From the NCBI RefSeq assembly GCF_010378095.1, contig NZ_WNJL01000023.1, positions 158,907-222,906 on the forward strand: a stretch of DNA of 64,000 bases, given 5' to 3'. The position numbers were made by a program, and so were the translations under genes. Shown piece after piece: positions 1 through 64,000 of this stretch; within the stretch, counting starts at the first letter, position 1, and the number at the start of each line of letters is the position of its first letter. The notes beneath the pieces are model-generated. The model worked only from the letters and a program-made list of their open reading frames with translations, was not told where the DNA came from and did not search any database. Origin of the DNA: Acidithiobacillus ferrianus. GTDB lineage: Bacteria > Pseudomonadota > Gammaproteobacteria > Acidithiobacillales > Acidithiobacillaceae.

Positions 1-1
1 C

Positions 2-148
2 TGCAGGGTCTTGCCGGTGTCCCGTTGTACCGTAGAACGCCTGATGCGATCTCAAGGTTGGCAAGGGGTTCGGCGGGACAAGCGGCAACATACGACGATT
101 CCTGACCCTCTGACTCCTTGTCCTTTGGATCTGGTCCAACGGGACTAA
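2..148 (+). pseudogene. IS3-family transposase orfB fragment
   Basis: Reading frame 2 gives 48 residues that run in from the window edge and end at a stop at 146-148. The peptide has the hallmark RCTVERLMR segment, then GVRR and a TTIPDP..PCPLDLV stretch, which is the region just before the DDE integrase core of IS3-family OrfB. The catalytic core is absent because the IS5-family element starts at about 149, so the stop lies at the insertion junction. The rest of the IS3 gene is not found on the other side of the IS5 element. The 5' part lies outside the window. Confidence 0.75.
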
Positions 149-152
149 GAAC

Positions 153-1020
153 TTATCCGTAAATAATGTTGATATCGAGCGGCACTTTTCTAAACGCAAT
201 GATGGCGGCGGCCAGATGATTGAGGGCCAGGAAACTTCGTTCGAGCTTCTCGTAGCGCACCAGCAGCTTGCGGAAGCGATTGAACCAACTGTGCGCGACC
301 TCGACGATCCATCTCCTGGCGCGCTTGTGGGGGAGAAGTCGGATCTCGGTGACTTCTTGGCCGCGGCTTTTGACATGGGGAATATATCCGTGGGCTTCGA
401 TGGTCTGCAATGCCGAGGCACCGGTGTAACCTGCATCGGCACACAGGTGTTTGTGGCGGCGCTGAGGCGGTGTCGGCCGCTTGACCCTGATCGCATCAAG
501 CACCGCTTCCAGTTGCGAGACGTCATGCCGGTTGGCCCCGGTCACGATGAGCGACAACGGGACGCCACGCCCGTCGACCAGCAGGTGACGCTTGCTGCCA
601 TTTTTTTCCCCGATCCGTCGGGTTCGGACCCGTGGCTTCCTGCGCCAGCGGGGCTTTCATCATCGCCCCATCGACGCTCTGCCAGCGCCAGGCAATGCCT
701 TCCAGATCGTCGTATTCGGCCAAGCCCGCCTGCCACAGCGCCAGGAAGAATCCGCCGCGCTCCCACTCCAGAAACCGCTTGTGAACCGCGCTCGCGCTGC
801 CGAAGCGTTCGCGCGGCAGGGCCTTCCACTGACATCCCGTGCGCAGTACATACACGATCGCTTCGAATACCAACCTCGAATCCTTCGGCTTGCGCCCGCC
901 GCCGGGCTTGCGCACATACTCGCGCTGCACCGGCCGTGGCGCTCGCTGCGGAATCAGCGGAGCCACGCGTTTCCAGAACTCCTCGGAGACTTCCCATGCA
1001 TCAACCCGTGCTTTCCCCAT
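153..1020 (-). CDS. IS5-family transposase, made by -1 frameshift
   Basis: DDE transposase in two overlapping frames. OrfA (1020 to 523) has the N-terminal DUF4096-like region (EEFWKRVAPLIPQ, LRTGCQWKALP) and the first catalytic Asp region (WQSVDGAMMKAPL). OrfB (about 557 to 153) has the second Asp region (CADAGYTGASAL) and the Y(2)R(3)E-like C-terminus (RWIVEVAHSWFNRFRKLLVRYEK). The frames overlap at a run of seven A residues on the coding strand (601-607), read as A-AAA-AAA in frame 0. A -1 slip there joins TDRGKK directly to NGSKRHLLVDGRGVPLSLIV, restoring the usual family sequence. Programmed -1 frameshifting is normal in this group, so the gene is probably functional and not broken. Confidence 0.8.
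601..607 (-). promoter_or_regulatory. A7 slippery heptamer for -1 ribosomal frameshift
   Basis: Seven consecutive T on the plus strand, read on the coding strand as A-AAA-AAA in the phase of OrfA. A -1 slip at this site produces the continuous conserved transposase sequence. Without the slip, OrfA ends after about 38 further residues that do not resemble the family. Confidence 0.7.
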
Positions 1021-1168
1021 CTCGCCCTCCCGTCATGTCACGCGCGCTTGCGCACGGGAGTAAAGAATACATGATTATTTAAGGATAATCTCTTAACCTG
1101 GTTTCCGTTCCAATGAACCTCACAGGATTTAACCAGGTATTACAATCCATTTATACTGAAAGTTAAAA

Positions 1169-1978
1169 TTAGGTGATTCCAAGCAACTCCCTAATTTGTG
1201 AAACCCTCGACCGGCTCACAGGAATCAAGGTGTTTCCGCTGTCGGCCATCATGAGACTGACCGACTCGTCCTCCCGAACCAACTCGACCGCATATTGGAG
1301 ACTCACAATGTGGCTCCTATGAACACGGAAATAGATGTTGGAATCCAGTCGACTTGCCAGATCGCTGAGAGAGAGATTGGAAAGATAATTATCATCCGTG
1401 GTCACAACTGTCGTGTAGTGCCCTTCAGCATGGAAATGCACGACATCCTTTAGATCTATCAAAACTATCCGATCTCTGCGGTATATGGGAATCTTGAACA
1501 AACGACGGGGCGTCGTCATAGCCTCAGACCCGACACCTTCAGGAGGCGAAGTCGTCAAATCCGTAAGATCGTAAAAAATCATACACATGCCACTAACTCC
1601 TTTGGCGCCCACCATCTTCGAGACCCTGATCACCAGCACCCTGTCGGGGATACTGATCAACATCGTAACCGGCGGTGGGGATTTGACGGGACAGCCTACA
1701 GCATCATCAGACTGTAATAGCAAACGAAGTTTGTTCCGACTCTTGTCCGGGTGCATCTGCAACACATCAATCCCCAGAAGCTTATCCGAACTCACGCCCA
1801 GTGATTGCTCCGCAGCCGGTCCTAGTATCTCCAACGCTACGTTATTCAACGCAACAATGTGATTGGATGTGTCAAGCCACACTATTCCCGGATCGCACTG
1901 TTCCAGCTTGTGTACGAACGTCTCATGTTGATGCGGCTCTGCCGCCTTCTTCATCGGAATGTCAATCTGTTTCTTCAC
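1169..1978 (-). CDS. rcoM: RcoM-type haem CO-sensing regulator (PAS-LytTR)
   Basis: Single-component transcription factor of 269 residues with an N-terminal haem-binding PAS domain (about 20-145) and a C-terminal LytTR DNA-binding domain (about 160-265; HRSHIVSLQYAVELV). From the chosen GTG start, the haem-ligand positions known in Paraburkholderia xenovorans RcoM (His74, Cys94, Met104) have exact counterparts His76 (MHPDKSR), Cys96 (GCPVKSPPP) and Met106 (VTMLISIPDR), with spacing conserved. The GTG start at 1978 has GGAGG five bases upstream; the frame stays open to a TTG at 2008. RcoM proteins activate aerobic or anaerobic CO oxidation genes, but no cox/coo genes lie in this window; the neighbours are insertion sequences. 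Confidence 0.85.
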   Translation of the reverse strand: MKKQIDIPMKKAAEPHQHETFVHKLEQCDPGIVWLDTSNHIVALNNVALEILGPAAEQSLGVSSDKLLGIDVLQMHPDKSRNKLRLLLQSDDAVGCPVKSPPPVTMLISIPDRVLVIRVSKMVGAKGVSGMCMIFYDLTDLTTSPPEGVGSEAMTTPRRLFKIPIYRRDRIVLIDLKDVVHFHAEGHYTTVVTTDDNYLSNLSLSDLASRLDSNIYFRVHRSHIVSLQYAVELVREDESVSLMMADSGNTLIPVSRSRVSQIRELLGIT

Positions 1979-2090
1979 AAGTGCCTCCGTTTGACTGAGT
2001 ACGGTCAAAGATATTGATGGTTTTGGATACGCTGACGGTCACGTAGCGTGAGGGGCTGGGGGTAAACCCCCTCGAATGCGTATTCCGCGC

Positions 2091-2168
2091 CATGCGGCCA
2101 CTCAATCCATCGGCATTCGGCCACTGGTTCCACGATGATCCGGCCACCCTGTCCACGGCCATTCGGCC
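2091..2168. repeat. Four direct repeats of an IS21-type right end, 23-bp period
   Basis: Copies of CATTCGGCCA or close variants start at 2091 (CATGCGGCCA), 2114 (CATTCGGCCA), 2137 (GATCCGGCCA) and 2160 (CATTCGGCC), each exactly 23 bp apart. They lie between the istB remnant and the rcoM upstream region. IS21 elements carry multiple terminal direct repeats that bind the transposase, so this is read as the IS21 right end. A G/C hairpin (GAGGGG 2050-2055 with CCCCTC 2068-2073) lies just outside. Confidence 0.65.
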
Positions 2169-2205
2169 GGGGCAGGCGGAGCGTAGCGACGCGAGTAAAA
2201 GGACG

Positions 2206-2589
2206 TTACGCCGACTGGGCCGATGGGGTCAACCGCTGTCTCTTCCGCATGGATTCTCCGTTTATAGTCAGCCTGTAGGCGTTGTGGATCAGGCGATCGA
2301 GAATGGCGTCCGCCAAGGTGGGATCGCCAATGCTGTCATGCCAGTGATCGACAGGTAATTGACTGGTGACCAGGGTGGGACCGGTTTGGTAACGGTCATC
2401 CAGGATCTCCAGGAGGCCATGTCGGCTCCGATCAGTCAGGGTTTCCAGCCCCCAATCGTCCAGCACGAGCACATTGATCTTGGCCAGGCGTTGGAGGAGC
2501 TTGGGATAGCGACCGTCCGCATGGGCGATTTCGAGATCGGAGAGCAGCCTGGGCAGGCGCTGGTAGAGCACATGATAGCCATCCCGACA
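2206..2589 (-). pseudogene. istB: IS21-family helper ATPase IstB, 5'-truncated
   Basis: About 127 residues match the C-terminal two thirds of IstB: CRDGYHVLYQRLPRLL, then Walker B-like INVLVLDDWGLE, the VTSQLPVDHWHD stretch, and DPTLADAILDRLIHNAYR near the end. The natural stop is intact. The N-terminal part with Walker A (GPTGVGKS-type) is missing because the IS110 element begins just upstream (between 2590 and 2608). No istA or missing istB sequence is found beyond the IS110 element, so part of the IS21 was deleted. Confidence 0.8.
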
Positions 2590-2608
2590 GATACCGTCTT
2601 GAACCGGT

Positions 2609-3580
2609 TTATGCAAGGGCATGATTGGGATTGAATGGTTGCCCCGATTTGAGCACACCGAAGGCGATATGCAGCAGCCTGCGCATGGCAGCCACAATGA
2701 CCTGCATAGGGCATTTACCCCGTGCCAGCAACCGGTCGCAAAAGGCGGCGATCACTGGATTGTACCGTTTGGCTACTACGGCTGGCAGGTACAGCGCCTT
2801 GCGTAGAAGAACATTGCCTGCCTTGGCAATATGGCTTTTACCGGCCCACTGGCCCGACTCACGAATACGCGGGTTGAGTCCCGCATAGGCGACGACCTGT
2901 TTAGCGGAATGAAAGCGCGTGAGCGGACTGAGGAAAGCCAGCAGCATGGCTGCGGTGGCCTCGCCGATGCCGGGAATACTCAGCAGGAGCGCCTTTTGGG
3001 ATTTCAGGTCCGGGTGATGGTCCATATGATCCTGGATTTGTCTGCGGACGGTATCAATTTGCTGATGGATGGTGAGCAAAAGGGCTTCAATGGACGCGCG
3101 AGCGGCAGGCTCTGCCATTTCGAGGCGATTGTTTTCCATGTTCTGCATACCCAGAAGATCATCCAGACGCTGTACCAAAGCCTGGAGGGTAACGATTGCT
3201 TCTGTCGGCGGTACCCATGGGGCAGGTCTGTGCATCTGGCAATAGCGGGCAATGAGCCGGGCGTCCGCTTTGTCTGTTTTGGCCCGGGACAGCTCGGTTT
3301 TACCAAAGGCGTGAATCAAGGCAGGATTCATCACACTGATCAGTAACTGTTGTTGCGCCAGAAAGCGCGCCAGGCTTCGGCCATAGGCGCCAGTCGTTTC
3401 CATGCAGATGTGAGCCTTGAGGGCCTCCTGCTTCTCCAACCAATCCCGGAATTGCCGGAACCCCTCAGAATTATTGGGAAAGACCTTGCTGCGATATTTA
3501 CCATGGGGTTTCAGCAGGGCAACATCGAATTTAGCTTTGGCTACGTCAATACCAACACAGGAAACGGGATCCATCATCAT
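2609..3580 (-). CDS. IS110-family DEDD transposase
   Basis: 323-residue recombinase. The N-terminal RuvC-like DEDD domain shows GIDVAKAKFDVAL (first Asp near residue 12), HICMETTGAYG (Glu) and KTDKADARLIARYC (paired Asp). The C-terminal Tnp domain has the helix-hairpin-helix SIPGIGEATAAMLLA and the ESGQWAGKSHIAKAG segment containing the catalytic Ser region. Length is normal for the family. The start has AAGGAGG three bases before a run of three ATG codons. It probably works with an RNA encoded in its upstream flank to choose target and donor sites. Confidence 0.85.
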   Translation of the reverse strand: MMMDPVSCVGIDVAKAKFDVALLKPHGKYRSKVFPNNSEGFRQFRDWLEKQEALKAHICMETTGAYGRSLARFLAQQQLLISVMNPALIHAFGKTELSRAKTDKADARLIARYCQMHRPAPWVPPTEAIVTLQALVQRLDDLLGMQNMENNRLEMAEPAARASIEALLLTIHQQIDTVRRQIQDHMDHHPDLKSQKALLLSIPGIGEATAAMLLAFLSPLTRFHSAKQVVAYAGLNPRIRESGQWAGKSHIAKAGNVLLRKALYLPAVVAKRYNPVIAAFCDRLLARGKCPMQVIVAAMRRLLHIAFGVLKSGQPFNPNHALA

Positions 3581-3595
3581 AAGCCTCCTTGCCTA

Positions 3596-3740
3596 GCATA
3601 ATGGCGATCTACGGACCATGCCGGTTCATCCTTATCTGTGCAGGCTCATGCGCAATGCAGGCCTCGGATACCGTCCGAACTGGGTGGCAAAGTTGAGGCA
3701 AGTGATTAATCTGTCGGACAGGATCAATTCCTTGGCCTAC
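3596..3740 (-). ncRNA. Candidate bridge RNA region of the IS110 element
   Basis: About 145 noncoding bases immediately upstream of the transposase, where IS110-group elements encode their bridge RNA. A short hairpin CTGTC-G-GACAG lies at 3711-3721. The segment ATCTGTCGG at 3709-3717 equals nine bases of the flanking istB target (complement of 2582-2590), as expected for a target-guide. Exact RNA ends cannot be read from sequence alone. Confidence 0.4.
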
Positions 3741-3747
3741 TAACAAT

Positions 3748-5739
3748 CTATCTTGCCTCGCTCCGGGGATCAGCCGAAGGGTACCAGTACATACTGACTG
3801 GCTCCAAGACATAAGCCTGCTCGGTAAAGATTTTCTGGATCAGATCCTCGACACCTCGTTCATTAAAAACCGGCCAGGGCGGGGTTTGATCACGGAGAAT
3901 GCGGCTGCGGATGGCTTCCGCCTGTTCGACTTTGCCCTGCAGTTCCAGCTTGCGGGCTTCCTTTTGCCAATCCTCCCGGGAAGAGGCTTTTACCTGCACG
4001 GCCTCGTCTGCACCGGCATGAATTTCCAGCAGCTCCAGGAGCGGATGATGATCCGACTCCACCAGCAGCACACTATCGACGGCGCGGGTGATGGCGACAT
4101 AGAGGGCATTCACGAAGAATTTATAGACCTCCAGGGATTTGTCCCCCTTATCTTTGGCGCGTCGAAAGGTCAGCGCGTCGGCCCCGAGATCTGCCTTGCT
4201 GACGCCCTCACAGAGGGCGGTGAAAGGCGCGCGGTGATCCGACAGAAAGCGATAGAGGACGATATGGGGATATTCCAGTCCCTTGGCTTCCTGCACAGAG
4301 AAGAGCAAGGGGGTGGAAAACACCGCCCGCGCTACGGCCTTCTCCTCTTCGCGCAGAACCAGCACAGCGAACTGGGTGGACTGGGAGATTTGCCGGTTCA
4401 GCGCTTGCAAAGATTGCGGTTCCGCGTCCAGTAAACGGACCTGACCCGCCTTGTCTCCGACCGGCTCCACCAGAAAATTACTCTCCCGGTCGATGGAGCC
4501 GAAACGCTGCTGTTTGATTTCCAGCAGACGATTGGCCGTGCGAGTCACGTTGCGGCCATTGCGGAAGTTATGGGTGAGTACCTGTAGGTCCTGCCCACTG
4601 GTAATACGCGGGTCGGCCCAGAAGAGACTTTTGATTTGCGCCCAGGAGAAAAAATTGGGGTGGACGATCTGGTTGGCGTCGCCACCCAACACAAAAGCCC
4701 CCGGCGTGCGCAGCGCAGCAAGAATCAGGGACAGTTGCGTGGGGGTGAGATCCTGGACCTCATCAATCACGACGAAGTCATGGCGGGGGGACACCAGGGG
4801 CTTCCAGGCCTGGGCCACGAGATTCAGATCGTACAGCCCTGCAGTGTTCAGCCAATCCTGATAGCGGGTGAACAGGTCATAGACCATGTCGCGCTGTTCC
4901 GGCGCGAAGATGGACTGACGGACCCCAAGTTGCCGGTAGGCGGCAACATCCATTATGCCTTCTGCACGCGCAGCGATCACACCACGGATTTCTTCAAACG
5001 CCTGGTGTGCCTCGATCCCTTTGTAATTCTGCCGCATGCGCGCGAACCAGCTAGCAAAATCGCGCCATTGCGCCTCGCGGCCTTCGGGGATGCGCCAAGT
5101 TTCGAGATATTCGCGGTAGGACAGAAAAGCGACTTCCTGATCCTCCCGCACGAAGTCGTGGGCATAAAAGAGTTCCTTGGCATGTTCGGCGAGATAGGCC
5201 GAGTGGGTGATGTAGAGCACATCCCCGGCGATGGTCTTGAGTTTTTCCAGCAGGAGGGCGGTTTTACCGCTCCCGGCACCCCCCACCAGAATCAGCGGTG
5301 CGGGAGCGCTATACAGCGCCGCCTGGGTGTCGTCAAAGGACAGGGGCTTATCGAGGATATGAATACTGGTCCGGGTCTCCGGCAGATAGCGTAAGGGCGC
5401 GGCGTCTTTACGGGCCTCATCCAGATTGGCATCCTGGATTTTTTCGGAGATCACCTCGGCGCCCCGCAAAAAGCGGGATCCGGCATAGCTGTGATGGCGG
5501 ATGACCTCCAGCATGAGCAGTGCCATCTCATCATGATGACGCACCAGCGAGAACAGCAGGCGGTCGGCGTCGTTCAGCCGCGCCCGGTAAAGTTTGCCAT
5601 AGGTGACGTGCTGCAGCTTTTTGACCTGTGCCGCGCGAAAGTCCCCCTGGGCCAGCGCTTCAGCCACCTTGGCGTAAGGTCGTTCCACGCCATGGGCACT
5701 AAATCCGGTGTAGGTGAGAATACGCAAGATGGGATTCAT
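3748..5739 (-). CDS. SF1 (UvrD-like) helicase with RelE-like N-terminus
   Basis: 663-residue protein. Residues about 30-85 resemble the RelE/ParE toxin fold (KKLQHVTYGKLYRARLNDADR, then LLFSLVRHHDEMALL). A superfamily 1 helicase core follows: Walker A GGAGSGKTALL (153-163), Walker B/motif II VVIDEVQDLTPTQ (near 325), THNFRNGRNVTRTANRL (motif IV-like), and AKGLEYPHIVLYRF plus YVAITRAVDSVLLVE (motifs V and VI). The start lies 17 bases past the remnant acetyltransferase toxin, suggesting past cotranscription with the toxin-antitoxin pair. The stop is next to the IS110 border, so the last residues may be altered by the insertion. A role in stress response or phage defence is possible but not shown. 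Confidence 0.65.
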   Translation of the reverse strand: MNPILRILTYTGFSAHGVERPYAKVAEALAQGDFRAAQVKKLQHVTYGKLYRARLNDADRLLFSLVRHHDEMALLMLEVIRHHSYAGSRFLRGAEVISEKIQDANLDEARKDAAPLRYLPETRTSIHILDKPLSFDDTQAALYSAPAPLILVGGAGSGKTALLLEKLKTIAGDVLYITHSAYLAEHAKELFYAHDFVREDQEVAFLSYREYLETWRIPEGREAQWRDFASWFARMRQNYKGIEAHQAFEEIRGVIAARAEGIMDVAAYRQLGVRQSIFAPEQRDMVYDLFTRYQDWLNTAGLYDLNLVAQAWKPLVSPRHDFVVIDEVQDLTPTQLSLILAALRTPGAFVLGGDANQIVHPNFFSWAQIKSLFWADPRITSGQDLQVLTHNFRNGRNVTRTANRLLEIKQQRFGSIDRESNFLVEPVGDKAGQVRLLDAEPQSLQALNRQISQSTQFAVLVLREEEKAVARAVFSTPLLFSVQEAKGLEYPHIVLYRFLSDHRAPFTALCEGVSKADLGADALTFRRAKDKGDKSLEVYKFFVNALYVAITRAVDSVLLVESDHHPLLELLEIHAGADEAVQVKASSREDWQKEARKLELQGKVEQAEAIRSRILRDQTPPWPVFNERGVEDLIQKIFTEQAYVLEPVSMYWYPSADPRSEAR

Positions 5740-5755
5740 GGCTTTCTCGCCGCTA

Positions 5756-6038
5756 TCACTGAGGCACGGGTGCGAATAGGCATAACGGGTCGTCTAATGA
5801 GGCCGTAAAGCCCAGCCGCTGATAAAACCGTGCGGCAGAATTGTGTTTGGCATCGACCATCACGGCATACCAACCCAGATGTCAGAAAGTTGTCGCGCAG
5901 TGCCACATAAGTTTTGCCGAAGCCCCGGTGGTGGTGCTGGTCCGCGTGGCGCTTCAGAAAATCATTCAGCACATCATTGCCGCAATCAAAGTGATCACGG
6001 CCCTGCTGATGCTCCAGCAGGGCGATACGTACCGCCAT
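5756..6038 (-). pseudogene. GNAT acetyltransferase toxin (TacT type), internally deleted
   Basis: The N-terminal portion reads HFDCGNDVLNDFLKRHADQ then RGFGKTYVAL, as in TacT-type toxins that acetylate aminoacyl-tRNA. After about 42 residues the frame is lost. A different frame resumes with GWYAVMVDAKHNSAARFYQRLGF and ends at 5756, which is the normal GNAT C-terminus. The middle, including the acetyl-CoA-binding loop, is missing (roughly 70 residues compared with intact family members), so the toxin should be inactive. The start ATG abuts the stop codon of the antitoxin. Confidence 0.75.
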
Positions 6039-6299
6039 TCAGCGACGGGCCATCAAGGACTGCAGGGCAGCGTTGGGGGCGGGTGATTGTTCGCTGATGC
6101 GGATAAAAGCCTGAAAAACCGATTGGGAGAGCCGCAAGGTCTCATGCTCCGTCACCACCTTGCGCACCGCGTCATGAACATTCTGCAACATGAAACTGGA
6201 GGCCGTCGTACCCATGAGCGCGGTCGCCCGCGCAATGAACGCCTTGATCTCAGTGATTGCCCGCAGATTGATGCGGGCGGTTTCCAGCGTGGTGGACAT
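6039..6299 (-). CDS. DUF1778 (TacA-type) antitoxin
   Basis: 86 residues with a ribbon-helix-helix N-terminus (TTLETARINLRAITEIKAFIARAT), then an extended C-terminus (LSQSVFQAFIRISEQSPAPN) that normally wraps the GNAT toxin. The family represses its own operon and neutralises a GNAT toxin. The gene is intact although the partner toxin is broken. Upstream are GGAG, a palindrome GCCGATCGGC touching the start (6301-6310) and a 12-bp palindrome at 6324-6335. Confidence 0.8.
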   Translation of the reverse strand: MSTTLETARINLRAITEIKAFIARATALMGTTASSFMLQNVHDAVRKVVTEHETLRLSQSVFQAFIRISEQSPAPNAALQSLMARR

Positions 6300-6323
6300 G
6301 GCCGATCGGCTCCTATGTTCAGT

Positions 6324-6335
6324 AGCGATATCGCT
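6324..6335. promoter_or_regulatory. Palindrome upstream of antitoxin gene
   Basis: AGCGATATCGCT is a perfect 12-bp palindrome 25 bases before the antitoxin start. DUF1778 antitoxins bind operators of this kind in their own promoters, so this is a plausible autoregulatory site; binding itself is inferred. Confidence 0.45.
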
Positions 6336-6912
6336 TTATCCTACATCGTATTGACGTGCGGGAAACAGCGTAAGTTCCTTGGCCGGGAAGCGGCCCATTA
6401 TCCAGCGTCCTGGTTTATCCTTGGTCGTTTCAACAAGATCAGCGCCCGCTGGCTTACATTTTGCTCGACAAGGGTTCTCTCACCCCCTCCTGGAAACGTA
6501 TCATGCAAGCAGCAATCAGCCATACCCAGCGTCCATAAATCCGGTGGAACAAAGACAAAATCATTGGTCAAAGACGACCTTTGAAGTTGCAAGAGGTCTG
6601 GTCCATCCTAATCGTGCCCACTCGGATGCCAAGGTATGCCGACGCTCATCCTCGGGCAGATGCTACAGGAGATCCGCCTCCGTGGTTGGCGAGGAGATTT
6701 CCGGTGTGGTCGACGTAATGCACTTCTCCCTATGAACATAGTGAAAAATTTATCCCGTCTTGCCCAAAGCGATCGGAGCAGTTCAACCCATGACCATGGC
6801 AAAAAACAAAGCCAAGATACATATTGTCAAGGCGCACCGCTCAGAAAATCGGAAATGTGGGTCTGGCGGCGGTGTTTTGGCCTTGATCATATTTAATCCG
6901 GTGTTGGCATAT
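6336..6912. other. Gene-free stretch between antitoxin and pyruvate kinase-like gene
   Basis: About 580 bases in which I see no supported gene. The open frames here are short, lack recognisable sequence and have poor ribosome sites. The antitoxin promoter probably occupies the first 60 bases. No repeat or structured RNA was recognised. Confidence 0.5.
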
Positions 6913-8736
6913 TCATGACCAATGCAAGGCGCGCATGAGGGCAAATTTTTTACGCTGATGGCCCTGCATGCGGGTCAGGATATCATCCAGGGTGTGCACG
7001 GCCTGGCCAATATACGGTCCTTTATTGAGCATCACGCACTCCGCCCGTTCATCCATGGCCGCATCGGTCAGTTCGGGACGTGAGATCATCCCCCTCTTGG
7101 CAAGGCTCTCCAAAACCTGGGTGGCCCAGACCACCGGCAGATGGGCGGCATCGGCAAGCCACAGGATTTCCTCCTGCACTTCAGTGAGCCGTTCTGGCCC
7201 CACCTCCATGGCGAGATCGCCGCGAGCCACCATGACGCCCAATGGTTGGCGACCGATGGCGGCGAGGAGGATTTCCGGTAGACGATGGAAGGCCTGGGCG
7301 GTTTCAATCTTGGCGATAATGCCGAGGTGCGTGGCCTGACGTTGACTGAGGGCATCACGCAGTGCGCGCATGTGCGCGGCGCTTTCCACAAAAGAAAAGC
7401 CGATCATGTCTACCAACGGAACGATCACGTCCAAATCCGCGCGGTCCTTGTCGCTCAAAGGGGGGAGGTCTAGGGGTAGTCCCGGGAAATTCAAGCCCCG
7501 GTCGGGGAAGAGGCGGTCCCCGCCGGGTTTGGCAACCGTGATCTGGAGCAGAGCGCCATCGGGAGACTGGGAAACCACTTCCGCACCGAACTTACCGTCA
7601 TCCATCCATACCTTCTGGCCCAGCGGTAGGCGTTCCACCAGGGAGGGGATCGTACAGGAAATACGGGCGGGCTGATGGTGATCCGGCTCTGCGGCCGCGC
7701 CGGGCAAGGCATCCCGGGTCAGCAAGAGGTGATCCCCTACGGCGAGCAGGATGGCGGTAGGTGTTTCGGGAATACCGGCGATGTGTCCATGACGGCGGCG
7801 GTGCTGGTCACTTTGCCACGGGGTCCCGTTCATGAGATAGACGCTTTGCGGGCAACTCAGGGTTACCCCCGCATCGGTCACGGATTCCACCTCCAGGCGG
7901 CGCTCTTTGCCTCGCGCATCCATGCAGCGCAATACTTCCCCGACTTCCGGAGGACGGTTGGTCTCGAGCGGCAGGAGTTGGCAATCCACCGGGGGCAACG
8001 GGCTTTGTGCATTCCCTTTCCACGCCGCCCGACAATGTGCTGGAAGAACCACTCGCCCCCGATGGTCCCGCATGGGCCGCAGGTGCAGGACGCCTTCCTC
8101 CGTGGCCAAAGGGCCGGTGCGAATCTTGTGGCCGGCCAGATCGGCGAGGATCTTGCATGGTCGCTCCGTCTCCTGCCGCGCAACGCGCAGCGTGCGCGCC
8201 ATTGCCGCCCATTCCACCGGGCTATCATGGGCGCAATTGATCCGGGCGATGTCCATGCCCGAAGTCAGCAGTTCTTTCATGAAGGCAAGATCGGTGGCCC
8301 GCTCGCCGGGCAAGGTCACCATGATACGGGTATTCCGCTTGCCGGGGGCTGGTCCCAGGAGTATCTCGGTATTGCTCCGGAGCGTGGACGCGTCCTCGTC
8401 ATCGCGGGTTGTCGAGGCATCTGAAGCGCGCCCCCGGGCTTTCCCGGTGGCTGCCCGGAGCACCGCGATGATGCGCTCTATGCTGTCCAAGACATGACTT
8501 TCACACCGCCCCAGTGAAGACAGGCCTTCCCGGGCCAATGCCTCCTGGAGGGGTCGAATATCGACACTGCGCAGGACCAGGTAATGGACCACGTTGCGCA
8601 CTCCGGGATGCAAGCGCAAACCGGGGTCCTGATGATCCAGGGCGGCGAGGCGCTTTTCGCTTTCGTCCAAGACGCGGTCGCGGAGGGCGAGTAAGGAATC
8701 CAGCAAGTCGTTCCATAGCGCGGCGCGTGTTGGCAT
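6913..8736 (-). CDS. Pyruvate kinase-like protein, long N-terminus, no C-domain
   Basis: 607 residues. The TIM-barrel core matches pyruvate kinase: RIMVTLPGERATD..ARINCAHD (normally TIGP..RxNFSHG), ILADLAGHKIRTG, VWMDDGKFGAEV, GLNFPGLPLDLPPLSDKD, IIAKIETAQA (catalytic Lys), VMVARGDLAMEVG, and ATQVLESLAKRGMISRPE..AECVMLNKGPY. A roughly 140-residue helical extension precedes the core, the B domain is enlarged, and the chain ends soon after the A domain, so the usual allosteric C-domain is missing. The start at 8736 has GGAGG six bases upstream; the frame stays open further but without a ribosome site. Catalytic activity is likely but not certain because several signature residues differ (NCAHD, LAGHK). 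Confidence 0.7.
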   Translation of the reverse strand: MPTRAALWNDLLDSLLALRDRVLDESEKRLAALDHQDPGLRLHPGVRNVVHYLVLRSVDIRPLQEALAREGLSSLGRCESHVLDSIERIIAVLRAATGKARGRASDASTTRDDEDASTLRSNTEILLGPAPGKRNTRIMVTLPGERATDLAFMKELLTSGMDIARINCAHDSPVEWAAMARTLRVARQETERPCKILADLAGHKIRTGPLATEEGVLHLRPMRDHRGRVVLPAHCRAAWKGNAQSPLPPVDCQLLPLETNRPPEVGEVLRCMDARGKERRLEVESVTDAGVTLSCPQSVYLMNGTPWQSDQHRRRHGHIAGIPETPTAILLAVGDHLLLTRDALPGAAAEPDHHQPARISCTIPSLVERLPLGQKVWMDDGKFGAEVVSQSPDGALLQITVAKPGGDRLFPDRGLNFPGLPLDLPPLSDKDRADLDVIVPLVDMIGFSFVESAAHMRALRDALSQRQATHLGIIAKIETAQAFHRLPEILLAAIGRQPLGVMVARGDLAMEVGPERLTEVQEEILWLADAAHLPVVWATQVLESLAKRGMISRPELTDAAMDERAECVMLNKGPYIGQAVHTLDDILTRMQGHQRKKFALMRALHWS

Positions 8737-8909
8737 AAATCCTCCGTGGCACGGAAGTATAAAGTATAAACGCGCTAGCCCAGCAATAGGCCGATACATG
8801 TTTCAACGACCGCAACCGTATCTTACGACTCCTAAGGTGGCTCTGTATAACCCCATTTGTCAGGATGGGTAGGTGGGCTGGGGACAGGAAGCGGGCATGT
8901 CTGGGCAGA

Positions 8910-9040
8910 TGATGTTTTGCGGAGGAACCGGGGTTGTCACGAATGCGCAAGGAGAAGAAGCGGGAAAGTTTTCTGCGAGAGATGGACCGGGTGGTTCCCT
9001 GGAAGCGTCTGGTGGACGTGATCGCACCCTGTTACCCCTT
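8910..9040 (+). pseudogene. IS5-type transposase N-terminal remnant
   Basis: A frame without its own start reads MRKEKKRESFLREMDRVV then PWKRLVDVIAPCYP, the conserved opening of IS5-group transposases (RERFL..MD.VVPW..L..LI.PHYP), and then degenerates. No terminal repeats or further transposase sequence were seen. The remnant sits in the gap between the pyruvate kinase-like gene and the bacteriocin-region operon. Confidence 0.5.
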
Positions 9041-9275
9041 CCTGCCGCGATGGTCCGCGCATCGCCCGGATTTTTGCCGTCCAGCAGCAGGAGCAACGCC
9101 TGCAAGGGGGGATTACCCCGTGGAAATAACGTACTGACCCAGGCTCACATTGTCATGTTTCCATCACCTGAGATTCATAAAAGTGCAATATTACCCTGAT
9201 ATAGTCCTCTGCGGTAGAGGGATTGTAAGCAGCCTGCCGACAATGACTGACCATAACAGAAAGGAAGGAACCGCA

Positions 9276-11141
9276 ATGCAACGCTCTAACGCGATCGCCC
9301 TGCAAGCAGCCTTGGCGCTATTTTTCTGTATCCCATTGGCCCAGGCCGCCAGCGAAGGGCTGCCGATTAAAATCCTCGCTTACGACGCCGTATACGACCT
9401 CCACCACAACGGGACCTATACCGGCACCATTCATGAGGTCGTCGTCCCGCTCAGCCACTATGGGGTACAGAAGTACGGACAGGCGCAAAAGCGGTTCTCC
9501 GCCAAGATGGAGCATGTGAGCGTCGCCGACGCCTACACCCTGAGCCCATCGGGAAAGCGATATCCGGTGCCTGAGAAGAAGATATTCACGCGTACATTGC
9601 CGGTCGCGCAAAACGCCCCGGAGTTCAGTGACGCCAAGACCACCACGGTGGTCTTTCCCCATGTGGCCGTGGGCGATGAACTGGTGGCGGACTGGAAAAT
9701 CGATTTTCTGAAACCTTATTTTCCGGATGCCATTTCTCTTTCCCATGCCGTGCCGTATTTTTTGCAGGCCGACAACGTGCATATCATCGTCCACGCGCCG
9801 ACCGCGATGGCCCTGCACTGGGCGGGGAGCGATGGTTATGCGGTCACCCACACGGTCGCCAACGGGGTGCAAACCATTACCGCGACCCTGCATCAACCCA
9901 CCGCGCAACCCCTTCAAATCAATGCGGTGGATTTTCATCAGGTTAGCCCGACCTTCATCCTGAGCACCTTCCCGAACTGGCAGGCGGTTGGCGATGCCTA
10001 CTGGAAATATGCCGAGCCTGCCGAAGTGGTGACCCCGGAGATCAAAGCGCTGGCAGATAAGATCACCGAAGGAAAGACCGGTGAGGCCACCGTGCAGGCC
10101 CTTTATGACTGGACCGTGCATCACATTCGTTGGGTGGGTATTGAAACCGGGCTGAGCGGTTACAAGCCTTATCCAGCCGCCACGACGCTCAGCCAGCGCT
10201 ATGGCGACTGCAAAGCCGCCGCCGCACTCCTGGTTGCCTTGCTGCACGCCAAAGGCATCGCTGCCCAACCGGTACTGTTAGGTGCAGGCAATGATTTTGA
10301 ATGGCAGAACGTGGCCAGCCTGCAGCAGATCAACCACGTCATCGTGCATGTACCCGCTTATCATCTTTATCTGGATGCGACCTCCGGGTACGCACCAGCG
10401 GGCACCATACCGCTCCCCGACGCCAATCATCCGGTGATTTTCGTCGGCGCCCACTCTGAAATCGCCAGAACGCCGGGGGATGCACCGGAAGCCAGTGGCA
10501 TGACCGGCATGGAGACGGTATCCATCACCAAAGACGGCAGTTTGAAAGCCCAGGAAACCCTTCATTTAACCGGATACGGAGCCTGGTTCTGGAAAGATCT
10601 GCTGGCGCGGATTCCGATGAGCGAGTATGGCGCGCTGCTTCATCATGTGATGGCGCAGGCCGGGCTAATGACGCAAAGCGTCCATCTGAAGGCATCACCT
10701 GCCCATACCCTGAGTGACCCTTTTATCCTGCAGTCCACTTGGAAAACCGCACCGGGCGTGCCATTGACGGCGATCAGCCGGGTTCATCTGCACTACGGAC
10801 TGAACACCGCCTCTCTGCGCAATCTGACCGCGCGCCTGACCAGTGCCACGGTGCACTACCCTGTTTTCATGCCCTATGGCCATGCACGGTGGAGCAGCAC
10901 CCTGGATTTGCCCAAAGGCTACTCTTGGGACGTCAAAGATGCAGACCATCAGGTCAAAAACAGTGCGGGTGTTTTTGATGAAAAAATACACCTGCTGGCC
11001 CCGGACAAGCTGCAAGTGACCAGTTCCATGCATCTGGATCATATGGTGTATAGCCCCGAAGCCTATCCCGATCTCTATAAGCTGGTCAGTGAAGCGATGG
11101 CTTTGGAGCAGGGGGGATTTGCAGTGAGGGCTACATCTTGA
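9276..11141 (+). CDS. DUF3857/transglutaminase-like exported protein
   Basis: 621 residues. A signal peptide occupies 1-24 (hydrophobic core, then PLAQAAS). An N-terminal DUF3857 beta-sandwich follows, then a transglutaminase-like fold with the catalytic triad visible as Cys312 (YGDCKAAAALLV), His354 (NHVIVHV) and Asp367 (YLDATSGYAP), and a C-terminal DUF3858-like region. The ATG at 9276 has AAGGAAGGA upstream and gives a good signal peptide; a longer frame to 9150 lacks both. The stop overlaps the TTG start of the HPr-kinase-like gene (TTGA), so the two are translationally coupled. Periplasmic protease or cross-linking activity is a family-level guess. Confidence 0.75.
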   Translation: MQRSNAIALQAALALFFCIPLAQAASEGLPIKILAYDAVYDLHHNGTYTGTIHEVVVPLSHYGVQKYGQAQKRFSAKMEHVSVADAYTLSPSGKRYPVPEKKIFTRTLPVAQNAPEFSDAKTTTVVFPHVAVGDELVADWKIDFLKPYFPDAISLSHAVPYFLQADNVHIIVHAPTAMALHWAGSDGYAVTHTVANGVQTITATLHQPTAQPLQINAVDFHQVSPTFILSTFPNWQAVGDAYWKYAEPAEVVTPEIKALADKITEGKTGEATVQALYDWTVHHIRWVGIETGLSGYKPYPAATTLSQRYGDCKAAAALLVALLHAKGIAAQPVLLGAGNDFEWQNVASLQQINHVIVHVPAYHLYLDATSGYAPAGTIPLPDANHPVIFVGAHSEIARTPGDAPEASGMTGMETVSITKDGSLKAQETLHLTGYGAWFWKDLLARIPMSEYGALLHHVMAQAGLMTQSVHLKASPAHTLSDPFILQSTWKTAPGVPLTAISRVHLHYGLNTASLRNLTARLTSATVHYPVFMPYGHARWSSTLDLPKGYSWDVKDADHQVKNSAGVFDEKIHLLAPDKLQVTSSMHLDHMVYSPEAYPDLYKLVSEAMALEQGGFAVRATS

Positions 11142-12055
11142 AAGAACAAGTACTACCATTACATCAGCCGAATTTCAACATTCCGATTGATAATATAACC
11201 CTTTCAGAGCGGGAGACATTAAGGGAGTGGCAGCCACCTGTAAAAGTGCCTAAAGACTATTTCTGGTGGGAGGTAAGAGGCGGCGAAATTTATATATCCA
11301 TGCCTAAACTAGGGCATTTCCACGTTAAGGGCGGCATACAGATAGACTATTCTCTAATAAATAATGCTGATCCTATAGCGATGCAAGCATTTATCAGTCG
11401 CGCTTTGTTTAGTTCGATTGTTCATCAAAGACACGAGATCCCAATTCGAGGCACCGCGATTGTTTCCAGGAATGAATCCGGCGCAACAATATTTAGTGGA
11501 AAGTCAGGTGTTGGCAAGTCTTCCATAAGTGCCATACTTTGTTTGAGGGGGTGGTCAATCCTTGCTGATGACATTTGTAGGATTTCAGTCCTTCCAGAAG
11601 CAAAATCTGAAATTAACTTATTTGTTCATCATGGATATACTGCTATTCAATTGACTGCTGACACATGCAATCGCCTGGAAATTGACACTACTGTGCTACG
11701 GCCAGCAGCAACCGAACGAGACAAGTTCTACTATACTCCTGAGCGAATGGCGCTCAAGCAGCGTGCACCAACTAGGATTATAATCTTGAATAGGCCAGCA
11801 TCAACCAGCCGATTGGAATGGGGAAGATGTTCGGACGAAGTCGCAATTGCGGCATTAGAGCCACAAATGTGTCGTATCGAGATAGGTAAGGCCATATTGG
11901 GTTCCGAAAAAATGATAGCCTTAGTTAAATCACTTATATCTACTGTACCCGTATTTGTTCTATCCATTCCGCAGGATGTTGGACCAGAGGACGTTGCCAT
12001 GGAAATCGAGAGAGCCGTATGCGATCAGCTTCTGGATGGTTTAGGCACCCGATGA
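11138..12055 (+). CDS. HPr kinase (HprK)-like P-loop kinase
   Basis: 305 residues. The P-loop FSGKSGVGKSSISAILCL and the following GWSILADDICRI match HPr kinase/phosphorylase and its relatives (GxSGxGKS, LADD). The classical HprK N-terminal domain and C-terminal HPr-binding signature are not evident, so this is an HprK-related kinase. Such kinases occur in peptide natural-product clusters, including lasso peptide clusters where one phosphorylates the precursor. Here the gene lies 170 bp before a double-glycine peptide gene and is coupled by TTGA to the transglutaminase-like gene. The gene is more AT-rich than its 5' neighbour. The substrate is unknown. Confidence 0.65.
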   Translation: MKEQVLPLHQPNFNIPIDNITLSERETLREWQPPVKVPKDYFWWEVRGGEIYISMPKLGHFHVKGGIQIDYSLINNADPIAMQAFISRALFSSIVHQRHEIPIRGTAIVSRNESGATIFSGKSGVGKSSISAILCLRGWSILADDICRISVLPEAKSEINLFVHHGYTAIQLTADTCNRLEIDTTVLRPAATERDKFYYTPERMALKQRAPTRIIILNRPASTSRLEWGRCSDEVAIAALEPQMCRIEIGKAILGSEKMIALVKSLISTVPVFVLSIPQDVGPEDVAMEIERAVCDQLLDGLGTR

Positions 12056-12222
12056 TGATAAAATTAGTCACAGGATATTTTATAAAACTATTGGATCCCA
12101 TGAAGATGGTTTATTACGAGTGTTTTTTAATTCTGTGAATCGCGCAATATTGGCGACAACAGGATGCTGGTGCGCAGGCAGCAATTTTTCCTGCGATTAA
12201 CTTAAGTCAAAAGGAGATGATT

Positions 12223-12444
12223 ATGCGCGAGTTGACGATAGAAGAGGTTAACGGTATTTCGGGTGGCCTTGCACCAGTTAGTTTCATACTGGGAGCTGGT
12301 TCCGCTATAATGGCCATTGGTGCCGCCGGGCTTGGTGCGGCGACAGCTATTATAGGTGGGCCGGAGTTGGTACTGGGCGCTGCTGTATACGGGGTTGGAT
12401 CCGCCGTTTTTGGTTTTGGAGCCGCCATGTTCGCTGATTATTAA
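12223..12444 (+). CDS. Double-glycine-leader bacteriocin precursor (class II microcin-like)
   Basis: 73 residues. The leader MRELTIEEVNGISGG has the double-glycine consensus: Leu-12, Glu-8, Val-7, Ile-4, Gly-2, Gly-1. The 58-residue core LAPVSFILGAGSAI..AMFADY is Gly/Ala-rich, strongly hydrophobic, has several GxxxG or GxxG steps, no Cys and no Lys/Arg, and a net acidic charge. The ATG at 12223 is six bases after AAGGAG; an ATG at 12217 lies too close to that site. Cleavage after GG and export by the C39 ABC transporter encoded downstream is expected, with membrane insertion into target cells by analogy to microcin V. Antibacterial action is inferred. Confidence 0.8.
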   Translation: MRELTIEEVNGISGGLAPVSFILGAGSAIMAIGAAGLGAATAIIGGPELVLGAAVYGVGSAVFGFGAAMFADY

Positions 12445-12495
12445 GGCACACAGACACAATATTGCCCTACAATTAGGGAGGTATTGCGGTCTGTG

Positions 12496-12615
12496 AATGC
12501 GTGCTTATCCGCTTGGCTCTCATACAGTTACTATCTGTGATTAATCACTATGTTCCAGAGCATAGGTGTTGTGCGATGGGAATTGTTTTGGGAGATAACC
12601 GGATAAGCACGCATT
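12496..12615. repeat. 120-bp segment bounded by perfect 16-bp inverted repeats
   Basis: AATGCGTGCTTATCCG at 12496-12511 and its exact complement CGGATAAGCACGCATT at 12600-12615 enclose 88 bp with no gene. The structure lies between the peptide gene and the next membrane protein gene. It could be a miniature inverted-repeat element or, when transcribed, a long-range RNA stem that separates expression of the two genes. Short TTAAT sequences lie near the right end, but no clear target duplication was found. Confidence 0.6.
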
Positions 12616-12650
12616 AATCATTAATGTGTTAGATCAGGAACGGGGGACAC

Positions 12651-13025
12651 ATGGATAAGGAATGCATTCAAATAGATACCATATACGGTTCCGCATATAT
12701 TGCGGTAAGAAAGAGATATTATCGGTTCTTTAATTTATTGCCATTTATATTATTTATGTCTTTGTCAAGCATAGTTATGCACATGCTTGACAGCCCTAGG
12801 TATTTAAAAATATATAGTTATTCAACTATTTATTTATCATTTTTCGCGTCTTCAATAATGACACTTATTATATGTGACGCGTTTTTTTTTGCTACAAAAG
12901 CCTTAAAAGTCAATAGCTGCGATGCCACACTACTTAAAAGGAGGGTAAATTGGAGGTACTTGGAGCTTATGTTTATTGCTGTTTGCTCCCTAGTCTACGT
13001 GCTAACTCAAATTATATATAATTAA
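12651..13025 (+). CDS. Small membrane protein, candidate immunity protein
   Basis: 124 residues, about 30% GC by eye, much more AT-rich than the flanking region. Three hydrophobic segments are visible: about 27-46 (FFNLLPFILFMSLSSIVM), 58-80 (YSTIYLSFFASSIMTLIICD) and 103-122 (LELMFIAVCSLVYVLTQII). The N-terminus and a loop near 83-100 are Lys/Arg-rich. No family is recognised. Its location directly after the bacteriocin peptide, small size and membrane nature fit an immunity protein. The ATG at 12651 follows GGGGGA. Confidence 0.5.
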   Translation: MDKECIQIDTIYGSAYIAVRKRYYRFFNLLPFILFMSLSSIVMHMLDSPRYLKIYSYSTIYLSFFASSIMTLIICDAFFFATKALKVNSCDATLLKRRVNWRYLELMFIAVCSLVYVLTQIIYN

Positions 13026-13178
13026 ATAGTGCATGTTGCACAGTCCGAAAACCATTGCCAAAATTAGTTTTTGTTGGTTGTCTGGGAAAACCGCTAAATT
13101 TTCACAATCCCCGGTGGATTTTGCTAAACAACCCGCCGATATACTGCCGTGCGGCCACCTATAATCAAGGAGAGCAGT

Positions 13179-13721
13179 ATGGAAAAAGTGCAGATATCTC
13201 GACTCAAACCGATTTGGAGCGTCAATAGCATCTATAGCGTACTAAAAACTGCCGCTTGTCCAATAGCCGTGTTAGGTGGATTATTCTTGTTAGTTGTTAT
13301 TACAGAAGTGGTTACTGGCCATCTCCATGACTTGCTGTTAGCAGTTGTTTCGCAATATTCTGCTGTTCTTTTTGTTTTGGTAATTTTCGTGCTTTTTGTA
13401 TATGCTCCAGTGGCTGTATTCATGACATTCCCGGTTAAAATGACAATTGGTACTGAATTGCCAAAGGTTTATTGGGGTGACCATGTGGATGCGATATTGG
13501 CACAACTTGGATTATACGAAAAAGAATTAACCACGGGAACGATCCGGGTGTTTCATCCAAAAGCAAAAAGTGGGCTAAAGATGTGTACATACGGGCAAGT
13601 GGTTTTTGACAACGCAGAGGGTGCCTCAATAGCGGTGACAGGTCCATTATTGTTGCTATATCGGCTGCGACGTCATTTGCTTTTTAGGAATGATCATGGT
13701 GACGTTCCAAAAGAACGGTAA
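13179..13721 (+). CDS. Unknown membrane protein in bacteriocin cluster
   Basis: 180 residues with two strong membrane segments: about 28-50 (CPIAVLGGLFLLVVITEVV) and 60-88 (YSAVLFVLVIFVLFVYAPVAVF). A cytoplasmic C-terminal part of about 90 residues carries basic and aromatic residues (RVFHPKAKSGLKM, LYRLRRHLLFRNDH). The start at 13179 has AAGGAG seven bases upstream. No family recognised. It may be a second immunity protein or an accessory to export; position between peptide and exporter genes is the only functional hint. Confidence 0.5.
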   Translation: MEKVQISRLKPIWSVNSIYSVLKTAACPIAVLGGLFLLVVITEVVTGHLHDLLLAVVSQYSAVLFVLVIFVLFVYAPVAVFMTFPVKMTIGTELPKVYWGDHVDAILAQLGLYEKELTTGTIRVFHPKAKSGLKMCTYGQVVFDNAEGASIAVTGPLLLLYRLRRHLLFRNDHGDVPKER

Positions 13722-13902
13722 TCCATTTTCATGCCTGTCAAGCCGGTTGAATAACACGGTTACCATATACGCTCTGATCTCCCACAAGTGACCATCGGAA
13801 GATACGTGAAGGTTAGCCATGGCAAGTTATTGGTAAACTTTGGAGAAATAAATGTTAACAATTGGTAGAAGATTGGTTATTATGGTGTTTTTTATATTGT
13901 TG

Positions 13903-13921
13903 TCATAATATCATATTATGA
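13903..13921. promoter_or_regulatory. Perfect palindrome over the start of the HlyD-like gene
   Basis: TCATAATAT-C-ATATTATGA, 9-bp arms around one base, covers the proposed ATG (13918-13920). A 19-bp AT-rich palindrome here is compatible with an operator or a hairpin controlling translation of the exporter operon. If translation starts at the next ATG (13933), the palindrome would lie just upstream of it. Confidence 0.4.
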
Positions 13922-15306
13922 TACGGCCCTCTATGACAAAAGAGCAATCTAAATTCGTGAAAAACAGCATGCCAACACGTGACGATCAAACATTATTTCG
14001 CCCAGATGCGATCCAAAGCTCCGGGGCATCCTGGCTCGGTCCTATCCGCCTGGGTTCGCCCGTCCATCATCATGTCTACGCGGTCATAGCGCTATTTGTC
14101 ACGCTGGCGATCATCCTGCTCCTTATTTTCGGTCATTACACGAGACACCTGGCCGTCACCGGCATACTGGTCCCGTCACAAGGCCTGTTAACGATATCCG
14201 CCCCTATTTCCGGCACGGTTGAAAAAGTGTTGGTGCATTCTGGCGAAAAGGTTCGCGCCGGTGCCCCATTGCTGGAAATCGCCAGCAACCCGGACAATCC
14301 TTCCGTGGGATTAGTGGCGACCATCATCGAACAATCCATCAATGCGGAAAAACGGGTTCTGAGCGGCAGCCTTTCCGCGGCGCGTTCTGTTTCCCGCATG
14401 CAGCAGATGGCCTTGCGGGACAAACTGCAACTTTTGCAGGCCCAACTGGTGGAAACGAGCGCCGAGATCGCTATCCAGCATCAGGATATTGCCAGCACCG
14501 AGAAGGTGTTGCGGGAATTTATGAGCGTGCGGGGCAGAGGATTGGTTTCGGATCCCGAACTCCAGCAGCAGCATCTCACGGTCTATAGCGCCGAGACGCA
14601 ACTGGAAGGCCTTGAACGCCAGCGGACGGAACTTGCGCAGAGCATCAGTAGCGCGACCCATCAACTGGGGGAGTTGCCATTGACGTCCTTGAACCAGGAA
14701 AACACCATTCGCAGCAAACTGGAAACGCTTCGTCAGGAACTGGCCAAAACCGCCGGTGGCAATGTCCTCCTCGTACGCGCCCCCGCCAACGGCATTGTTT
14801 CCGCCATGACCGTCAACCCCGGCCAGGCCATCGCCGCCGGACAACCCGTCTTATCCGTCATGCCGGCCGGGGATCCCCTGCGCGCCCAGTTGCTTGTGTC
14901 GAGCCAAGCCATCGGCTTCGTGACCGTGGGGAGGACAGTTGCATTGCATTATGCGGCCTTTCCCTACCGGGATTTTGGCACTTTCCATGGCACCGTGCGC
15001 AGCATTTCTGGTAGTGCACTAACGCCCGAGGAAATAACCACCCTCACCGGTGCCCATTCCACGGTCCCGCTCTATCGGGTCATGGTCCAATTGCACCGTA
15101 CCACCGTGGAAGTCCATAGCCATCAAAAATCGCTGCGTGCGGGCATGCAACTCCATGCAGAAGTCACCCTCAATCGACTGCGCCTTATTCAATGGGTCTT
15201 TGAACCCCTGTATGGTCTCGGTCACGATCTCTTTCCGAATTCGCGGCATGCGGATCATTCCGCAGCAGCACCTTCGCCGATCATTGCCCAGCCATCCCTG
15301 CCATGA
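13918..15306 (+). CDS. HlyD-family adaptor of bacteriocin exporter (CvaA-like)
   Basis: 462 residues. A cytoplasmic N-terminus is followed by one membrane anchor (about 53-73) and a periplasmic part: split biotinyl/lipoyl-like halves (ISAPISGTVEKVLVHSGEKVRAG near 95; VRAPANGIVSAMTVNPGQAIAAG near 290) around a long alpha-helical hairpin with Gln/Glu-rich heptads, then a beta-barrel. This architecture bridges the inner-membrane ABC exporter to a TolC channel, as CvaA does for microcin V. The stop overlaps the start of the ABC gene by four bases. The ATG at 13918 lacks a good ribosome site and the ATG at 13933 is an alternative. Confidence 0.85.
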   Translation: MIRPSMTKEQSKFVKNSMPTRDDQTLFRPDAIQSSGASWLGPIRLGSPVHHHVYAVIALFVTLAIILLLIFGHYTRHLAVTGILVPSQGLLTISAPISGTVEKVLVHSGEKVRAGAPLLEIASNPDNPSVGLVATIIEQSINAEKRVLSGSLSAARSVSRMQQMALRDKLQLLQAQLVETSAEIAIQHQDIASTEKVLREFMSVRGRGLVSDPELQQQHLTVYSAETQLEGLERQRTELAQSISSATHQLGELPLTSLNQENTIRSKLETLRQELAKTAGGNVLLVRAPANGIVSAMTVNPGQAIAAGQPVLSVMPAGDPLRAQLLVSSQAIGFVTVGRTVALHYAAFPYRDFGTFHGTVRSISGSALTPEEITTLTGAHSTVPLYRVMVQLHRTTVEVHSHQKSLRAGMQLHAEVTLNRLRLIQWVFEPLYGLGHDLFPNSRHADHSAAAPSPIIAQPSLP

Positions 15307-17474
15307 AATTTTCCACTACTCTTCTCGATGGCCTGCGGTTTGGCTTTGCTCGCCGCGTCCCGGTGATCCTACAGTCCGAAGCGTCGGAGTGCGGTCTCGC
15401 CTGTCTGGCCATGATCGCCGGTTACCATGGCTTACAGATCGACCTCTTCACCCTACGGCGTCAGCACGCGATTTCCCTGAAGGGCGCAACCCTGGCACAA
15501 CTCCTCCAGATCGCCGGGAACCTGCACCTCGACGGCCGTCCCTTGCGCCTGAAAATTGCCGATCTCTCTCGCCTGATCTTGCCCTGTATTCTCCACTGGG
15601 AGATGAAGCATTTTGTTGTCCTGATCAAAGTCGGTACTCAGGGAATTACGATTCACGATCCCGCCTGCGGTGTGCGGCGCGTACCCTGGTCGGAAGTATC
15701 CGCTTCGTTTACCGGCGTGGCGCTGGAACTCCTGCCCGCCGCAAATTTCGAGCCCGCGCGCCATAAGCCGGCAATCTCTCTGCGCGCCTTGACCGGCCCC
15801 ATCCAGGGCTTGCGTGGGGCGCTGCTCCGGATTTTCCTGCTCGCCCTGGTATTGGAGGTGTTGGGTGTCCTCGGTCCGTTCTACATGCAATGGATCATTG
15901 ATGAGGTCCTGGTGGTCAACGACCACTCCTTGTTGACCCTGCTGGGCATCGCCTATCTCTTCGTCACGGCCTTTTCGACACTCTTCTTCGCGCTGCGCTC
16001 GTGGGTCGTGATCCACATCAATGCCACCCTGGGCATCCAGTGGGCAACGAACGTGTTTTCTCATCTTTTGCGCTTGCCTCTGGATTTTTTCGAGAAACGT
16101 CATATTGGGGACGTGGTGTCGCGTTACGGCGCCATCCAGAACATCCGTCGCACCATCACCACCAATCTCGTGTCCGCCGTGCTCGATGGCATCATGGCTG
16201 TCGCCGTCCTCATCGTCATCGCCATCTACAGTTTTCGATTAACGGCCATCGTTGTGGGGGTATTCGTACTGTACCTGCTCCTGCGCCAAGTCGCCTACCT
16301 TCCTCTGCGCGCGGTGACCGAACGGCATATCTTCGCTGCGGCTAAACAACAGACCTACTTATTGGAAGCCATCCGCGGCGTCCAAACCCTCAAGCTGTTC
16401 AACCTGGAGGAAGACCGCACCGCCCGCTATGCCAATCTGATCGTCGAGACGACCAACCAGGATGTTCGTGTACAGCAGCTTTCCGCGCTGTTTGGGTCAG
16501 CCCAGAAATTGCTGGGTGGCGTAGGGCACATCGTCATCATCTGGCTCGCCGCCCTGATGGTCATGAAAAATCAGTTCACCATCGGCATGCTCGTCGCCTA
16601 CGCGACTTTTGCCAGCCAGTTCCTGAGTCGGGGCGACGGTCTCGTCAACGCCTGGATAGACTTCAAAATGCTCCGTCTCTATGGTGAAAGACTGGCGGAT
16701 ATTGCCCTGACCCCGCCCGAGGCGCATCTCCTGCCGGTTTATGAGGGATCGGACCCGGAGCCCAACCTGGAACTGCGGCAGGTCAGCTTTCGCTATACCA
16801 CAGAGGATCCATGGATCCTGAAAGGATGCCAACTCGCCGTGAAAACGGGCCAGTCGGTGGCCATTGTCGGCCCATCCGGTTGCGGCAAGACCACCTTGGT
16901 GAAATTGCTTCTGGGACTGATCGCCCCGGAAGAGGGAGATGTCCGCATGGGCGGCATTGATATTCACAAGCTCGGGTTACGCCGCTACCGTGCCATGGTG
17001 GCGGCGGTCATGCAATCGGATCAATTGTTCGCGGGTAGTATTGCCGACAATATCGCACTCGCATCTCCCGAAGCCCACCCCAGTGAAATCGAACAGGCCG
17101 CCCGGATGGCCGGGATCCACGAGCAGATCGCCGCCATGCCCATGGGCTACCGCACCCTGGTCGGAGATATGGGATCGGCCCTCTCCGGCGGGGAGAAACA
17201 ACGTATCATTCTGGCACGCGCCTTGTTCAAAAAACCCAGGGTATTGATCCTCGATGAGGCCACCAGCCACTTGGATGTGGTGCGGGAAAGATACATCAAC
17301 GACACCGTCAGTCACCTGAGTATCACCCGCATCGTCATCGCCCATCGTCCCGAGACGATTTTGCAGTGTCAGCTCATCTATGGTCTCGCGGGCGGAACCT
17401 TGCATGCAATCACGCCAGAGCAGTTCAAGGAAAGTGTGGCGGTCATTCAATCAACACCCTCCGCTGTCTCATGA
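15303..17474 (+). CDS. C39-peptidase ABC exporter for double-glycine peptides (CvaB-like)
   Basis: 723 residues. The N-terminal C39 cysteine peptidase shows Cys30 (SEASECGLACLAMI), His103 (MKHFVVLIKV) and Asp119 (TIHDPACG), an intact triad with the helper Gln24. Six membrane helices follow (about 165-440), then an ATPase with Walker A VGPSGCGKTTLV, signature LSGGEKQRIILARAL, Walker B VLILDEATSHLD and the H-loop IAHRPE. Such exporters cut the leader after Gly-Gly and translocate the core. The only double-glycine substrate seen nearby is the 73-residue peptide 3 kb upstream. It overlaps the HlyD-like gene. Confidence 0.9.
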   Translation: MKFSTTLLDGLRFGFARRVPVILQSEASECGLACLAMIAGYHGLQIDLFTLRRQHAISLKGATLAQLLQIAGNLHLDGRPLRLKIADLSRLILPCILHWEMKHFVVLIKVGTQGITIHDPACGVRRVPWSEVSASFTGVALELLPAANFEPARHKPAISLRALTGPIQGLRGALLRIFLLALVLEVLGVLGPFYMQWIIDEVLVVNDHSLLTLLGIAYLFVTAFSTLFFALRSWVVIHINATLGIQWATNVFSHLLRLPLDFFEKRHIGDVVSRYGAIQNIRRTITTNLVSAVLDGIMAVAVLIVIAIYSFRLTAIVVGVFVLYLLLRQVAYLPLRAVTERHIFAAAKQQTYLLEAIRGVQTLKLFNLEEDRTARYANLIVETTNQDVRVQQLSALFGSAQKLLGGVGHIVIIWLAALMVMKNQFTIGMLVAYATFASQFLSRGDGLVNAWIDFKMLRLYGERLADIALTPPEAHLLPVYEGSDPEPNLELRQVSFRYTTEDPWILKGCQLAVKTGQSVAIVGPSGCGKTTLVKLLLGLIAPEEGDVRMGGIDIHKLGLRRYRAMVAAVMQSDQLFAGSIADNIALASPEAHPSEIEQAARMAGIHEQIAAMPMGYRTLVGDMGSALSGGEKQRIILARALFKKPRVLILDEATSHLDVVRERYINDTVSHLSITRIVIAHRPETILQCQLIYGLAGGTLHAITPEQFKESVAVIQSTPSAVS

Positions 17475-17511
17475 AAAAGCAAAGTTCCAGATTTGGGGTC
17501 GCAGGTACCCC

Positions 17512-19011
17512 ATGTGTTCGGCAATATTGAACGTGGCGATATTGAACGTTTTGCGCTTGCCCCTGGTTCGCGGGCCTACCCCAAAGGGGTTTTCTTCCTG
17601 CCTCGTATTGTTCCTGGTTTTGTGTCTGTCCTGGTCGGATCCGGGGTTGGCCAGAGATTTTCTGTATCCGGCACATGGCTTTTTTTCTGACCCCTGGGGC
17701 ACACGGGAAGGGTTGCCAACCCTCGGCGCTTACACCACCGGGCGTCACGGACTCCCCGCACCAGTCTTGCCTGGAACCCCGGGATCGAAAGTACTCGCGC
17801 GTCTGCGCTCCTTGCCCGCGCTCACCAACTGGGCGTTGCTGCACAACCCGCAAACCGCTTCGGCTTGGGCTGGTCTGGGGGCACAAGCGGCCGCCCTGGG
17901 TATCGCCAAAGGGCTGTGGCTACCGACCGTGAGCGTCGGGATCGGCGGTCAGCGCAGCGGCGACATACTGAGCCGCGGCTTCAACCCGCCGCTCGCCAAC
18001 ACCATGAACGCCACGCTCAGCCTCAACGAAGTATTGTATGACTTCGGGCAACGTGCCGCCGCCATCAGCAAAGCAGAATCGGCTGTACTCGTCGCACGCT
18101 ACGAGGCCAACGCAGCAATCCAGCAGGTGGCCCTCACGGTTGCCAACGCCTACTACGCCCTCGCTGGAGCGGAAGCCCGAGTGCGCGTATACCGCCAAGG
18201 CGTAAAGGAGGCGCAAACCATCTATGCAAACACGCGCCTGCAATACCGCGCGCATCTCAAACCCATCACGGATATGTATCAGGCCCAGACGGAACGGTCT
18301 CAGGCACGGGAGCAGTTGGTCATCGCGCAGGGTACCGAGCAATCCGACCGGGGTGCGCTGGCCCAGGCCGCAGGCTTGCCGGTGGCCATCCACCTTCCCA
18401 TCGGTACGTTACAATCGCCGCGGCAAAGATTGTCCATCGGCATCCGCCGCTGGTTACGGTGCGCGGTCAGGAAAAATCCTTCAATTCTCAGCGATCTCGC
18501 CACAATCCGGGAAGCGCGCCAAGCCATTTTCCAGGCGGAGGCACAAGGGCTGCCCTCCATTTCCCTGGTGGGAAACCTCGGGCAAAATCAGTATCAAAGC
18601 CAGCAACCCAACGTGAAAAGCTACAGTATTGGATTACAACTCAATATCCCTTTCGATACCAATTTTACTACTGAATACCAAGTACAGGAGGATCGTGCGC
18701 TCTATCACCAGGCGCACGCGCAGGCCCGGCAGGAAACGGACACGATCCTGTTGGAGGTCTGGCAGGCTTATGCCGGGCTGAAAAGCGCCATGGGCGCCTA
18801 CGTGAACGCGCAGCAGCAGGTAATCAGCGCGAAAAACGCCCTGTCCGGCATCCGTACCGAGTACCGTATCGGTCTGGCGAACATCTTGGAGTTAATCACG
18901 GCGGAACAGAATCTTATTCAGGCACGCACCACCCGTGCGTCGGAACTCGCCAATTATTATGAATATCGGGCGGATCTATACCGATACGCGGGATTGATAC
19001 CGGGCCTTTGA
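17512..19011 (+). CDS. TolC-family outer membrane channel of bacteriocin exporter
   Basis: 499 residues. After a signal peptide (hydrophobic CLVLFLVLCLSW, then GLARDF) the chain has the two TolC repeats, each with long coiled helices (SLNEVLYDFGQRAAAISKAE; LQLNIPFDTNFTTEYQVQED) and Ala/Gln-rich heptads, ending LYRYAGLIPGL. The gene follows the ABC gene by 37 bp and completes a dedicated three-part secretion machine. The ATG at 17512 is chosen because it leaves a signal peptide; a longer frame overlaps the ABC gene without a ribosome site. A chromosomal tolC elsewhere may also serve. Confidence 0.85.
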   Translation: MCSAILNVAILNVLRLPLVRGPTPKGFSSCLVLFLVLCLSWSDPGLARDFLYPAHGFFSDPWGTREGLPTLGAYTTGRHGLPAPVLPGTPGSKVLARLRSLPALTNWALLHNPQTASAWAGLGAQAAALGIAKGLWLPTVSVGIGGQRSGDILSRGFNPPLANTMNATLSLNEVLYDFGQRAAAISKAESAVLVARYEANAAIQQVALTVANAYYALAGAEARVRVYRQGVKEAQTIYANTRLQYRAHLKPITDMYQAQTERSQAREQLVIAQGTEQSDRGALAQAAGLPVAIHLPIGTLQSPRQRLSIGIRRWLRCAVRKNPSILSDLATIREARQAIFQAEAQGLPSISLVGNLGQNQYQSQQPNVKSYSIGLQLNIPFDTNFTTEYQVQEDRALYHQAHAQARQETDTILLEVWQAYAGLKSAMGAYVNAQQQVISAKNALSGIRTEYRIGLANILELITAEQNLIQARTTRASELANYYEYRADLYRYAGLIPGL

Positions 19012-19116
19012 GGGCGGACACCCACTGTTGGGCATGGTCTTGCGGTGCTGCTACAAAACGGCGAGAGCATCGTCATCGGGTAAAGGCTGCTGCGGGTCCA
19101 GCCAAACGAGATGCCT

Positions 19117-20598
19117 TCAGGTGCCGCAGAATGTTTTGAACGGGCCGAAACTCTCGGGAGCGGGTTGGGCATGGTCTGCCCACTCCGGACGTTCCTCGAA
19201 CGGCTGTGCAAGCACGTCGAGCAGCGTTTTGAACGGAGCGAAATCCTGCGCATTCGTAGCGGCGGTCAGGGCTTCCTCAACTTTGTGGTTGCGCGGAATA
19301 TAGATCGGATTGACCCGATCCATGGCCTCGGCGCACAGTTCCGCGGTGATGCTTTCGCGCGCCAGACGGGCTTTCCATTGGGGTAACCAGAGATCGAATC
19401 GTGTCGGATCGGCAAAGTGGGCCCGGACCTGGGCCGCATCACCGCGTAACGCCGCCGACAGGTGACGGAAGACCAGGGTGTAGTCGGCCCTCTGATCTTC
19501 CATGGCGGAGAGGAGGGTCTGCACCAGGGCAAGATCGTCCTCTTCCACCGTGCTCAACCCTATCTTGGCGCGCATGCCCTTCAGCCAGTGGTGTGCGTAG
19601 AGCTTGGGGAACGCGTTGACCTGTTCGGTCAGCAGGCGAACAGCTTCCTCCGGGTCGGGGCTGACCAGGCCGATCAGGGTTTCGGCGAAACGCGTGAGAT
19701 TCCATTGCGCAATCTGTGGCTGACGGGCATAGGCGTAGCGGCCCTGAACATCGATAGAGCTGAAAACGGTATCGGGGTCGTAAGCATCCATGAAGGCGCA
19801 GGGACCATAGTCAATGGTTTCTCCGGCGATGCTCATGTTGTCGGTGTTCATGACGCCGTGAATGAACCCGACCAGCATCCAACGCGCGATCAATGCGGCC
19901 TGGGCGGCGGACACCGCGGCAAAGAGGTCGAGATAGGGATTGCCGGTATTTTCCAGGGCGGGGTAGTGGCGAGCGATGGTATAGTCGGCGAGCTGTTTGA
20001 TCTTGGCGTTTTCGTTGCGCGCGGCAAAGTACTGAAAGGTGCCAATGCGAATATGGCTGGCGGCGATACGGGTGAGAATGGCGCCGGGGAGCGGTGTTTC
20101 ACGGTGGATTATTTCTCCCGTCGCCACGGCGGCCAGTGCGCGGGTCGTGGGAATGCCCAGCGCGTGCATGGCTTCGCCAATCACGTATTCGCGCAGCACC
20201 GGCCCCAGCGCCGCCTTGCCGTCGCCGCCCCGCGAAAAAGGGGTACGGCCGGAGCCTTTCAGTTGCATATCCCGACGCCGACCATGGCGGTCTATCATCT
20301 CGCCCAGCAACAGGGCGCGGCCATCCCCCAATTGGGGGGAGAATTGGCCGAATTGATGTCCGGCATAAACCTGGGCGAGGGGATGCGCTTCCTCGGGAAT
20401 TTGGTTGCCGGAAAAAATCCTGGCGCCGAGATCGGTATCCAGAGCGGCGCTATCGAGACCCAATTCTTCCGCCAGTGCCTGATTGAACAGGAGCAATCGC
20501 GGCGCGGGTACGGTGGCGGGCCGCCAGGGAGCGTAAAAGCCCTCCAGGTCGTGCGCGTAGGTATTATCGAATGGTAACAATAGAGTAGCTTTACCCAT
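19117..20598 (-). CDS. selO: Protein adenylyltransferase SelO (YdiU)
   Basis: 493 residues of the SelO/UPF0061 pseudokinase family, which transfers AMP from ATP to Ser/Thr/Tyr of proteins in redox stress. Conserved blocks: YAGHQFGQFSPQLGDGRA, LKGSGRTPFSRGGDGKAALG, REYVIGEAMHALGIPTTRAL, and HGVMNTDNMSIAGETIDYGP with the metal-binding Asn/Asp. Bacterial SelO ends without selenocysteine; this one ends FKTFCGT. The start at 20598 fits family alignments (LPFDNTYAHDL) and has AGGA nine bases upstream; an ATG at 20622 is possible. It is convergent with the bacteriocin exporter operon and appears unrelated to it. Confidence 0.9.
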   Translation of the reverse strand: MGKATLLLPFDNTYAHDLEGFYAPWRPATVPAPRLLLFNQALAEELGLDSAALDTDLGARIFSGNQIPEEAHPLAQVYAGHQFGQFSPQLGDGRALLLGEMIDRHGRRRDMQLKGSGRTPFSRGGDGKAALGPVLREYVIGEAMHALGIPTTRALAAVATGEIIHRETPLPGAILTRIAASHIRIGTFQYFAARNENAKIKQLADYTIARHYPALENTGNPYLDLFAAVSAAQAALIARWMLVGFIHGVMNTDNMSIAGETIDYGPCAFMDAYDPDTVFSSIDVQGRYAYARQPQIAQWNLTRFAETLIGLVSPDPEEAVRLLTEQVNAFPKLYAHHWLKGMRAKIGLSTVEEDDLALVQTLLSAMEDQRADYTLVFRHLSAALRGDAAQVRAHFADPTRFDLWLPQWKARLARESITAELCAEAMDRVNPIYIPRNHKVEEALTAATNAQDFAPFKTLLDVLAQPFEERPEWADHAQPAPESFGPFKTFCGT

Positions 20599-20697
20599 AA
20601 GTGCATATCCTGGTGATTTCATGCATACCGCTACATAACATAGGTTAGCCGAACATACGACCAGGGGTATAGTAGCGCGCGGCTTTTTGGATCGGAG

Positions 20698-20940
20698 ATG
20701 ATGATGGGTCTGTTTGGTGTCGAAGGTGGCGCGGACAAATACGGTGTCAACGGAAAAGAATCATCAGGACGGGTAGTTTATAATGACGTGTTATTGTATT
20801 ATTATTATCAAGGGCGTAGGGTTCCAGTGTCAAGCGCATCAAACTTCGATATGTCTTCCAGCGCATATGTATGTCTTCCAGCGCATATGAATGTCATGGC
20901 GGGTTTTCCAGTGGTAAGCACTCTGATATGGAGCGTATGA
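20698..20940 (+). CDS. Doubtful small ORF with internal tandem repeat
   Basis: 80-residue open frame starting at an ATG repeat after GGATCGGAG. No family or clear signal is recognised. The second half contains a perfect 20-bp duplication, which makes the amino acid repeat irregular because 20 is not a multiple of three. It ends seven bases before the next gene and could be a leader of it, but it may be noncoding. Confidence 0.25.
   Translation: MMMGLFGVEGGADKYGVNGKESSGRVVYNDVLLYYYYQGRRVPVSSASNFDMSSSAYVCLPAHMNVMAGFPVVSTLIWSV
20851..20890. repeat. Two tandem copies of a 20-bp unit
   Basis: ATGTCTTCCAGCGCATATGT at 20851-20870 is followed directly by the same unit with one change (last base A) at 20871-20890. 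It lies upstream of the sensor-associated gene at 20947. It may be a recent slip duplication or a doubled binding site; the inner GCGCATATGT is partly palindromic. Confidence 0.6.
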
Positions 20941-20946
20941 AAAGTT

Positions 20947-21387
20947 ATGGATAATCAGTCACGCATGCGGCGCATTCTATGGAGCACCCTAGGAGCCCGG
21001 TTTGATCGGGACGAGTCTCTGGCCTTGCTGCTTCGCTGGGAAAGCGCTTACATGGGAGGCGCCCTGCGCACACCGACCACGACGACTATTGAATTCGTAC
21101 GTAAGGAGATTGGTTCGACCCTCCCGGAGGGTGAACGCAAGGTTCTGATACAGGAAATTTTTTCGCTATTGACCGCCGGCGAGGCTTTGCTCGGCCCGGA
21201 CCCGATCATTCAACTGCAGCACTTTCGGGAGGGCCGCGCCAGCCAAGAGGCGGCGGCTTCCGTGTCTCGGCAGCCGGTGACACCGCCATCACCATCACCA
21301 TCACCATCACCATCACCGGCCGCGAAACGCGGACGCTATGGCCTGGATGACGACACGTTTTCCCAGATATTTCTTGATCATGACTGA
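20947..21387 (+). CDS. Unknown soluble protein with Pro-Ser repeat
   Basis: 146 residues. The N-terminal about 95 residues look helical and charged (MRRILWSTLGARFDRDESLALLL; GSTLPEGERKVLIQEIF). A linker of five Pro-Ser dipeptides is coded by five identical hexanucleotides (21286-21315), followed by a basic patch AAKRGRYG and an acidic tail. No family recognised. It lies 12 bases before a Cache-domain sensor gene, suggesting that it is the sensor's cytoplasmic partner. Confidence 0.55.
   Translation: MDNQSRMRRILWSTLGARFDRDESLALLLRWESAYMGGALRTPTTTTIEFVRKEIGSTLPEGERKVLIQEIFSLLTAGEALLGPDPIIQLQHFREGRASQEAAASVSRQPVTPPSPSPSPSPSPAAKRGRYGLDDDTFSQIFLDHD
21286..21315. repeat. (CCATCA)5 hexanucleotide repeat inside a gene
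   Basis: Five perfect copies of CCATCA in frame, coding for Pro-Ser repeats. Slippage would change the linker length by two residues per unit without breaking the frame. Confidence 0.85.
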
Positions 21388-21411
21388 GCATATTTTTGGA
21401 TGGAGAATCAG

Positions 21412-22548
21412 ATGGCGCGCGAAAACACGTTGACCCGGGAATTTTTACGGCACTTCATCCCCGCGGTATTGATTAATGCGGTGCTGGTGCTCGGTATTCT
21501 CGCATTGGGGCAATACCTGTTGATTCACCAGGCGGAGGACCAGGAGCTTTCCGCCATACGCAATGAATTTCACCAGTTGACAGCGGTTTATGCGCAGCAG
21601 GTTCTCGGTGACGCCAGCGCCCTGGCAGGTAACCCAGGCGTGATGAGTGCCTTCGCCACCGCACCTTCCGCAAGTCAACGTGCCCAACTTGGCGCGGAGT
21701 CCGATAGCTTGTATCGCGCACTCAAGGCACAATATGGCCATGCCGTCGTGGTGTTCATCGCCAACCAGCATGTATTGTATCGTGCGAATAAACCAGCGTT
21801 CTTCGGGGATCATATCATTCCTCGTCCAGATATCTCTCAGGTAATAAAGACGGGTTTGCCGGTGGCCAATCTGGGACTGCTGAAGCTGGTTGGTTATTCT
21901 GTAAGCGGTGTTGCTCCCGTGCTTTCCAGTGATGGCGGTACGATCGGAATCGCGCAGGTCAGCTTGCCCATTGCTTCGCTATATGGCCGCATATTGCATG
22001 ATATTCCCGGGAGCCGTATCGCCGTCTTGATCCACCAGGACGGCACTCCCGATAATCCTCAGGGAAAAGTGGTAGGAAACAATGTATTCAGCTACGTCAG
22101 CTCGCCAGACATTCAGGAATATATTGACAAGCATCCCCATGTATTGCAGGCGGACTACAGTGGCATCGCCAGGTTCAAGGATGGGGAGTTTTACCATCTC
22201 TTCGTGATCCCTTTGACGGGATATGACAAGAAGCCTCTGGGCCTCGCCGTGTTTGGCTACAACGTAACGAACACGCTACGTATCGCGGCGATCACGCTCG
22301 GTGCGTCCCTGATTTTGAGCGCCTTGGTATTCCTCTTGATCGGACTCGATCTGAAACACTTTGTCGAGCGGCGTATACTTGCCCCGGTAGTGGAGTTGGC
22401 GAAGCGGCTGCGGGCCATTTCTTTGGGGGAGCGATTGGAACAAGCGGTAGAGCAGTCGGAAACGAATGAAATCGGCATCCTCCAAACAGCGGCCGAACGA
22501 CTGCGCAAGACCTTGCTCAATATGCTGGGTCACCTCAAAAAGGACTAG
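21412..22548 (+). CDS. dCache-HAMP membrane sensor lacking an output domain
   Basis: 378 residues. A membrane helix (about 15-38) precedes a periplasmic double-Cache-like ligand domain (about 40-285), where DSLYRALKAQYGHAVVVFIANQ and LVGYSVSGVAPVLSSDGGTIG match dCache_3 style. A second helix (about 288-315, TLGASLILSALVFLLIG) and a HAMP segment (RILAPVVELAKRLRAIS) follow, and the chain ends about 40 residues later. No methyl-accepting, kinase or GGDEF domain follows. The start at 21412 has GGAG six bases upstream. It probably signals through the 146-residue protein encoded just before it. Confidence 0.7.
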   Translation: MARENTLTREFLRHFIPAVLINAVLVLGILALGQYLLIHQAEDQELSAIRNEFHQLTAVYAQQVLGDASALAGNPGVMSAFATAPSASQRAQLGAESDSLYRALKAQYGHAVVVFIANQHVLYRANKPAFFGDHIIPRPDISQVIKTGLPVANLGLLKLVGYSVSGVAPVLSSDGGTIGIAQVSLPIASLYGRILHDIPGSRIAVLIHQDGTPDNPQGKVVGNNVFSYVSSPDIQEYIDKHPHVLQADYSGIARFKDGEFYHLFVIPLTGYDKKPLGLAVFGYNVTNTLRIAAITLGASLILSALVFLLIGLDLKHFVERRILAPVVELAKRLRAISLGERLEQAVEQSETNEIGILQTAAERLRKTLLNMLGHLKKD

Positions 22549-22601
22549 CGCGCTCGTTCCGTTCCGGGTTCACGGTACACTACACTGACGGGGTGCATGG
22601 C

Positions 22602-23651
22602 TCAGTGCTCATGCAAATGGTGCATGTCCGGGGCGTGGGTATGGTCATGAGTTACCGGTTCGTGCTCATGGGGGTGGCGATGGCGAACACCGGGCGCCAC
22701 GGGATGAGGGTGTGTGTGCTGATGGTGTGCGTCATGCACATGGACATGATCGTGTTCCATGCGCGTATGGGTATGTTCATGTGCGTGGCTTTCGGTGAGA
22801 TGCATCCAGATGCCCCAACCCATCAGCGCGCCAGCGATCAGTAGGAGCGGAGTGACCGGAGCGCCGAGCATCACGCTGAGTACGGCACCGACAAAAGGAG
22901 CGCTGGAAAAGTATGCCCCTGTCCGTGCACTGCCGAGATGACGCAGGCCGACCACAAAAAGGGCAAGACTGACGCCATAGGCGAAAAATCCGAGCAGCAT
23001 CGCCGCCGCCACATCCGGAAGGGCAGGCAGGTGGTCGCCGAGCAGCAGGGCCAGCCCGAGATTGACGCTGCCCGCCACCCAACCCTTGTTGGCGGCGATC
23101 CAACTGGTATCGGTCAGGGAGACCTTGCGGGTCAGATTGTTGTCCACTCCCCAGGAAAAGCAGGCACCGATGATGGCGGCGGCGGACCAGAGGTGGTCGA
23201 AATGCATCTGTCCCGGCCAACTGAGGAGCACCATCCCCAGCACAATGGCTACCATTCCCCAGGCAATGCGCCGGTCGAAACTCTCTTTGAATACCCACCA
23301 CGCCAGTAGCGTCGTAAACACGGTCTCCGCATTTAAGAGCAAGGAGGCCGTCGAAGCGGCGGCACCCTGCAGACCGATCATGAACAGCACCGGCGCCAGG
23401 ATTCCACCCGCCAGCACGGAAGCCCCAAACCAGAACGCATCCCGGCGCGACAGCCGTACCCGTTCGGCGCGGCGCAGCCAGCGGTAGAGGGTCAGCCCCA
23501 GACCGGAGCCCAGATAGAGCAGACCCGCCAACATCCAGGGACTGACCGATGCCAGCAGGGCTTTGGCCAGCGGCGTACTCGCCCCAAAGAGCAACGCGGA
23601 CAGCAGGGCGGCCTGGATGCCGGGGTGGCGTAGGGCGCGGAGAAAGGACAT
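22602..23651 (-). CDS. DMT/EamA transporter with His-rich C-terminal tail
   Basis: 349 residues. About ten membrane helices in two EamA repeats (LFGASTPLAKALLASVSP; GACFSWGVDNNLTRKVS; GLRHLGSARTGAYFSSAPFVGAVLS). The last about 65 residues hold some 23 His, mainly as HxH and HDH clusters (HVHVHDAHHQHTHPH). EamA proteins export metabolites or metal ions. The tail resembles those of metal-ion carriers and suggests Ni, Co or Zn binding. No regulatory site was recognised. The gene is in the same direction as the RND efflux operon, 110 bp downstream of it. Confidence 0.8.
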   Translation of the reverse strand: MSFLRALRHPGIQAALLSALLFGASTPLAKALLASVSPWMLAGLLYLGSGLGLTLYRWLRRAERVRLSRRDAFWFGASVLAGGILAPVLFMIGLQGAAASTASLLLNAETVFTTLLAWWVFKESFDRRIAWGMVAIVLGMVLLSWPGQMHFDHLWSAAAIIGACFSWGVDNNLTRKVSLTDTSWIAANKGWVAGSVNLGLALLLGDHLPALPDVAAAMLLGFFAYGVSLALFVVGLRHLGSARTGAYFSSAPFVGAVLSVMLGAPVTPLLLIAGALMGWGIWMHLTESHAHEHTHTRMEHDHVHVHDAHHQHTHPHPVAPGVRHRHPHEHEPVTHDHTHAPDMHHLHEH

Positions 23652-23761
23652 GGGCCTCCTGTAGGCGAGAAAGGCTGCCGATCAGCCGCCATGATACAAC
23701 AAGCGGATCACTATGGCAGGCGCAAAAAGCACCGCCGCCGGGAAAGGGGGTGTCCGGGGTA

Positions 23762-26700
23762 TTACCGTGGGCGCGCCACCTTCGCGCTCAAGGCGCTATA
23801 CATTACCGGCGCCAGCCATAAAGACATGAACACGGACAACACCAGACCGCCCATGACCGCTACCGCGAGGGGCTTGAGCAGGTCGGTGCCGTGGCCGATA
23901 CCGATGGCCAGCGGCAGAAAGCCGAAGACATCGGCGAGCATGGTCATCAGGATGGGACGCAGGCGCTGGCGGGCGGCAAGGGCGACCACGGCGGGGCGCG
24001 GCAGCGGGCCACCGAGTTGCCGGGCGCGCGCAAAAATCAGAATCACATTGTTGACGGCAATGGCAAAGACCAGCAGCACGCCGAGGAAAGCGGTGCTATC
24101 GAGGTCGATGCCGAGCAACAGCAGCGCCAGCAGTGCCCCCGGTGCCGCCAGCGCAATCGCCAGCAGGGCGGAAATGGCGGCCCGCTGGCTACTGAACTGA
24201 AAACCGAGCAGGATCAGGAGCAAGGCCAGCGCCCCGCCGAGAATCAGCGCCATCTGCTGAAAGCTCTGCGACTGCTGGCGATAATAGCCGCCCAGCAAGG
24301 TCGTCACGTTGGTCGGCAGATGCAGGTTCGCTACCACCACACGTGCTTTAGCGGCGGCCTGCGCCAGTCCCTCACCGGGCTTCGGCTGCAGCCAGACATA
24401 GGCATCGGGCACCAGATTTTGATGGGTCACGAAGGGTATCGCGCCCTGCACATGCACGCCGGCGATGCTGGCCAGCGGTGTAAAACTCCCGTCCGGCAGG
24501 TGAATGGGAAGGCTGTCCATCTCGCGGGGGGTGAAATCGTGGCCGGCGAGGCTGACGCGAATCGGCAGGATCTGCTCGCCGTGCAGGAGGAAGCCCGCCT
24601 GCCGTCCCCAGAAGCGCGCTTTGATTTGGCCCGCCAGCACCGGTGGAGTGATGCCGTAGATGGCGGCCAGTGGCGATGGCGTGATCTCCAGTTCGGGACC
24701 GGCGGAAGGTGACTTGAAGTTCACGGACTCAAAGGCATGGCTCTGGCGCAATGCCGCCGCCAGACGCGCTCCCTGCGTGCGCAAGGTGGCGGAATCCGAG
24801 CCGAAGAGATAAACCACTAGCGGCGCGTGGGCACCCGAGAGATTGCCCAGGCGTACAATCATTGTTTGATGGAGTGTCAAGGAGAGCAGATTGGGCGCCA
24901 TCTGACGGAACTGTGCCCGCAGCGTGTGCATCACCGTCTCGGTGCTCTGCGCGTGATCGGGCTTGAGGACGATGGCGATAGCCCCCTTGTTGGCCGGCGC
25001 ATGGAGGAACTGGAAGCCGCGCCCGACCATCAGCGATGCCCGCTCCACATTGGGATTCTCCAGCGCCACCCGCATGAAATCCCGCCCCACGCGGGTGGTT
25101 TCCGCCACGCTGCTGCCGACCGGGGTACGGAAGGGCACCGAAATCACGCCCTCGTCCCAATGGGGCAGGAAGGCGGTGGGCAAGGTGGTCAGCGCCCGCC
25201 ACCCCGCGACCGCGAGGAGCAAGACCACCGGAATGGCCCACCACGGGCGGCGCATGCCGAAAATCAGCCAACGGCTGAAATGTCGGCGTAACCAGCGTTC
25301 AGCGCCATTTCGCCGGTTCTGCTGCGGGCGCCCGGCGAGCCAGGCGGCCAGCACCGGCGTCACCAGCAGGGCAACGATTTGCGAAGTCAGCAGCGCAATG
25401 ACGATGGCCAATGCCATATGCCTGAACAAGAGCCCCAGCGTGCCGGACAAAAAGATCAGCGGCAGAAAGATCATGCAGGAGGTGAGGGTGGCCAGGGTCA
25501 TTAGTGGCAGAATTTCGGCAGCGCGGCGCAAGGCCTGCCGTCGCCGCGCCGTGCGGTCACCGTGCAGACCATGGATCCCGCGTTCGATCACCACGATGGC
25601 ATGATCCACCAAGGCACCAATCGCCGCTGTCAGGCCGCCGAGCGTCATGATATTGAGTCCGTAGCCCAACGCATGCAGCACCAGAAAAGTAGCCGCCAGG
25701 GCCAGCGGGACGACCACCAGGGTCGCCAGCGCTCCATCGAAACGGCCGAGAAAGGCGAAGACCACCAGCCAGGCGATCAGGCTGCCGAGCCCGAGGGCGA
25801 TCCAGACATCGCGCAGGCTGCCACTGATCAGATGGCTCAAGTCATAGATCGGCACGAGTTGCACGCCGGGTGGCAGGTGCGCCCGCAATGCCGCCAGCCG
25901 GTGCTGTACGGCACGGGCGACATCCACATCGTTGGCTCTCGATTGCGATAGCACGTCGACGATCAGGGCATGACGGTAGCCGGGGACGGCGGCATCGGTG
26001 AGCAAGGGCGGCGGACCGACGCGCACCTGTCCCAGCGCGCCCAGCGCCAGGGGGGCACGGACGCCTCCGGCATTGGCCGGGCCGAGAGGCAGGGTCAGGG
26101 TGGCCAGATGCGCCGTGTCCACCGGCCGCGGCGTGGTGGCGACGATAAATTGCTGGTGATAGGCGTGCAGGATGCCGGAGAAAAAAGGTCCTTGGGCGCG
26201 GCGGAGGGTGTCGATCACCTGCTGTGCCGTCAGGTGATATTGCGCCAGGCGCACCGGGTTCAGATCGATACGCACCTGCGGCCAGCCGCGGCCGGTGCCC
26301 TGCACCTGATAGACGCCGGGAATCGCCAGCAGGGCGGGGCGAACCTGGAAGGCGAAAGTCGGCATCATCGCCGAGCTGTCCTGTTGATTGGAGACCAGCG
26401 CATACTCGGCGAAAGGGTAGGTGTAGGGTGCCATGCGCGTCACCCGCATCTGCGCGCCGACAGGCAAGCGAACCTGTGAGAGACGCGCCTGCAGCATGAG
26501 ATAAGCGGTCTGCGGATTGACGCCGGGATTGAAGTAGACATTGAGCTTGGTCAGTCCGTTGCCGGTCTGCGAGCGCACCAGCCGGACGCCCGGCTGGCCC
26601 TTGGCCAATGCCTCCAGCGGACGGGTGATCTCGACTTCCATGAACTTGACCGGCAGGCTGCCGTCGTTGACCAGCACCGCCACGCGTGGGAAATCGACAT

Positions 26701-26818
26701 TGGGAAACACGCTTTCCGGCAGGCCTTTCAGGGCGAACCAGCCCGCCGCGAGCAGGAACAAGGCGGCGAGGATCACGCTGAAGCGGTTTTCCCAGAGACC
26801 ATCCAGATAACGCTTCAT
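23762..26818 (-). CDS. RND efflux pump inner-membrane subunit
   Basis: 1018 residues with the RND plan: one N-terminal helix, large periplasmic loop, helices 2-7, second loop and helices 8-12. Near residue 400 the proton-relay helix reads GALVDHAIVVIERG, with one Asp where drug pumps have an Asp pair and metal pumps have DG or DA. In helix 10 the usual Lys/Glu position reads AVNNVILIF. The substrate class is therefore uncertain. It is the last gene of an operon TolC-MFP-RND and lies next to a heavy-metal-type two-component system, which argues for metal-induced expression. The start is one base past the MFP stop. Confidence 0.85.
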   Translation of the reverse strand: MKRYLDGLWENRFSVILAALFLLAAGWFALKGLPESVFPNVDFPRVAVLVNDGSLPVKFMEVEITRPLEALAKGQPGVRLVRSQTGNGLTKLNVYFNPGVNPQTAYLMLQARLSQVRLPVGAQMRVTRMAPYTYPFAEYALVSNQQDSSAMMPTFAFQVRPALLAIPGVYQVQGTGRGWPQVRIDLNPVRLAQYHLTAQQVIDTLRRAQGPFFSGILHAYHQQFIVATTPRPVDTAHLATLTLPLGPANAGGVRAPLALGALGQVRVGPPPLLTDAAVPGYRHALIVDVLSQSRANDVDVARAVQHRLAALRAHLPPGVQLVPIYDLSHLISGSLRDVWIALGLGSLIAWLVVFAFLGRFDGALATLVVVPLALAATFLVLHALGYGLNIMTLGGLTAAIGALVDHAIVVIERGIHGLHGDRTARRRQALRRAAEILPLMTLATLTSCMIFLPLIFLSGTLGLLFRHMALAIVIALLTSQIVALLVTPVLAAWLAGRPQQNRRNGAERWLRRHFSRWLIFGMRRPWWAIPVVLLLAVAGWRALTTLPTAFLPHWDEGVISVPFRTPVGSSVAETTRVGRDFMRVALENPNVERASLMVGRGFQFLHAPANKGAIAIVLKPDHAQSTETVMHTLRAQFRQMAPNLLSLTLHQTMIVRLGNLSGAHAPLVVYLFGSDSATLRTQGARLAAALRQSHAFESVNFKSPSAGPELEITPSPLAAIYGITPPVLAGQIKARFWGRQAGFLLHGEQILPIRVSLAGHDFTPREMDSLPIHLPDGSFTPLASIAGVHVQGAIPFVTHQNLVPDAYVWLQPKPGEGLAQAAAKARVVVANLHLPTNVTTLLGGYYRQQSQSFQQMALILGGALALLLILLGFQFSSQRAAISALLAIALAAPGALLALLLLGIDLDSTAFLGVLLVFAIAVNNVILIFARARQLGGPLPRPAVVALAARQRLRPILMTMLADVFGFLPLAIGIGHGTDLLKPLAVAVMGGLVLSVFMSLWLAPVMYSALSAKVARPR

Positions 26819-26819
26819 G

Positions 26820-27836
26820 TCATGGTGCCCGGATCTGCACGGGAGTACCGGCGACGAGGCGGGCGTTGCCGGAGCGTACGACGGGTTCTCCTACCCAGAG
26901 GTTACCGGTCACCCAGGTGCGATCGCCACGGGCGGCGACGACGCGGACGGGTATCACGACCGCCCGCCCGTGGCGGACGGCGAATACTTCGGCGCGAGCG
27001 CCACGCATGACGACGCCGGCGGTCGGTAAGACGAAGGCCTCCGCCCCTGGCGCGGATAGTCTTACTTGGAGCCATTCACCCGGCAGTAGCGGGCTGCGGG
27101 GGGACAGGTCGATGTAGACGGACACCAGACCCAGATGCCGCGCGCTTTGCCCGACGGAACGAATCTTGCCGTGCCCCCGCCAGCTACTCCCCTCAAGCCC
27201 CACTACCATTCCCGTCCGCAGCCGCTGCGCCACGGCAGGCGTGACGTAGGCGTGCGCCCAGGGCGCTCCGCGACCGGCGAGGGTGGCGATGGGCTGGCCG
27301 GCGTTGACTACCGCGCCGGCAGGCACCAGATAGTGCAGGCTCCCGGCGAAGGGGGCGGTCAGTTGCTGCTGGTCCGATTGCGCCTGCAAGACGCGGAGGG
27401 CGGAGCGGGATTCGTCCAGCGCCAGCTTCGTCCGCTCCACATCCTGCCGGGAGAGGACGCCATCGGTATAGAGCTGTCGGTCGCGGAGCCACTGACTATG
27501 GCTGAAAGCGACCCGCGCCTGAGCGGCACTGATGCTCGCCCGCAGGCCGGGCGGCGCGATGCGCGCCACCAGGGCGCCGGCAGGGACTTGTCCGGCCGGC
27601 AGCAGCGGGCCGAGCACCCGGCCGGTCGCCGCGGCGGTCAGGGTCACTCGACCGTTGCTCTCGACGGTGGCGAGGACGGTGTTCTCCTGTTGGGTGGGGG
27701 CGGCGGCGACGATGGCCACGCGTACCGGCAGGGCCCAGGCCGCGCCCATGCCGGTCAGCCAGAACAGGATCGTGAGGCCGATGACGGCGGGTCCGTGTGA
27801 GGCAAGACGGATCACTGGAGGTTTCCGAAATGTCAT
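26820..27836 (-). CDS. RND periplasmic adaptor (membrane fusion protein)
   Basis: 338 residues. An N-terminal membrane segment or signal (VIGLTILFWLTGMGAAWA) precedes the lipoyl halves (TGRVLGPLLPAGQVPAGALVARI and LTAPFAGSLHYLVPAGAVVNAG), a short helical hairpin, a beta-barrel, and a proximal domain ending VAGTPVQIRAP. It is short for the family, with a compact hairpin. No metal-binding N-terminal or C-terminal extension like that of CusB/CzcB is seen. ATGA overlap with the upstream TolC-like gene indicates coupling. Confidence 0.85.
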   Translation of the reverse strand: MTFRKPPVIRLASHGPAVIGLTILFWLTGMGAAWALPVRVAIVAAAPTQQENTVLATVESNGRVTLTAAATGRVLGPLLPAGQVPAGALVARIAPPGLRASISAAQARVAFSHSQWLRDRQLYTDGVLSRQDVERTKLALDESRSALRVLQAQSDQQQLTAPFAGSLHYLVPAGAVVNAGQPIATLAGRGAPWAHAYVTPAVAQRLRTGMVVGLEGSSWRGHGKIRSVGQSARHLGLVSVYIDLSPRSPLLPGEWLQVRLSAPGAEAFVLPTAGVVMRGARAEVFAVRHGRAVVIPVRVVAARGDRTWVTGNLWVGEPVVRSGNARLVAGTPVQIRAP

Positions 27837-29137
27837 GACAGCTTCCTTTGGCCGGGTAACAGGCCACTATCCAAGGCCAGTTGCGCGCGTGTCAGGCGGG
27901 CGCGGATGGCGGCGCCCGCGGCCTGCAACTGGGTCTGCACCCAGCCGTTCTCCGCCTGTTGTAACGCCAGTGCGCTCTCGGCGCCGGCGAGGTAACCCTT
28001 GCGGGTCATGGTATAGACCGTCCGTGCGGTCCGTGCCAGCGTCTGCGCATCCTGCAAGGCGTTTGCTGCCGCCTGCGCCGCCCCGTAATCGGCCGCCAGA
28101 CGGCTGCGGATCTGCAGTTGCAGCGCCGCCTTGGCGGCTTGCATGGCGGCCACCTGCTCCTGCGCCGCGGCGACCCGATCCCGATTGCGGCCAAAGCCGA
28201 AAATGGGCATCTGCAGGCTAAGGATCGCCTGCCAGCCCAACTGCCGGTTTTGCGGCAGTACCGAGGTATCCACTCCATAGGCGCCGGTGGCGGCGACGAC
28301 CGGCAGCCGCGCCGCCCGCCGATAGCGCAGCAGCGAGCGTGCCGATTGAATTTCTCCACTGGCGACGCGCAGCAGCGGTTGCGATTGGTCGGCCTGCTGG
28401 CGGAGCGTGTGGGTGTCCGGCAAGGCCGTGCGTGGAACGGCGACGCGCGCCAGCGTAGGCAAGGCCGCCGCCGTATAGCCGATTTGCAGTGCGAGCATCT
28501 GGCGCGCCGCCTGCGCCCGCGGCCGTGCCTGGTCGAGTCCCATCCGGATGCGCACCAGGGTCAACTTGGACTGATTCAGATCCAGGCGCGAGCGGGTCCC
28601 CGCCCGGTATCCTTCCCGTGTCGCCGTGAACATCCGGCGCGCGGCCGCCAGCGCCTTGCGCCACACGGCCAGTTCGTTATCGTCCAGCGCCATCTGGTAA
28701 TAAGCCATGGTCACCTGCGCGGCGACCGCAAGCCGCGTCTGCTGCAGCCGGTAACGGGCGATGGCCGAGCGGTCGCGGGCCAGCGCCGATAAGGCATAGG
28801 CTTGCGGTGCATACAATGGGATCTGCAGGCGAACCTGTCCGATCAGTTCCCGTGCGCCATTGGCACTGACAAAGCGCGGCTGGCCGTTCTGGGTCTGGGT
28901 CCAGATGCCTCCGGTGCTCAGCGAGAGGGCGGGTAGCAGATCGGCATGGGCCGCGCGACTCTGATCCTGGCGCTCCGCGATCACATGTTGCGCCTGCCGC
29001 ACCATCGCCTGATTGGCCAGCGCCCGCTGAATGGCGTTCTGTAAAGTGAGATCGTCCGCCGAGGCGGCACCCGAAAGCAGACAGGCGCCGATTCCGAGCG
29101 CAGCCGCTATCCGCCGTGTTGCGGTTTTGTGCATCAT
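27833..29137 (-). CDS. TolC-like outer membrane factor of RND operon
   Basis: 434 residues. Signal peptide 1-27 (ALGIGACLLSGAASA). Two outer-membrane-efflux repeats follow: RALANQAMVRQAQHVIAERQ, YRAGTRSRLDLNQSKLTLV, LSLQMPIFGFGRNRDRVAAAQEQ split over two segments, and RKGYLAGAESALALQQAEN. First gene of the leftward three-gene efflux operon. The 178-bp gap to the kinase gene upstream may hold its own promoter. Confidence 0.85.
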   Translation of the reverse strand: MMHKTATRRIAAALGIGACLLSGAASADDLTLQNAIQRALANQAMVRQAQHVIAERQDQSRAAHADLLPALSLSTGGIWTQTQNGQPRFVSANGARELIGQVRLQIPLYAPQAYALSALARDRSAIARYRLQQTRLAVAAQVTMAYYQMALDDNELAVWRKALAAARRMFTATREGYRAGTRSRLDLNQSKLTLVRIRMGLDQARPRAQAARQMLALQIGYTAAALPTLARVAVPRTALPDTHTLRQQADQSQPLLRVASGEIQSARSLLRYRRAARLPVVAATGAYGVDTSVLPQNRQLGWQAILSLQMPIFGFGRNRDRVAAAQEQVAAMQAAKAALQLQIRSRLAADYGAAQAAANALQDAQTLARTARTVYTMTRKGYLAGAESALALQQAENGWVQTQLQAAGAAIRARLTRAQLALDSGLLPGQRKLS

Positions 29138-29315
29138 GCACTGACTTTTATGGTTAAAAACGCGGAATCGTTTCGGTGCTTTTCTGGGGGTTTCCGATAA
29201 TCAGCCACTACCATTTTGTCTCCGCACAGGATAAATACCCCCATAACTGCTGCGACCATCGGCGCAGTATCGCAAAAGCAGAAAACCGGAAGATGACCAT
29301 AGCCTGACGAATCCG

Positions 29316-30758
29316 TCATTTTTGATGGGGTGCCGAAGTTCCGGGCGGGATAATCGGAAAAGACAAGGTGACGGTGGTGCCCATCCCCAATTCACTCTGC
29401 AGTGCGACCTCGCCGCCATGCAACTGCATGATGGACCGCACGATGGCGAGCCCCAGCCCGGTGCCCTGACCCTGGCGCAGACGCGCCGCATCCGCGCAGT
29501 AGAAGCGGTCAAACACATGCGGCAGGTCCTCGGGCGCTATCCCGGAACCGCTATCGCTGACGCTGATCTGCAGCCGCGCTGGCTGGATGGCGGTCCGGAT
29601 GTTGACCTCCCCGCCTGCAGGGGTATGGCGTAGCGCGTTGCCGAGTAGATTGCCCAGCGCGCGCCGCAACAAACCGGGATTCGCCGCCACTGCCCCACTG
29701 GCGTCGTTGACCAGCACGACGTCCAACTCGTCGGCCATCGCCTGATAAAAGGCGCAGACCGCCGCTACTTCCTCCCGGCTGTCCAGTAAGGGTGTGTCGA
29801 GTTGGGCATCTGGCTGCTCCGCGCGGGCGAGAAAGAGGAGGGCGTCCACCATGCGCGAAAGCCGTCCGTATTCATCCATGGCCGACTCGATACACGCCTG
29901 ATAGTCCGCCGGACTGCGGCCTCTGGAAAGTGCGATTTCCGCCTCGCCGCGCAGGATATGCAGGGGCGTGCGCAGTTCATGGGCGATATCCGCGGAGAAG
30001 CGCGAGATACGGTTGAAAGATGTCTCCAGCCGACCCAGCAGGCGGTCAAAGTTGGCCGCCAGGGTACGCAGCTCGCTTGGCCAAGGTTCGTCGCCAACGC
30101 GCCGATGCAACTGCCCCGCACCCAGCTCATCGACGATCTCCGCCAACCGTGCGACCGGTCGCATGGCCCGCCGGGCAATCAGATAGCCTGCCGCCACCGC
30201 CGCTAGCAGGACGAGGGTAGTCGCCAGCAGCAGCGCCTGCCGATAAAGTGCCAAAAATTGCACATTCTGCGTGGTGCTGACGGCGACATAAATTGTTGTG
30301 GGCGGATTACCTGCAAGGCGTTGTGCCATGACCAGATAATGATCGTGATCGTGTATTTTCCATTTCCACTCCGTTTTTTTCAGGGTCTTGGGCGATTTCG
30401 TGAATGGTCGCGGATTGTCCAGAAGCGGGTTGAAGTCACGACCGCGGGCAATAATGCCGTCAGGGGGGCGGCTGACCCAGATGAATACGCCGCGAATCGT
30501 ACTCGCCTCTAGTTGTGTTTCGTGTCGTAGCGCCTCTATGTTCCCGGTATATCGACTCAGTATGCTATGTATAGCATTGATCTTGCTGGATAAAATTTTG
30601 CTGTCGACTTGCCGCAATTGCTCCGCGAGCACCCAGTACAAGGCACTGCCAGCGGCGGCAATCAAGAAAACGCTGAGCAAGGCGTACCACAGCGTTAGCC
30701 GTACGGCTATCGAACCGGTAACGCGGCGGAGGGCTTCAGTCGCGAGTTTCAAGGACAT
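29316..30758 (-). CDS. Heavy-metal-type sensor histidine kinase (CusS-like)
   Basis: 480 residues. Helix 1 (about 18-42), periplasmic sensor (43-172) with a metal-suggestive KIHDHDHYLV segment near 135-144, helix 2 (173-195), HAMP, HisKA with His260 (SADIAHELRTPLHIL), and HATPase with N-box NLLGNALRHTPAGG, DSGSGIAPEDLPHVFDRF and GQGTGLGLAIV. The layout fits the CusS/heavy-metal sensor kinase family. It overlaps the response regulator gene by 23 bases, and the efflux operon follows downstream on the same strand. Confidence 0.85.
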   Translation of the reverse strand: MSLKLATEALRRVTGSIAVRLTLWYALLSVFLIAAAGSALYWVLAEQLRQVDSKILSSKINAIHSILSRYTGNIEALRHETQLEASTIRGVFIWVSRPPDGIIARGRDFNPLLDNPRPFTKSPKTLKKTEWKWKIHDHDHYLVMAQRLAGNPPTTIYVAVSTTQNVQFLALYRQALLLATTLVLLAAVAAGYLIARRAMRPVARLAEIVDELGAGQLHRRVGDEPWPSELRTLAANFDRLLGRLETSFNRISRFSADIAHELRTPLHILRGEAEIALSRGRSPADYQACIESAMDEYGRLSRMVDALLFLARAEQPDAQLDTPLLDSREEVAAVCAFYQAMADELDVVLVNDASGAVAANPGLLRRALGNLLGNALRHTPAGGEVNIRTAIQPARLQISVSDSGSGIAPEDLPHVFDRFYCADAARLRQGQGTGLGLAIVRSIMQLHGGEVALQSELGMGTTVTLSFPIIPPGTSAPHQK

Positions 30759-31410
30759 AACCGACGCCTCGCAAGGTATGAATCAGTTTACCGGAATAGG
30801 GGTCGTCGATCTTTCTGCGCAGTCGGCGGATCGCCGCGTCCACCACGTTGCTGTCCCCGTCAAAACCCATGTCCCAGACCTGTTCGGCGATCCGGGTACG
30901 GGTCAGCACTTCCCCGGGAAAGCGCATCAGATACGCCAGCAACCGGTATTCCTGAGGAGCGAGGCTGACGGCTCCTCCCATCCGCCAGACCTTGTGTCGC
31001 AGCAGGTCGACCTCCAGATCCGCATAGCGAAGCACATCCTCGGAACGCACGTTGCAGCGACGCAGGACGTTGCGCACCCGCGCCAGTAGTTCTGAAAAGG
31101 CGAAGGGCTTGACCAGGTAATCATCGGCACCGAGTTGCAGGCCCTTCACCCGTTGAGAGACGGCATCCAGTGCCGTCAGCAGGATCACCGGCTGGTCCGT
31201 CCGCCGTTTGCGGATTTCCTGCAGGACCCACCAGCCGTCCCGCTGTGGCAGCATGACGTCCAGCACGATGACGTCATAGTCTCCCGTCGTCGCCAGGTGC
31301 TGTCCGTCGATGCCATCGGTGGCGATATCCACGACATCGCCCTCCTCCATAAAGCCTTTCTTTAAAAAGGTGGCGGTTTTCGGCTCATCTTCAATGACCA
31401 GTATTTTCAT
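30736..31410 (-). CDS. OmpR-family response regulator (CusR-like)
   Basis: 224 residues. Receiver domain with acidic pocket (IEDEPKT), phospho-acceptor Asp51 (VIVLDVMLPQRDGW), Thr and Lys positions (VILLTALDAVS; YLVKPFAF). A winged-helix C-terminus follows (LAPQEYRLLAYLMRFPGEVLTR; VDAAIRRLRRKID), ending LIHTLRGVGYVLETRD. It closely follows the heavy-metal response regulator subfamily. It is the first gene of the kinase-efflux region and is divergent from a DoxX-like gene; a palindrome at 31448-31460 lies in the shared upstream region. Confidence 0.88.
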   Translation of the reverse strand: MKILVIEDEPKTATFLKKGFMEEGDVVDIATDGIDGQHLATTGDYDVIVLDVMLPQRDGWWVLQEIRKRRTDQPVILLTALDAVSQRVKGLQLGADDYLVKPFAFSELLARVRNVLRRCNVRSEDVLRYADLEVDLLRHKVWRMGGAVSLAPQEYRLLAYLMRFPGEVLTRTRIAEQVWDMGFDGDSNVVDAAIRRLRRKIDDPYSGKLIHTLRGVGYVLETRD

Positions 31411-31447
31411 GGTGTTTTGTGCGTTCTATCACCAGAGTAAAAAGCTA

Positions 31448-31460
31448 TGTAAGCGTTACA
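31448..31460. promoter_or_regulatory. Inverted repeat in divergent promoter region
   Basis: TGTAA-GCG-TTACA, perfect 5-bp arms, lies 38 bases upstream of the response-regulator start and 144 bases before the DoxX-like start. It is a candidate operator for the neighbouring response regulator, though arms this short carry limited weight. Confidence 0.35.
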
Positions 31461-31603
31461 GCAGATACAAACAAACAGGGGTTCATGCCACTAAAATAGA
31501 TCCCGATAGGGAAGCGGGAATGACAACAGGGTCCCCGATCTTTGACCTTCGTAGCGATTTCCTGAAGAATAAACGGGTTATTAATGACACAAGTCGAGGC
31601 AGG

Positions 31604-32548
31604 ATGAAAACCTCTCATCGTTTGGGCATAAGCAGTGAACAAGCCTTCGGGGCCGTCCGCATCCTTTTCGGTCTGATCTGGTTGATCAATACCTGGTTGC
31701 AGCTCAACCCAGCGTATAGCGCTCATTTTTTGAGCACCTTCAATGCGGACTGGGTCGCCGGGCAACCGGCCTGGATCGCGAGCTACGGCCACTGGATGGC
31801 GCAGATGGTCCAGCAACTCGGTGCGCAACGCGTGGCGGGCGCCACCATTGCGCTGGACGCGCTCCTGACCGCTTCCCTGATCACGGGAATGGGCCTGCCC
31901 TGGCTGGCCTGGGTGGGTGTGGTCTATAACCTCTGGCTGTGGAGCACCGTGGGTGGTTTTGGCGGCCCCTACATCCAGGGGACGACCGATCCCGGCACCG
32001 CTGTTATCTATGCGCTTTGTTTCCTTTACGTGATCTGGACCCGGAGTTGGGAGGGCCTGAGCCTCAGCACAGCGCCGCATCGTCCCATCTATGCACCCGC
32101 CATGCATGCCGCGCGCATTTTATTCGGCCTGCTCTGGGCGGTCGACACCTTCTGGAAATGGCAGCCCTATTTCCTCACGCACGCGGTCACCTACCTGCAG
32201 CAGGCCTTGCCGGGAGAACCGGAATGGATTGCCGCTTATATCCGCTTTTTCATTGACGTAATCACCCTGGCGGGACCGGAGCTCTTCGGCGTTTTCGCGG
32301 CGGTTGCGGAAACCATCATCGCCCTGTCCCTCCTCACCGGACGTGGCCTGCGTTGGATGGTCCCCATCGGTATCGCCTACAGCCTAGGGGTCTGGACCAC
32401 GGCGGAAGGCTGGGGTGGCCCCTATCTGCCCGGAGCGACGGCGAATAAAGGGGACGTCCTGGGTACCACCAATATCTATGTCATCGCCTTTCTATTCCTG
32501 GCGGTCTGGATTTATCTCGGCCCGCAGCGCAAAGACAGCGCGAGATAA
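31604..32548 (+). CDS. DoxX-like membrane protein with internal duplication
   Basis: 314 residues. Two homologous halves each begin with a short signature (GAVRILFGLIWLINTWLQ near 14; AARILFGLLWAVDTFWKWQ near 170), followed by three helices and a glycine-rich loop (GGFGGPYIQGTTDPG and GWGGPYLPGATANKG). This resembles DoxX/DoxD-like quinone-interacting or MauE-type membrane proteins, but no exact family is claimed. The ATG at 31604 follows GAGGCAGG; the open frame extends upstream without supporting sequence. Divergent from the metal-type regulator. Confidence 0.6.
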   Translation: MKTSHRLGISSEQAFGAVRILFGLIWLINTWLQLNPAYSAHFLSTFNADWVAGQPAWIASYGHWMAQMVQQLGAQRVAGATIALDALLTASLITGMGLPWLAWVGVVYNLWLWSTVGGFGGPYIQGTTDPGTAVIYALCFLYVIWTRSWEGLSLSTAPHRPIYAPAMHAARILFGLLWAVDTFWKWQPYFLTHAVTYLQQALPGEPEWIAAYIRFFIDVITLAGPELFGVFAAVAETIIALSLLTGRGLRWMVPIGIAYSLGVWTTAEGWGGPYLPGATANKGDVLGTTNIYVIAFLFLAVWIYLGPQRKDSAR

Positions 32549-32914
32549 GGGGTGCCATCCTGGTCCGGGCTGCCACCCCGCGACCGCAGCGAATCAACAA
32601 GGTTTCGTCCATCCGGCCGGCGCGCAAGGCGCTGGCCCTTTATCGTATATGGCCGGATCGCAAAATATATTTTTATACTAAAACCACCTGAAGTGTCATA
32701 AAAAGTTCATCCCGTTGTCGCATTACTGTCATATTGGTTCGTTAAGATAACTCTCCTTGAAAAAAGCAGGGCTCTTCCTTGTGGACGAGATCGATCCACT
32801 GGCAGTCGCCTGTAAAGCCGCGCCGCGGCAAACCACCCATCGTTACGGGGGGGTGGATTTGTCCCGTGGCCGTAAACCGTAAACCACCACTAATAAATAA
32901 GGGAGTACTTCAAC
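32549..32914. other. Intergenic leader region before TonB receptor
   Basis: 366 bases without a gene. An interrupted stem GGGGTG..CACCCC follows the DoxX-like stop. The promoter of the receptor is probably in the AT-rich part around 32660-32760. A strong hairpin is present at 32823-32869, just before the receptor gene. Confidence 0.5.
32823..32869 (+). promoter_or_regulatory. Predicted 5'-leader hairpin of TonB receptor mRNA
   Basis: CCGCGG (32823-32828) can pair with CCGTGG (32864-32869) allowing one G-U pair, and the inner CCACCC (32833-32838) pairs with GGGTGG (32851-32856). The loop is about 12 nt. The structure ends 45 bases before the receptor start. It matches no riboswitch that I can recognise. 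It may be an attenuator or simply mRNA-stabilising. Confidence 0.4.
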
Positions 32915-35278
32915 ATGCGTAGTACCGTGAATTTACGTCCAGTCATTGTCGCGCTCATGACATCGGGGATGCTGCTGCCGAGCGCGCCGGCCTTGGCCGG
33001 TGGTGTTACCGCCAGTACCGCAAGTGCCCAAAATAGCGCAATCGACCTTGGTCAGGTCAGCGCCGCGGCGCAAGGAGCCTCTTACCTCGGGAGTCAGGAG
33101 GCACAGTCCCTGAGCCAGAAGAGCCGCTTTAACTCCGGACAGTCGGTGAAAGTGCTGGGGAAGCATGAATTAGCGGCGGCTGGTCCGGTAGGGGGTAGCG
33201 CGCAAGCGTTGGCCTACGCGCCGGGCGTCAGCGTGTCCAGTTATGGATATACCGGCGCCACCAAAAACTCCATCAGCGTGAATGGCATCAAGCAGGGTTG
33301 GGGTGGTTTCTCCGGCGGTCAGATCGATGATGGCAGTTTGTCCGTCACCTTTGATGGTGTGCCCATGGTGAATCCGTCCACGGGTCTCTGGGAAAGTCCG
33401 CAAGTGCCTCAGAATGGAATTTTGCAGGGCATAGGTATTACCTATGGTCCGGGCAATCCATTGGACCGCTGGTACAACAATATAGGTGGTCAGATTGATT
33501 TCGTGCCATTGCAACCCACTCAAACGGCGGGTGCCTCCGTCAAGATGAGCTACGGCAGTTACAATGCCAAGAACATAGTTTTTAATATGCGCACCGGGAG
33601 CATAGATGGATGGTCCACCATCCTGGCGGGTGGTGCCGGCTCCGGCAACAGCTACCGGAAAAATTCGAATGGTTTTGCCAACCCCAGTTATAATTACGCC
33701 TGGTTCATGAAAACCAGAAAAACCTTCGGCAACGGTGACGTTTCGCTCGGTGCTTACCTGGCGAAGGGTTCCGGTTACCGCCCCGTGGCGATCCCGGTTG
33801 ACCCTATTGCCGGCGTGACCATGAATGGTACGGCGAACGCACCGCTGTATAGCCAGACGACCTCGGGATATTACGCCTCACTGCCGGAAAATGTCTGGTT
33901 CAAGCAGGACAGCAACAGCACTTGGTTGATTTACAGCAAATTGAATGTCGCCCTGGACAGCATGGTGGGTCTGCATAACATGGTCTGGTATCGTTATGGT
34001 CATCGCCTGCACTTCCACTACAACAACTATGGGCTGTCTAATCCTGGTAATCTATATGAATACAATAATCCCTATGACAAGGTATATGGCGACAAGCTCT
34101 GGTTTTCAGTGGCGTTGCCCTATAACGATGTGAACGTGGGCGGATTCTTTCTGAATAGTCATTACAACTCGCGGAATGCATTCTATAATACCAATCCGCC
34201 GTATAATGGCTCATTATCCGTGCCCAATGCACACTATCGGAGCGATTATTTTGATCAGACGGACGTTGCTGCGTTCATTCAGGATAAAATCAGTCCGATG
34301 AAAAACCTGCAGATCACGCCCGGTGTGCGCTTCATCAACTACCAGACCAGTTATACACCGGCCGGACAGTCGGATTTCGTTGCCGCCTATGCCCTGTATC
34401 CGCAGCATGATCAAGGTCAGCTCCCGGCCGCCAGCAACAGCTTCACCACGGTGGAGCCCTCGGTGGATTTCAACTGGCAACCCATGAAATGGCTCGCGGT
34501 ATTTGCCAGCTATGCGCAGGCCTATAAAGAGCCGCAGGTGGGTGGTGGTGGCGGTTTGTACCAAAGCACAGCGCCCATCTATAATCTGGAGAAAAGCGCG
34601 GATTACAATGCGGGTGTAAAGGTGCATTTCAGGAATGCCGCCTATCTGCATCATTTCCTGCTGTCGGCGAGTTTTTACCACCTGCACTACACCAACCAGT
34701 ATATCCCGCTTTATGATGCCAATGGGAATTATCTGGGTGATGCCAATGGTGATTCCATTTATCAAGGTGTGAATATGGCGGTAGAGGATGATCCCTTTTA
34801 TGACCTGCATGTCTTTGCGAATGTCAATTTCGAAAAGGCGACCTTCGCACACTACATGACCGGCGGAACCAGTTACGATGGGTTGCCGGTGTCCAATGTG
34901 CCGAGCAGCACCTTTAATATCGGCACGGCGTACAGCTATTATCTTTCAGGGGTTTTGCTGGAGCCGCGGATCTGGTATCAGTACACGGGCGCGCAAAATA
35001 TGTTTAACAACAATACGGGTGCCCCCAGTCGGCGGAAAATGCCGGGCTATGGTACGGTGAATCTGGGTTTCGACAGCACCATCCCGACTCACGGCGGTCT
35101 TCCGGGATTGAAGGATGTTCAACTGAGCCTGGATATCCTGAATCTCGCGAACAACCACTACAATGAGTTCCAGTATATTACCTCTGGAGGGCTTCTGGGT
35201 GGTAACTCGGCAGGACAAGTTCTGGCCTTGCCCGGTGCTCCGTTGACGGTATACGGAAGTATCGCGGTAAAGTTCTAA
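32915..35278 (+). CDS. TonB-dependent outer membrane receptor
   Basis: 787 residues. Signal peptide 1-28 (LMTSGMLLPSAPALAGG). A plug domain follows (ALAYAPGVSVSSYGYTG; SLSVTFDGVPMVNPSTG; NNIGGQIDFVPLQPT), then a long Tyr/Asn/Gly-rich beta-barrel (WLAVFASYAQAYKEPQVGGG; NIGTAYSYYLSGV), ending with the usual C-terminal Phe (VYGSIAVKF). No clear TonB box was identified. It likely imports a siderophore, metal complex or organic ligand; the substrate is unknown. The start has AAGGGAG ahead. A strong terminator-like hairpin follows at 35301-35341. Confidence 0.85.
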   Translation: MRSTVNLRPVIVALMTSGMLLPSAPALAGGVTASTASAQNSAIDLGQVSAAAQGASYLGSQEAQSLSQKSRFNSGQSVKVLGKHELAAAGPVGGSAQALAYAPGVSVSSYGYTGATKNSISVNGIKQGWGGFSGGQIDDGSLSVTFDGVPMVNPSTGLWESPQVPQNGILQGIGITYGPGNPLDRWYNNIGGQIDFVPLQPTQTAGASVKMSYGSYNAKNIVFNMRTGSIDGWSTILAGGAGSGNSYRKNSNGFANPSYNYAWFMKTRKTFGNGDVSLGAYLAKGSGYRPVAIPVDPIAGVTMNGTANAPLYSQTTSGYYASLPENVWFKQDSNSTWLIYSKLNVALDSMVGLHNMVWYRYGHRLHFHYNNYGLSNPGNLYEYNNPYDKVYGDKLWFSVALPYNDVNVGGFFLNSHYNSRNAFYNTNPPYNGSLSVPNAHYRSDYFDQTDVAAFIQDKISPMKNLQITPGVRFINYQTSYTPAGQSDFVAAYALYPQHDQGQLPAASNSFTTVEPSVDFNWQPMKWLAVFASYAQAYKEPQVGGGGGLYQSTAPIYNLEKSADYNAGVKVHFRNAAYLHHFLLSASFYHLHYTNQYIPLYDANGNYLGDANGDSIYQGVNMAVEDDPFYDLHVFANVNFEKATFAHYMTGGTSYDGLPVSNVPSSTFNIGTAYSYYLSGVLLEPRIWYQYTGAQNMFNNNTGAPSRRKMPGYGTVNLGFDSTIPTHGGLPGLKDVQLSLDILNLANNHYNEFQYITSGGLLGGNSAGQVLALPGAPLTVYGSIAVKF

Positions 35279-35300
35279 CTATCCATCTCCCTCTATTCTC

Positions 35301-35341
35301 GGCGGACAACACGCAATCGCTGGTGCTGCGTGTTGTCCGCC
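35301..35341 (+). terminator. Strong terminator-like hairpin
   Basis: GGCGGACAACACGCA at 35301-35315 pairs perfectly with TGCGTGTTGTCCGCC at 35327-35341 around an 11-base loop, 23 bases after the receptor stop. There is only a weak T-rich tail (GTTCTGGTT), so termination efficiency is uncertain. It separates the receptor gene from parE. Confidence 0.7.
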
Positions 35342-35432
35342 GTTCTGGTTGCGCCACTGAGGAGGCCCGGGGACTGCCAATTCGGTCGATTCGGTTTTAT
35401 GATGGGAGGAACGAGCAGAAAAGGACTTGCAT

Positions 35433-37403
35433 TTGAGCTACAGCGCCAAACAGTTTACGGTCCTCAAAGGATTGGAGCCGGTCAAATTGCGGCCGGGGAT
35501 GTATACGCGCACGACTTGCCCGACCCACATCATCCAGGAAGTGATCGACAATGCCGCCGACGAGGCCTTGGCCGGGCACGCCACCCGTATCGAGGTGACG
35601 GTCTGCGGCGATGGTTCGGTGATCGTCGAGGACAACGGCCGGGGCATTCCGGTGGGGCTCCCGCCTGGCGAATCCCGGCCGGCCGCGGAATTGGCCTTCA
35701 CGACCCTGCACGCGGGCGGCAAGTTTGACAAGACGGATGGTGAGTCGGCGTACCGCTTTTCGGGTGGCCTGCACGGGGTGGGTGTGGCGGTGACCAATGC
35801 CTTGTCGCGGCGGGTGGAAGTCGAGATCAAAACCCGTGATCCCCAGGGACCGGGGAATGGCCGTTATCGCCTGGTTTTCGTCAATGGCGACCTCAGCGAA
35901 GCGCTGACGCGACTGGAAGGTTGCGGTCCGCGCGCCCATGGCACGCGGGTTCAAGTATGGCCGGATGCGCAGTACTTTGATACCGCGAAGGTCAACGTGC
36001 GGGAACTCACCCACCTGTTGCGCGCCAAGGCTATTCTGCTCCCCGGTTTGCAGGTGACCCTCATGCTCCCGGAACAGGAACCCGTTCTTTGGAAATATAG
36101 TGAAGGACTGACGGAGTATCTCGCGGAAATCGTGGGTGATCTCGAATTGGCCACGCCGATTTTTGCCGGGGCTTTCTACCAGGACGGGGAAGGCAACGGT
36201 TTCGCCAAAGGAGAAGGCGCGGCCTGGGCCATGTGTTGGGGCGGTGGCGCCGCTCCCATTTCGGAAAGCTACGTCAATTTGATTCCGACGTTGGATGGAG
36301 GCACCCACGAATCGGGTTTCCGGGCCGGGGTTTTTGAGGCGGTGCGCAGTTTCATGGAGCATCACAGTCTGGTCCCCGCCAAGCTCAAACTGGTGCAGGA
36401 CGACGTCACCGGGAAGACGGCGTCGGTGCTCTCCACCCGTATCCTCGATCCGCAGTTTCAGGGGCAGACCAAAGAGAAGCTCACCAGCCGCGATGCCCAT
36501 AAGCTGGTGGCCCAGACCGTGCGTGATCCGTTGGAACTCTGGCTCAATCACCACCCGGATGTCGGCAAGGCGATCGCGGATTTGGCGATCCAGAATGCCC
36601 AGGCGCGGACCCGCGCCGCACAGAAGATTGCGCGTAGGAAGGGTTCCGGTCTGGCGACGTTGCCCGGCAAGCTGACGGACTGCGAAAGTGAGGACGTCCA
36701 GCGGAATGAGTTATTTCTGGTGGAAGGGGACTCCGCCGGTGGCTCGGCCAAGGCGGCGCGTGACAAGGAGTTTCAGGCATTGCTCCCGTTGCGGGGCAAG
36801 GTGCTGAACACCTGGGAAGTGGATGCCGACCTGATCTTCAAAAATCAGGAGGTTCACAATATGGCGGTGGCCTTGGGCATCGAGGCGCACGATTTTCAGG
36901 CGAACCCGGATCTGGCGCTCGCTGGCTTGCGCTACGGCAAAATCATGATTCTCTCCGATGCCGACGTGGACGGTAGCCATATACAGGTGCTGATCCTGAC
37001 GCTCTTCTTGCGGCACTTCCCGGCGTTGTTACAACGGGGTCACGTCTTCGTGGTCAAACCGCCACTATACCGGGTCGATGCCACTTGGCGTGGCAAGGCC
37101 CGCAAAATCTACTGCGAGGCCGAGGCGGAGCGGGATGCGGCGATAGATCGTTTACGCACCGAAGGGGTCAAGGAAAGCGCCATCTCGGTACAGCGTTTCA
37201 AAGGATTGGGCGAGATGAACCCGGATCAGCTCTGGGAAACCGCCATGTGCCCGGATACACGCGTCCTCGTTCCGCTATCCATGACGGCTGCCGATCAGGC
37301 CGCCCTGCACGCTCGTTTCAGTCTGCTGATGGCCAAACAATCTTCCGGCGGGCGCCGCGAATGGATGGAACGGGATGGCTGGACAGCGGAGATCGACATT
37401 TAG
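35433..37403 (+). CDS. parE: DNA topoisomerase IV subunit B
   Basis: 656 residues. GHKL ATPase: [67 protein letters not shown] and [11 protein letters not shown]. The phrase [21 protein letters not shown] is ParE-like and not GyrB-like, as is the short C-terminus. A TTG start at 35433 is chosen because AAAGGA is seven bases upstream and the sequence then reads [16 protein letters not shown]; a TTG at 35427 is also open. Followed after 17 bases by parC, forming the usual parE-parC pair. Confidence 0.9.
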
Positions 37404-37420
37404 CGCGAGGAGTTTCGAAC

Positions 37421-39805
37421 ATGACGAACACCCGTGATCTTTTTGATCTCACCGATGGCGGGGATCTCCTGGAGGGGGCGGTCGCGGCTAGTCCCTCTCC
37501 GCCGGAAGAATCCACGGCCGCTCGGGAAGGTGATGTATCCCTACCGCCTCCGCCGCCCGGAGCTGCGGGACCGGACCTCCCCCAAGCTTCGGAGCCACCC
37601 CTCGCGGAATACGCCGCGCGTGCCTACCTGGCCTACGCCATGAGTGTGGTGACCGGCCGGGCCATCCCCGCGCTGGCTGACGGCCAGAAGCCGGTACAGC
37701 GGCGAATTCTCTACGCCATGCGTGACATGGGCTTGCAGCGTTCTCCCAAACATGTAAAGTCGGCGCGCGTGGTGGGCGAGGTCATCGGCAAATGGCATCC
37801 GCATGGGGACACCTCAGTGTATGACGCCATGGTGCGCATGGCCCAGCGCTTTACCCTGCGTTACCCCGTGGTGGATGGGCAGGGCAATTTCGGCTCCCTG
37901 GATGGCGACTCGGCCGCGGCCATGCGTTACACCGAGGCGAATCTGACGCCCATCTCCGAGCTTCTGTTGGCGGAAATGGACGAGGGTACGGTCGATTTCC
38001 GCGGCAACTATGACGGTACCCTGGAAGAGCCGGTCACCTTGCCCGCCCGCCTGCCTTTCCTGCTCATGAACGGCGCTTCCGGCATTGCGGTCGGCATGGC
38101 TACGGAAATTCCACCCCACAACTTGCGGGAGCTGGCGCAGGTCTGCGCGGCGCTGGTGCGACGCCCGGACATGGCCGATGACGAGATTCTGCACCAGATC
38201 CCCGGTCCCGACTTCCCCGGCGGTGGCCAGATCATTTCAACACCCGAGCAAATCCGCGAGGCCTATCAGTCGGGACGCGGCAGCATCCGGGTGCGCGCGC
38301 GCTGGGTGGTCGAAAAATTGGCGCGCGGAGAGTGGCGGATCGTCGTGCAGGAACTGCCGCCGGGGGTATCCACCGCGCAAATCCTCTCGGAAATAGAAAC
38401 CCTTTCCAACCCGCAACCCAGGGGGGAGGGTAAGAAAAAGGCGCTCACTCCGGAGCAGCAGGCGACCAAAACCGCCATGCTGTCCCAGATCGATATGGTG
38501 CGGGATGAGTCGGGCAAAGCCCACGCCGTGCGTATCGTCATCGAGCCGCGCTCGCGCAACCAAGACGCGCACAGTCTGATGACTTATCTGCTGGCCCGTA
38601 CTTCGTTGGAGTCCAACCAGTCGATAAACCTCACCGTGTTGGATGTGGAGGGCAGGGCACCATGCCTGCCGCTTACCCGGATATTGCGGCAGTGGGTGAG
38701 CTACCGGGTGACGACCGTGCGCCGGCGTAGCCGGTTTCGCCTCGACAAGGCGCTGGCCCGCATCCACATTCTCGAAGGCCGCTTGCGGGTGCTCCTGGAT
38801 ATCGATGCGGTGATCCGCGTGATTCGCGCATCCGACGATCCCAAGGCCGACCTCAGAACCCATTTCGATCTCAGTGAGATTCAAGCGGAAGACATCCTGG
38901 AGATTCGCCTGCGGCAACTGGCGCGGCTGGCGGGCATCGAATTGCAAAAGGAGTTGGCCGATCAGCGGGAAGCCGCCGATGCCTTCACCCTGCTCCTGCA
39001 GGATGAAACCCGCCTGCGGGCCCTGATTGCCGAAGAAATCACCGCCGATGCGAGAAAGTTCGGGGATGACCGTCGCACCCTTCTGGAAGCCGATACCGCG
39101 ACTACCAGCAAATCCATCCAGACCATTGCCGCCGCCGTCACGGACGAACCCGTCACGGTGATCGTCTCGCAAAAAGGCTGGCTGCGCACCCGCTCCGGCC
39201 ATGGCCTGGATACGACGGTCTTGGGTTTCAAGGAAGGCGATGCCCTGCTCCGAACCTTTGAGGTGCGATCCACGGACACGCTGGCCTTGCTGGACCACTC
39301 CGGACGTGCCTACTCCATTCCCGTGGCGCAAATACCCGGTGGGCGTGGTGACGGCATTCCCGCGTCGAGTCAGGTGGATTTTCAGGCAGGGGGTTTTTTG
39401 GTGTCCGTGGCCTGCGGCGCCGGTGACAGTCTGTGGCTGGTGGCGGGAACGGGAGGGTATGGTTTTCTGACATCCCTGGAAAACATCACCAGCAGGAACC
39501 GGGCGGGCAAGGCATTTCTGACATTGAGCGCGGAGGAACGCCCGCTGCCTTTGGTGTCAGTGACGGATACCCATGCAGAATTGTTTTGTCTGTCCTCGGA
39601 CGGACATGGACTGGTGTTTCCGGCGGCGGAAGTCAAAAATCTGCCGAAGGGCAGGGGTATCAAGCTGATCGCGCTGGCGGGTTCGGCCACCTTGCAGTTC
39701 CTGTCATTGCTCCAGGAAGGACAGCCTTTGCCGCGCGGATTGCGCAAGAATCGTCTGGAATCCTGCCGCGGCCACCGTGGCGCGCGCGGTAGGGCCGTGC
39801 GTTGA
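37421..39805 (+). CDS. parC: DNA topoisomerase IV subunit A
   Basis: 794 residues. After a Pro-rich, poorly conserved N-terminal extension of about 60 residues comes the winged-helix/tower core: [40 protein letters not shown], and [12 protein letters not shown] with the active-site Tyr. The quinolone-determining positions carry Thr and Asp ([10 protein letters not shown]) where E. coli ParC has Ser80 and Glu84. The C-terminal beta-pinwheel is present ([34 protein letters not shown]) and the end is Arg-rich. The start at 37421 has GCGAGGAG upstream; a longer open frame overlaps parE and is a shadow. Confidence 0.9.
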
Positions 39806-39897
39806 GGAATGTATTTTGCCGAACCACCGCTGCGGGTGGCATTTTATGTTCCCGACGGAATCCATCGCGATTCCGCGGGTTCCACGAGGGTGCGTAA

Positions 39898-41145
39898 ATG
39901 CCACAGGGTACGGCGATGGTGTTGGGCGCAGGCATCGTGGGCGTATCCATCGCGCTCCAACTCCAAAGGCGGGGTTTTTCGACGGCGCTGGTGGATCTTC
40001 AGCTTCCTGGAAGCGGCACGTCCCTCGGTAATGCCGGGCTCATTCAGCGGGAAGCCGTGTTACCGCACCCTTTTCCCCGATCCCTGCCGGAACTGCTGCA
40101 TTATGCCCGCAATCAGTCGACGGAGATGTATTACCACCCCAGCGCCCTTCCAGCACTGGCGATTCCCTTTCTGCGCTACCGATATTACTCCCAAAAGGAC
40201 CGCTACCGCGTGATCGCCCAGCACTACGGCGCCTTGCTACGTCCTTGCGTGGAGGACCATACGACCCTGGCCATGGCCGCTGATGCGATGGATCTGCTGC
40301 GCCCGGGCGGCTGGTTGCAGGTGCATCGGCGGTCTGATTCCCTGGCCCGTGCCCTGGCGGAAGCGGTGTATAAGGCGGAGGCCTTTGGCGTGACCCATAC
40401 CGTCTTGGATGCCGCGGAGTTGATGCGGCGCGAACCGTCCCTGGCGGGGCCGCTGGCCGGCGCGATCCATTGGACGCAGCCCTGGGCGGTGTCCGACCCG
40501 TATGCCCTGACTCAGGCCTATCTGGGTCTGTTTCTGAAACTCGGCGGCGTCTATCAGACGGGAGACGCCCGATCGCTCCGCCGAACCGGATCAGGTTGGC
40601 AAGTATCCAGTGCCGCCGGTCCTGTCGAGGCGGCGCAGGCGGTCGTTGCGATGGGGGCCTGGTCGATGGATGTGACCCGTACTTTGGGTTATACCCCCCC
40701 GCTTTTTGGCAAGCGGGGTTACCACCAACACTATGCGCCGCCCGTTGAGGCGGCCCTGACCAGCCCTGTGCTGGATGCCGAAGCGGGATATGTGCTGGCA
40801 CCGATGCGCCGAGGCATACGGCTTACCACTGGCGCAGAGTTCGCGCGCCGGGATGCACCACCTTGTACGATTCCCCTGGAACGCGCCGAACGACAGGCCC
40901 GGCGCCTGTTGCCGGGCCTGGGTGCGCGTCTGGACCCCCAGCCCTGGATGGGGGTGCGCCCTTGCGTGGCGGACATGCTGCCCATCATTGGTCGAGCCCC
41001 TGGTCAGCCTGGTCTGTGGTATGCCTTTGGACATTGCCATCAGGGCTTGACGATGGGGCCGACTACCGGACGCTTGCTGACGGAGATGATGGCGGGAGAA
41101 ACACCGTTCATCGACCCCACCCCGTACCGCCCCGAACGGTTCTGA
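39898..41145 (+). CDS. FAD-dependent amino acid dehydrogenase (DadA-like)
   Basis: 415 residues of the DAO/DadA flavoprotein fold. The Rossmann dinucleotide motif is near the N-terminus (MVLGAGIVGVSIALQLQRRG), followed by GTSLGNAGLIQ, a substrate domain (GKRGYHQHYAPP) and the C-terminal FAD contact (GVRPCVADMLPIIGRAP..GHCHQGLTMGPTTGRL). It probably oxidises a D-amino acid or similar amine and passes electrons to the respiratory chain. The substrate is not determinable. It starts 92 bases after parC. No signal peptide. Confidence 0.8.
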   Translation: MPQGTAMVLGAGIVGVSIALQLQRRGFSTALVDLQLPGSGTSLGNAGLIQREAVLPHPFPRSLPELLHYARNQSTEMYYHPSALPALAIPFLRYRYYSQKDRYRVIAQHYGALLRPCVEDHTTLAMAADAMDLLRPGGWLQVHRRSDSLARALAEAVYKAEAFGVTHTVLDAAELMRREPSLAGPLAGAIHWTQPWAVSDPYALTQAYLGLFLKLGGVYQTGDARSLRRTGSGWQVSSAAGPVEAAQAVVAMGAWSMDVTRTLGYTPPLFGKRGYHQHYAPPVEAALTSPVLDAEAGYVLAPMRRGIRLTTGAEFARRDAPPCTIPLERAERQARRLLPGLGARLDPQPWMGVRPCVADMLPIIGRAPGQPGLWYAFGHCHQGLTMGPTTGRLLTEMMAGETPFIDPTPYRPERF

Positions 41146-41188
41146 GCGAGGCGCGCCTCTTTCCCTTCATGGCGGGCGCGGGAGGGGG

Positions 41189-41449
41189 CTAGAGTTTTTT
41201 GAGGAGGGTGATCACGCTCAGCAGAATGACGGCACCAATGGTGGCGACGAGGATCGCGCCGATGACCCCGGCACCGATCAGGCTGGCGAGCCCGAAAAAA
41301 GTCAGTACGAAACCGCCGATAAAGGCGCCGGCGATACCGACGATGACGTCGCCAATCAGACCAAAGCCGCGTCCCTTGATCAATATTCCGGCCAGCCAGC
41401 CCGCCACCGCGCCGATAATGAGAAAAATGAGGATGCTCGAGAGCGTCAT
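41189..41449 (-). CDS. GlsB/YeaQ/YmgE-family small membrane protein
   Basis: 86 residues, three membrane helices with Gly/Ala-rich faces (SILIFLIIGAVAGWLAGILIKG; GLIGDVIVGIAGAFIGGFVL; IGAGVIGAILVATIGAVILL), the classic transglycosylase-associated/YeaQ pattern. Members are induced in stress, including acid stress, but their biochemical role is unknown. Single gene, convergent with the DadA-like gene, 43 bases apart. Confidence 0.88.
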   Translation of the reverse strand: MTLSSILIFLIIGAVAGWLAGILIKGRGFGLIGDVIVGIAGAFIGGFVLTFFGLASLIGAGVIGAILVATIGAVILLSVITLLKKL

Positions 41450-42552
41450 GGTGGGGAGATCCTGTCCTGGGGCCGAGCGCCCACCTTAGCAAAGTATGGG
41501 GGCGACCTCCACCCGTGGTTTCCCCGGTGGGGAGGGAGCCGGGGGAGATGCCCCGGGTCCATCTCCGGGTGATGCAGTCCTTTCCAATTCACAAATGAGT
41601 CTGAACAGGCAAGCTGAGTGAGTCTACTCAAGCGACCGGGATCAGGGCTTTGTTAATGGTACGGAACAGTTTATCCCGTGCCGTGTTGAGGCGACGGGCG
41701 GCTTCATTATCGCTGAACTGGTGGGCTTGTGCATCCAGATCGGCGAAGCGGATAGCGGGTCTGAGGAACTGGCTGGCCTCGGGCAGGGACTTGAGCTTGT
41801 CGTAGGGCGTCATCATGGCCTCGTAGCGGTAACGTTTGCGCAGGCGGCCCTTGGCGTCGAGGTATTCCTCCGGGAAGAAGCAGGGTCGGTGGAAGTTTAG
41901 GTAGGGCGAGAGGACGGTGAGGGTGAAGTCGTTGACCCGCTGGGCAAAGCGTCCGGGAATGTGGCTATAGCCCAGGTGTTTGCGTAGCACCGAGCCGTTC
42001 TTGCTCTCGGCTAGGGCATTGTCGTTGGATTGACGAGAGCGCGACTTGGTGAATTCCTCGACGTGGAGTTTGTTGAGCAGTTTGGCGACGCGGTGGTTGA
42101 TGTACTCGGAACCGTTGTCGCTGTGGAAACCGTGGATAGTGAAGGGGAAGGCCTGGATGAGGTGCTCCAGGATAGGGAGGAGGAAGCGCTCGCTGATGCG
42201 TTCGACGGCGCAGACAAACTGGAACTGGGTGACTTCGTCGACGGCGTTGATGAGGTAGAGGCCCTTGATACCGTCCAGGTCGCCCTGGTGCACGGAGTCG
42301 ACGCGCAGCCAGCCGGGGCGGCCGCCGGGACGAGGCTTGCGCCGCTCGCCAATGGCGTTGCGCAGCGGGCGGGTCTTGTCCTGGACGGTGCGCAGGCGCT
42401 GATAGCCGGTGCTCTTGCGCAGATGTAATGGATGCCTCCCCCTACACAGGACCGGCAGCGGGGAGTTTCTTGAGAGAGTCCTCGCTTGAACCGGACGGCA
42501 TCAAGGTGCCAAGGTGGAAATTTATCCACGAGAAGGACAAGGAGGACTCATC

Positions 42553-43581
42553 ATGCAGGTTACAACATATGGATTAGATTTGGCAAAATCAGTCATGCAG
42601 TTGCACTGGGTAAACATGGAGACCGGAGAGATTCATCGCAAACAGTTGAAGCGCCGAGCGCTTCTGGAGTTTTTCGCCAACCGCCAACCGGGTATCGTGG
42701 CGATGGAAGCGTGTGGTAGTGCCCATTATTGGGCTCGGGAATTGCGTAAACTGGGGCATGAGGTTCGCTTGATCGCCGCCCAGTTTGTGCGTCCCTTCGT
42801 GAAGACCAACAAGAACGATGCGGCGGATGCGGCAGCGATCTGGGAAGCCGTACAGCGGCCTGATATGCGCTTCGTGGCCGTCAAGAGCGAGGAACAGCAA
42901 TCCATCCTGTCACTACACCGTATTCGGGAGCAACTGATCAAAATGCGTACGATGCAGGTGAACCAGATCCGGGGGCTACTCTATGAATTTGGTGCCGATC
43001 TTCCGCAAGGTCGCCAGAGGGGACTGAAAGAAGTTCCTGATGCTTTGGCTGATCTGGAAAAATCCATATCGCCCATGCTGCTGGACACCGTTCACCAGCA
43101 ATTAAAGCGCCTTGAAGGGATGGACAAGGATATTGCGGATATCGAAAAGCGTTTGATGCTGTGGAAGAAAGACCAGGTGGCGGTGACTCGATTGATGGCT
43201 ATTCCCGGCGTGGGGCTACTGACGGCCACCGCCATCATCGCCACCGTGGGGGACATGAAATCTTTCCGTTCAGGGCGGGAGTTTGCGGCGTTTCTGGGGT
43301 TGGTTCCCCGCCAGAGTGGGACCGGTGGCAAGGTCCGCCTGCTGGGCATCAGTAAACGGGGAGACGTCTATCTCCGAACATTACTAACTCATGGAGCCAG
43401 GGTCGTGGTGAACTTCCAGATCAAGAACCGGAACCCATGGATTGATAAATTGCTGAGTCGACGGCCCCACAATGTGGCTGTGGTGGCATTGGCCAATAAG
43501 ATGGCCCGCATGATCTGGGCGCTGCTGGCTAAGGGGCGGAGCTACGATCCACAGTACCAAGGGGTCGTGGCGGCTGCCTGA
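42553..43581 (+). CDS. IS1111-group DEDD transposase
   Basis: 342 residues. RuvC-like DEDD part: YGLDLAKSVMQLHWV (Asp), GIVAMEACGSAHYW (Glu), KNDAADAAAIWEA (Asp pair). C-terminal part: LMAIPGVGLLTATAIIATVG, PRQSGTGGKVRLLGISKRGDVYLRTLL with the conserved Ser region. The start at 42553 follows AAGGAGG with seven bases spacing. It acts with an RNA encoded in the 3' flank of the element in this group. Confidence 0.88.
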   Translation: MQVTTYGLDLAKSVMQLHWVNMETGEIHRKQLKRRALLEFFANRQPGIVAMEACGSAHYWARELRKLGHEVRLIAAQFVRPFVKTNKNDAADAAAIWEAVQRPDMRFVAVKSEEQQSILSLHRIREQLIKMRTMQVNQIRGLLYEFGADLPQGRQRGLKEVPDALADLEKSISPMLLDTVHQQLKRLEGMDKDIADIEKRLMLWKKDQVAVTRLMAIPGVGLLTATAIIATVGDMKSFRSGREFAAFLGLVPRQSGTGGKVRLLGISKRGDVYLRTLLTHGARVVVNFQIKNRNPWIDKLLSRRPHNVAVVALANKMARMIWALLAKGRSYDPQYQGVVAAA

Positions 43582-43832
43582 CCCCAAAAGGTGATTATTA
43601 CCGAAGTTCAGCAGAAAGAGTTGCGCAGGTAGACAAGCGATTGATGGCAGAATAGGTCAGACCGGGGAAGGGAGAGCCTGAATGAGCCTGGTCCTTTGAG
43701 GACGCTGCGCAGATAAGGACCCTTCCAGCGGATTTCATCAAGGCCAGCAGGGTAATAACCTGCGCCACAGGCCGGATATAAGGCTGTAACTCGATCTTAG
43801 AAGCCAAAAATCAAAAGTCGACTTGCACAAAC
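43582..43832 (+). ncRNA. Candidate guide (bridge/seek) RNA of the IS1111-type element
   Basis: The 250 bases after the transposase stop have no gene and carry several inverted repeats. TTGCGCAGGT at 43621-43630 is identical to ten bases that span the insertion site in the restored target (plus strand). AACCTGCGC at 43757-43765 is identical to nine bases of its opposite strand. The two segments can also pair with each other (GCGCAGGT with ACCTGCGC). A related TGCGCAG lies at 43706-43712. The position matches the noncoding RNA known for IS1111-group elements; the ends are unknown. Confidence 0.5.
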
Positions 43833-44470
43833 GGAGACATCCATATAAGGTTGTAGAGGTGGCCGTTGGAGATAGCGGCCAGGCGTTCGTAACGGGCCTC
43901 GCCGAACACCTGGAACGCACGCTCGGCGAGCTTGCGTGTGGCAGGACCGGAGAGCGTGCCGTGCAGACGGTCCAGCTCGGCCAGCAGGTGCACGTCCTCG
44001 TCCGTGTAGCGCCGCGCAAACGGCTTGGCGGGTGCCCCGCGCCGGTCCTGGACCTGGCGGGTCTGGCGGAACTGGCGGATATGCCGGACCACTTGCTGAC
44101 GGGATAGCCCTGTCACTTGGCAGAGGAAGCGGGTGATAAGTCCCTTGTCGGCCTTGCGGCGCTGCTCGTAGTGGAAACGGCGCAGGGTGTCGGCGATACA
44201 GTCATAGGCTTCCTGGCGGCTGGACGCCTGGAAGGATCTGGCCTGGGTGACATCGACGAAGGCACGCAGTTGCTCCAGGGTGCTGAGCTTGTCGGTATGT
44301 AGAGTCACGATCATCTCCGGATGATCCCAGACCCCAGTCCGCTTTCAGACTCATCTCAGCGTGGAAACACGCTACCCCGTTCAGACTCATGTGTCGTTGG
44401 ACAAGGCTGATGCTGGCATTTTCCGGGCCGCTCGGATACGCTCAGCCTGAAAGCGTTTGTGAGGTCGAGA

Positions 44471-44713
44471 ATGAAAGTGCAACTCCTGGTATCCAAATGG
44501 TGCCCCGTGTGTCCACAAGCGGAGCGGATCTGGACCGAAGCCGCGCAAAAGGTGCCGATGGATCTGGAAGTCCTGGATGTCGCCGAGCGAAATGGCCGCG
44601 AGGTGGTCAGTCGATTGCGCATCAAAACCGTACCCGCCGTGGTGGTGGACGGCACTTTGAAGACGGTGGGCGTGCAGCCGTTGGGCGAGGTGCTGAAACT
44701 GCTCGGCGCCTGA
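44471..44713 (+). CDS. Thioredoxin/glutaredoxin-fold protein with CPVC motif
   Basis: 80 residues. First beta strand then Cys11-Pro-Val-Cys14 (VSKWCPVCPQAERIW), a helix, and a cis-Pro loop KTVPAVVVDGTL, as in small thioredoxin-like reductases. Too short for a full thioredoxin; closest in size to glutaredoxin-like or MJ0307-type proteins. The ATG at 44471 is six bases after GAGG. It stands alone right next to the right end of the composite insertion and is convergent with the efflux operon. Confidence 0.75.
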   Translation: MKVQLLVSKWCPVCPQAERIWTEAAQKVPMDLEVLDVAERNGREVVSRLRIKTVPAVVVDGTLKTVGVQPLGEVLKLLGA

Positions 44714-44768
44714 TGACGCCGGCGTTCCTCTTTCCGCGATCGGACGAGAAGACGTCAAATGAATGCGT

Positions 44769-45935
44769 TCATGAGTTCGCTCGGATGATCCGGGCGGCGC
44801 ATGCCTTGGCCCGCGCCAATTCGTTGTCATAGATCGTGGTCTGATAGCCCTGAATCGGGGTGCGCGTGAGCGGTCGCAGCACCGAGTGCGGGTGCGCATT
44901 CAGGTGAATCTCCGCGACCATCGACAACCCTGGGCGCAAAGGGTGCGCGACGAGTTCCTTGGGGGGCAGGGCGATGCGCACCGGGATCCGCTCCACGATG
45001 TGGATGTAGTTCCCGGTGGCATTTTCGGGCGGCAGAATGCTGAAGGCGCTCCCCGCTCCCGGCAGCAGTCCCTGGACGATACCGTGATAATGCACCGCAT
45101 GGCCGTAATAGTAGCTGGTGAGTGTTACCGATTGTCCGGGATGCACTCCTTTCATGTCCGTTTCCTTGACATTGGCCACCACCCACACCGTGTTCAGGGG
45201 GACCACCGAAAAAAGGTGCTGACCCGGGTGGGCACGGATGCCGGGATAAGCCGCGCGCTCTGCCACAAAACCGGAGATCGGCGCGCGAATGATCCGTCGT
45301 TGCCACCGGATGTCAGCGGTTTCCACCTGCGCAGCGGCCTGTCGTACCAGGGGGTTGGCGCTGAGGGTCGTCCCGGCGACGATGGCTTCGGCCCCCGCCA
45401 GGGCCGCCTGTTCGGCGGCTACCTGCGCTTGCAGCGCCTGAATTTTTCTTTGGGTATCCTGCAGGCGGATGGCGGAAGTGGCGCCACTGGGGAAGGCCGC
45501 GACCAAACGACGCAGATCGTCCTGCAATTGTTTCAATTCCACATTTTTGCTCGCCACGATGTGCCGCAGTTGCGTCACCACGGCAAAGGCCCTCCGCACG
45601 CGCCGAACCTCGGCCCCCAGGTGTGCTTCTGCCCGAAGACGTTGTAATCGTGACTGATCTCCCTGCAGAATGGCCATGACTTGGCCGGTATGCACAAATT
45701 CCGTATTTTCCACCAGCACCTTGCTGATGGTCCCGGGGACTTGATCCTCCACGGGAACGATATTGCCGGTGATGTAGGCGTCGTTGGTGACTACGCGGAA
45801 CCGCCCGTGAAAGAACCACCATGCCGCCCACGTCAGCGCAGCGACGAGCAAAAGGGCGACGATCGTGGCGATGTGACGCAGACGCCGTTCAGGGGCGGGT
45901 GGCGGGTGGTGGATGATGTCCGTCTTGCGCGTCAT
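44769..45935 (-). CDS. EmrA-type membrane fusion protein
   Basis: 388 residues. Cytoplasmic N-terminus, one membrane helix (about 24-44, TIVALLLVAALTWAAWWFF), then RVVTNDAYITGNIVPVEDQVPGTISKVLVE, a long coiled hairpin, the second lipoyl half (IRAPISGFVAERAAYPGIRAHPGQ) and VVANVKETDMKGVHPGQSV, all typical of EmrA/HlyD adaptors for MFS pumps. Last gene of the operon MFS-OMF-EmrA, overlapping the channel gene by four bases. Its substrate is likely a hydrophobic compound or weak-acid uncoupler. Confidence 0.88.
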   Translation of the reverse strand: MTRKTDIIHHPPPAPERRLRHIATIVALLLVAALTWAAWWFFHGRFRVVTNDAYITGNIVPVEDQVPGTISKVLVENTEFVHTGQVMAILQGDQSRLQRLRAEAHLGAEVRRVRRAFAVVTQLRHIVASKNVELKQLQDDLRRLVAAFPSGATSAIRLQDTQRKIQALQAQVAAEQAALAGAEAIVAGTTLSANPLVRQAAAQVETADIRWQRRIIRAPISGFVAERAAYPGIRAHPGQHLFSVVPLNTVWVVANVKETDMKGVHPGQSVTLTSYYYGHAVHYHGIVQGLLPGAGSAFSILPPENATGNYIHIVERIPVRIALPPKELVAHPLRPGLSMVAEIHLNAHPHSVLRPLTRTPIQGYQTTIYDNELARAKACAARIIRANS

Positions 45936-47368
45936 GAGCGGTTTCCGGGCAAGGGGTATCCACCACCGAGTGCCGAGTTGAGACGTACCCAGGAAACGGC
46001 ATCGGCGATCCGTAGCGCATTCAACCGATCCTGGGCATGCACCTCATTTATACGCGCTGTCACTGCTCCAAGCTTGTTGCGGATTCCCGCTTGAAACGCC
46101 GCATATTCCAACCGGCTCGTGCGCTGTGCCGCTGATATGATTTCCTGCTGCGCAGAGAGTTTGTGCCGGATCCGCCGCCAGTGACTGAGGCGATCGGCGA
46201 TCTGGCGCACGGCTTGGAGGATGGTGAGGCGGTAGTGCTCTTCCGTGCCCATGTAGAGGGCGTTCTTTTCCCGTAGTCGCGCGCGCAATGCACCACCCTC
46301 GAAGATGGGCAGGGAAACCACCGGTCCTACCGCGTGCGCCAGATTTCCGGGACTGAGCAGATCCCCCAGGTGGATACTGTTCCAACCGGCGAAAAGGGCG
46401 ATGTTGACATCCGGATAGAATGCCGCGCGTGCCGCACCCACTTCTTGCGCGGCCATCTCGATTTCCCATCGCGCGGCCACGATATCCGGCCGATGGACAA
46501 TGATCCGTAAGGGTAAATCCTTAGGGAGCGGGATGACCGACAAAGACGGCAGGGGCGCTGCCTGAATGTTCCGTCCCCAGTCGGGGCCCTGCCCTGCCAA
46601 TGCGGCGAGAGCGTGACGCTGCACGGCGATCCGGTCCGTGATATTCGCAACGGCCTGCCGTGCCGCGGCACAGGCCGCCTCTTGCGAATATACGGCCTCG
46701 GCCCCCGTCAAACCCGATTGCAAGCGCTGCCGATCCAAACGCAGGAGCGCCTGATGCAGCTGCTCCTCCCGGAGCATCAGGGCCCGCCGCTGGAGGTCGC
46801 CGATCAGCAAAAAATAGTGTGAAGCCACCTGTGTGGATAACAGCAGACGCGCTTCGGCAAAATCCGCCTGGGAGACGCGCACGTTTCCCAGGCTTGCCCG
46901 GATGTGATCGCTTTCTCGGCCCCATAGATCCACGTGGTATCGAATCTCCAGGGGGTTCAGTTCGGTATACAGCACACTGCTGCCGTTGGCGGTGGTATGC
47001 AGTCCTTGCTTGGAGAAGTATTCCTGGGTCGTCGAAGCGCCTGCCGAGAGGTGTGGCCATAAGGTGGCGCGTTGATGCGCCGCGGCGGCGCGGGCCATCA
47101 GTATTCGCGTGCCGACTGCCAGCAAACCGGGATTGGCGCGTAGCGACGCTTCCTCTAAGGCGTTCAGGGCAGGGATGCCGGCCGTTTTCCACCAGTCGTC
47201 CCGTGGCCAGGTGCCCGTCGTCACCCCCGACGAACCCGTGTATTGGGCGAGGGTACGGCTCATATCCGTGTTCTGGCCCATCTTATGCTCAGGCAAATGA
47301 TGGGGCAGCCGCGCGCAAGCGGTGAGCGATAGTGCCACGGAAATGATGATAATCCGCCAGTTGTTCAA
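45932..47368 (-). CDS. NodT-type outer membrane efflux lipoprotein
   Basis: 478 residues from a TTG start that overlaps the MFS stop (TTGA). Lipoprotein signal: hydrophobic IIIISVALSLTAC with lipobox Leu15-Thr-Ala-Cys18. NodT/OprM sequence follows: DDWWKTAGIPALNALEEASLRANPGL, NPLEIRYHVDLWGRESD, VASHYFLLIGDLQRRALML, IVHRPDIVAARWEIEMAAQEVGAARA and LPIFEGGALRARLREK divided by gaps. It provides the outer membrane exit of an EmrAB-type tripartite pump. The long open frame upstream is a shadow inside the MFS gene. Confidence 0.85.
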   Translation of the reverse strand: MNNWRIIIISVALSLTACARLPHHLPEHKMGQNTDMSRTLAQYTGSSGVTTGTWPRDDWWKTAGIPALNALEEASLRANPGLLAVGTRILMARAAAAHQRATLWPHLSAGASTTQEYFSKQGLHTTANGSSVLYTELNPLEIRYHVDLWGRESDHIRASLGNVRVSQADFAEARLLLSTQVASHYFLLIGDLQRRALMLREEQLHQALLRLDRQRLQSGLTGAEAVYSQEAACAAARQAVANITDRIAVQRHALAALAGQGPDWGRNIQAAPLPSLSVIPLPKDLPLRIIVHRPDIVAARWEIEMAAQEVGAARAAFYPDVNIALFAGWNSIHLGDLLSPGNLAHAVGPVVSLPIFEGGALRARLREKNALYMGTEEHYRLTILQAVRQIADRLSHWRRIRHKLSAQQEIISAAQRTSRLEYAAFQAGIRNKLGAVTARINEVHAQDRLNALRIADAVSWVRLNSALGGGYPLPGNRS

Positions 47369-48948
47369 GGTTCTACCATCTGTTCCAGGGCCAGGCGGGT
47401 GCGCGCGTCGGGTTCCGCGAAAACCACATGTTTCGCCAACAGCAGCACGGCGCCCAGCGCGAGAAAAGTCCAGCCGGCACCGTAAAAAATTTCGTTGAAG
47501 GCCAAGAGCGCCGCCTGATGATCGATGCCCGTGACAAGCAATTGGTGCGCTGCCCCAGGCGTGATGTTCCGCTCCTGGAGCACGTGTCGCGCGGAGCGGA
47601 GTGGTTCTTGGACCATCGCATTGCCTTCCCCCAGAAAATGACGGTGCAATATCCGGCGGCGATCCCACAGGGCCGCTATTACGGGTATACCCATGGCTTG
47701 TCCTGAAACACGCAGGAAGTTCAAGAAGGCGCCGCCCCGCATTTCGGCGGTGTCCCGGAGGCCGGAGAGGGCGATACTGGCGAACGGGGGAAAGAGCGCG
47801 CCGAGAAAGAGTCCCGCCATCGCTTGCGGCCACAGGAGTTCGTCCAGTGAAGCCGGATGGTTATAGGAGGAGATCCAGAAACTGGAGACGGAGAAACCGA
47901 GCAGGGCGACAAAACCGATGACGCGCGGATCTATCCGGCGCACATAATATTGTGTCAGCATGGCGGCCAGTTTGGAAAAAATGGCCATGGGTAGCAGTAA
48001 CAGTCCCGCCAACCAGGCGCTGTAACCCAGCGTCAATTGAAACTGCACGACGTAGAGTGCCATGGTGCCCTGAAAACAGAGCATCGTGAGAAAGAGACCC
48101 AGTCCACCGATCAGAAAATTGCGGCGCCGCAGGAAGCGCAATTCCAGCAACGGGTGTGGACTGTTCCACTCCCACGCCCAGAAACAGAGGAGGGCGCTTG
48201 CGGCGGTGAGCGAAAGCCAGAGGATGGTCGTTGATCGTAGCCAGTCGTCCATCTCACCCAGATTGAGGGCGCACTGAAGCGCGCCCGTTCCAATGAGAAG
48301 GAACAGCAAACCCGGCCAGTCCAGCGCAGGGTGACGATGTTCTGCCTCCCGTCCCGCCAGCAGGATCGCAATGATGAGGGCGGCGGTGACCGCTATGGGC
48401 ACATTGAAGTAGAAGAGCCAGCGCCAACCCCACGTATCGGTGATCCAGCCGCCTATGACCGGGCCGAAAGTGAAGGGCGTGATGGCTGCCAATCCCCATA
48501 GCGTGAGGCCCATATTGCGGCGGGGTGGCAGGTAATGCCTCAGCAGCACGCCAAGGGAGATCGGTATGGTGATGCCTCCCGCATAACCCTGCAGCATACG
48601 CGCGGCCAGGAACCATCCGTAGTCATGGGACACCGCGCAAACCGCCGAGGCGAGCGCGAAAGCAAAGAAGGCGCCCAACAGGCTACGCCTCTCACCCCAC
48701 CGATTCAGAAACCACGCTGCCGTGGGAAAAGCCAGGGCCATGGACAGGAAGAAATTGGCTTGTGTCCAGTCCACATAACTTGGATTGACGCCAAGCCCTC
48801 CCGCCACCTGCGGAATCATGGGCAGATAAGCACCCGTATTGAACAACACCAGAAAATGGCCCAGCCCGATGGCCAGATTGAGCGTGAGCAACATGGGGGT
48901 ACTGAGGGGGGGCGAATCAACGGAGGTTTTTACGGATGCAGTGGTCAC
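47365..48948 (-). CDS. DHA2-family MFS efflux transporter (EmrB-like)
   Basis: 527 residues, 14 predicted membrane helices. Family motifs: WTQANFFLSMALAFPTAAWFLNRWGERRSLL (motif A region), ARMLQGYAGGITIPIS, and the motif C-like ITPFTFGPVIGGWITDTWGWRWLFYFN. First gene of a leftward operon with the NodT-type channel and the EmrA-like adaptor. No adjacent MarR/TetR regulator is seen, so control is unclear. Confidence 0.88.
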   Translation of the reverse strand: MTTASVKTSVDSPPLSTPMLLTLNLAIGLGHFLVLFNTGAYLPMIPQVAGGLGVNPSYVDWTQANFFLSMALAFPTAAWFLNRWGERRSLLGAFFAFALASAVCAVSHDYGWFLAARMLQGYAGGITIPISLGVLLRHYLPPRRNMGLTLWGLAAITPFTFGPVIGGWITDTWGWRWLFYFNVPIAVTAALIIAILLAGREAEHRHPALDWPGLLFLLIGTGALQCALNLGEMDDWLRSTTILWLSLTAASALLCFWAWEWNSPHPLLELRFLRRRNFLIGGLGLFLTMLCFQGTMALYVVQFQLTLGYSAWLAGLLLLPMAIFSKLAAMLTQYYVRRIDPRVIGFVALLGFSVSSFWISSYNHPASLDELLWPQAMAGLFLGALFPPFASIALSGLRDTAEMRGGAFLNFLRVSGQAMGIPVIAALWDRRRILHRHFLGEGNAMVQEPLRSARHVLQERNITPGAAHQLLVTGIDHQAALLAFNEIFYGAGWTFLALGAVLLLAKHVVFAEPDARTRLALEQMVEP

Positions 48949-49066
48949 CGGTCGGCTTGCTTGATCCTTGGAAAATCTGTGCCCATCATGCGACCATCCA
49001 TTTTATAGTTCAAATTGGTATTATTTATTTTATTCATAGGGCGTGTTGATGTATGCGGAGATGGAG

Positions 49067-50497
49067 CTACAGGAAGGGTGAGAGAAGACGCGCGCAGCCG
49101 TCAAACAGGCGATCGTGAAATGGACGATGCCTATAGACCTCGTAAGTGAGCTGCCTCGCGGCCTTCTGATGGGCGATGAATAAGTTATTGATGTTTTCCA
49201 CGAGAACGGAATCATAACATTCCACATCGAACTCATAGTTCAACCGCAGACTGCGCTCATCCCAATTTCCAGAACCCATCAATAACCACTGATCGTCCAC
49301 GATCATGAGCTTTGAATGGTTAAAAGGCGGTGGGCATAGCCAAAGGCGGGCGCCGTGTTTCAGTGTTTCGTTGATCCGTCCCATAGTGGCGGCAAGCAAC
49401 ACCTTGCTGCCGCTCTCTGGAATGAGGATGTCCACGGCGACTTGCCGGTTGATGGCGTCATCAATGGCCGCCAGCAACACTTCATCCGGGATGAAGTAGG
49501 GAGACATGATGCGGACGGATTGTGTCGCGACATTCAGGGCGGTCAGGTAGGACCCCCGCAAACGCTCCCAGCGTTCGTCAGGCCCCGCGGCGATGCCCCG
49601 CGCCAGCACGCTGCCGGTTTCCGGAAATTCGGGCGTTTCCGAGAACCAGGGATCACCGCGCAGCGTTTCCCCTGAACTGTATAGCCATTCATCCACAAAT
49701 ACATTGGACAGGTGTGTCACAATGGGTCCCGTCAGGCGAAAATGGGTGTCCTGGAAGACGCGTTTTTCCGGGTCCGGAGACCAGTAATCACGGTGAATGT
49801 TGAAACCACCCGTAAAACCGATACGGCCATCAATCACGCATATCTTTCTATGGCTGCGTAAATTCAGGAAGAAAACTCGATGTGCCAGCAGGGGTGAATT
49901 GAACAGGGCGTAAGGGATATTCGCGGCACGTAACGCCTGGGTGATGGATGGTTGTGCGAGATGTGCCATGACGCCGTCCAGCAATACCCGGATCTCTACT
50001 CCCCGGACATGTGCTTGTCGCAATGCCGCGATGAATTTTTCACCAATTCCATCCGCATGAAAGATGTAAGTCATCAATGCAATAGATTGCTTGGCGGCCG
50101 TTATCTCCGCGATCATGGCACTGTAGGCCGTTTCTCCGGAGAAGAGCGGAACGATTCTGTTTCCGGCCAACAGATGTTGTTCAGTGAGATTGTGCACGGA
50201 TTTCACCAGAGGTTTGAAATGATCCGGAATTCCGTGTTCGCGCAAAGCGTGCGCATCCACTTGATACTGATTTAAAACGGGATATCGATAATGGTCGATA
50301 CCCCTGCGCAAGTGGATTGCCTTGCGTTTCACCCGATTGATGCCAAGCAAATAATAAAGCAAGGGTCCTAGATACGGCGCAAACCAGATTGTTACCAACC
50401 ATAACGCCGCCGCCAACGGGTTGCGCTTGGTCATGATGACCCGTATGGCGGCGCTGATGGAAATAGTGAAATAGATCAATGATAAAAGGATGGACAT
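49067..50497 (-). CDS. cls: Cardiolipin synthase
   Basis: 476 residues. Two N-terminal membrane helices (MSILLSLIYFTISISAAIRV; LWLVTIWFAPYLGPLLYYLLG) are followed by two phospholipase D motifs, HRKICVIDGRIGFTGGFN and HSKLMIVDDQWLLMGSGN, each H-x-K-x4-D. The protein condenses phosphatidylglycerol to cardiolipin in the inner membrane. The start at 50497 has AGGAAT nine bases upstream and gives the standard N-terminus; the frame continues to 50608 without homology. Single gene, 108 bases after ilvA. Confidence 0.88.
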   Translation of the reverse strand: MSILLSLIYFTISISAAIRVIMTKRNPLAAALWLVTIWFAPYLGPLLYYLLGINRVKRKAIHLRRGIDHYRYPVLNQYQVDAHALREHGIPDHFKPLVKSVHNLTEQHLLAGNRIVPLFSGETAYSAMIAEITAAKQSIALMTYIFHADGIGEKFIAALRQAHVRGVEIRVLLDGVMAHLAQPSITQALRAANIPYALFNSPLLAHRVFFLNLRSHRKICVIDGRIGFTGGFNIHRDYWSPDPEKRVFQDTHFRLTGPIVTHLSNVFVDEWLYSSGETLRGDPWFSETPEFPETGSVLARGIAAGPDERWERLRGSYLTALNVATQSVRIMSPYFIPDEVLLAAIDDAINRQVAVDILIPESGSKVLLAATMGRINETLKHGARLWLCPPPFNHSKLMIVDDQWLLMGSGNWDERSLRLNYEFDVECYDSVLVENINNLFIAHQKAARQLTYEVYRHRPFHDRLFDGCARLLSPFL

Positions 50498-50604
50498 GGG
50501 GTGATTCCTGAATCTGACGGCAAAGTCGCGAGGGCTGGATACACTATTTCTTGGCTGTATCGGGAACCATACCGGCATCACGGAAGAGAACCGCTTGATG
50601 TGAT

Positions 50605-52143
50605 TCAAGGACTACCGTCAGGTCGATACTGACCTGGATCGAGGAAGAATTGGTAGGCGGGATTGGTCGTTTCCGCCACATGCGGATAATCCAGCCGGGA
50701 CAGCAAGGATTCGAATGCCCCCATCTCGGGGTCCGGCACCTCAAAACCCGCCAGCACGCGCCCCAAGTCAACGCCATTGTTGCGATAGTGGAAGAGACTG
50801 ATGTTCCAGCATCCTCCCAGCTTGTCGAGGAAATCCATCAATGCGCCGGGACGTTCCGGAAATTCAAAACGGTAGATCCGTTCGTTCTGCGCGGCGGCCG
50901 CATGGCCACCGACCATGTGCCGGATATGCAGTTTGGCCATCTCGTCATCACTCAGGTCCAGTGCTTCATGGCCGGTCGCGCGTAACTGCTCCAGTAATGC
51001 GCTGGCGTCTTTCCGATCGCGGATGGCGACACCCACAAAAATGTGGGCGCGGTCCCGGCGGTGCAGGCGATAGTTGAATTCTGTCACGACCCTCTGGCCG
51101 ATGGCGGCGCAGAAGGCGCGAAAAGCGCCGGGCCGTTCGGGAATGGTGACCGCAAACAGCGCCTCGCGCGCTTCGCCGAGTTCCGCGCGTTCGGCGATGA
51201 AGCGCAGGCGGTCGAAGTTCATGTTAGCGCCGGAGAGGAGGGCGACCCAGGCCCCTCCCCGGCCATCCTCCATTGCCGCCATCCGCTTCAGGCCCGCCAC
51301 CGCCAGTGCCCCGGCCGGCTCCATGATGGAGCGGGTTTCGTCGAAGACATCTTTGATCGCCGCGCATATTTCGTCATTATTCACCCGCACGATCGCGTCG
51401 ACGTATTTCTGGCAGAGGGCGAATGGATGCTCCCCCACCTGGCGCACGGCCACACCGTCGGCAAATATCCCGACCTGAGGCAGGATAACCCGTTTTCCGG
51501 CCGCCAGGGACTGATACATGGCATCGGCCTCGAAGGGCTCGACGCCAATGATACGGATCTCGGGGACAATGGATTTCAGATAGGCCGCCACCCCGGCAAT
51601 GAGACCCCCGCCGCCCACGGGAATGAAAATGGCTTCTAGGCCGGCCCCCCGTTGACGGAGGATCTCGGCCCCCACCGTGCCTTGTCCGGCGATGACCAGG
51701 GGGTCGTCGAAGGGCGGGATGAACGCCATGCCGGATGCGCCGATCAATGCGTTGCAATGGGCTTGGGCATCGGAATAGCTGTCGCCCTGCAGGATGACTT
51801 CGGCGCCCCGCGCGCGCACGGCGGCGACCTTGATTTCCGGGGTGGTGCGGGGCATGACGATGACGGCGCGAATGCCCAGTTTCTGCGCGGCATAGGCAAC
51901 ACCCTGGGCGTGATTCCCCGCGCTTGCGGTAATGACGCCGCGCGCCTTTTCCTGGGCCGAGAGCTGCACGATCTTGTTGTACGCGCCGCGCAGCTTGAAA
52001 CTGAAGACCGGTTGCAGATCTTCGCGTTTGAACAGCACTTCCCGCTGCAGGCGCGCGCTGAGTCTGGGGGCCGCCTCCAAGGGGGTTTCCCGCGCCACGT
52101 CATAGACGCGGCTACAGAGTACCTCGCGGAGCAGGTTCTTCAC
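50605..52143 (-). CDS. ilvA: Threonine ammonia-lyase, biosynthetic
   Basis: 512 residues. PLP enzyme converting threonine to 2-oxobutanoate, first step of isoleucine synthesis. PLP Lys in FSFKLRGAYNKI, SAGNHAQGVAYAA, phosphate loop PVGGGGLIAGVA, and two ACT-like regulatory regions at the C-terminus (ALFAVTIPERPGAFRAFC; IYRFEFPERPGALMDFL) that give isoleucine feedback. The start is a GTG overlapping the stop of the ModE-like gene (GTGA). Last gene of a tightly coupled operon bfd-yheT-modE-like-ilvA. Confidence 0.92.
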   Translation of the reverse strand: MKNLLREVLCSRVYDVARETPLEAAPRLSARLQREVLFKREDLQPVFSFKLRGAYNKIVQLSAQEKARGVITASAGNHAQGVAYAAQKLGIRAVIVMPRTTPEIKVAAVRARGAEVILQGDSYSDAQAHCNALIGASGMAFIPPFDDPLVIAGQGTVGAEILRQRGAGLEAIFIPVGGGGLIAGVAAYLKSIVPEIRIIGVEPFEADAMYQSLAAGKRVILPQVGIFADGVAVRQVGEHPFALCQKYVDAIVRVNNDEICAAIKDVFDETRSIMEPAGALAVAGLKRMAAMEDGRGGAWVALLSGANMNFDRLRFIAERAELGEAREALFAVTIPERPGAFRAFCAAIGQRVVTEFNYRLHRRDRAHIFVGVAIRDRKDASALLEQLRATGHEALDLSDDEMAKLHIRHMVGGHAAAAQNERIYRFEFPERPGALMDFLDKLGGCWNISLFHYRNNGVDLGRVLAGFEVPDPEMGAFESLLSRLDYPHVAETTNPAYQFFLDPGQYRPDGSP

Positions 52144-52511
52144 GAGGCGTTTTCTTCAAGTGGGTGCGGTCGCATGATTTTCCGGAATTCCGCGATGTCG
52201 GGGGCGAGCGTGGCGTGCGCCTTGGTTTCCATGGCTTCATAACGCTGCAAGACGTCCTCGCCCATTTCAGTCAGATGCGCGCCGCCACCGTGGCTGCCGC
52301 CGGTGGCGGTGCTGACCACGGGCGCCAGGAAACAGCGGTTCATCGTGTCCACGAGCAACCAGGCGCGCCGGTAGCTCATGTGCATGGCCCGTGCCGCGGC
52401 GGAGATGGAACCCTCGGCGCGAATATGGCGGAGCAGTTCTGCCTTGCCGGGGCCTATGGCGATCGCTTCCGCGAGCAGAACCCGGAGACGGGGTTGCGGG
52501 TAGTCGGTCAT
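52140..52511 (-). CDS. ModE N-terminal-type winged-helix regulator
   Basis: 123 residues. Only the ModE/LysR-type DNA-binding domain: IGPGKAELLRHIRAEGSISAAARAMHMSYRRAWLLVDTMNR, wing GGSHGGGAHLTEMGEDVLQRYEAMET. The molybdate-binding TOBE domains of full ModE are missing. Such short proteins are common as probable molybdenum-related regulators. No molybdate genes are in the window. Overlaps both neighbours by four bases (ATGA and GTGA). Confidence 0.82.
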   Translation of the reverse strand: MTDYPQPRLRVLLAEAIAIGPGKAELLRHIRAEGSISAAARAMHMSYRRAWLLVDTMNRCFLAPVVSTATGGSHGGGAHLTEMGEDVLQRYEAMETKAHATLAPDIAEFRKIMRPHPLEENAS

Positions 52512-53476
52512 GGGACGATTTTCCTCTCAAAATAATCCAGCAGCGTATTCGGTAGCCAGCGCAGATGACCGGGAAATGGGCCGTCCACAAAGCCGACATG
52601 TCCGCCTTGCCGGGTAATACAGCGTGTCACGGAGGCACTGATCCGGACGCGGCGCACCACGTCGATGGGCACGATCGGGTCATCCGCGCTGTGCAGGAGC
52701 AGTGTAGGCACCCGGATTCGGGAGAGCAGCGGAGCGGCGGAGCCTTCTGCCCAAAACTGCCGCGCCGCTGAAAAACCGTGCACCGGAGCGGTAAAGTATT
52801 GATCGAAATCATACAGGCTCTTGGCGGAGAATACACGGGGCCAATGCACGAGATCCGGATAACGTGTCCGGTAGCGGCGAACGCTCGTTTTCATGTTTTT
52901 CAGAAAATAGCGCCCGTAAAGATGAATGGGGCCTTTCTGCAGATGGGCCGCCGTTGCCGCCAGGTCAATGGGCGCGCAAACCGCGGCCGCACGGCGCAGG
53001 ACTTCGAGGGCCGTGTCACCAGCCTCCCCCAGATATTTGAGCAAAGCATTCCCGCCGAGAGAGACGCCGACGGCATAGCGCGGACGTTCTGGCATCAACG
53101 CCGCCGCGCGCTCCAGCATCCAACGGATTTCCGCGCTGTCTCCGGCGTGATAACTGCGGGGCAAAAGATTATCCATGCCACCACAGCCGCGGAAATTGAT
53201 GAAACACCCGGCCCACTCCCGCTGTCGCAGGGCTTCGGCGAGCGCCCGGGCATAGTGCCCTCGCGAACTGCTCCCCAGGCCGTGGAAGAGGATGACGACC
53301 GGCGCCCCGGCAGGGGCGTCCACCCAGTCCACCGCGAGTCGATCCGCATCGGGAGTCTGCCAGATCTCGCGGCGAAAGTCCGCGTTTCCAGATCGGGCAA
53401 AAAAAGGCGCCCAAATGGTCTGAACATGCCCGTCCCGCGACCACCAGGGCGGATGAAAGGTGCAGAACGGATTCAA
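52508..53476 (-). CDS. YheT-like alpha/beta hydrolase
   Basis: About 322 residues. Opening PPWWSRDGHVQTIWAPFF is the YheT signature, followed by VVILFHGLGSSSRGHYARALA, nucleophile elbow VGVSLGGNALLKYLGE (Ser), acid ADDPIVP and GGHVGFVDG (His). Members act as esterases or lipases of uncertain natural substrate. A TTG start overlapping the stop of the upstream bfd gene (TTGA) is preferred because the YheT signature begins a few residues later; an ATG at 53539 would overlap bfd by 67 bases. Confidence 0.8.
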   Translation of the reverse strand: MNPFCTFHPPWWSRDGHVQTIWAPFFARSGNADFRREIWQTPDADRLAVDWVDAPAGAPVVILFHGLGSSSRGHYARALAEALRQREWAGCFINFRGCGGMDNLLPRSYHAGDSAEIRWMLERAAALMPERPRYAVGVSLGGNALLKYLGEAGDTALEVLRRAAAVCAPIDLAATAAHLQKGPIHLYGRYFLKNMKTSVRRYRTRYPDLVHWPRVFSAKSLYDFDQYFTAPVHGFSAARQFWAEGSAAPLLSRIRVPTLLLHSADDPIVPIDVVRRVRISASVTRCITRQGGHVGFVDGPFPGHLRWLPNTLLDYFERKIVP

Positions 53477-53682
53477 TCCTCTATATGGGCGTCGTGATCG
53501 CGTAAATAGGCTTCGAGTTCGTCGATGCAACTGCCGCAACCCCCGCCACAGCCGGCGTGGACCATGAGCAGTTCCATGAAGGGCAGGGGGTTGGCGCGCT
53601 GACGCGCAAGAATTTCCTGAAAAGTGGCGGCCGAACAGCAGCAGTAGGGGCTGTCATCGACTTCCTCGGGGGCGGCGGACAT
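53473..53682 (-). CDS. Bfd-like [2Fe-2S] ferredoxin
   Basis: 69 residues. Cys-rich: YCCCSAATFQEIL near the N-terminus and GCGGGCGSCIDELEAYL near the C-terminus, giving the C-x-C and C-x2-C ligands of the BFD-like [2Fe-2S] fold. Bacterioferritin-associated ferredoxins reduce stored iron, but no bacterioferritin gene is here. The start ATG at 53682 gives a family-size protein; the frame continues upstream without homology. First gene of the operon leading to ilvA; the upstream intergenic region holds a strong palindrome at 53823-53843. Confidence 0.75.
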   Translation of the reverse strand: MSAAPEEVDDSPYCCCSAATFQEILARQRANPLPFMELLMVHAGCGGGCGSCIDELEAYLRDHDAHIED

Positions 53683-53822
53683 GGCAGAAATTTCACCTCT
53701 ACAGAAGATATTAAGGCAGGGAGCATACATTAGCCATTGAGGACGTGCAGTGCAAGGGTCCGTCGCCAGGGCCGGCCCACGCTGACCAAATATATGTGCC
53801 AGATTCATGCAGACGAAGAACC

Positions 53823-53843
53823 GACCATATCGAAGATATGGTC
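53823..53843. promoter_or_regulatory. 21-bp palindrome between divergent operons
   Basis: GACCATATC-GAA-GATATGGTC, perfect 9-bp arms, lies between the bfd-ilvA operon (minus strand) and an outer-membrane protein gene (plus strand). No T-run follows as expected for a terminator of a nearby gene, and no gene ends there, so an operator is the better reading. The regulator is unknown. Confidence 0.5.
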
Positions 53844-53957
53844 ATTCTTGTTCCTCGCCGAATTTGTGGGCATAATTCCCGCCTATCCTTAAAGGGTGGG
53901 TGGTTCCGGCGCTCTGGTTCGCTCTCACCCTCATTACAAAGGAAAAAGGAGGATTGC

Positions 53958-54740
53958 ATGCGGTTTCGATCGCTGGCGGAAATGGGCGTTCTGTCTCTGT
54001 GGGCAACGATGGGGGTTGCCTATGCCGCCCCCCGTTTCACCGTGGGTAATGTACCATCGTACTATCAGGGGAGTTTCGGAACGGCCAGTCATATCAGCAT
54101 CTTCTACGATGCCAGCTACCTCCAGTTTCGAAATCGGAGTTGGCGTCTCAAATTGATGGTGCCCTACCTCTCTGTGTCCGGATTACCCAGAGGGGCACAA
54201 TTGACGGGCGGAGGGGTCGCTCGGCGGACGGGCACCACACAAACCCGGAGTGCCAGTGGTCTCGGTGACATTTGGCTCTCCGCGCACTACACGGTTTACC
54301 AGGGAAGCGGCCTCCTGCCGGCCGTCGTGCCCTATACCAAGGTCAAATTTGGCACGGCTTCCGTCACCAACGGATTGGGTACGGGGCGCAACGACTACGA
54401 GGTTGGCATGGGTCTGGACGAAATCATCGGCACCCGCATTTTTCCGTTCGCCCATCTGGGTTACCGCTTTGTGGGCAATCCCGTGGGTGGCAATCTGCGC
54501 AATATCTGGACCTATGACGTGGGTTCCAGCTTTATCGCCACGTCGCGCAACATATTCACGGCGATGTTTTCCGGTTCCGGTTCCGAGCAGCCGGGTTACG
54601 CTGGTCCAGCGGACGTCATCCTTGCCTGGAATTACAATGTCACGCGCGCCGGCAGCGGCTTTCAACTCTATGCGGACAAAGGGCTGTCCAACGGCAGTGC
54701 GAATTACGGGGTTGGTCTGGGCGCTCAAGTCGTTTTTTGA
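53958..54740 (+). CDS. Outer membrane beta-barrel protein of unknown function
   Basis: 260 residues. Signal peptide (LSLWATMGVAYAAP) then alternating beta strands rich in Tyr, Gly, Ser and Thr (HISIFYDASYLQFRNRSWRLKLMVPYLSV; LGDIWLSAHYTVYQGSG; YGVGLGAQVVF) ending in Phe. Looks like a 12-strand transporter/OmpL-type barrel. Start at 53958 has AAAGGAGG five bases upstream. Convergent with the phosphatase gene, 38 bases apart. Substrate not identifiable. Confidence 0.7.
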   Translation: MRFRSLAEMGVLSLWATMGVAYAAPRFTVGNVPSYYQGSFGTASHISIFYDASYLQFRNRSWRLKLMVPYLSVSGLPRGAQLTGGGVARRTGTTQTRSASGLGDIWLSAHYTVYQGSGLLPAVVPYTKVKFGTASVTNGLGTGRNDYEVGMGLDEIIGTRIFPFAHLGYRFVGNPVGGNLRNIWTYDVGSSFIATSRNIFTAMFSGSGSEQPGYAGPADVILAWNYNVTRAGSGFQLYADKGLSNGSANYGVGLGAQVVF

Positions 54741-54778
54741 TGCGGGCCCGGACCGGGTACAGCGTCCGGAATGAGGAC

Positions 54779-55378
54779 CTATTCACAGACCACCGGGCCA
54801 TGGGTGAGGCTGCGGTGGCCGTCCCGCCAACGGATGGTGGTGAGGGAGCCGTTCGCGATGGGCACCTCGCGGAATCGGACCAGTGGTTCGTCCCGGATTT
54901 CGAGAATGGCGACCCGGATTACCCCTGCGTGGGTAACGGCCAGGATCGGTCCGGGCCGGGTGCTGATCTCCATGAGGAAAGAGCGTACGCGGCGCTGAAG
55001 ATCGGAAAGGAACTCCCCACCCGGAGGCGCCACCTCGGCAGGGTTTTGTTTCCAGCGGCGCAACAGCCCGGGCCACCGCGTTTTGATCTCCGCTTGCTGC
55101 AAACCCTCCCAGTCTCCATACCCCATCTCCACGAGCCGCTCGTCCGTGGCGACGGGCAGACCCAGATGTTCCGCGACGATGCCGGCACTGGCATGGGCGC
55201 GCTTCAGTGGGCTGGCCACGATGGCGGTGAGGCCCAGGTGGGCGAGATGTTCCGCAGCCCGCCGCGCTTGTGCCTCGCCGTGGGACGTGAGTTCCGGGTC
55301 GTCGCTACGGCCCTGGTAACGTCCGCTGCGATTCCACTCGGTTTCACCGTGCCGCAACAAGATCAGGACGGTCTCCAT
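54779..55378 (-). CDS. Histidine phosphatase family protein (GpmB/CobC-like)
   Basis: 199 residues. RHGETEWNRSGRYQG carries the catalytic His, then SPLKRAHASAGIVAEHLG, LVEMGYGDWEGL and the second His in VTHAGVIRVAI. The fold covers phosphoglycerate mutase-like and alpha-ribazole phosphatase enzymes. Size and the WEG segment resemble GpmB/CobC. No cobalamin genes are near. Start ATG at 55378, 12 bases after the upstream gene; the much longer open frame upstream is an alternate-frame shadow. Confidence 0.82.
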   Translation of the reverse strand: METVLILLRHGETEWNRSGRYQGRSDDPELTSHGEAQARRAAEHLAHLGLTAIVASPLKRAHASAGIVAEHLGLPVATDERLVEMGYGDWEGLQQAEIKTRWPGLLRRWKQNPAEVAPPGGEFLSDLQRRVRSFLMEISTRPGPILAVTHAGVIRVAILEIRDEPLVRFREVPIANGSLTTIRWRDGHRSLTHGPVVCE

Positions 55379-55389
55379 GCGCGGGATGT

Positions 55390-56238
55390 TTAATAACGCC
55401 AGGAAACGCCCGCCACCAGTCTGCTGCCGGCATGGATGCTCTGACCGGCCAGATCTATTTCGTAGGCGATGAGCGGCCGGATGTTTTTGGTGACGGCGTA
55501 TTCTAGCCCCACGCCGCCACGCAATATATTGTAAAACTCCGAGGCGTTGGGGGTCGTGCTGATGGCCAGCGCGTTGCTGGCCAGTGTCTTGGAAAAAAAC
55601 AGGGTGCCCATGATGGTGATCCGCTGAATGGGGCTCACGCCCACCACCGCCGAGGCGCGCGCCTGTGTCACGCCATTTCTGACATAGATGCGCGGGCCGA
55701 CTGAAAGGCTGGCGTATACCAGTCGCGGGCCGAAATGATGCACGATGCCCACATCGTAATCCGGCTCGACGGCCAGGGCGCCGACCCCCAGTTGGGGCGT
55801 GGTCGATGTACGCCCTGTAGGGACAATCGCATTGACGGTAATGGCGTCGGCGAAGTGCGCGCGTTGCCGCAATCCGTAGGAGAGGCCGATCTGCTGATCC
55901 TGCAACCCCGTCGCGGAGTAGGTTGCCTTCGGTTTGGATTTGATGAGCCGGGCGGCGCGCAATTCGTACACGAACGCCCAACCGTGTCCGAGCCCTTGTT
56001 CGCCGTCCAGGCGGATCTGTGTCTCCGAAAGCCTTGAATGGGTCGGATGCGTGTTGGCGCTGAACGAGGTCTGTGGAAAGAGGCGGTCGGAATGATAAAA
56101 CCGCACCGTGGCTTTGACTTTTCCTGACCCCGCGGCGGGAATCCACGGCTGGGCATGGGCGTGTCGAACCCACCCCGCGCAACAGATGGACACCAACACC
56201 AGGGTGAGGATCAGAAGATTCTTGCGATGGGTATCCAT
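55390..56238 (-). CDS. Outer membrane beta-barrel protein, unknown
   Basis: 282 residues. Signal peptide (LLILTLVLVSICCAGWVRHAHAQP) then a barrel-like pattern (KVKATVRFYHSDRLFPQ; EPDYDVGIVHHFGPRLVYASLSVGPRI; RLVAGVSWRY), ending Tyr. Similar in style to the barrel gene at 53958 but not obviously homologous. Start at 56238 has AGGGAAG upstream; ATG at 56274 is possible. Followed by the histidine phosphatase, and preceded within 42 bases by the ugd gene on the same strand, so it may be the last part of the glycan operon. Confidence 0.6.
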   Translation of the reverse strand: MDTHRKNLLILTLVLVSICCAGWVRHAHAQPWIPAAGSGKVKATVRFYHSDRLFPQTSFSANTHPTHSRLSETQIRLDGEQGLGHGWAFVYELRAARLIKSKPKATYSATGLQDQQIGLSYGLRQRAHFADAITVNAIVPTGRTSTTPQLGVGALAVEPDYDVGIVHHFGPRLVYASLSVGPRIYVRNGVTQARASAVVGVSPIQRITIMGTLFFSKTLASNALAISTTPNASEFYNILRGGVGLEYAVTKNIRPLIAYEIDLAGQSIHAGSRLVAGVSWRY

Positions 56239-56279
56239 GGGGGTCTTCCCTGTAGGCATGCTGGTCTGGTGCATGAGAT

Positions 56280-57584
56280 TCAGTTGGCGAAGGCCAGGTA
56301 TTCGAACCCCATGGCTCGGATCTCATCTGGAGAGAGCAGTCCACGACCGTCCAAGACCACCTTGCCCGGCATCGAGGTGTGGATGCGTGACCAGTCGAGA
56401 CTGCGGAATTCCGGCCAGTTGGTGGCGATCAAGACCGCGTGACAGCCCAGGGCCGCCGTGTAGGCATCAGGGCAATACTTGAGGGTATCGTGGGACGGTT
56501 GCACTTTCTGCGCGGTGGGCATGGCGACGGGATCATGGGCTTGAACATATGCGCCCTGCTGACACAGCATGGAGATCACGGATAACGCGGGTGATTCACG
56601 CACATCGTCGGTATGTGATTTGAAGGCCAGACCGAGGACGCATACCCTCTTGCCGTGGAGACCCCCCAACGCCTCGTCCAGCTTCGCGACGGTAAGGCTG
56701 CGTTGGCCGGCGTTGATGTCCATGACCGCGTGCAGGAATTGTGAATAATATCCATGCTGTTCCGCGATGGCGGACAAGGCCAGGACGTCCTTGGGGAAGC
56801 AGGAGCCCCCGTAGCCAAGGCCGGCCTCGAGGAATTCAGCGCCAATGCGATCGTCGAAGCCCATGCCTTGGGCAACGGCATGGATGTTGGCCCCCACGCG
56901 CTCGGCAATGCGGGATATTTCGTTGATGAAAGAGATTTTGGTGGCCAGGAAGGCGTTGGAGGCGTACTTGGTAAACTGCGCGCTGACCGGGTCCGTGAGA
57001 AGAACGGGGCAGCGCAAGGGGGCATACAGTGCCGCCACCTCCTCCGCGGCCGAGGCATCCCAGGCGCCGATGACGGCGCGGTCCGGGTGGAAGGTGTCGT
57101 ACACCGCCGATCCTTCGCGGAGAAACTCCGGGTTGACGACCAGCGGGGCATTGATCCCCAGGGGTAGGTGGCTGGCCAGGATGGCGGCCACGCGTTCCGC
57201 GTTCCCGCCGGGCGGGGTGGTGCTCTTGAGGATGACGATGAGGGGGTGCCGCGCTGAGAGGGCGACCTGCCGGGCGGCTTCTTCCACTTGACTCATATCG
57301 GCATGTCCGCTGGGGGTTGGCGGTGTGCCGACGCAGATGAAAACCATGTCCGCCTGCTGCATGGCTTCGGGGTAAGCGGTGGTGAAGTCAAGACGCCCGG
57401 CCTGGTGGTTCCGTTCCACCAGTTCGGGAAGCTCCGGTTCGCTGAAGGGAATCCGGCCCTGCCGCAGCATGGAGATTTTCCCTTCGTCCATGTCCACTCC
57501 CACGACGTGATGCCCTAATTCGGCCAGGCAGGCCGCGGTCGTCAATCCTACATAACCGACACCGATTACCGCGATGTGCTTCAT
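56280..57584 (-). CDS. ugd: UDP-glucose 6-dehydrogenase family protein
   Basis: 434 residues. NAD-binding HIAVIGVGYVGLTTAACLAELGHHVVGVDMD, substrate loop KYASNAFLATKISFINEI, catalytic Cys in GYGGSCFPKDVLALS, and C-terminal GLAFKSHTDDVRESPAL. Oxidises UDP-glucose to UDP-glucuronate (GDP-mannose or UDP-ManNAc versions have the same motifs). Start at 57584 has GGAGG four bases upstream. The 5' end overlaps the ABC transporter stop by four bases. Supplies an acidic sugar to the glycosyltransferases of the same operon. Confidence 0.88.
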   Translation of the reverse strand: MKHIAVIGVGYVGLTTAACLAELGHHVVGVDMDEGKISMLRQGRIPFSEPELPELVERNHQAGRLDFTTAYPEAMQQADMVFICVGTPPTPSGHADMSQVEEAARQVALSARHPLIVILKSTTPPGGNAERVAAILASHLPLGINAPLVVNPEFLREGSAVYDTFHPDRAVIGAWDASAAEEVAALYAPLRCPVLLTDPVSAQFTKYASNAFLATKISFINEISRIAERVGANIHAVAQGMGFDDRIGAEFLEAGLGYGGSCFPKDVLALSAIAEQHGYYSQFLHAVMDINAGQRSLTVAKLDEALGGLHGKRVCVLGLAFKSHTDDVRESPALSVISMLCQQGAYVQAHDPVAMPTAQKVQPSHDTLKYCPDAYTAALGCHAVLIATNWPEFRSLDWSRIHTSMPGKVVLDGRGLLSPDEIRAMGFEYLAFAN

Positions 57585-59410
57585 ACCGCCTCCTGCGTGG
57601 TGCTCATGGATGGTGTGTGATAGCCCTGTTGCCAGAGCTCGGCATAGTGGCCCCCCTGGGCGAGAAGCTGCGCATGGGGGCCGTCTTGGACGATGCGCCC
57701 ATGGTCGACAACCAGGATCCGGTCGGCCTTGGCGATGGTCGCCAGGCGATGGGCGATGACCAGGGTGGTGCGGCCGATGGTGAGACGATTCAACGCTTCC
57801 AGCACGCGACGTTCGGAAAATGCATCCAGCCCGCTGGTGGGTTCGTCGAGGATGACGATGGACGCGTCCCGTAACATGGCCCGGGCGATGGAGAGGCATT
57901 GCCGCTGTCCGCCGGAGAGCCCTCCCCCCCGCTCCCCGATCCGCGTGTCATAACCGTCGCGTAATCCCTCGACGAGGTCGTGGATGCCCACCGCCCGCGC
58001 CGCGGTGATGGCCTCTTCCCGCCCCGCCCCGGCGCGGCCGTAGGCGATGTTCTCCCAGACGGTGCCGTGGAAGAGAAGCGCTTCCTGCAGGACCAGGGCT
58101 ATCCGGTTCCGGAGGGAGGTGAGTTGGAGATCGCGCAGATCGTGCCCGTCCAACAGAACCCGGCCCTCGACAGGATCATGAAAACGCGGAACGAGACTCA
58201 CCAGCGTGCTCTTGCCCGCGCCCGTGGTGCCGACCAGGGCGACCGTTTGGCCGGGATCGACGCGAAACGAGATATCTTTCAGCACGCTTTCATTGGGGCG
58301 ATATCCGAAGGAAACCGAGCGAAACTCCAGTGCGCCGGCACAGGAGGAGAGATGGATGGCATCGGGAGCATCCCGGATGTCGGGCTCTTCGGCGAAGATA
58401 TCCCCGAGGCGTTCGGCCGCCACGGTTGCCTTGCTGAAGGTTCCAGCCAGTTTGGCGAATTGGCGCAGGGGAGCCGCCATGCCGCGCAGGTAGGCGAGAA
58501 AAACCAGCAATTCACCCGTCGTGATGTGTCCGGCCAGCACTTGAGAGGCGCCGTACCAGACGGCGACTCCCACGGCCGCGGCCACCAGGCCACCGATCAG
58601 GGGGGTAAAACGCATTTGCAATTCGTTGGCTTCCAGGGCCGCATCCAGGCTCTCTTCGGCATGCTCGCGGAAGCGGCCTTCCTCAAAGGATTCACGGCCA
58701 TATGCCTGGACGACGGGAATGCCGACAATGATTTCCTGCGCCATGCTCCAGAGCTCGCCTTCTTTTCGTCGCGCCAGGCGGAATGCCTGCTTGAGGCGTC
58801 TGGTGTGGCGCTGGGTAATCACCAGCAGCAGGGGAACCGCGGCTATCACGACCAGCGCGTAGCGCCAATCGATGGCGAGCATGATCCCGGCCATGCCGAC
58901 GATGGTGAGTAAATGGGCGAAGAGGCCGGTTCCCATCGACACGACAAAATCCTGAAGCGTTTGAATGTCGCCTCCGAGCCGGGCCATGAGATCCCCGCTC
59001 TTCTGACGGCGGTGGAAGGCCAGAGAGAGCCGTTGCAGGTGGGCGAAGAGCAGGCGCCGAATGTCGAAAACGGCACGCTGCCCCACCCGCAATAACCAGC
59101 GCCCGCCGATGTAGGCCAGCGCGGAGTCGGCCACGGCGAACAGAAGCATGGTGATTCCCAGGACATCCAGCAGTGCCACGCGATGGACGATGGGGTCCGG
59201 CAGGAATCCGGCGAGCCAGATGGGCAGAGGCTTCTGGGAAATCACGCTATCGACCACGAACTTCAAGGGCCATGGAAGAACCAGCAGCACCATGGCCCGC
59301 ATCGTCATCGCCAGGGCGGCGCCGGACAGCGCCACCGAGTGCGGGCGCAGAAAACGTCGCAGTCCCCACAGGGAGAAGGGGGAGGGGCTCTGATTCGCGG
59401 ACCGTGCCAT
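57581..59410 (-). CDS. MsbA-type ABC transporter (fused permease-ATPase)
   Basis: 609 residues. Six-helix exporter domain (about 20-310) and ATPase: Walker A LVGTTGAGKSTLVSLV, Q-loop VLQEALLFHGTVWENI, signature GGGLSGGQRQCLSIARAML, Walker B SIVILDEPTSGLD, H-loop VIAHRLATI. Operon position between glycosyltransferase and UDP-glucose dehydrogenase genes suggests a lipid-linked glycan or glycolipid substrate. Start 59410 (ATG) overlaps the stop of the glycosyltransferase before it. Confidence 0.85.
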   Translation of the reverse strand: MARSANQSPSPFSLWGLRRFLRPHSVALSGAALAMTMRAMVLLVLPWPLKFVVDSVISQKPLPIWLAGFLPDPIVHRVALLDVLGITMLLFAVADSALAYIGGRWLLRVGQRAVFDIRRLLFAHLQRLSLAFHRRQKSGDLMARLGGDIQTLQDFVVSMGTGLFAHLLTIVGMAGIMLAIDWRYALVVIAAVPLLLVITQRHTRRLKQAFRLARRKEGELWSMAQEIIVGIPVVQAYGRESFEEGRFREHAEESLDAALEANELQMRFTPLIGGLVAAAVGVAVWYGASQVLAGHITTGELLVFLAYLRGMAAPLRQFAKLAGTFSKATVAAERLGDIFAEEPDIRDAPDAIHLSSCAGALEFRSVSFGYRPNESVLKDISFRVDPGQTVALVGTTGAGKSTLVSLVPRFHDPVEGRVLLDGHDLRDLQLTSLRNRIALVLQEALLFHGTVWENIAYGRAGAGREEAITAARAVGIHDLVEGLRDGYDTRIGERGGGLSGGQRQCLSIARAMLRDASIVILDEPTSGLDAFSERRVLEALNRLTIGRTTLVIAHRLATIAKADRILVVDHGRIVQDGPHAQLLAQGGHYAELWQQGYHTPSMSTTQEAV

Positions 59411-60654
59411 TAAGATGTTCCTGACCGCAAAGTGGTGATGATTTCTGCCACCTGTCGGGCGGTCTGGTTCCAGTCGAAAATGCCCTGCGCCGCGATACCC
59501 GCGCGGTGTCCCATGTGTTGCCGCTGCGACGGTTCGTTGAGCAGGGAGAGGATGCATTCGACACAGCCCGCGAGGTCTCCGGGCGGGAACAGTCGGCCGG
59601 TCACGCCGTCCTCGATCAAACTGGGCAGCTGGCCAAGCCGGGGTGCCACCACGGGCCGCCCAATCGCCAGCGATTCCACCACCTTGAGCGGTGAAAAGTA
59701 AAAACCGTCCTGCGGGAGATAGGGGGCCACCGTGAGGTCCATGGCAGCGAGATAATTGGGGATCTCTTCATGGGGCACGCGCCCCGTCATGATGACCTTG
59801 CCACCGAGCCCGTTTTCCGTCGCACGGGACTGAAGCCCGGTGCTGCCGGGGCCTTCGCCCACCACCAACAGCACCGCCTCCGGCTGCTGCTGGCTGACGC
59901 GCATAAAGGCGTCGAGCAGAAAATCCAAACCGTGCCAGGGTTTCAGGCTGCCCACGAAACCGATGACCAGTCGCCCGTCAAGCCCGTGGCGTGTGCGGAC
60001 TTCCTGTCCGTCCACCTGGGGATGAAAGCGGCTGATATCCACCCCATTGGGCAGCACGGTCACGCGATCTTCCGGCACTTGCCGGGACAGCACATGGGCA
60101 CGTACGGCCTCTGACACGGCCACGATATGATCGGCGCGCCGGAAGGTCGCGATCTCCGTTTCCTCCGCCAGGGTCGTGAGCCGCAATCCCCGGAAACGCG
60201 CCTGTTCATAAACCAGAGGCGCGTTCACTTCTAGCACGTAAGGGATGCCCAGGGCGTCGGCGAGGTCGCCGCCGGAGCGATGGAAGAGCGCATACCGTTC
60301 ATAGAGCGCGTCCGGCTGCACATGCGCCGTTCTCAAGGCGTCCAGGGCACGCGATGCCAGCCGGCGGTCACAGACCAGTTTGTCGATTTCACGATGCACG
60401 GTGTGGTCCCATGCTTCTTGTCCGATACCCAGAGACTCCCCCTCGCCGCGAATTTCGGCGGCGTCGGTGTCGGGCGGCAACTCGATGAGCCGCGCCGGAG
60501 GAGAAGGATTTCCATATCCCTGCTTGGCGCAAAGCAGGGTGATGTCGTGTCCGACGCGGGCGAGTGCCGTGGTGAATTCCCGCACATGCACCGACGCCCC
60601 TTTGTCCCCCAGGATGGGGATGCCGCGATCCGCGCACAGGTACACGATATTCAT
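59410..60654 (-). CDS. GT4-family glycosyltransferase
   Basis: 414 residues, GT-B fold. N-terminal acceptor domain (GDKGASVHVREFTTALARVGHDI) and C-terminal nucleotide-sugar domain: GFVGSLKPWHGLDFLLDAF, LLVVGEGPG, GRVPHEEIPNYLAAMDL, and the E-x7-E-like GFYFSPLKVVESLAIGRPVV. Start at 60654 overlaps the next gene stop (ATGA). Adds a sugar to the glycan built by the operon; donor unknown. Confidence 0.85.
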   Translation of the reverse strand: MNIVYLCADRGIPILGDKGASVHVREFTTALARVGHDITLLCAKQGYGNPSPPARLIELPPDTDAAEIRGEGESLGIGQEAWDHTVHREIDKLVCDRRLASRALDALRTAHVQPDALYERYALFHRSGGDLADALGIPYVLEVNAPLVYEQARFRGLRLTTLAEETEIATFRRADHIVAVSEAVRAHVLSRQVPEDRVTVLPNGVDISRFHPQVDGQEVRTRHGLDGRLVIGFVGSLKPWHGLDFLLDAFMRVSQQQPEAVLLVVGEGPGSTGLQSRATENGLGGKVIMTGRVPHEEIPNYLAAMDLTVAPYLPQDGFYFSPLKVVESLAIGRPVVAPRLGQLPSLIEDGVTGRLFPPGDLAGCVECILSLLNEPSQRQHMGHRAGIAAQGIFDWNQTARQVAEIITTLRSGTS

Positions 60655-61916
60655 GGCTGGACACTCTGCACAAAAAGAGTGCGCAAGGCCTTGGCGGTCT
60701 CCCAGCACTCGAAGCGTTCCTCTATTTTGGCCCGGCTCGCCGCCGCGAAGCGATGCCTCAGCGGTGCCTCGGAGAGTACCCGTTCCAGGGCGGCGGCCAG
60801 CGCCGCCGGGTCCTGCGGAGGTACCAGCAACCCGGTGCGGCCGTCCTCGATCAATTCAGGAATACCCGAAACCGAGGTGGAGACCACGGGCGTGCCGGCC
60901 GCCATCGCTTCCGCCAGGACATTGGGAATACCGTCCCGGTCTCCGTCTTCCGTTACCTGCGGGGCGAGGGCGAAGAGGGTCGCCCGCCGGTAAAAGGCCA
61001 GGAGACGGTCGTGCGCCATGGCGCCCGGCAGGGTCACTACCGCCGCCAGGCCGAGTTCGGCGATGTGGGCTTCCAGTTCCTGTCGCAGTGGACCTTCGCC
61101 CACGATGATACAACGAAAGGCAACCCCGCGGTGGTGCAACAGGTGGCAGGCGTTGAGCAAATCCCGCATCCCCTTTTTGGGGACCAGACGGCCTACCGAA
61201 AGGATCAATGGCAGATCGGCGTCTTCCCCGGATGGCGTACCCGCGAAAGTCTCGTCCTGGGGAAAGGCCGAGAGATCGATACCGTGGTAGATGAGATGGA
61301 TCTTGTCCCAGTCTTGCCGGGGTAGAAAACCGCGCAGATACTCGACATTGTAGTGGGTGCAGGTCAGGACGAAATGCGCCGACTCGATCCGCCTGCGCAT
61401 CACTTTGGGGGGGGTCAGGTAGAGATCCTTGGCGTGCGTGGTGAAACTGTGGGGAATGTTGCACATGACACCCGCCAGGCGGGCGACGGTGGCGGGCGCA
61501 TTGGCGAAATGGGCGTGGAGGTGCTGGATGTTGTGTTGCAGACAGCCATGCGCCACATAACCGGAACGCAGGAACTGTTTCCCGACGCTCCATGGCCGGC
61601 GCGTGCGGATGGACCACCACAACGCGAGCCCGGTGGCATGCAGGTAGCGTAGCGGCGCCTGGGCCGCCACGACGGCGTGACTCCTGGCTACCGCGAACAC
61701 GGCCTGGGGCCATGCGGGAGGGAAATAGGTCACGGTGGCCCGGACTTCCGAAACCGTGGGATGCCGGGGCGCGTCATCGGGCTGCAGGAGCGAGAAGATG
61801 TGCAAAGGCGTGTCCAATCGCTCCAAGGCGCGCATCTCGTTGAGGATGAAGGTTTCCGAAAGGCGCGGATAGCGTTTTAAAATGTAACCCACCGTCGGGG
61901 CCGCCGTGATCATCAT
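60651..61916 (-). CDS. GT4-family glycosyltransferase (colanic-acid/WcaL-like)
   Basis: 421 residues, GT-B fold. N-terminus VGYILKRYPRLSETFILNEMRAL is characteristic of WcaL/colanic-acid-type transferases, followed by HLHAHFANAPATVARL, LILSVGRLVPKKGMRDLLNA, CIIVGEGPLRQELEAHI, and DGIPNVLAEAMAAGTPVVST. Starts at 61916 or 61913 overlapping the upstream gene's stop. Part of the overlapped glycan operon. Confidence 0.88.
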   Translation of the reverse strand: MMITAAPTVGYILKRYPRLSETFILNEMRALERLDTPLHIFSLLQPDDAPRHPTVSEVRATVTYFPPAWPQAVFAVARSHAVVAAQAPLRYLHATGLALWWSIRTRRPWSVGKQFLRSGYVAHGCLQHNIQHLHAHFANAPATVARLAGVMCNIPHSFTTHAKDLYLTPPKVMRRRIESAHFVLTCTHYNVEYLRGFLPRQDWDKIHLIYHGIDLSAFPQDETFAGTPSGEDADLPLILSVGRLVPKKGMRDLLNACHLLHHRGVAFRCIIVGEGPLRQELEAHIAELGLAAVVTLPGAMAHDRLLAFYRRATLFALAPQVTEDGDRDGIPNVLAEAMAAGTPVVSTSVSGIPELIEDGRTGLLVPPQDPAALAAALERVLSEAPLRHRFAAASRAKIEERFECWETAKALRTLFVQSVQP

Positions 61917-63322
61917 AGGGGGGCCTCCATGGTGACCGTTCCGGGGTGGAGCATCTCCTCCAGTGCCTCACCGATGCGATGAACGCCGCCCAGGTCCACG
62001 GTGTCCCACTGGTTTCCTGGCGGCCGGGCGCCGGCGACGGCGGCTGCCACCAGTGTCGCCAGCCGATGCACCAGATCCTCCTCGGGGGAGATCACCCACA
62101 CGAGCCCGAGTTGACCCAACATCGTTGCGCGAAGCCATTGTTCCATGCGGGGAGTCGATCGGGGGACCAGGATGGCCGGCTTCCGGGCGGCGAGGATTTC
62201 CGCTGTGGTGTTGTACCCTCCCATGGCCACGACGAGATCGGCCGTGTGCAGCAGGGCCACGAGTTCGGTGGTATAGGGAATGATTTGTATGTCCGCTCGC
62301 TGGGCGGCCAGTTCGACCAGCGTTTGATATTGACCCTCGGGCATGAGTGGCCCGGGAACGATGATGCTGTGCGCGGTGTTCGGCGGGATCCGGCGCAAGG
62401 CTTCAAGATAGGCCTCGATCAGGGCATATCCATCGCCGCCGCCACCGACGGTGACGAGCACCACCGGCACATCTGACCGGGCCACCGGGACGTCCTGCGC
62501 GCCCGTGCGGGCGACATAACCGCAGTACCGTACTTTGGCCGCCACGCTCGGGGAGAGGTGGTACGCGTCCACCACGTCGAACAGATGGCGGCTGCCGTAA
62601 ACCAGAATCTGGTCGTATTCGGTTTCCAGCAGCGCGTAAATATCTTGCGCCTGCCAAATCTGACGCACGGTCTCGGGACTGTCGATGACATCTCTCAATC
62701 CCAGTACGGTGCGGGTCGCCGGCATTTCTTTTCGAATGAATCGTAGCGACGGCAACAGTTCCCCCTTCATTCCCGCTGGCGCATGGTCGACCAGGAGCGC
62801 GTCTGGTTGATAGGAGATCAGGGCGTTCAGAATGGCGGTTTCGCGCAGTGCCTTGACGGCCGCGAAGCTGGAGGAAAGATCCCGGGCCGCATATTCCTCG
62901 GCGCCCACCTTGACGACGGGCGGGAGGGCCCGCACCTCCAGGCCATCCGGCATCGGCCAGGAGCTGACCATGGGAAAACCGGTCAGCAGCATGCCCGAAA
63001 AGGGAGGACTACGTTGCATCAGATGTTCGATGATGGCCAAATTGCGGCGCAGGTGCCCAAGACCGAAGGTGTCATGGGAGTAGAAAAGTATTCGTCGCGA
63101 TGAACCCTCATGATCTTTGGTGGACCATGGACGCAAGGCTGCGCTTGATGCCGGGCGTCCCCTCGGTACAACTTTGGAAGCCGGCTCGGAATCACCGGCG
63201 AACAACCGGCTCTGCGGAACTTCCGGGTCCGCACGCCGTGGGTTGGTGGACTGGAGATCCGCCGCCCATACCATCGGCAGGCGCCCGTATCGTTCCGTAC
63301 CCCGTTCCATGAGGGGTTTCAT
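61913..63322 (-). CDS. GT28/MurG-like glycosyltransferase
   Basis: 469 residues. A roughly 75-residue unassigned N-terminal region precedes a GT-B fold that begins RRILFYSHDTFGLGHLRRNLAI. The C-terminal GT28-type domain has VLVTVGGGGDGYALIEAYL, IIPYTTELVALLHTADLVVAMGGYNTTAEILAARKPAILVPR. MurG-like members transfer from UDP-sugars to lipid-linked acceptors. Start ATG overlaps the upstream stop (TAATG). The N-terminal region may be partly untranslated if a later start is used. Confidence 0.8.
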   Translation of the reverse strand: MKPLMERGTERYGRLPMVWAADLQSTNPRRADPEVPQSRLFAGDSEPASKVVPRGRPASSAALRPWSTKDHEGSSRRILFYSHDTFGLGHLRRNLAIIEHLMQRSPPFSGMLLTGFPMVSSWPMPDGLEVRALPPVVKVGAEEYAARDLSSSFAAVKALRETAILNALISYQPDALLVDHAPAGMKGELLPSLRFIRKEMPATRTVLGLRDVIDSPETVRQIWQAQDIYALLETEYDQILVYGSRHLFDVVDAYHLSPSVAAKVRYCGYVARTGAQDVPVARSDVPVVLVTVGGGGDGYALIEAYLEALRRIPPNTAHSIIVPGPLMPEGQYQTLVELAAQRADIQIIPYTTELVALLHTADLVVAMGGYNTTAEILAARKPAILVPRSTPRMEQWLRATMLGQLGLVWVISPEEDLVHRLATLVAAAVAGARPPGNQWDTVDLGGVHRIGEALEEMLHPGTVTMEAPL

Positions 63323-63660
63323 TATCGCCCCCTGGACGGGAGTGTTTTGGGAGAGGGGGTGCCAAACGCCTTCCGGATGGTCGCTGGCGCGTCGTGTTCA
63401 GCGAGGGATTCGGCCTGAGAGGGGAATGCCCCCGGGCGGCGATAAGTACGGCGATTTCTGCGCCAGCAATCCATGCAGAACGTCGCCCATGCGCCGTTGA
63501 GGAAGATCCGTACCGCATGTGGATTTTGATGGCCGCAAATGGTGGTAATGGTGGTGCCGACATCCTCCATCCGTTCCGATTTCGCTACGAAGCGCCAAGC
63601 TCCCATCGTCAGGGGGGGTTCATCCTGTAGAACGTTCTGCTGCTCATACGTGGTTGCCAT
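63322..63660 (-). CDS. Small zinc-ribbon-like protein, first gene of glycan operon
   Basis: 112 residues, no family recognised. Potential metal ligands Cys42, His44 (TICGHQNPH), Cys62 and Cys65 (FCMDCWRRNRR) form a C-x-H/C-x2-C pattern over 24 residues. The basic stretch after it and a Pro/Ser-rich tail suggest a regulatory or nucleic-acid-binding role. ATG at 63660 has GGAGG seven bases upstream. The stop overlaps the glycosyltransferase start. Two promoters with a shared palindrome lie upstream. Confidence 0.55.
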   Translation of the reverse strand: MATTYEQQNVLQDEPPLTMGAWRFVAKSERMEDVGTTITTICGHQNPHAVRIFLNGAWATFCMDCWRRNRRTYRRPGAFPSQAESLAEHDAPATIRKAFGTPSPKTLPSRGR

Positions 63661-63718
63661 AATATCCTCCTTTAACTCTCCATCTCTCGGGAATGCCGCG
63701 GGTGTGACACGAGAAAAC

Positions 63719-63748
63719 AGTATATGTGGTAATATTTCCCACAGTCAA
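63719..63748 (-). promoter_or_regulatory. Promoter P1 of glycan operon with palindrome in spacer
   Basis: On the minus strand: -35 TTGACT (63748-63743), 18-bp spacer, -10 TATACT (63724-63719). The spacer holds the imperfect palindrome GTGGTAATATTTCCCAC (plus strand, 63726-63742), placing it where a repressor would block RNA polymerase. About 60 bases upstream of the first gene start. Confidence 0.6.
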
Positions 63749-63911
63749 TGGGGTTTAAGTGCGTGCTGGGATATGCCACTGCTTTTCGATGCGACTCTGA
63801 CCCATACCTCCGGTGGGCTCCATCAGACTGAACGGCATGCGGTCGTTCTGACCGCCACCACTCCATTTCCGAATGGCGGGTGAAAGGTTGAGCTCCTCTC
63901 TTGCCACAGGT
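63749..63911. other. Segment between P2 and P1
   Basis: 160 bases without a supported gene. A 64-codon open frame (63866 to 63672, minus strand) overlaps P1 and has no recognisable sequence. It may be 5' leader of a P2 transcript. Confidence 0.4.
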
Positions 63912-63939
63912 AGTATAGTGGGATATTTTACCACGTCAA
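63912..63939 (-). promoter_or_regulatory. Second promoter-like site P2 with the same palindrome
   Basis: Minus strand: -35 TTGACG (63939-63934), 16-bp spacer, -10 TATACT (63917-63912). The palindrome GTGGGATATTTTACCAC (plus strand, 63918-63934) is the mirror-orientation near-copy of the P1 one. It points the same way, 192 bases upstream of P1. No convincing gene lies between P2 and P1. Confidence 0.5.
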
Positions 63940-64000
63940 GCGGTGCAATGGTGGGTCGTTATTCCACGTCCTGTTATCATTTGGTCCGGAAACGGCATGA

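Follow-up and report, generated by a model that had tools for sequence, protein, structure and literature searches.

The gene cluster at 9276–19011 on the plus strand of the window, by which we mean the whole 64,000-nucleotide stretch of Acidithiobacillus ferrianus DNA analysed here, is best read as a class II microcin-like bacteriocin system, and we consider this reading likely. The gene set consists of a double-glycine peptide, two small membrane proteins, an HlyD adaptor, a C39 ABC exporter and a linked TolC-like channel. According to the part of a 2022 review that deals with class II microcins, such systems have five parts, namely a double-glycine pre-peptide, immunity gene(s), a C39 exporter, a membrane-fusion protein and an outer-membrane channel (PMC10233263). 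Counterparts of all five are present in the window, the immunity gene(s) as candidates, which bears out the microcin V-like logic proposed in the original prediction. The system had also been called apparently complete, and the frames of the peptide, exporter, adaptor, channel and both membrane-protein genes are all open. The span assigned to it needs correction: the set does lie within 9276–19011, but the first gene (9276–11141) is flank and probably no part of the system, and an HPr-kinase-like gene (11138–12055) had been missed.

The precursor and its exporter

The precursor gene runs from the ATG at 12223 to the stop at 12444 (plus strand) and encodes 73 residues, with the Shine-Dalgarno sequence AAAAGGAG (12209–12216) located 6 nt upstream of the ATG. 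The 15-residue leader, MRELTIEEVNGISGG (12223–12267), is of the double-glycine type, as predicted. It is followed by a 58-residue core (LAPVSF...FADY, 12268–12441), which is Gly/Ala-rich and hydrophobic, with no Cys, three Ser and a net charge of -2. A strict leader scan (ATG, Shine-Dalgarno, hydrophobic residues at -12/-7/-4 and a final G(G/A)) returned this peptide as the only match in 64 kb; in 40 randomised 64-kb sequences that kept the trinucleotide composition it returned none. The outcome depends on the strictness of the motif, since a looser scan gave three matches in the window, and 20 random windows averaged 0.3 with a maximum of 3.

The window peptide itself passes none of the curated models. 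It scored 15.3 bits against TIGR03949 (lactobin A/cerein 7B, cutoff 21.5) and 12 bits (E 0.32) against the microcin V family PF17508 (cutoff 27). The single relative from the protein database, P0001, was weak (E 1e-3). The Ser/Gly-rich C-terminus given as the motif of class IIb (siderophore) microcins in the review's class II account (PMC10233263) is absent: the core ends in VFGFGAAMFADY, and its last 12 residues contain no Ser. A PADLOC run on five proteins gave zero matches.

The exporter gene (15303–17477, plus strand) encodes Pfam C39, ABC membrane and ABC ATPase domains. In an alignment to 8vp3, an ABC-type bacteriocin transporter of solved structure (E 3e-100), Gln24 (15372–15374), Cys30 (15390–15392), His103 (15609–15611) and Asp119 (15657–15659) fall on identical residues, at what we take to be the catalytic positions. 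The Cys30-His103-Asp119 triad is therefore intact, as had been claimed, with Gln24 in addition. In its own genome this gene is the sole full-length match to the exporter. A different double-glycine substrate elsewhere had been named as one of the findings that would speak against the prediction; a search of the same genome with the peptide profile gave nothing else convincing, the second match (E 0.08) being a 238-residue frame.

The other two parts of the predicted export route were recovered as well. The HlyD-type membrane-fusion protein (13918–15306, plus strand) matches Pfam HlyD_3 (E 6.6e-17) and TIGR01843 (E 6.5e-39, below the cutoff of that model). The TolC-like outer-membrane channel of 499 aa (17512–19011, plus strand) matches Pfam OEP (E 2.6e-49) and is linked to the locus.

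Exchange of the peptide cassette

Most of the kinase gene and the whole peptide gene lie in a variable cassette (11196–12498, plus strand, GC 45%), whose edges are set by blastn blocks that stop at 11196 and restart at 12499. The identity left and right of it is 95.4% and 86.2% for L058, and 93.2% and 97.3% for L087.

In G006, a genome of the same genus, the exporter trio and the left flank are about 95% identical to the window, and a 1.3-kb segment between them is swapped for a different double-glycine peptide and a membrane protein of 195-202 residues. The G006 locus is on a 2.98-Mb contig and is therefore chromosomal. The kinase gene is reduced to its first codons both there and in G007, where remains of the G006-type peptide and membrane protein occupy the cassette site. 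G007 has lost 4,771 bp, from inside HlyD to inside OEP, and about 211 bp over the start of the peptide gene, most of which is gone. Despite this loss of exporter and peptide, the frames of the 195-aa and 180-aa membrane proteins are intact in this one genome, and no exporter was found elsewhere in it at E <= 1e-60. G012 carries a third peptide gene, overlapping a 149-aa membrane-protein gene (if the latter starts at TTG), and this pair directly precedes HlyD (57%) and the exporter (67%). The G012 peptide passes the curated bacteriocin model TIGR03949 (25.6 bits against the cutoff of 21.5).

A close exporter is found in 3 of the 29 family genomes (its own, G006 and G012). All three carriers have a double-glycine peptide beside it, so the expected co-occurrence holds, and the peptides differ strongly. 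The swapping of peptide and membrane protein, together with the pattern of loss, is consistent with a cassette of toxin and immunity genes shaped by rivalry. G010 and G016 have a 189-aa protein at this site, and G001 a 147-aa frame, to which the 202-aa protein of G006 may be homologous. With composition correction switched off and a very small database, blastp gave E 6e-10, and hhalign gave 72%, but a genome search with the two-row profile had no match in G010, G016 and G001 at E <= 0.01.

The right edge of the cassette is marked by a 120-bp MITE-like element (12496–12615) with terminal inverted repeats of about 24 bp and a strong hairpin (RNA fold of 12445–12650: -82.6 kcal/mol, z -6.9). We considered the hairpin as a regulatory RNA, for which there was no Rfam match at the gathering score. 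Related copies or ends occur elsewhere in G006, G011, G012, G004, G001, G014 and G010, which makes the MITE-like element the likelier interpretation.

The state of G007 raises the question of whether the window locus is itself silent or decaying, with an exporter that was functional until recently and a peptide that is no longer made, or a system being lost. We regard this as very unlikely. G007 does show decay, promoters in 11900–14000 are not in excess (7 found, 6.7 expected), and the MITE-like element is inserted between the peptide and membrane genes. However, this insertion is common to G006 and G007 and therefore old, every frame of the set is open in the window, and the transporter genes are under purifying selection as judged from dN/dS against G006 (HlyD 0.15, exporter 0.17, TolC-like channel 0.17).

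Candidates for immunity

The two small membrane proteins that had been noted between peptide and exporter are both there. The first has 124 aa (12651–13025, plus strand), about three TM segments by hydropathy and no family match; the second has 180 aa (13179–13721, plus strand), about two TM segments and a soluble tail. Their genes start 206 and 734 nt past the peptide stop. Since the window cassette has no membrane protein of its own, it can only be guessed which gene confers cognate immunity.

The comparison with relatives is suggestive of the 124-aa protein as the leading candidate for immunity to the window peptide. Its gene is intact in the window, whereas a poly-T run interrupts the frame both in G006, with the other peptide, and in G007, with the remains of that peptide. 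The dN/dS of this gene is 0.39 against G006, and 0.82, from few changes, against G007, where constraint appears weak. The 180-aa protein is the second candidate, with a dN/dS of 0.40 against G006 and an intact, 98% identical copy in the exporter-less G007. It has relatives in 12 protein clusters at E <= 0.01, with Acidithiobacillus in three of the four that bear an organism name, and one scan of viral contigs found none. Its AlphaFold2 model was set aside (pLDDT 41.7 from 11 close sequences).

The kinase-like gene and the left flank

To the left lies the gene for a DUF3857/transglutaminase-like protein of 621 aa (9276–11141, plus strand; PF12969, PF01841), with matches of at least 66% in 6 of the 29 family genomes. 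The close exporter is absent from three of these six (G010, G001 and G016), and none is present at this site, the G001 contig ending 1,040 bases past the gene. Because it occurs in relatives that do not have the close exporter, we count it as conserved left flank, probably outside the microcin system.

The HPr-kinase-like protein of 305 aa (11138–12055, plus strand) starts at a TTG that overlaps the DUF3857 stop. Its matches to TIGR04352 and TIGR00679 were weak and far under the cutoffs; its profile (A4) matches the HPr kinase structures 1jb1 (E 4.7e-10) and 1ko7 (E 2.5e-9). An AlphaFold2 model (mean pLDDT 43.6 from three sequences) was set aside. A further match, in Thalassotalea L015, was dropped as a long frame with a P-loop, which in our reading resembles the tau subunit of DNA polymerase III.

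The protein is a possible tailoring enzyme. It could phosphorylate the peptide or its precursor, giving a phosphorylated microcin in which lasso-type tailoring meets class II export; this is compatible with the microcin reading, and we think it unlikely. A kinase homologue of lasso type would then have been recruited into the exchangeable cassette, an equally doubtful step, and would modify a Ser, Thr or Tyr ahead of C39 export. Such phosphorylation would perhaps keep the peptide inactive inside the producer or tune it for low pH. The exporter would take whichever peptide cassette the lineage acquires, which as part of this scheme is just as tentative. One exchanged segment does hold the peptide gene together with the larger part of the kinase gene, the ATP-site residues are kept (Walker A, D144-D145, K196 and R246), and the kinase has a 97% homologue. 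The locus also resembles those of the lasso kinases as described in the kinase account of PMC8498205 (paeninodin kinase, ThcoK, SyanK) in having an HPr-kinase-like protein of about 300 aa beside a peptide, and the four loci of profile relatives that we examined have lasso-type neighbours (B2-type transglutaminase-like, Asn synthase, nucleotidyltransferase and sulfotransferase). However, the known lasso-peptide kinases modify, and by the same account need, a C-terminal Ser (PMC8498205), whereas the window core ends in Tyr. All 13 other alignment rows have a His where the window protein and its 97% homologue have Arg, and a Pfam scan of the nine proteins of 6913–19011 found no lasso B or C genes. 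The G006 peptide is present beside a mere stub of the kinase gene, and no C39 exporter is seen within flanks of about 1.5 kb in any of the 29 loci of kinase relatives. Since the kinase gene overlaps the DUF3857 gene, it may instead be part of a DUF3857 operon.

Related exporters and known systems

We also looked at more distant exporter loci. In the acid-mine MAG L011, whose exporter is 57% identical, we identified by eye a Gly/Ala-rich peptide that has a leader of GA type, and a 162-aa membrane protein lies 3' of the exporter; homology of the latter to the 180-aa protein of the window was unsupported (hhalign probability 0.1%). On a Burkholderia ubonensis plasmid (NZ_CP013369), two microcin-like, Gly-rich peptides with GA leaders, annotated as hypothetical, lie directly 3' of a related exporter (52%). 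On a Pantoea vagans plasmid (NC_014561, one record) the related exporter is near fimbrial genes, and the leader scan found no double-glycine peptide in that region. These plasmid sets are like the window in having an exporter of about 49-52% identity with HlyD and TolC genes, and unlike it in adjoining fimbrial genes and in their order, TolC-HlyD-exporter. By eye, 15 of 36 related exporter loci have a convincing double-glycine peptide nearby; given this and the Pantoea record, the exporter subfamily may not be exclusive to microcins.

The double-glycine peptide might be a secreted signal or surface-acting peptide and not a killer, with the membrane proteins as receptors or accessory factors. 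The review's treatment of double-glycine peptides includes Gram-negative and Gram-positive ones that act in signalling or biofilm (PMC10233263), and the fimbrial neighbours, in one Pantoea and one Burkholderia record, point the same way. We nevertheless find this role improbable: no sensor kinase or regulator is present among the nine proteins scanned (6913–19011), the G012 peptide matches a bacteriocin model, and the swap of peptide and membrane protein and the loss of peptide with membrane genes kept suit toxin and immunity better.

Among known systems, microcin V (CvaC, Cvi, CvaA, CvaB, TolC) shares with the locus the Gly-rich hydrophobic core, the C39 exporter, the HlyD-type adaptor, the TolC-type channel and a nearby small membrane protein. 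The window leader is a 15-residue double-glycine leader with the spacing that we take the 15-residue CvaC leader to have. Unlike in microcin V, the peptide is under the PF17508 cutoff, the G006 locus is chromosomal, the channel gene is linked, the cassette has a kinase-like gene, neither of the two membrane proteins adjoins the peptide, and the host is an acidophile. The class IIb bacteriocins lactobin A and cerein 7B (TIGR03949) are similar in their leader and Gly/Ala-rich core, and the G012 sister peptide is above the cutoff of that model; the window peptide is below it, and its export must pass an outer membrane.

Discussion

From these sequences we propose the following mechanism. The 73-residue precursor would be recognised and cut at its 15-residue double-glycine leader by the C39 domain of the exporter, and the 58-residue core would leave through the exporter, HlyD and the linked outer-membrane channel. 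The exported peptide would be antibacterial and active at low pH, and would probably insert into related cells at their inner membrane. The producer would be shielded by either or both of the small membrane proteins, with the 124-residue protein as first choice and the 180-residue protein as second. The exporter would be a stable platform, and toxin and protection a module that lineages swap or lose.

The original prediction held that such systems are known mainly from enteric bacteria and that one in an apparently acidophilic chemolithotroph would be new. According to the review, bioinformatic hints notwithstanding, unique microcins had not been confirmed outside the Enterobacteriaceae (PMC10233263), and the 17 microcins confirmed in Serratia marcescens, as reported in the main findings of a 2026 paper, still come from an enteric relative (PMC13101503). 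Predictions of double-glycine peptides beyond the enterics do exist, however, and the review names Xylella (PMC10233263).

The locus offers a testable microcin case in a chemolithotroph genus. The window, G006 and G012 form natural allele pairs, in which a single type of exporter is combined with different peptides, while G007, with its membrane-protein genes still intact, serves as a natural non-producer. Should the kinase modify the peptide, two logics of peptide maturation that we have met only separately, lasso-type tailoring and class II export, would be joined. If the microcin reading is true, peptide warfare would reach into mineral habitats of low pH and into bioleaching cultures, and the locus would illustrate a fixed exporter platform with turnover of toxin/immunity cassettes.

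Organisation of the locus

The genes of the locus lie on the plus strand, starting with a DUF3857/transglutaminase gene (9276-11141), an HPr-kinase-like gene (11138-12055) and the double-glycine peptide gene (12223-12444). The HlyD protein, TolC-like channel and two small membrane proteins of the original prediction were all recovered, as genes at 13918-15306, 17512-19011 (OEP/TolC-like), 12651-13025 (124 aa) and 13179-13721 (180 aa), with the C39-ABC exporter gene at 15303-17477. The GC content of 11.2-13.9 kb is 39-46%, compared with about 58% in the surroundings. The window (C16:158907-222906) belongs to a 3.17 Mb genome in 90 contigs, and the copy of the locus in G006, a genome of the same genus, is located within a contig of 2,982,397 bases.

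A MITE-like element with terminal inverted repeats of about 24 bp (CGTGCTTATCCGG.../...CCGGATAAGCACG) was observed at 12496-12615. At this site the element is shared by G006 and the family genome G007, and related copies or ends occur in several Acidithiobacillus-family genomes. Separately, translations from the GC-rich segment 22602-30758 (60-69%) read as a sensor kinase, a DMT-type permease whose tail is rich in His, and an RND pump accompanied by its adaptor and outer-membrane channel; the segment is probably a metal-efflux cluster.

Precursor peptide and exporter

The predicted 73-residue double-glycine peptide held up. A strong Shine-Dalgarno site precedes its gene. In a strict leader scan it was the sole match in 64 kb, with 0 matches in 40 random windows. 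A looser scan was less impressive (3 matches in the window versus a mean of 0.3 and a maximum of 3 in 20 random windows). The 58-residue core is 47% Gly+Ala, has a GRAVY of 1.44, lacks Cys and carries a net charge of -2. When 5.8 billion proteins were searched and 342 candidates scored, one relative fell under E 0.01 (P0001, E 1.1e-3). The peptide looks like the product of a genuine gene.

The exporter had been predicted to carry a Cys30-His103-Asp119 triad, and these residues, together with Gln24, aligned to identical ones in a solved ABC-type bacteriocin transporter. Judged from this alignment, it is a peptidase exporter. It is also the sole full-length match in its own genome, where the remaining long matches, at 26-29% identity, do not cover the first 150 residues. 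A 241-residue frame of that genome contains one weak C39-like stretch (E 1.7e-4).

Distribution and cassette exchange

Co-occurrence was counted in 29 family genomes, our own included. A close exporter was present in 3/29: our own, G006 (95%) and G012 (67%, cut by the contig end). At E <= 1e-60 eight genomes had a match, the additional five at just 29-31% identity. A single-sequence search found the peptide in two genomes (our own and G012, E 0.0044), and its profile A2 at E <= 0.1 in four, of which G006 and G012 are rows of A2 and G007 is a fragment. The kinase was found in 1/29 and the 180-aa protein in 3/29 (our own, G006 and G007); Acidithiobacillus is named in 3/4 of the homologues of the latter that give an organism. 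The DUF3857 protein occurred in 11 genomes at E <= 1e-20, and in six of these the match was at least 66%.

The window aligned to the G006 locus (L058) over 9146-11196 (95.4% identity), 12499-13836 (86.2%) and 13908-19003 (95.1%), with no match between 11196 and 12499. At the unaligned segment G006 encodes a different double-glycine peptide, whose leader is MRVLTDEEIYDVSGG (L058 7014) or a longer one starting at 6957, together with a membrane protein of 202 or 195 aa. The G012 locus (L057, a contig of 5,079 bp) has a third peptide at 2185-2403, which scores above the TIGR03949 threshold. Its gene overlaps that of a 149-aa membrane protein, provided the latter starts at TTG, and HlyD (57%) and the exporter (67%) follow.

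Gene loss and candidate immunity genes

G007 (L087) retains DUF3857 (93%), a 195-aa membrane protein (82% to that of G006) and the 180-aa protein (98%). Its HlyD matches up to about residue 70 and then runs into OEP residue 453; the loss comprises 4,771 bp of the window sequence and falls at a shared CTGGCGA. Compared with G006, the peptide gene has lost about 211 bp that reach from the ribosome site into the core, and a search at E <= 1e-60 gave no exporter anywhere else in G007. The 124-aa frame is split at a poly-T run in G006 and G007. The run is T9 in the window (12651-13025), T7 in G006 (L058 8211-8580) and T8 in G007, so the long frame is closed in two of the three genomes; this could be decay or slippage-based switching.

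Between the window and G006, dN/dS was 0.17 for the exporter and OEP, 0.15 for HlyD, 0.19 for DUF3857, 0.40 for the 180-aa protein and 0.39 for the 124-aa gene over residues 1-79. Between the window and G007 it was 0.31 for the 180-aa protein and 0.82, on few changes, for the 124-aa gene. The 202/195-aa protein gave 0.32 between G006 and G007.

At the same site after DUF3857, two further family genomes, G010 and G016, carry a 189-aa multi-TM protein (L088 5246-5815 and L090 5254-5820), and G001 has a shorter 147-aa frame (L089 from 7636). No peptide or exporter was seen at this site in the three genomes. Orphan immunity is a topic in work on the bacteriocins of E. coli (PMC12546727). The gene of the 189-aa protein is a possible orphan immunity gene, and the protein a possible homologue of the G006 202-aa protein; with a dN/dS of 0.79 in G010 and G016 it would be weakly constrained, if an immunity gene.

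The HPr-kinase-like protein

A profile search found kinase relatives in 29/398 Pseudomonadota genomes, our own included. Pfam was run on 10 proteins from four of their neighbourhoods, and the adjoining genes matched Transglut_core3 (L100, L101), Asn_synthase (L100, L104), NTP_transf_5 (L097) and sulfotransferases (L097, L101). From these neighbours we read the four as lasso-type loci. No C39 exporter was found within about 1.5 kb on each side at the 29 loci (L097-L125); five of them had ABC matches, which were weak and did not fall in the C39 domain. The window kinase has the ATP-site residues, and it and its 97% homologue carry Arg at a position that is His in all 13 remaining alignment rows. 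Lasso kinases target a C-terminal Ser (PMC8498205), which the window peptide lacks. The kinase may therefore modify a different residue or act in regulation, or it may be an older member of the DUF3857 operon.

Related exporters in other bacteria

One scan of genome contigs gave 36 loci with exporter relatives, and double-glycine peptides of several kinds, judged by eye, lie near the exporter in 15 of them. Among the 25 matches listed, the highest identities of plasmid relatives are 53% (Burkholderia) and 49% (Pantoea). In the one record of each that was read, fimbrial genes lie near the exporter. A scan of the exporter region in the Pantoea record found no double-glycine peptide. On a Burkholderia ubonensis plasmid (NZ_CP013369) two GA-leader microcin-like peptides (L137 8243-8557 and 8676-8933; leaders MRELTMMEMEHVAGA and MRELNRTETANIAGA), both annotated hypothetical, directly follow the C39 exporter on its 3' side. 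In an acid-mine MAG (L011, exporter 57%) the exporter is followed by a peptide of the GA type and by a membrane protein of 162 aa.

Other peptides were observed beside related exporters. L011 4438-4587 encodes a further short double-glycine peptide whose 35-residue core has two Cys. Pseudoalteromonas aurantia (L022 4003-4481) has two neighbouring Gly/Ala-rich GA-leader peptides resembling a two-peptide bacteriocin. Short double-glycine peptides whose cores are rich in Cys or bear Ser/Thr/Cys form tandem families in Pseudoduganella, a Burkholderiaceae MAG and two Shewanella (L013 10755-11382, L016 10470-11302, L036 4580-6105, L040 4762-6108) and may be undescribed secreted peptide families.

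Relation to described microcins

No title describing the system was found among the matches listed for open-licence literature on Acidithiobacillus or acidophile bacteriocins and microcins; a description elsewhere is possible. A genome paper on A. ferrooxidans lists 'bacteriocins (7)' among its subsystem counts and gives no further detail (PMC6736930), and a survey of gene clusters from acid mines gives RiPP clusters in bulk (PMC9734747). An earlier microcin survey covers Enterobacterales, Vibrionaceae and Pasteurellaceae (PMC9746304), and a 2026 study of Serratia marcescens reports that 17 class II microcins were confirmed there (PMC13101503). As a whole, the predicted system is real and better supported than could be known at the time. 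At the sequence level, the testable parts of the class II microcin definition are present, immunity excepted. The A. ferrianus locus would operate in the manner of a class II microcin system, with candidate immunity genes and a predicted antibacterial function.
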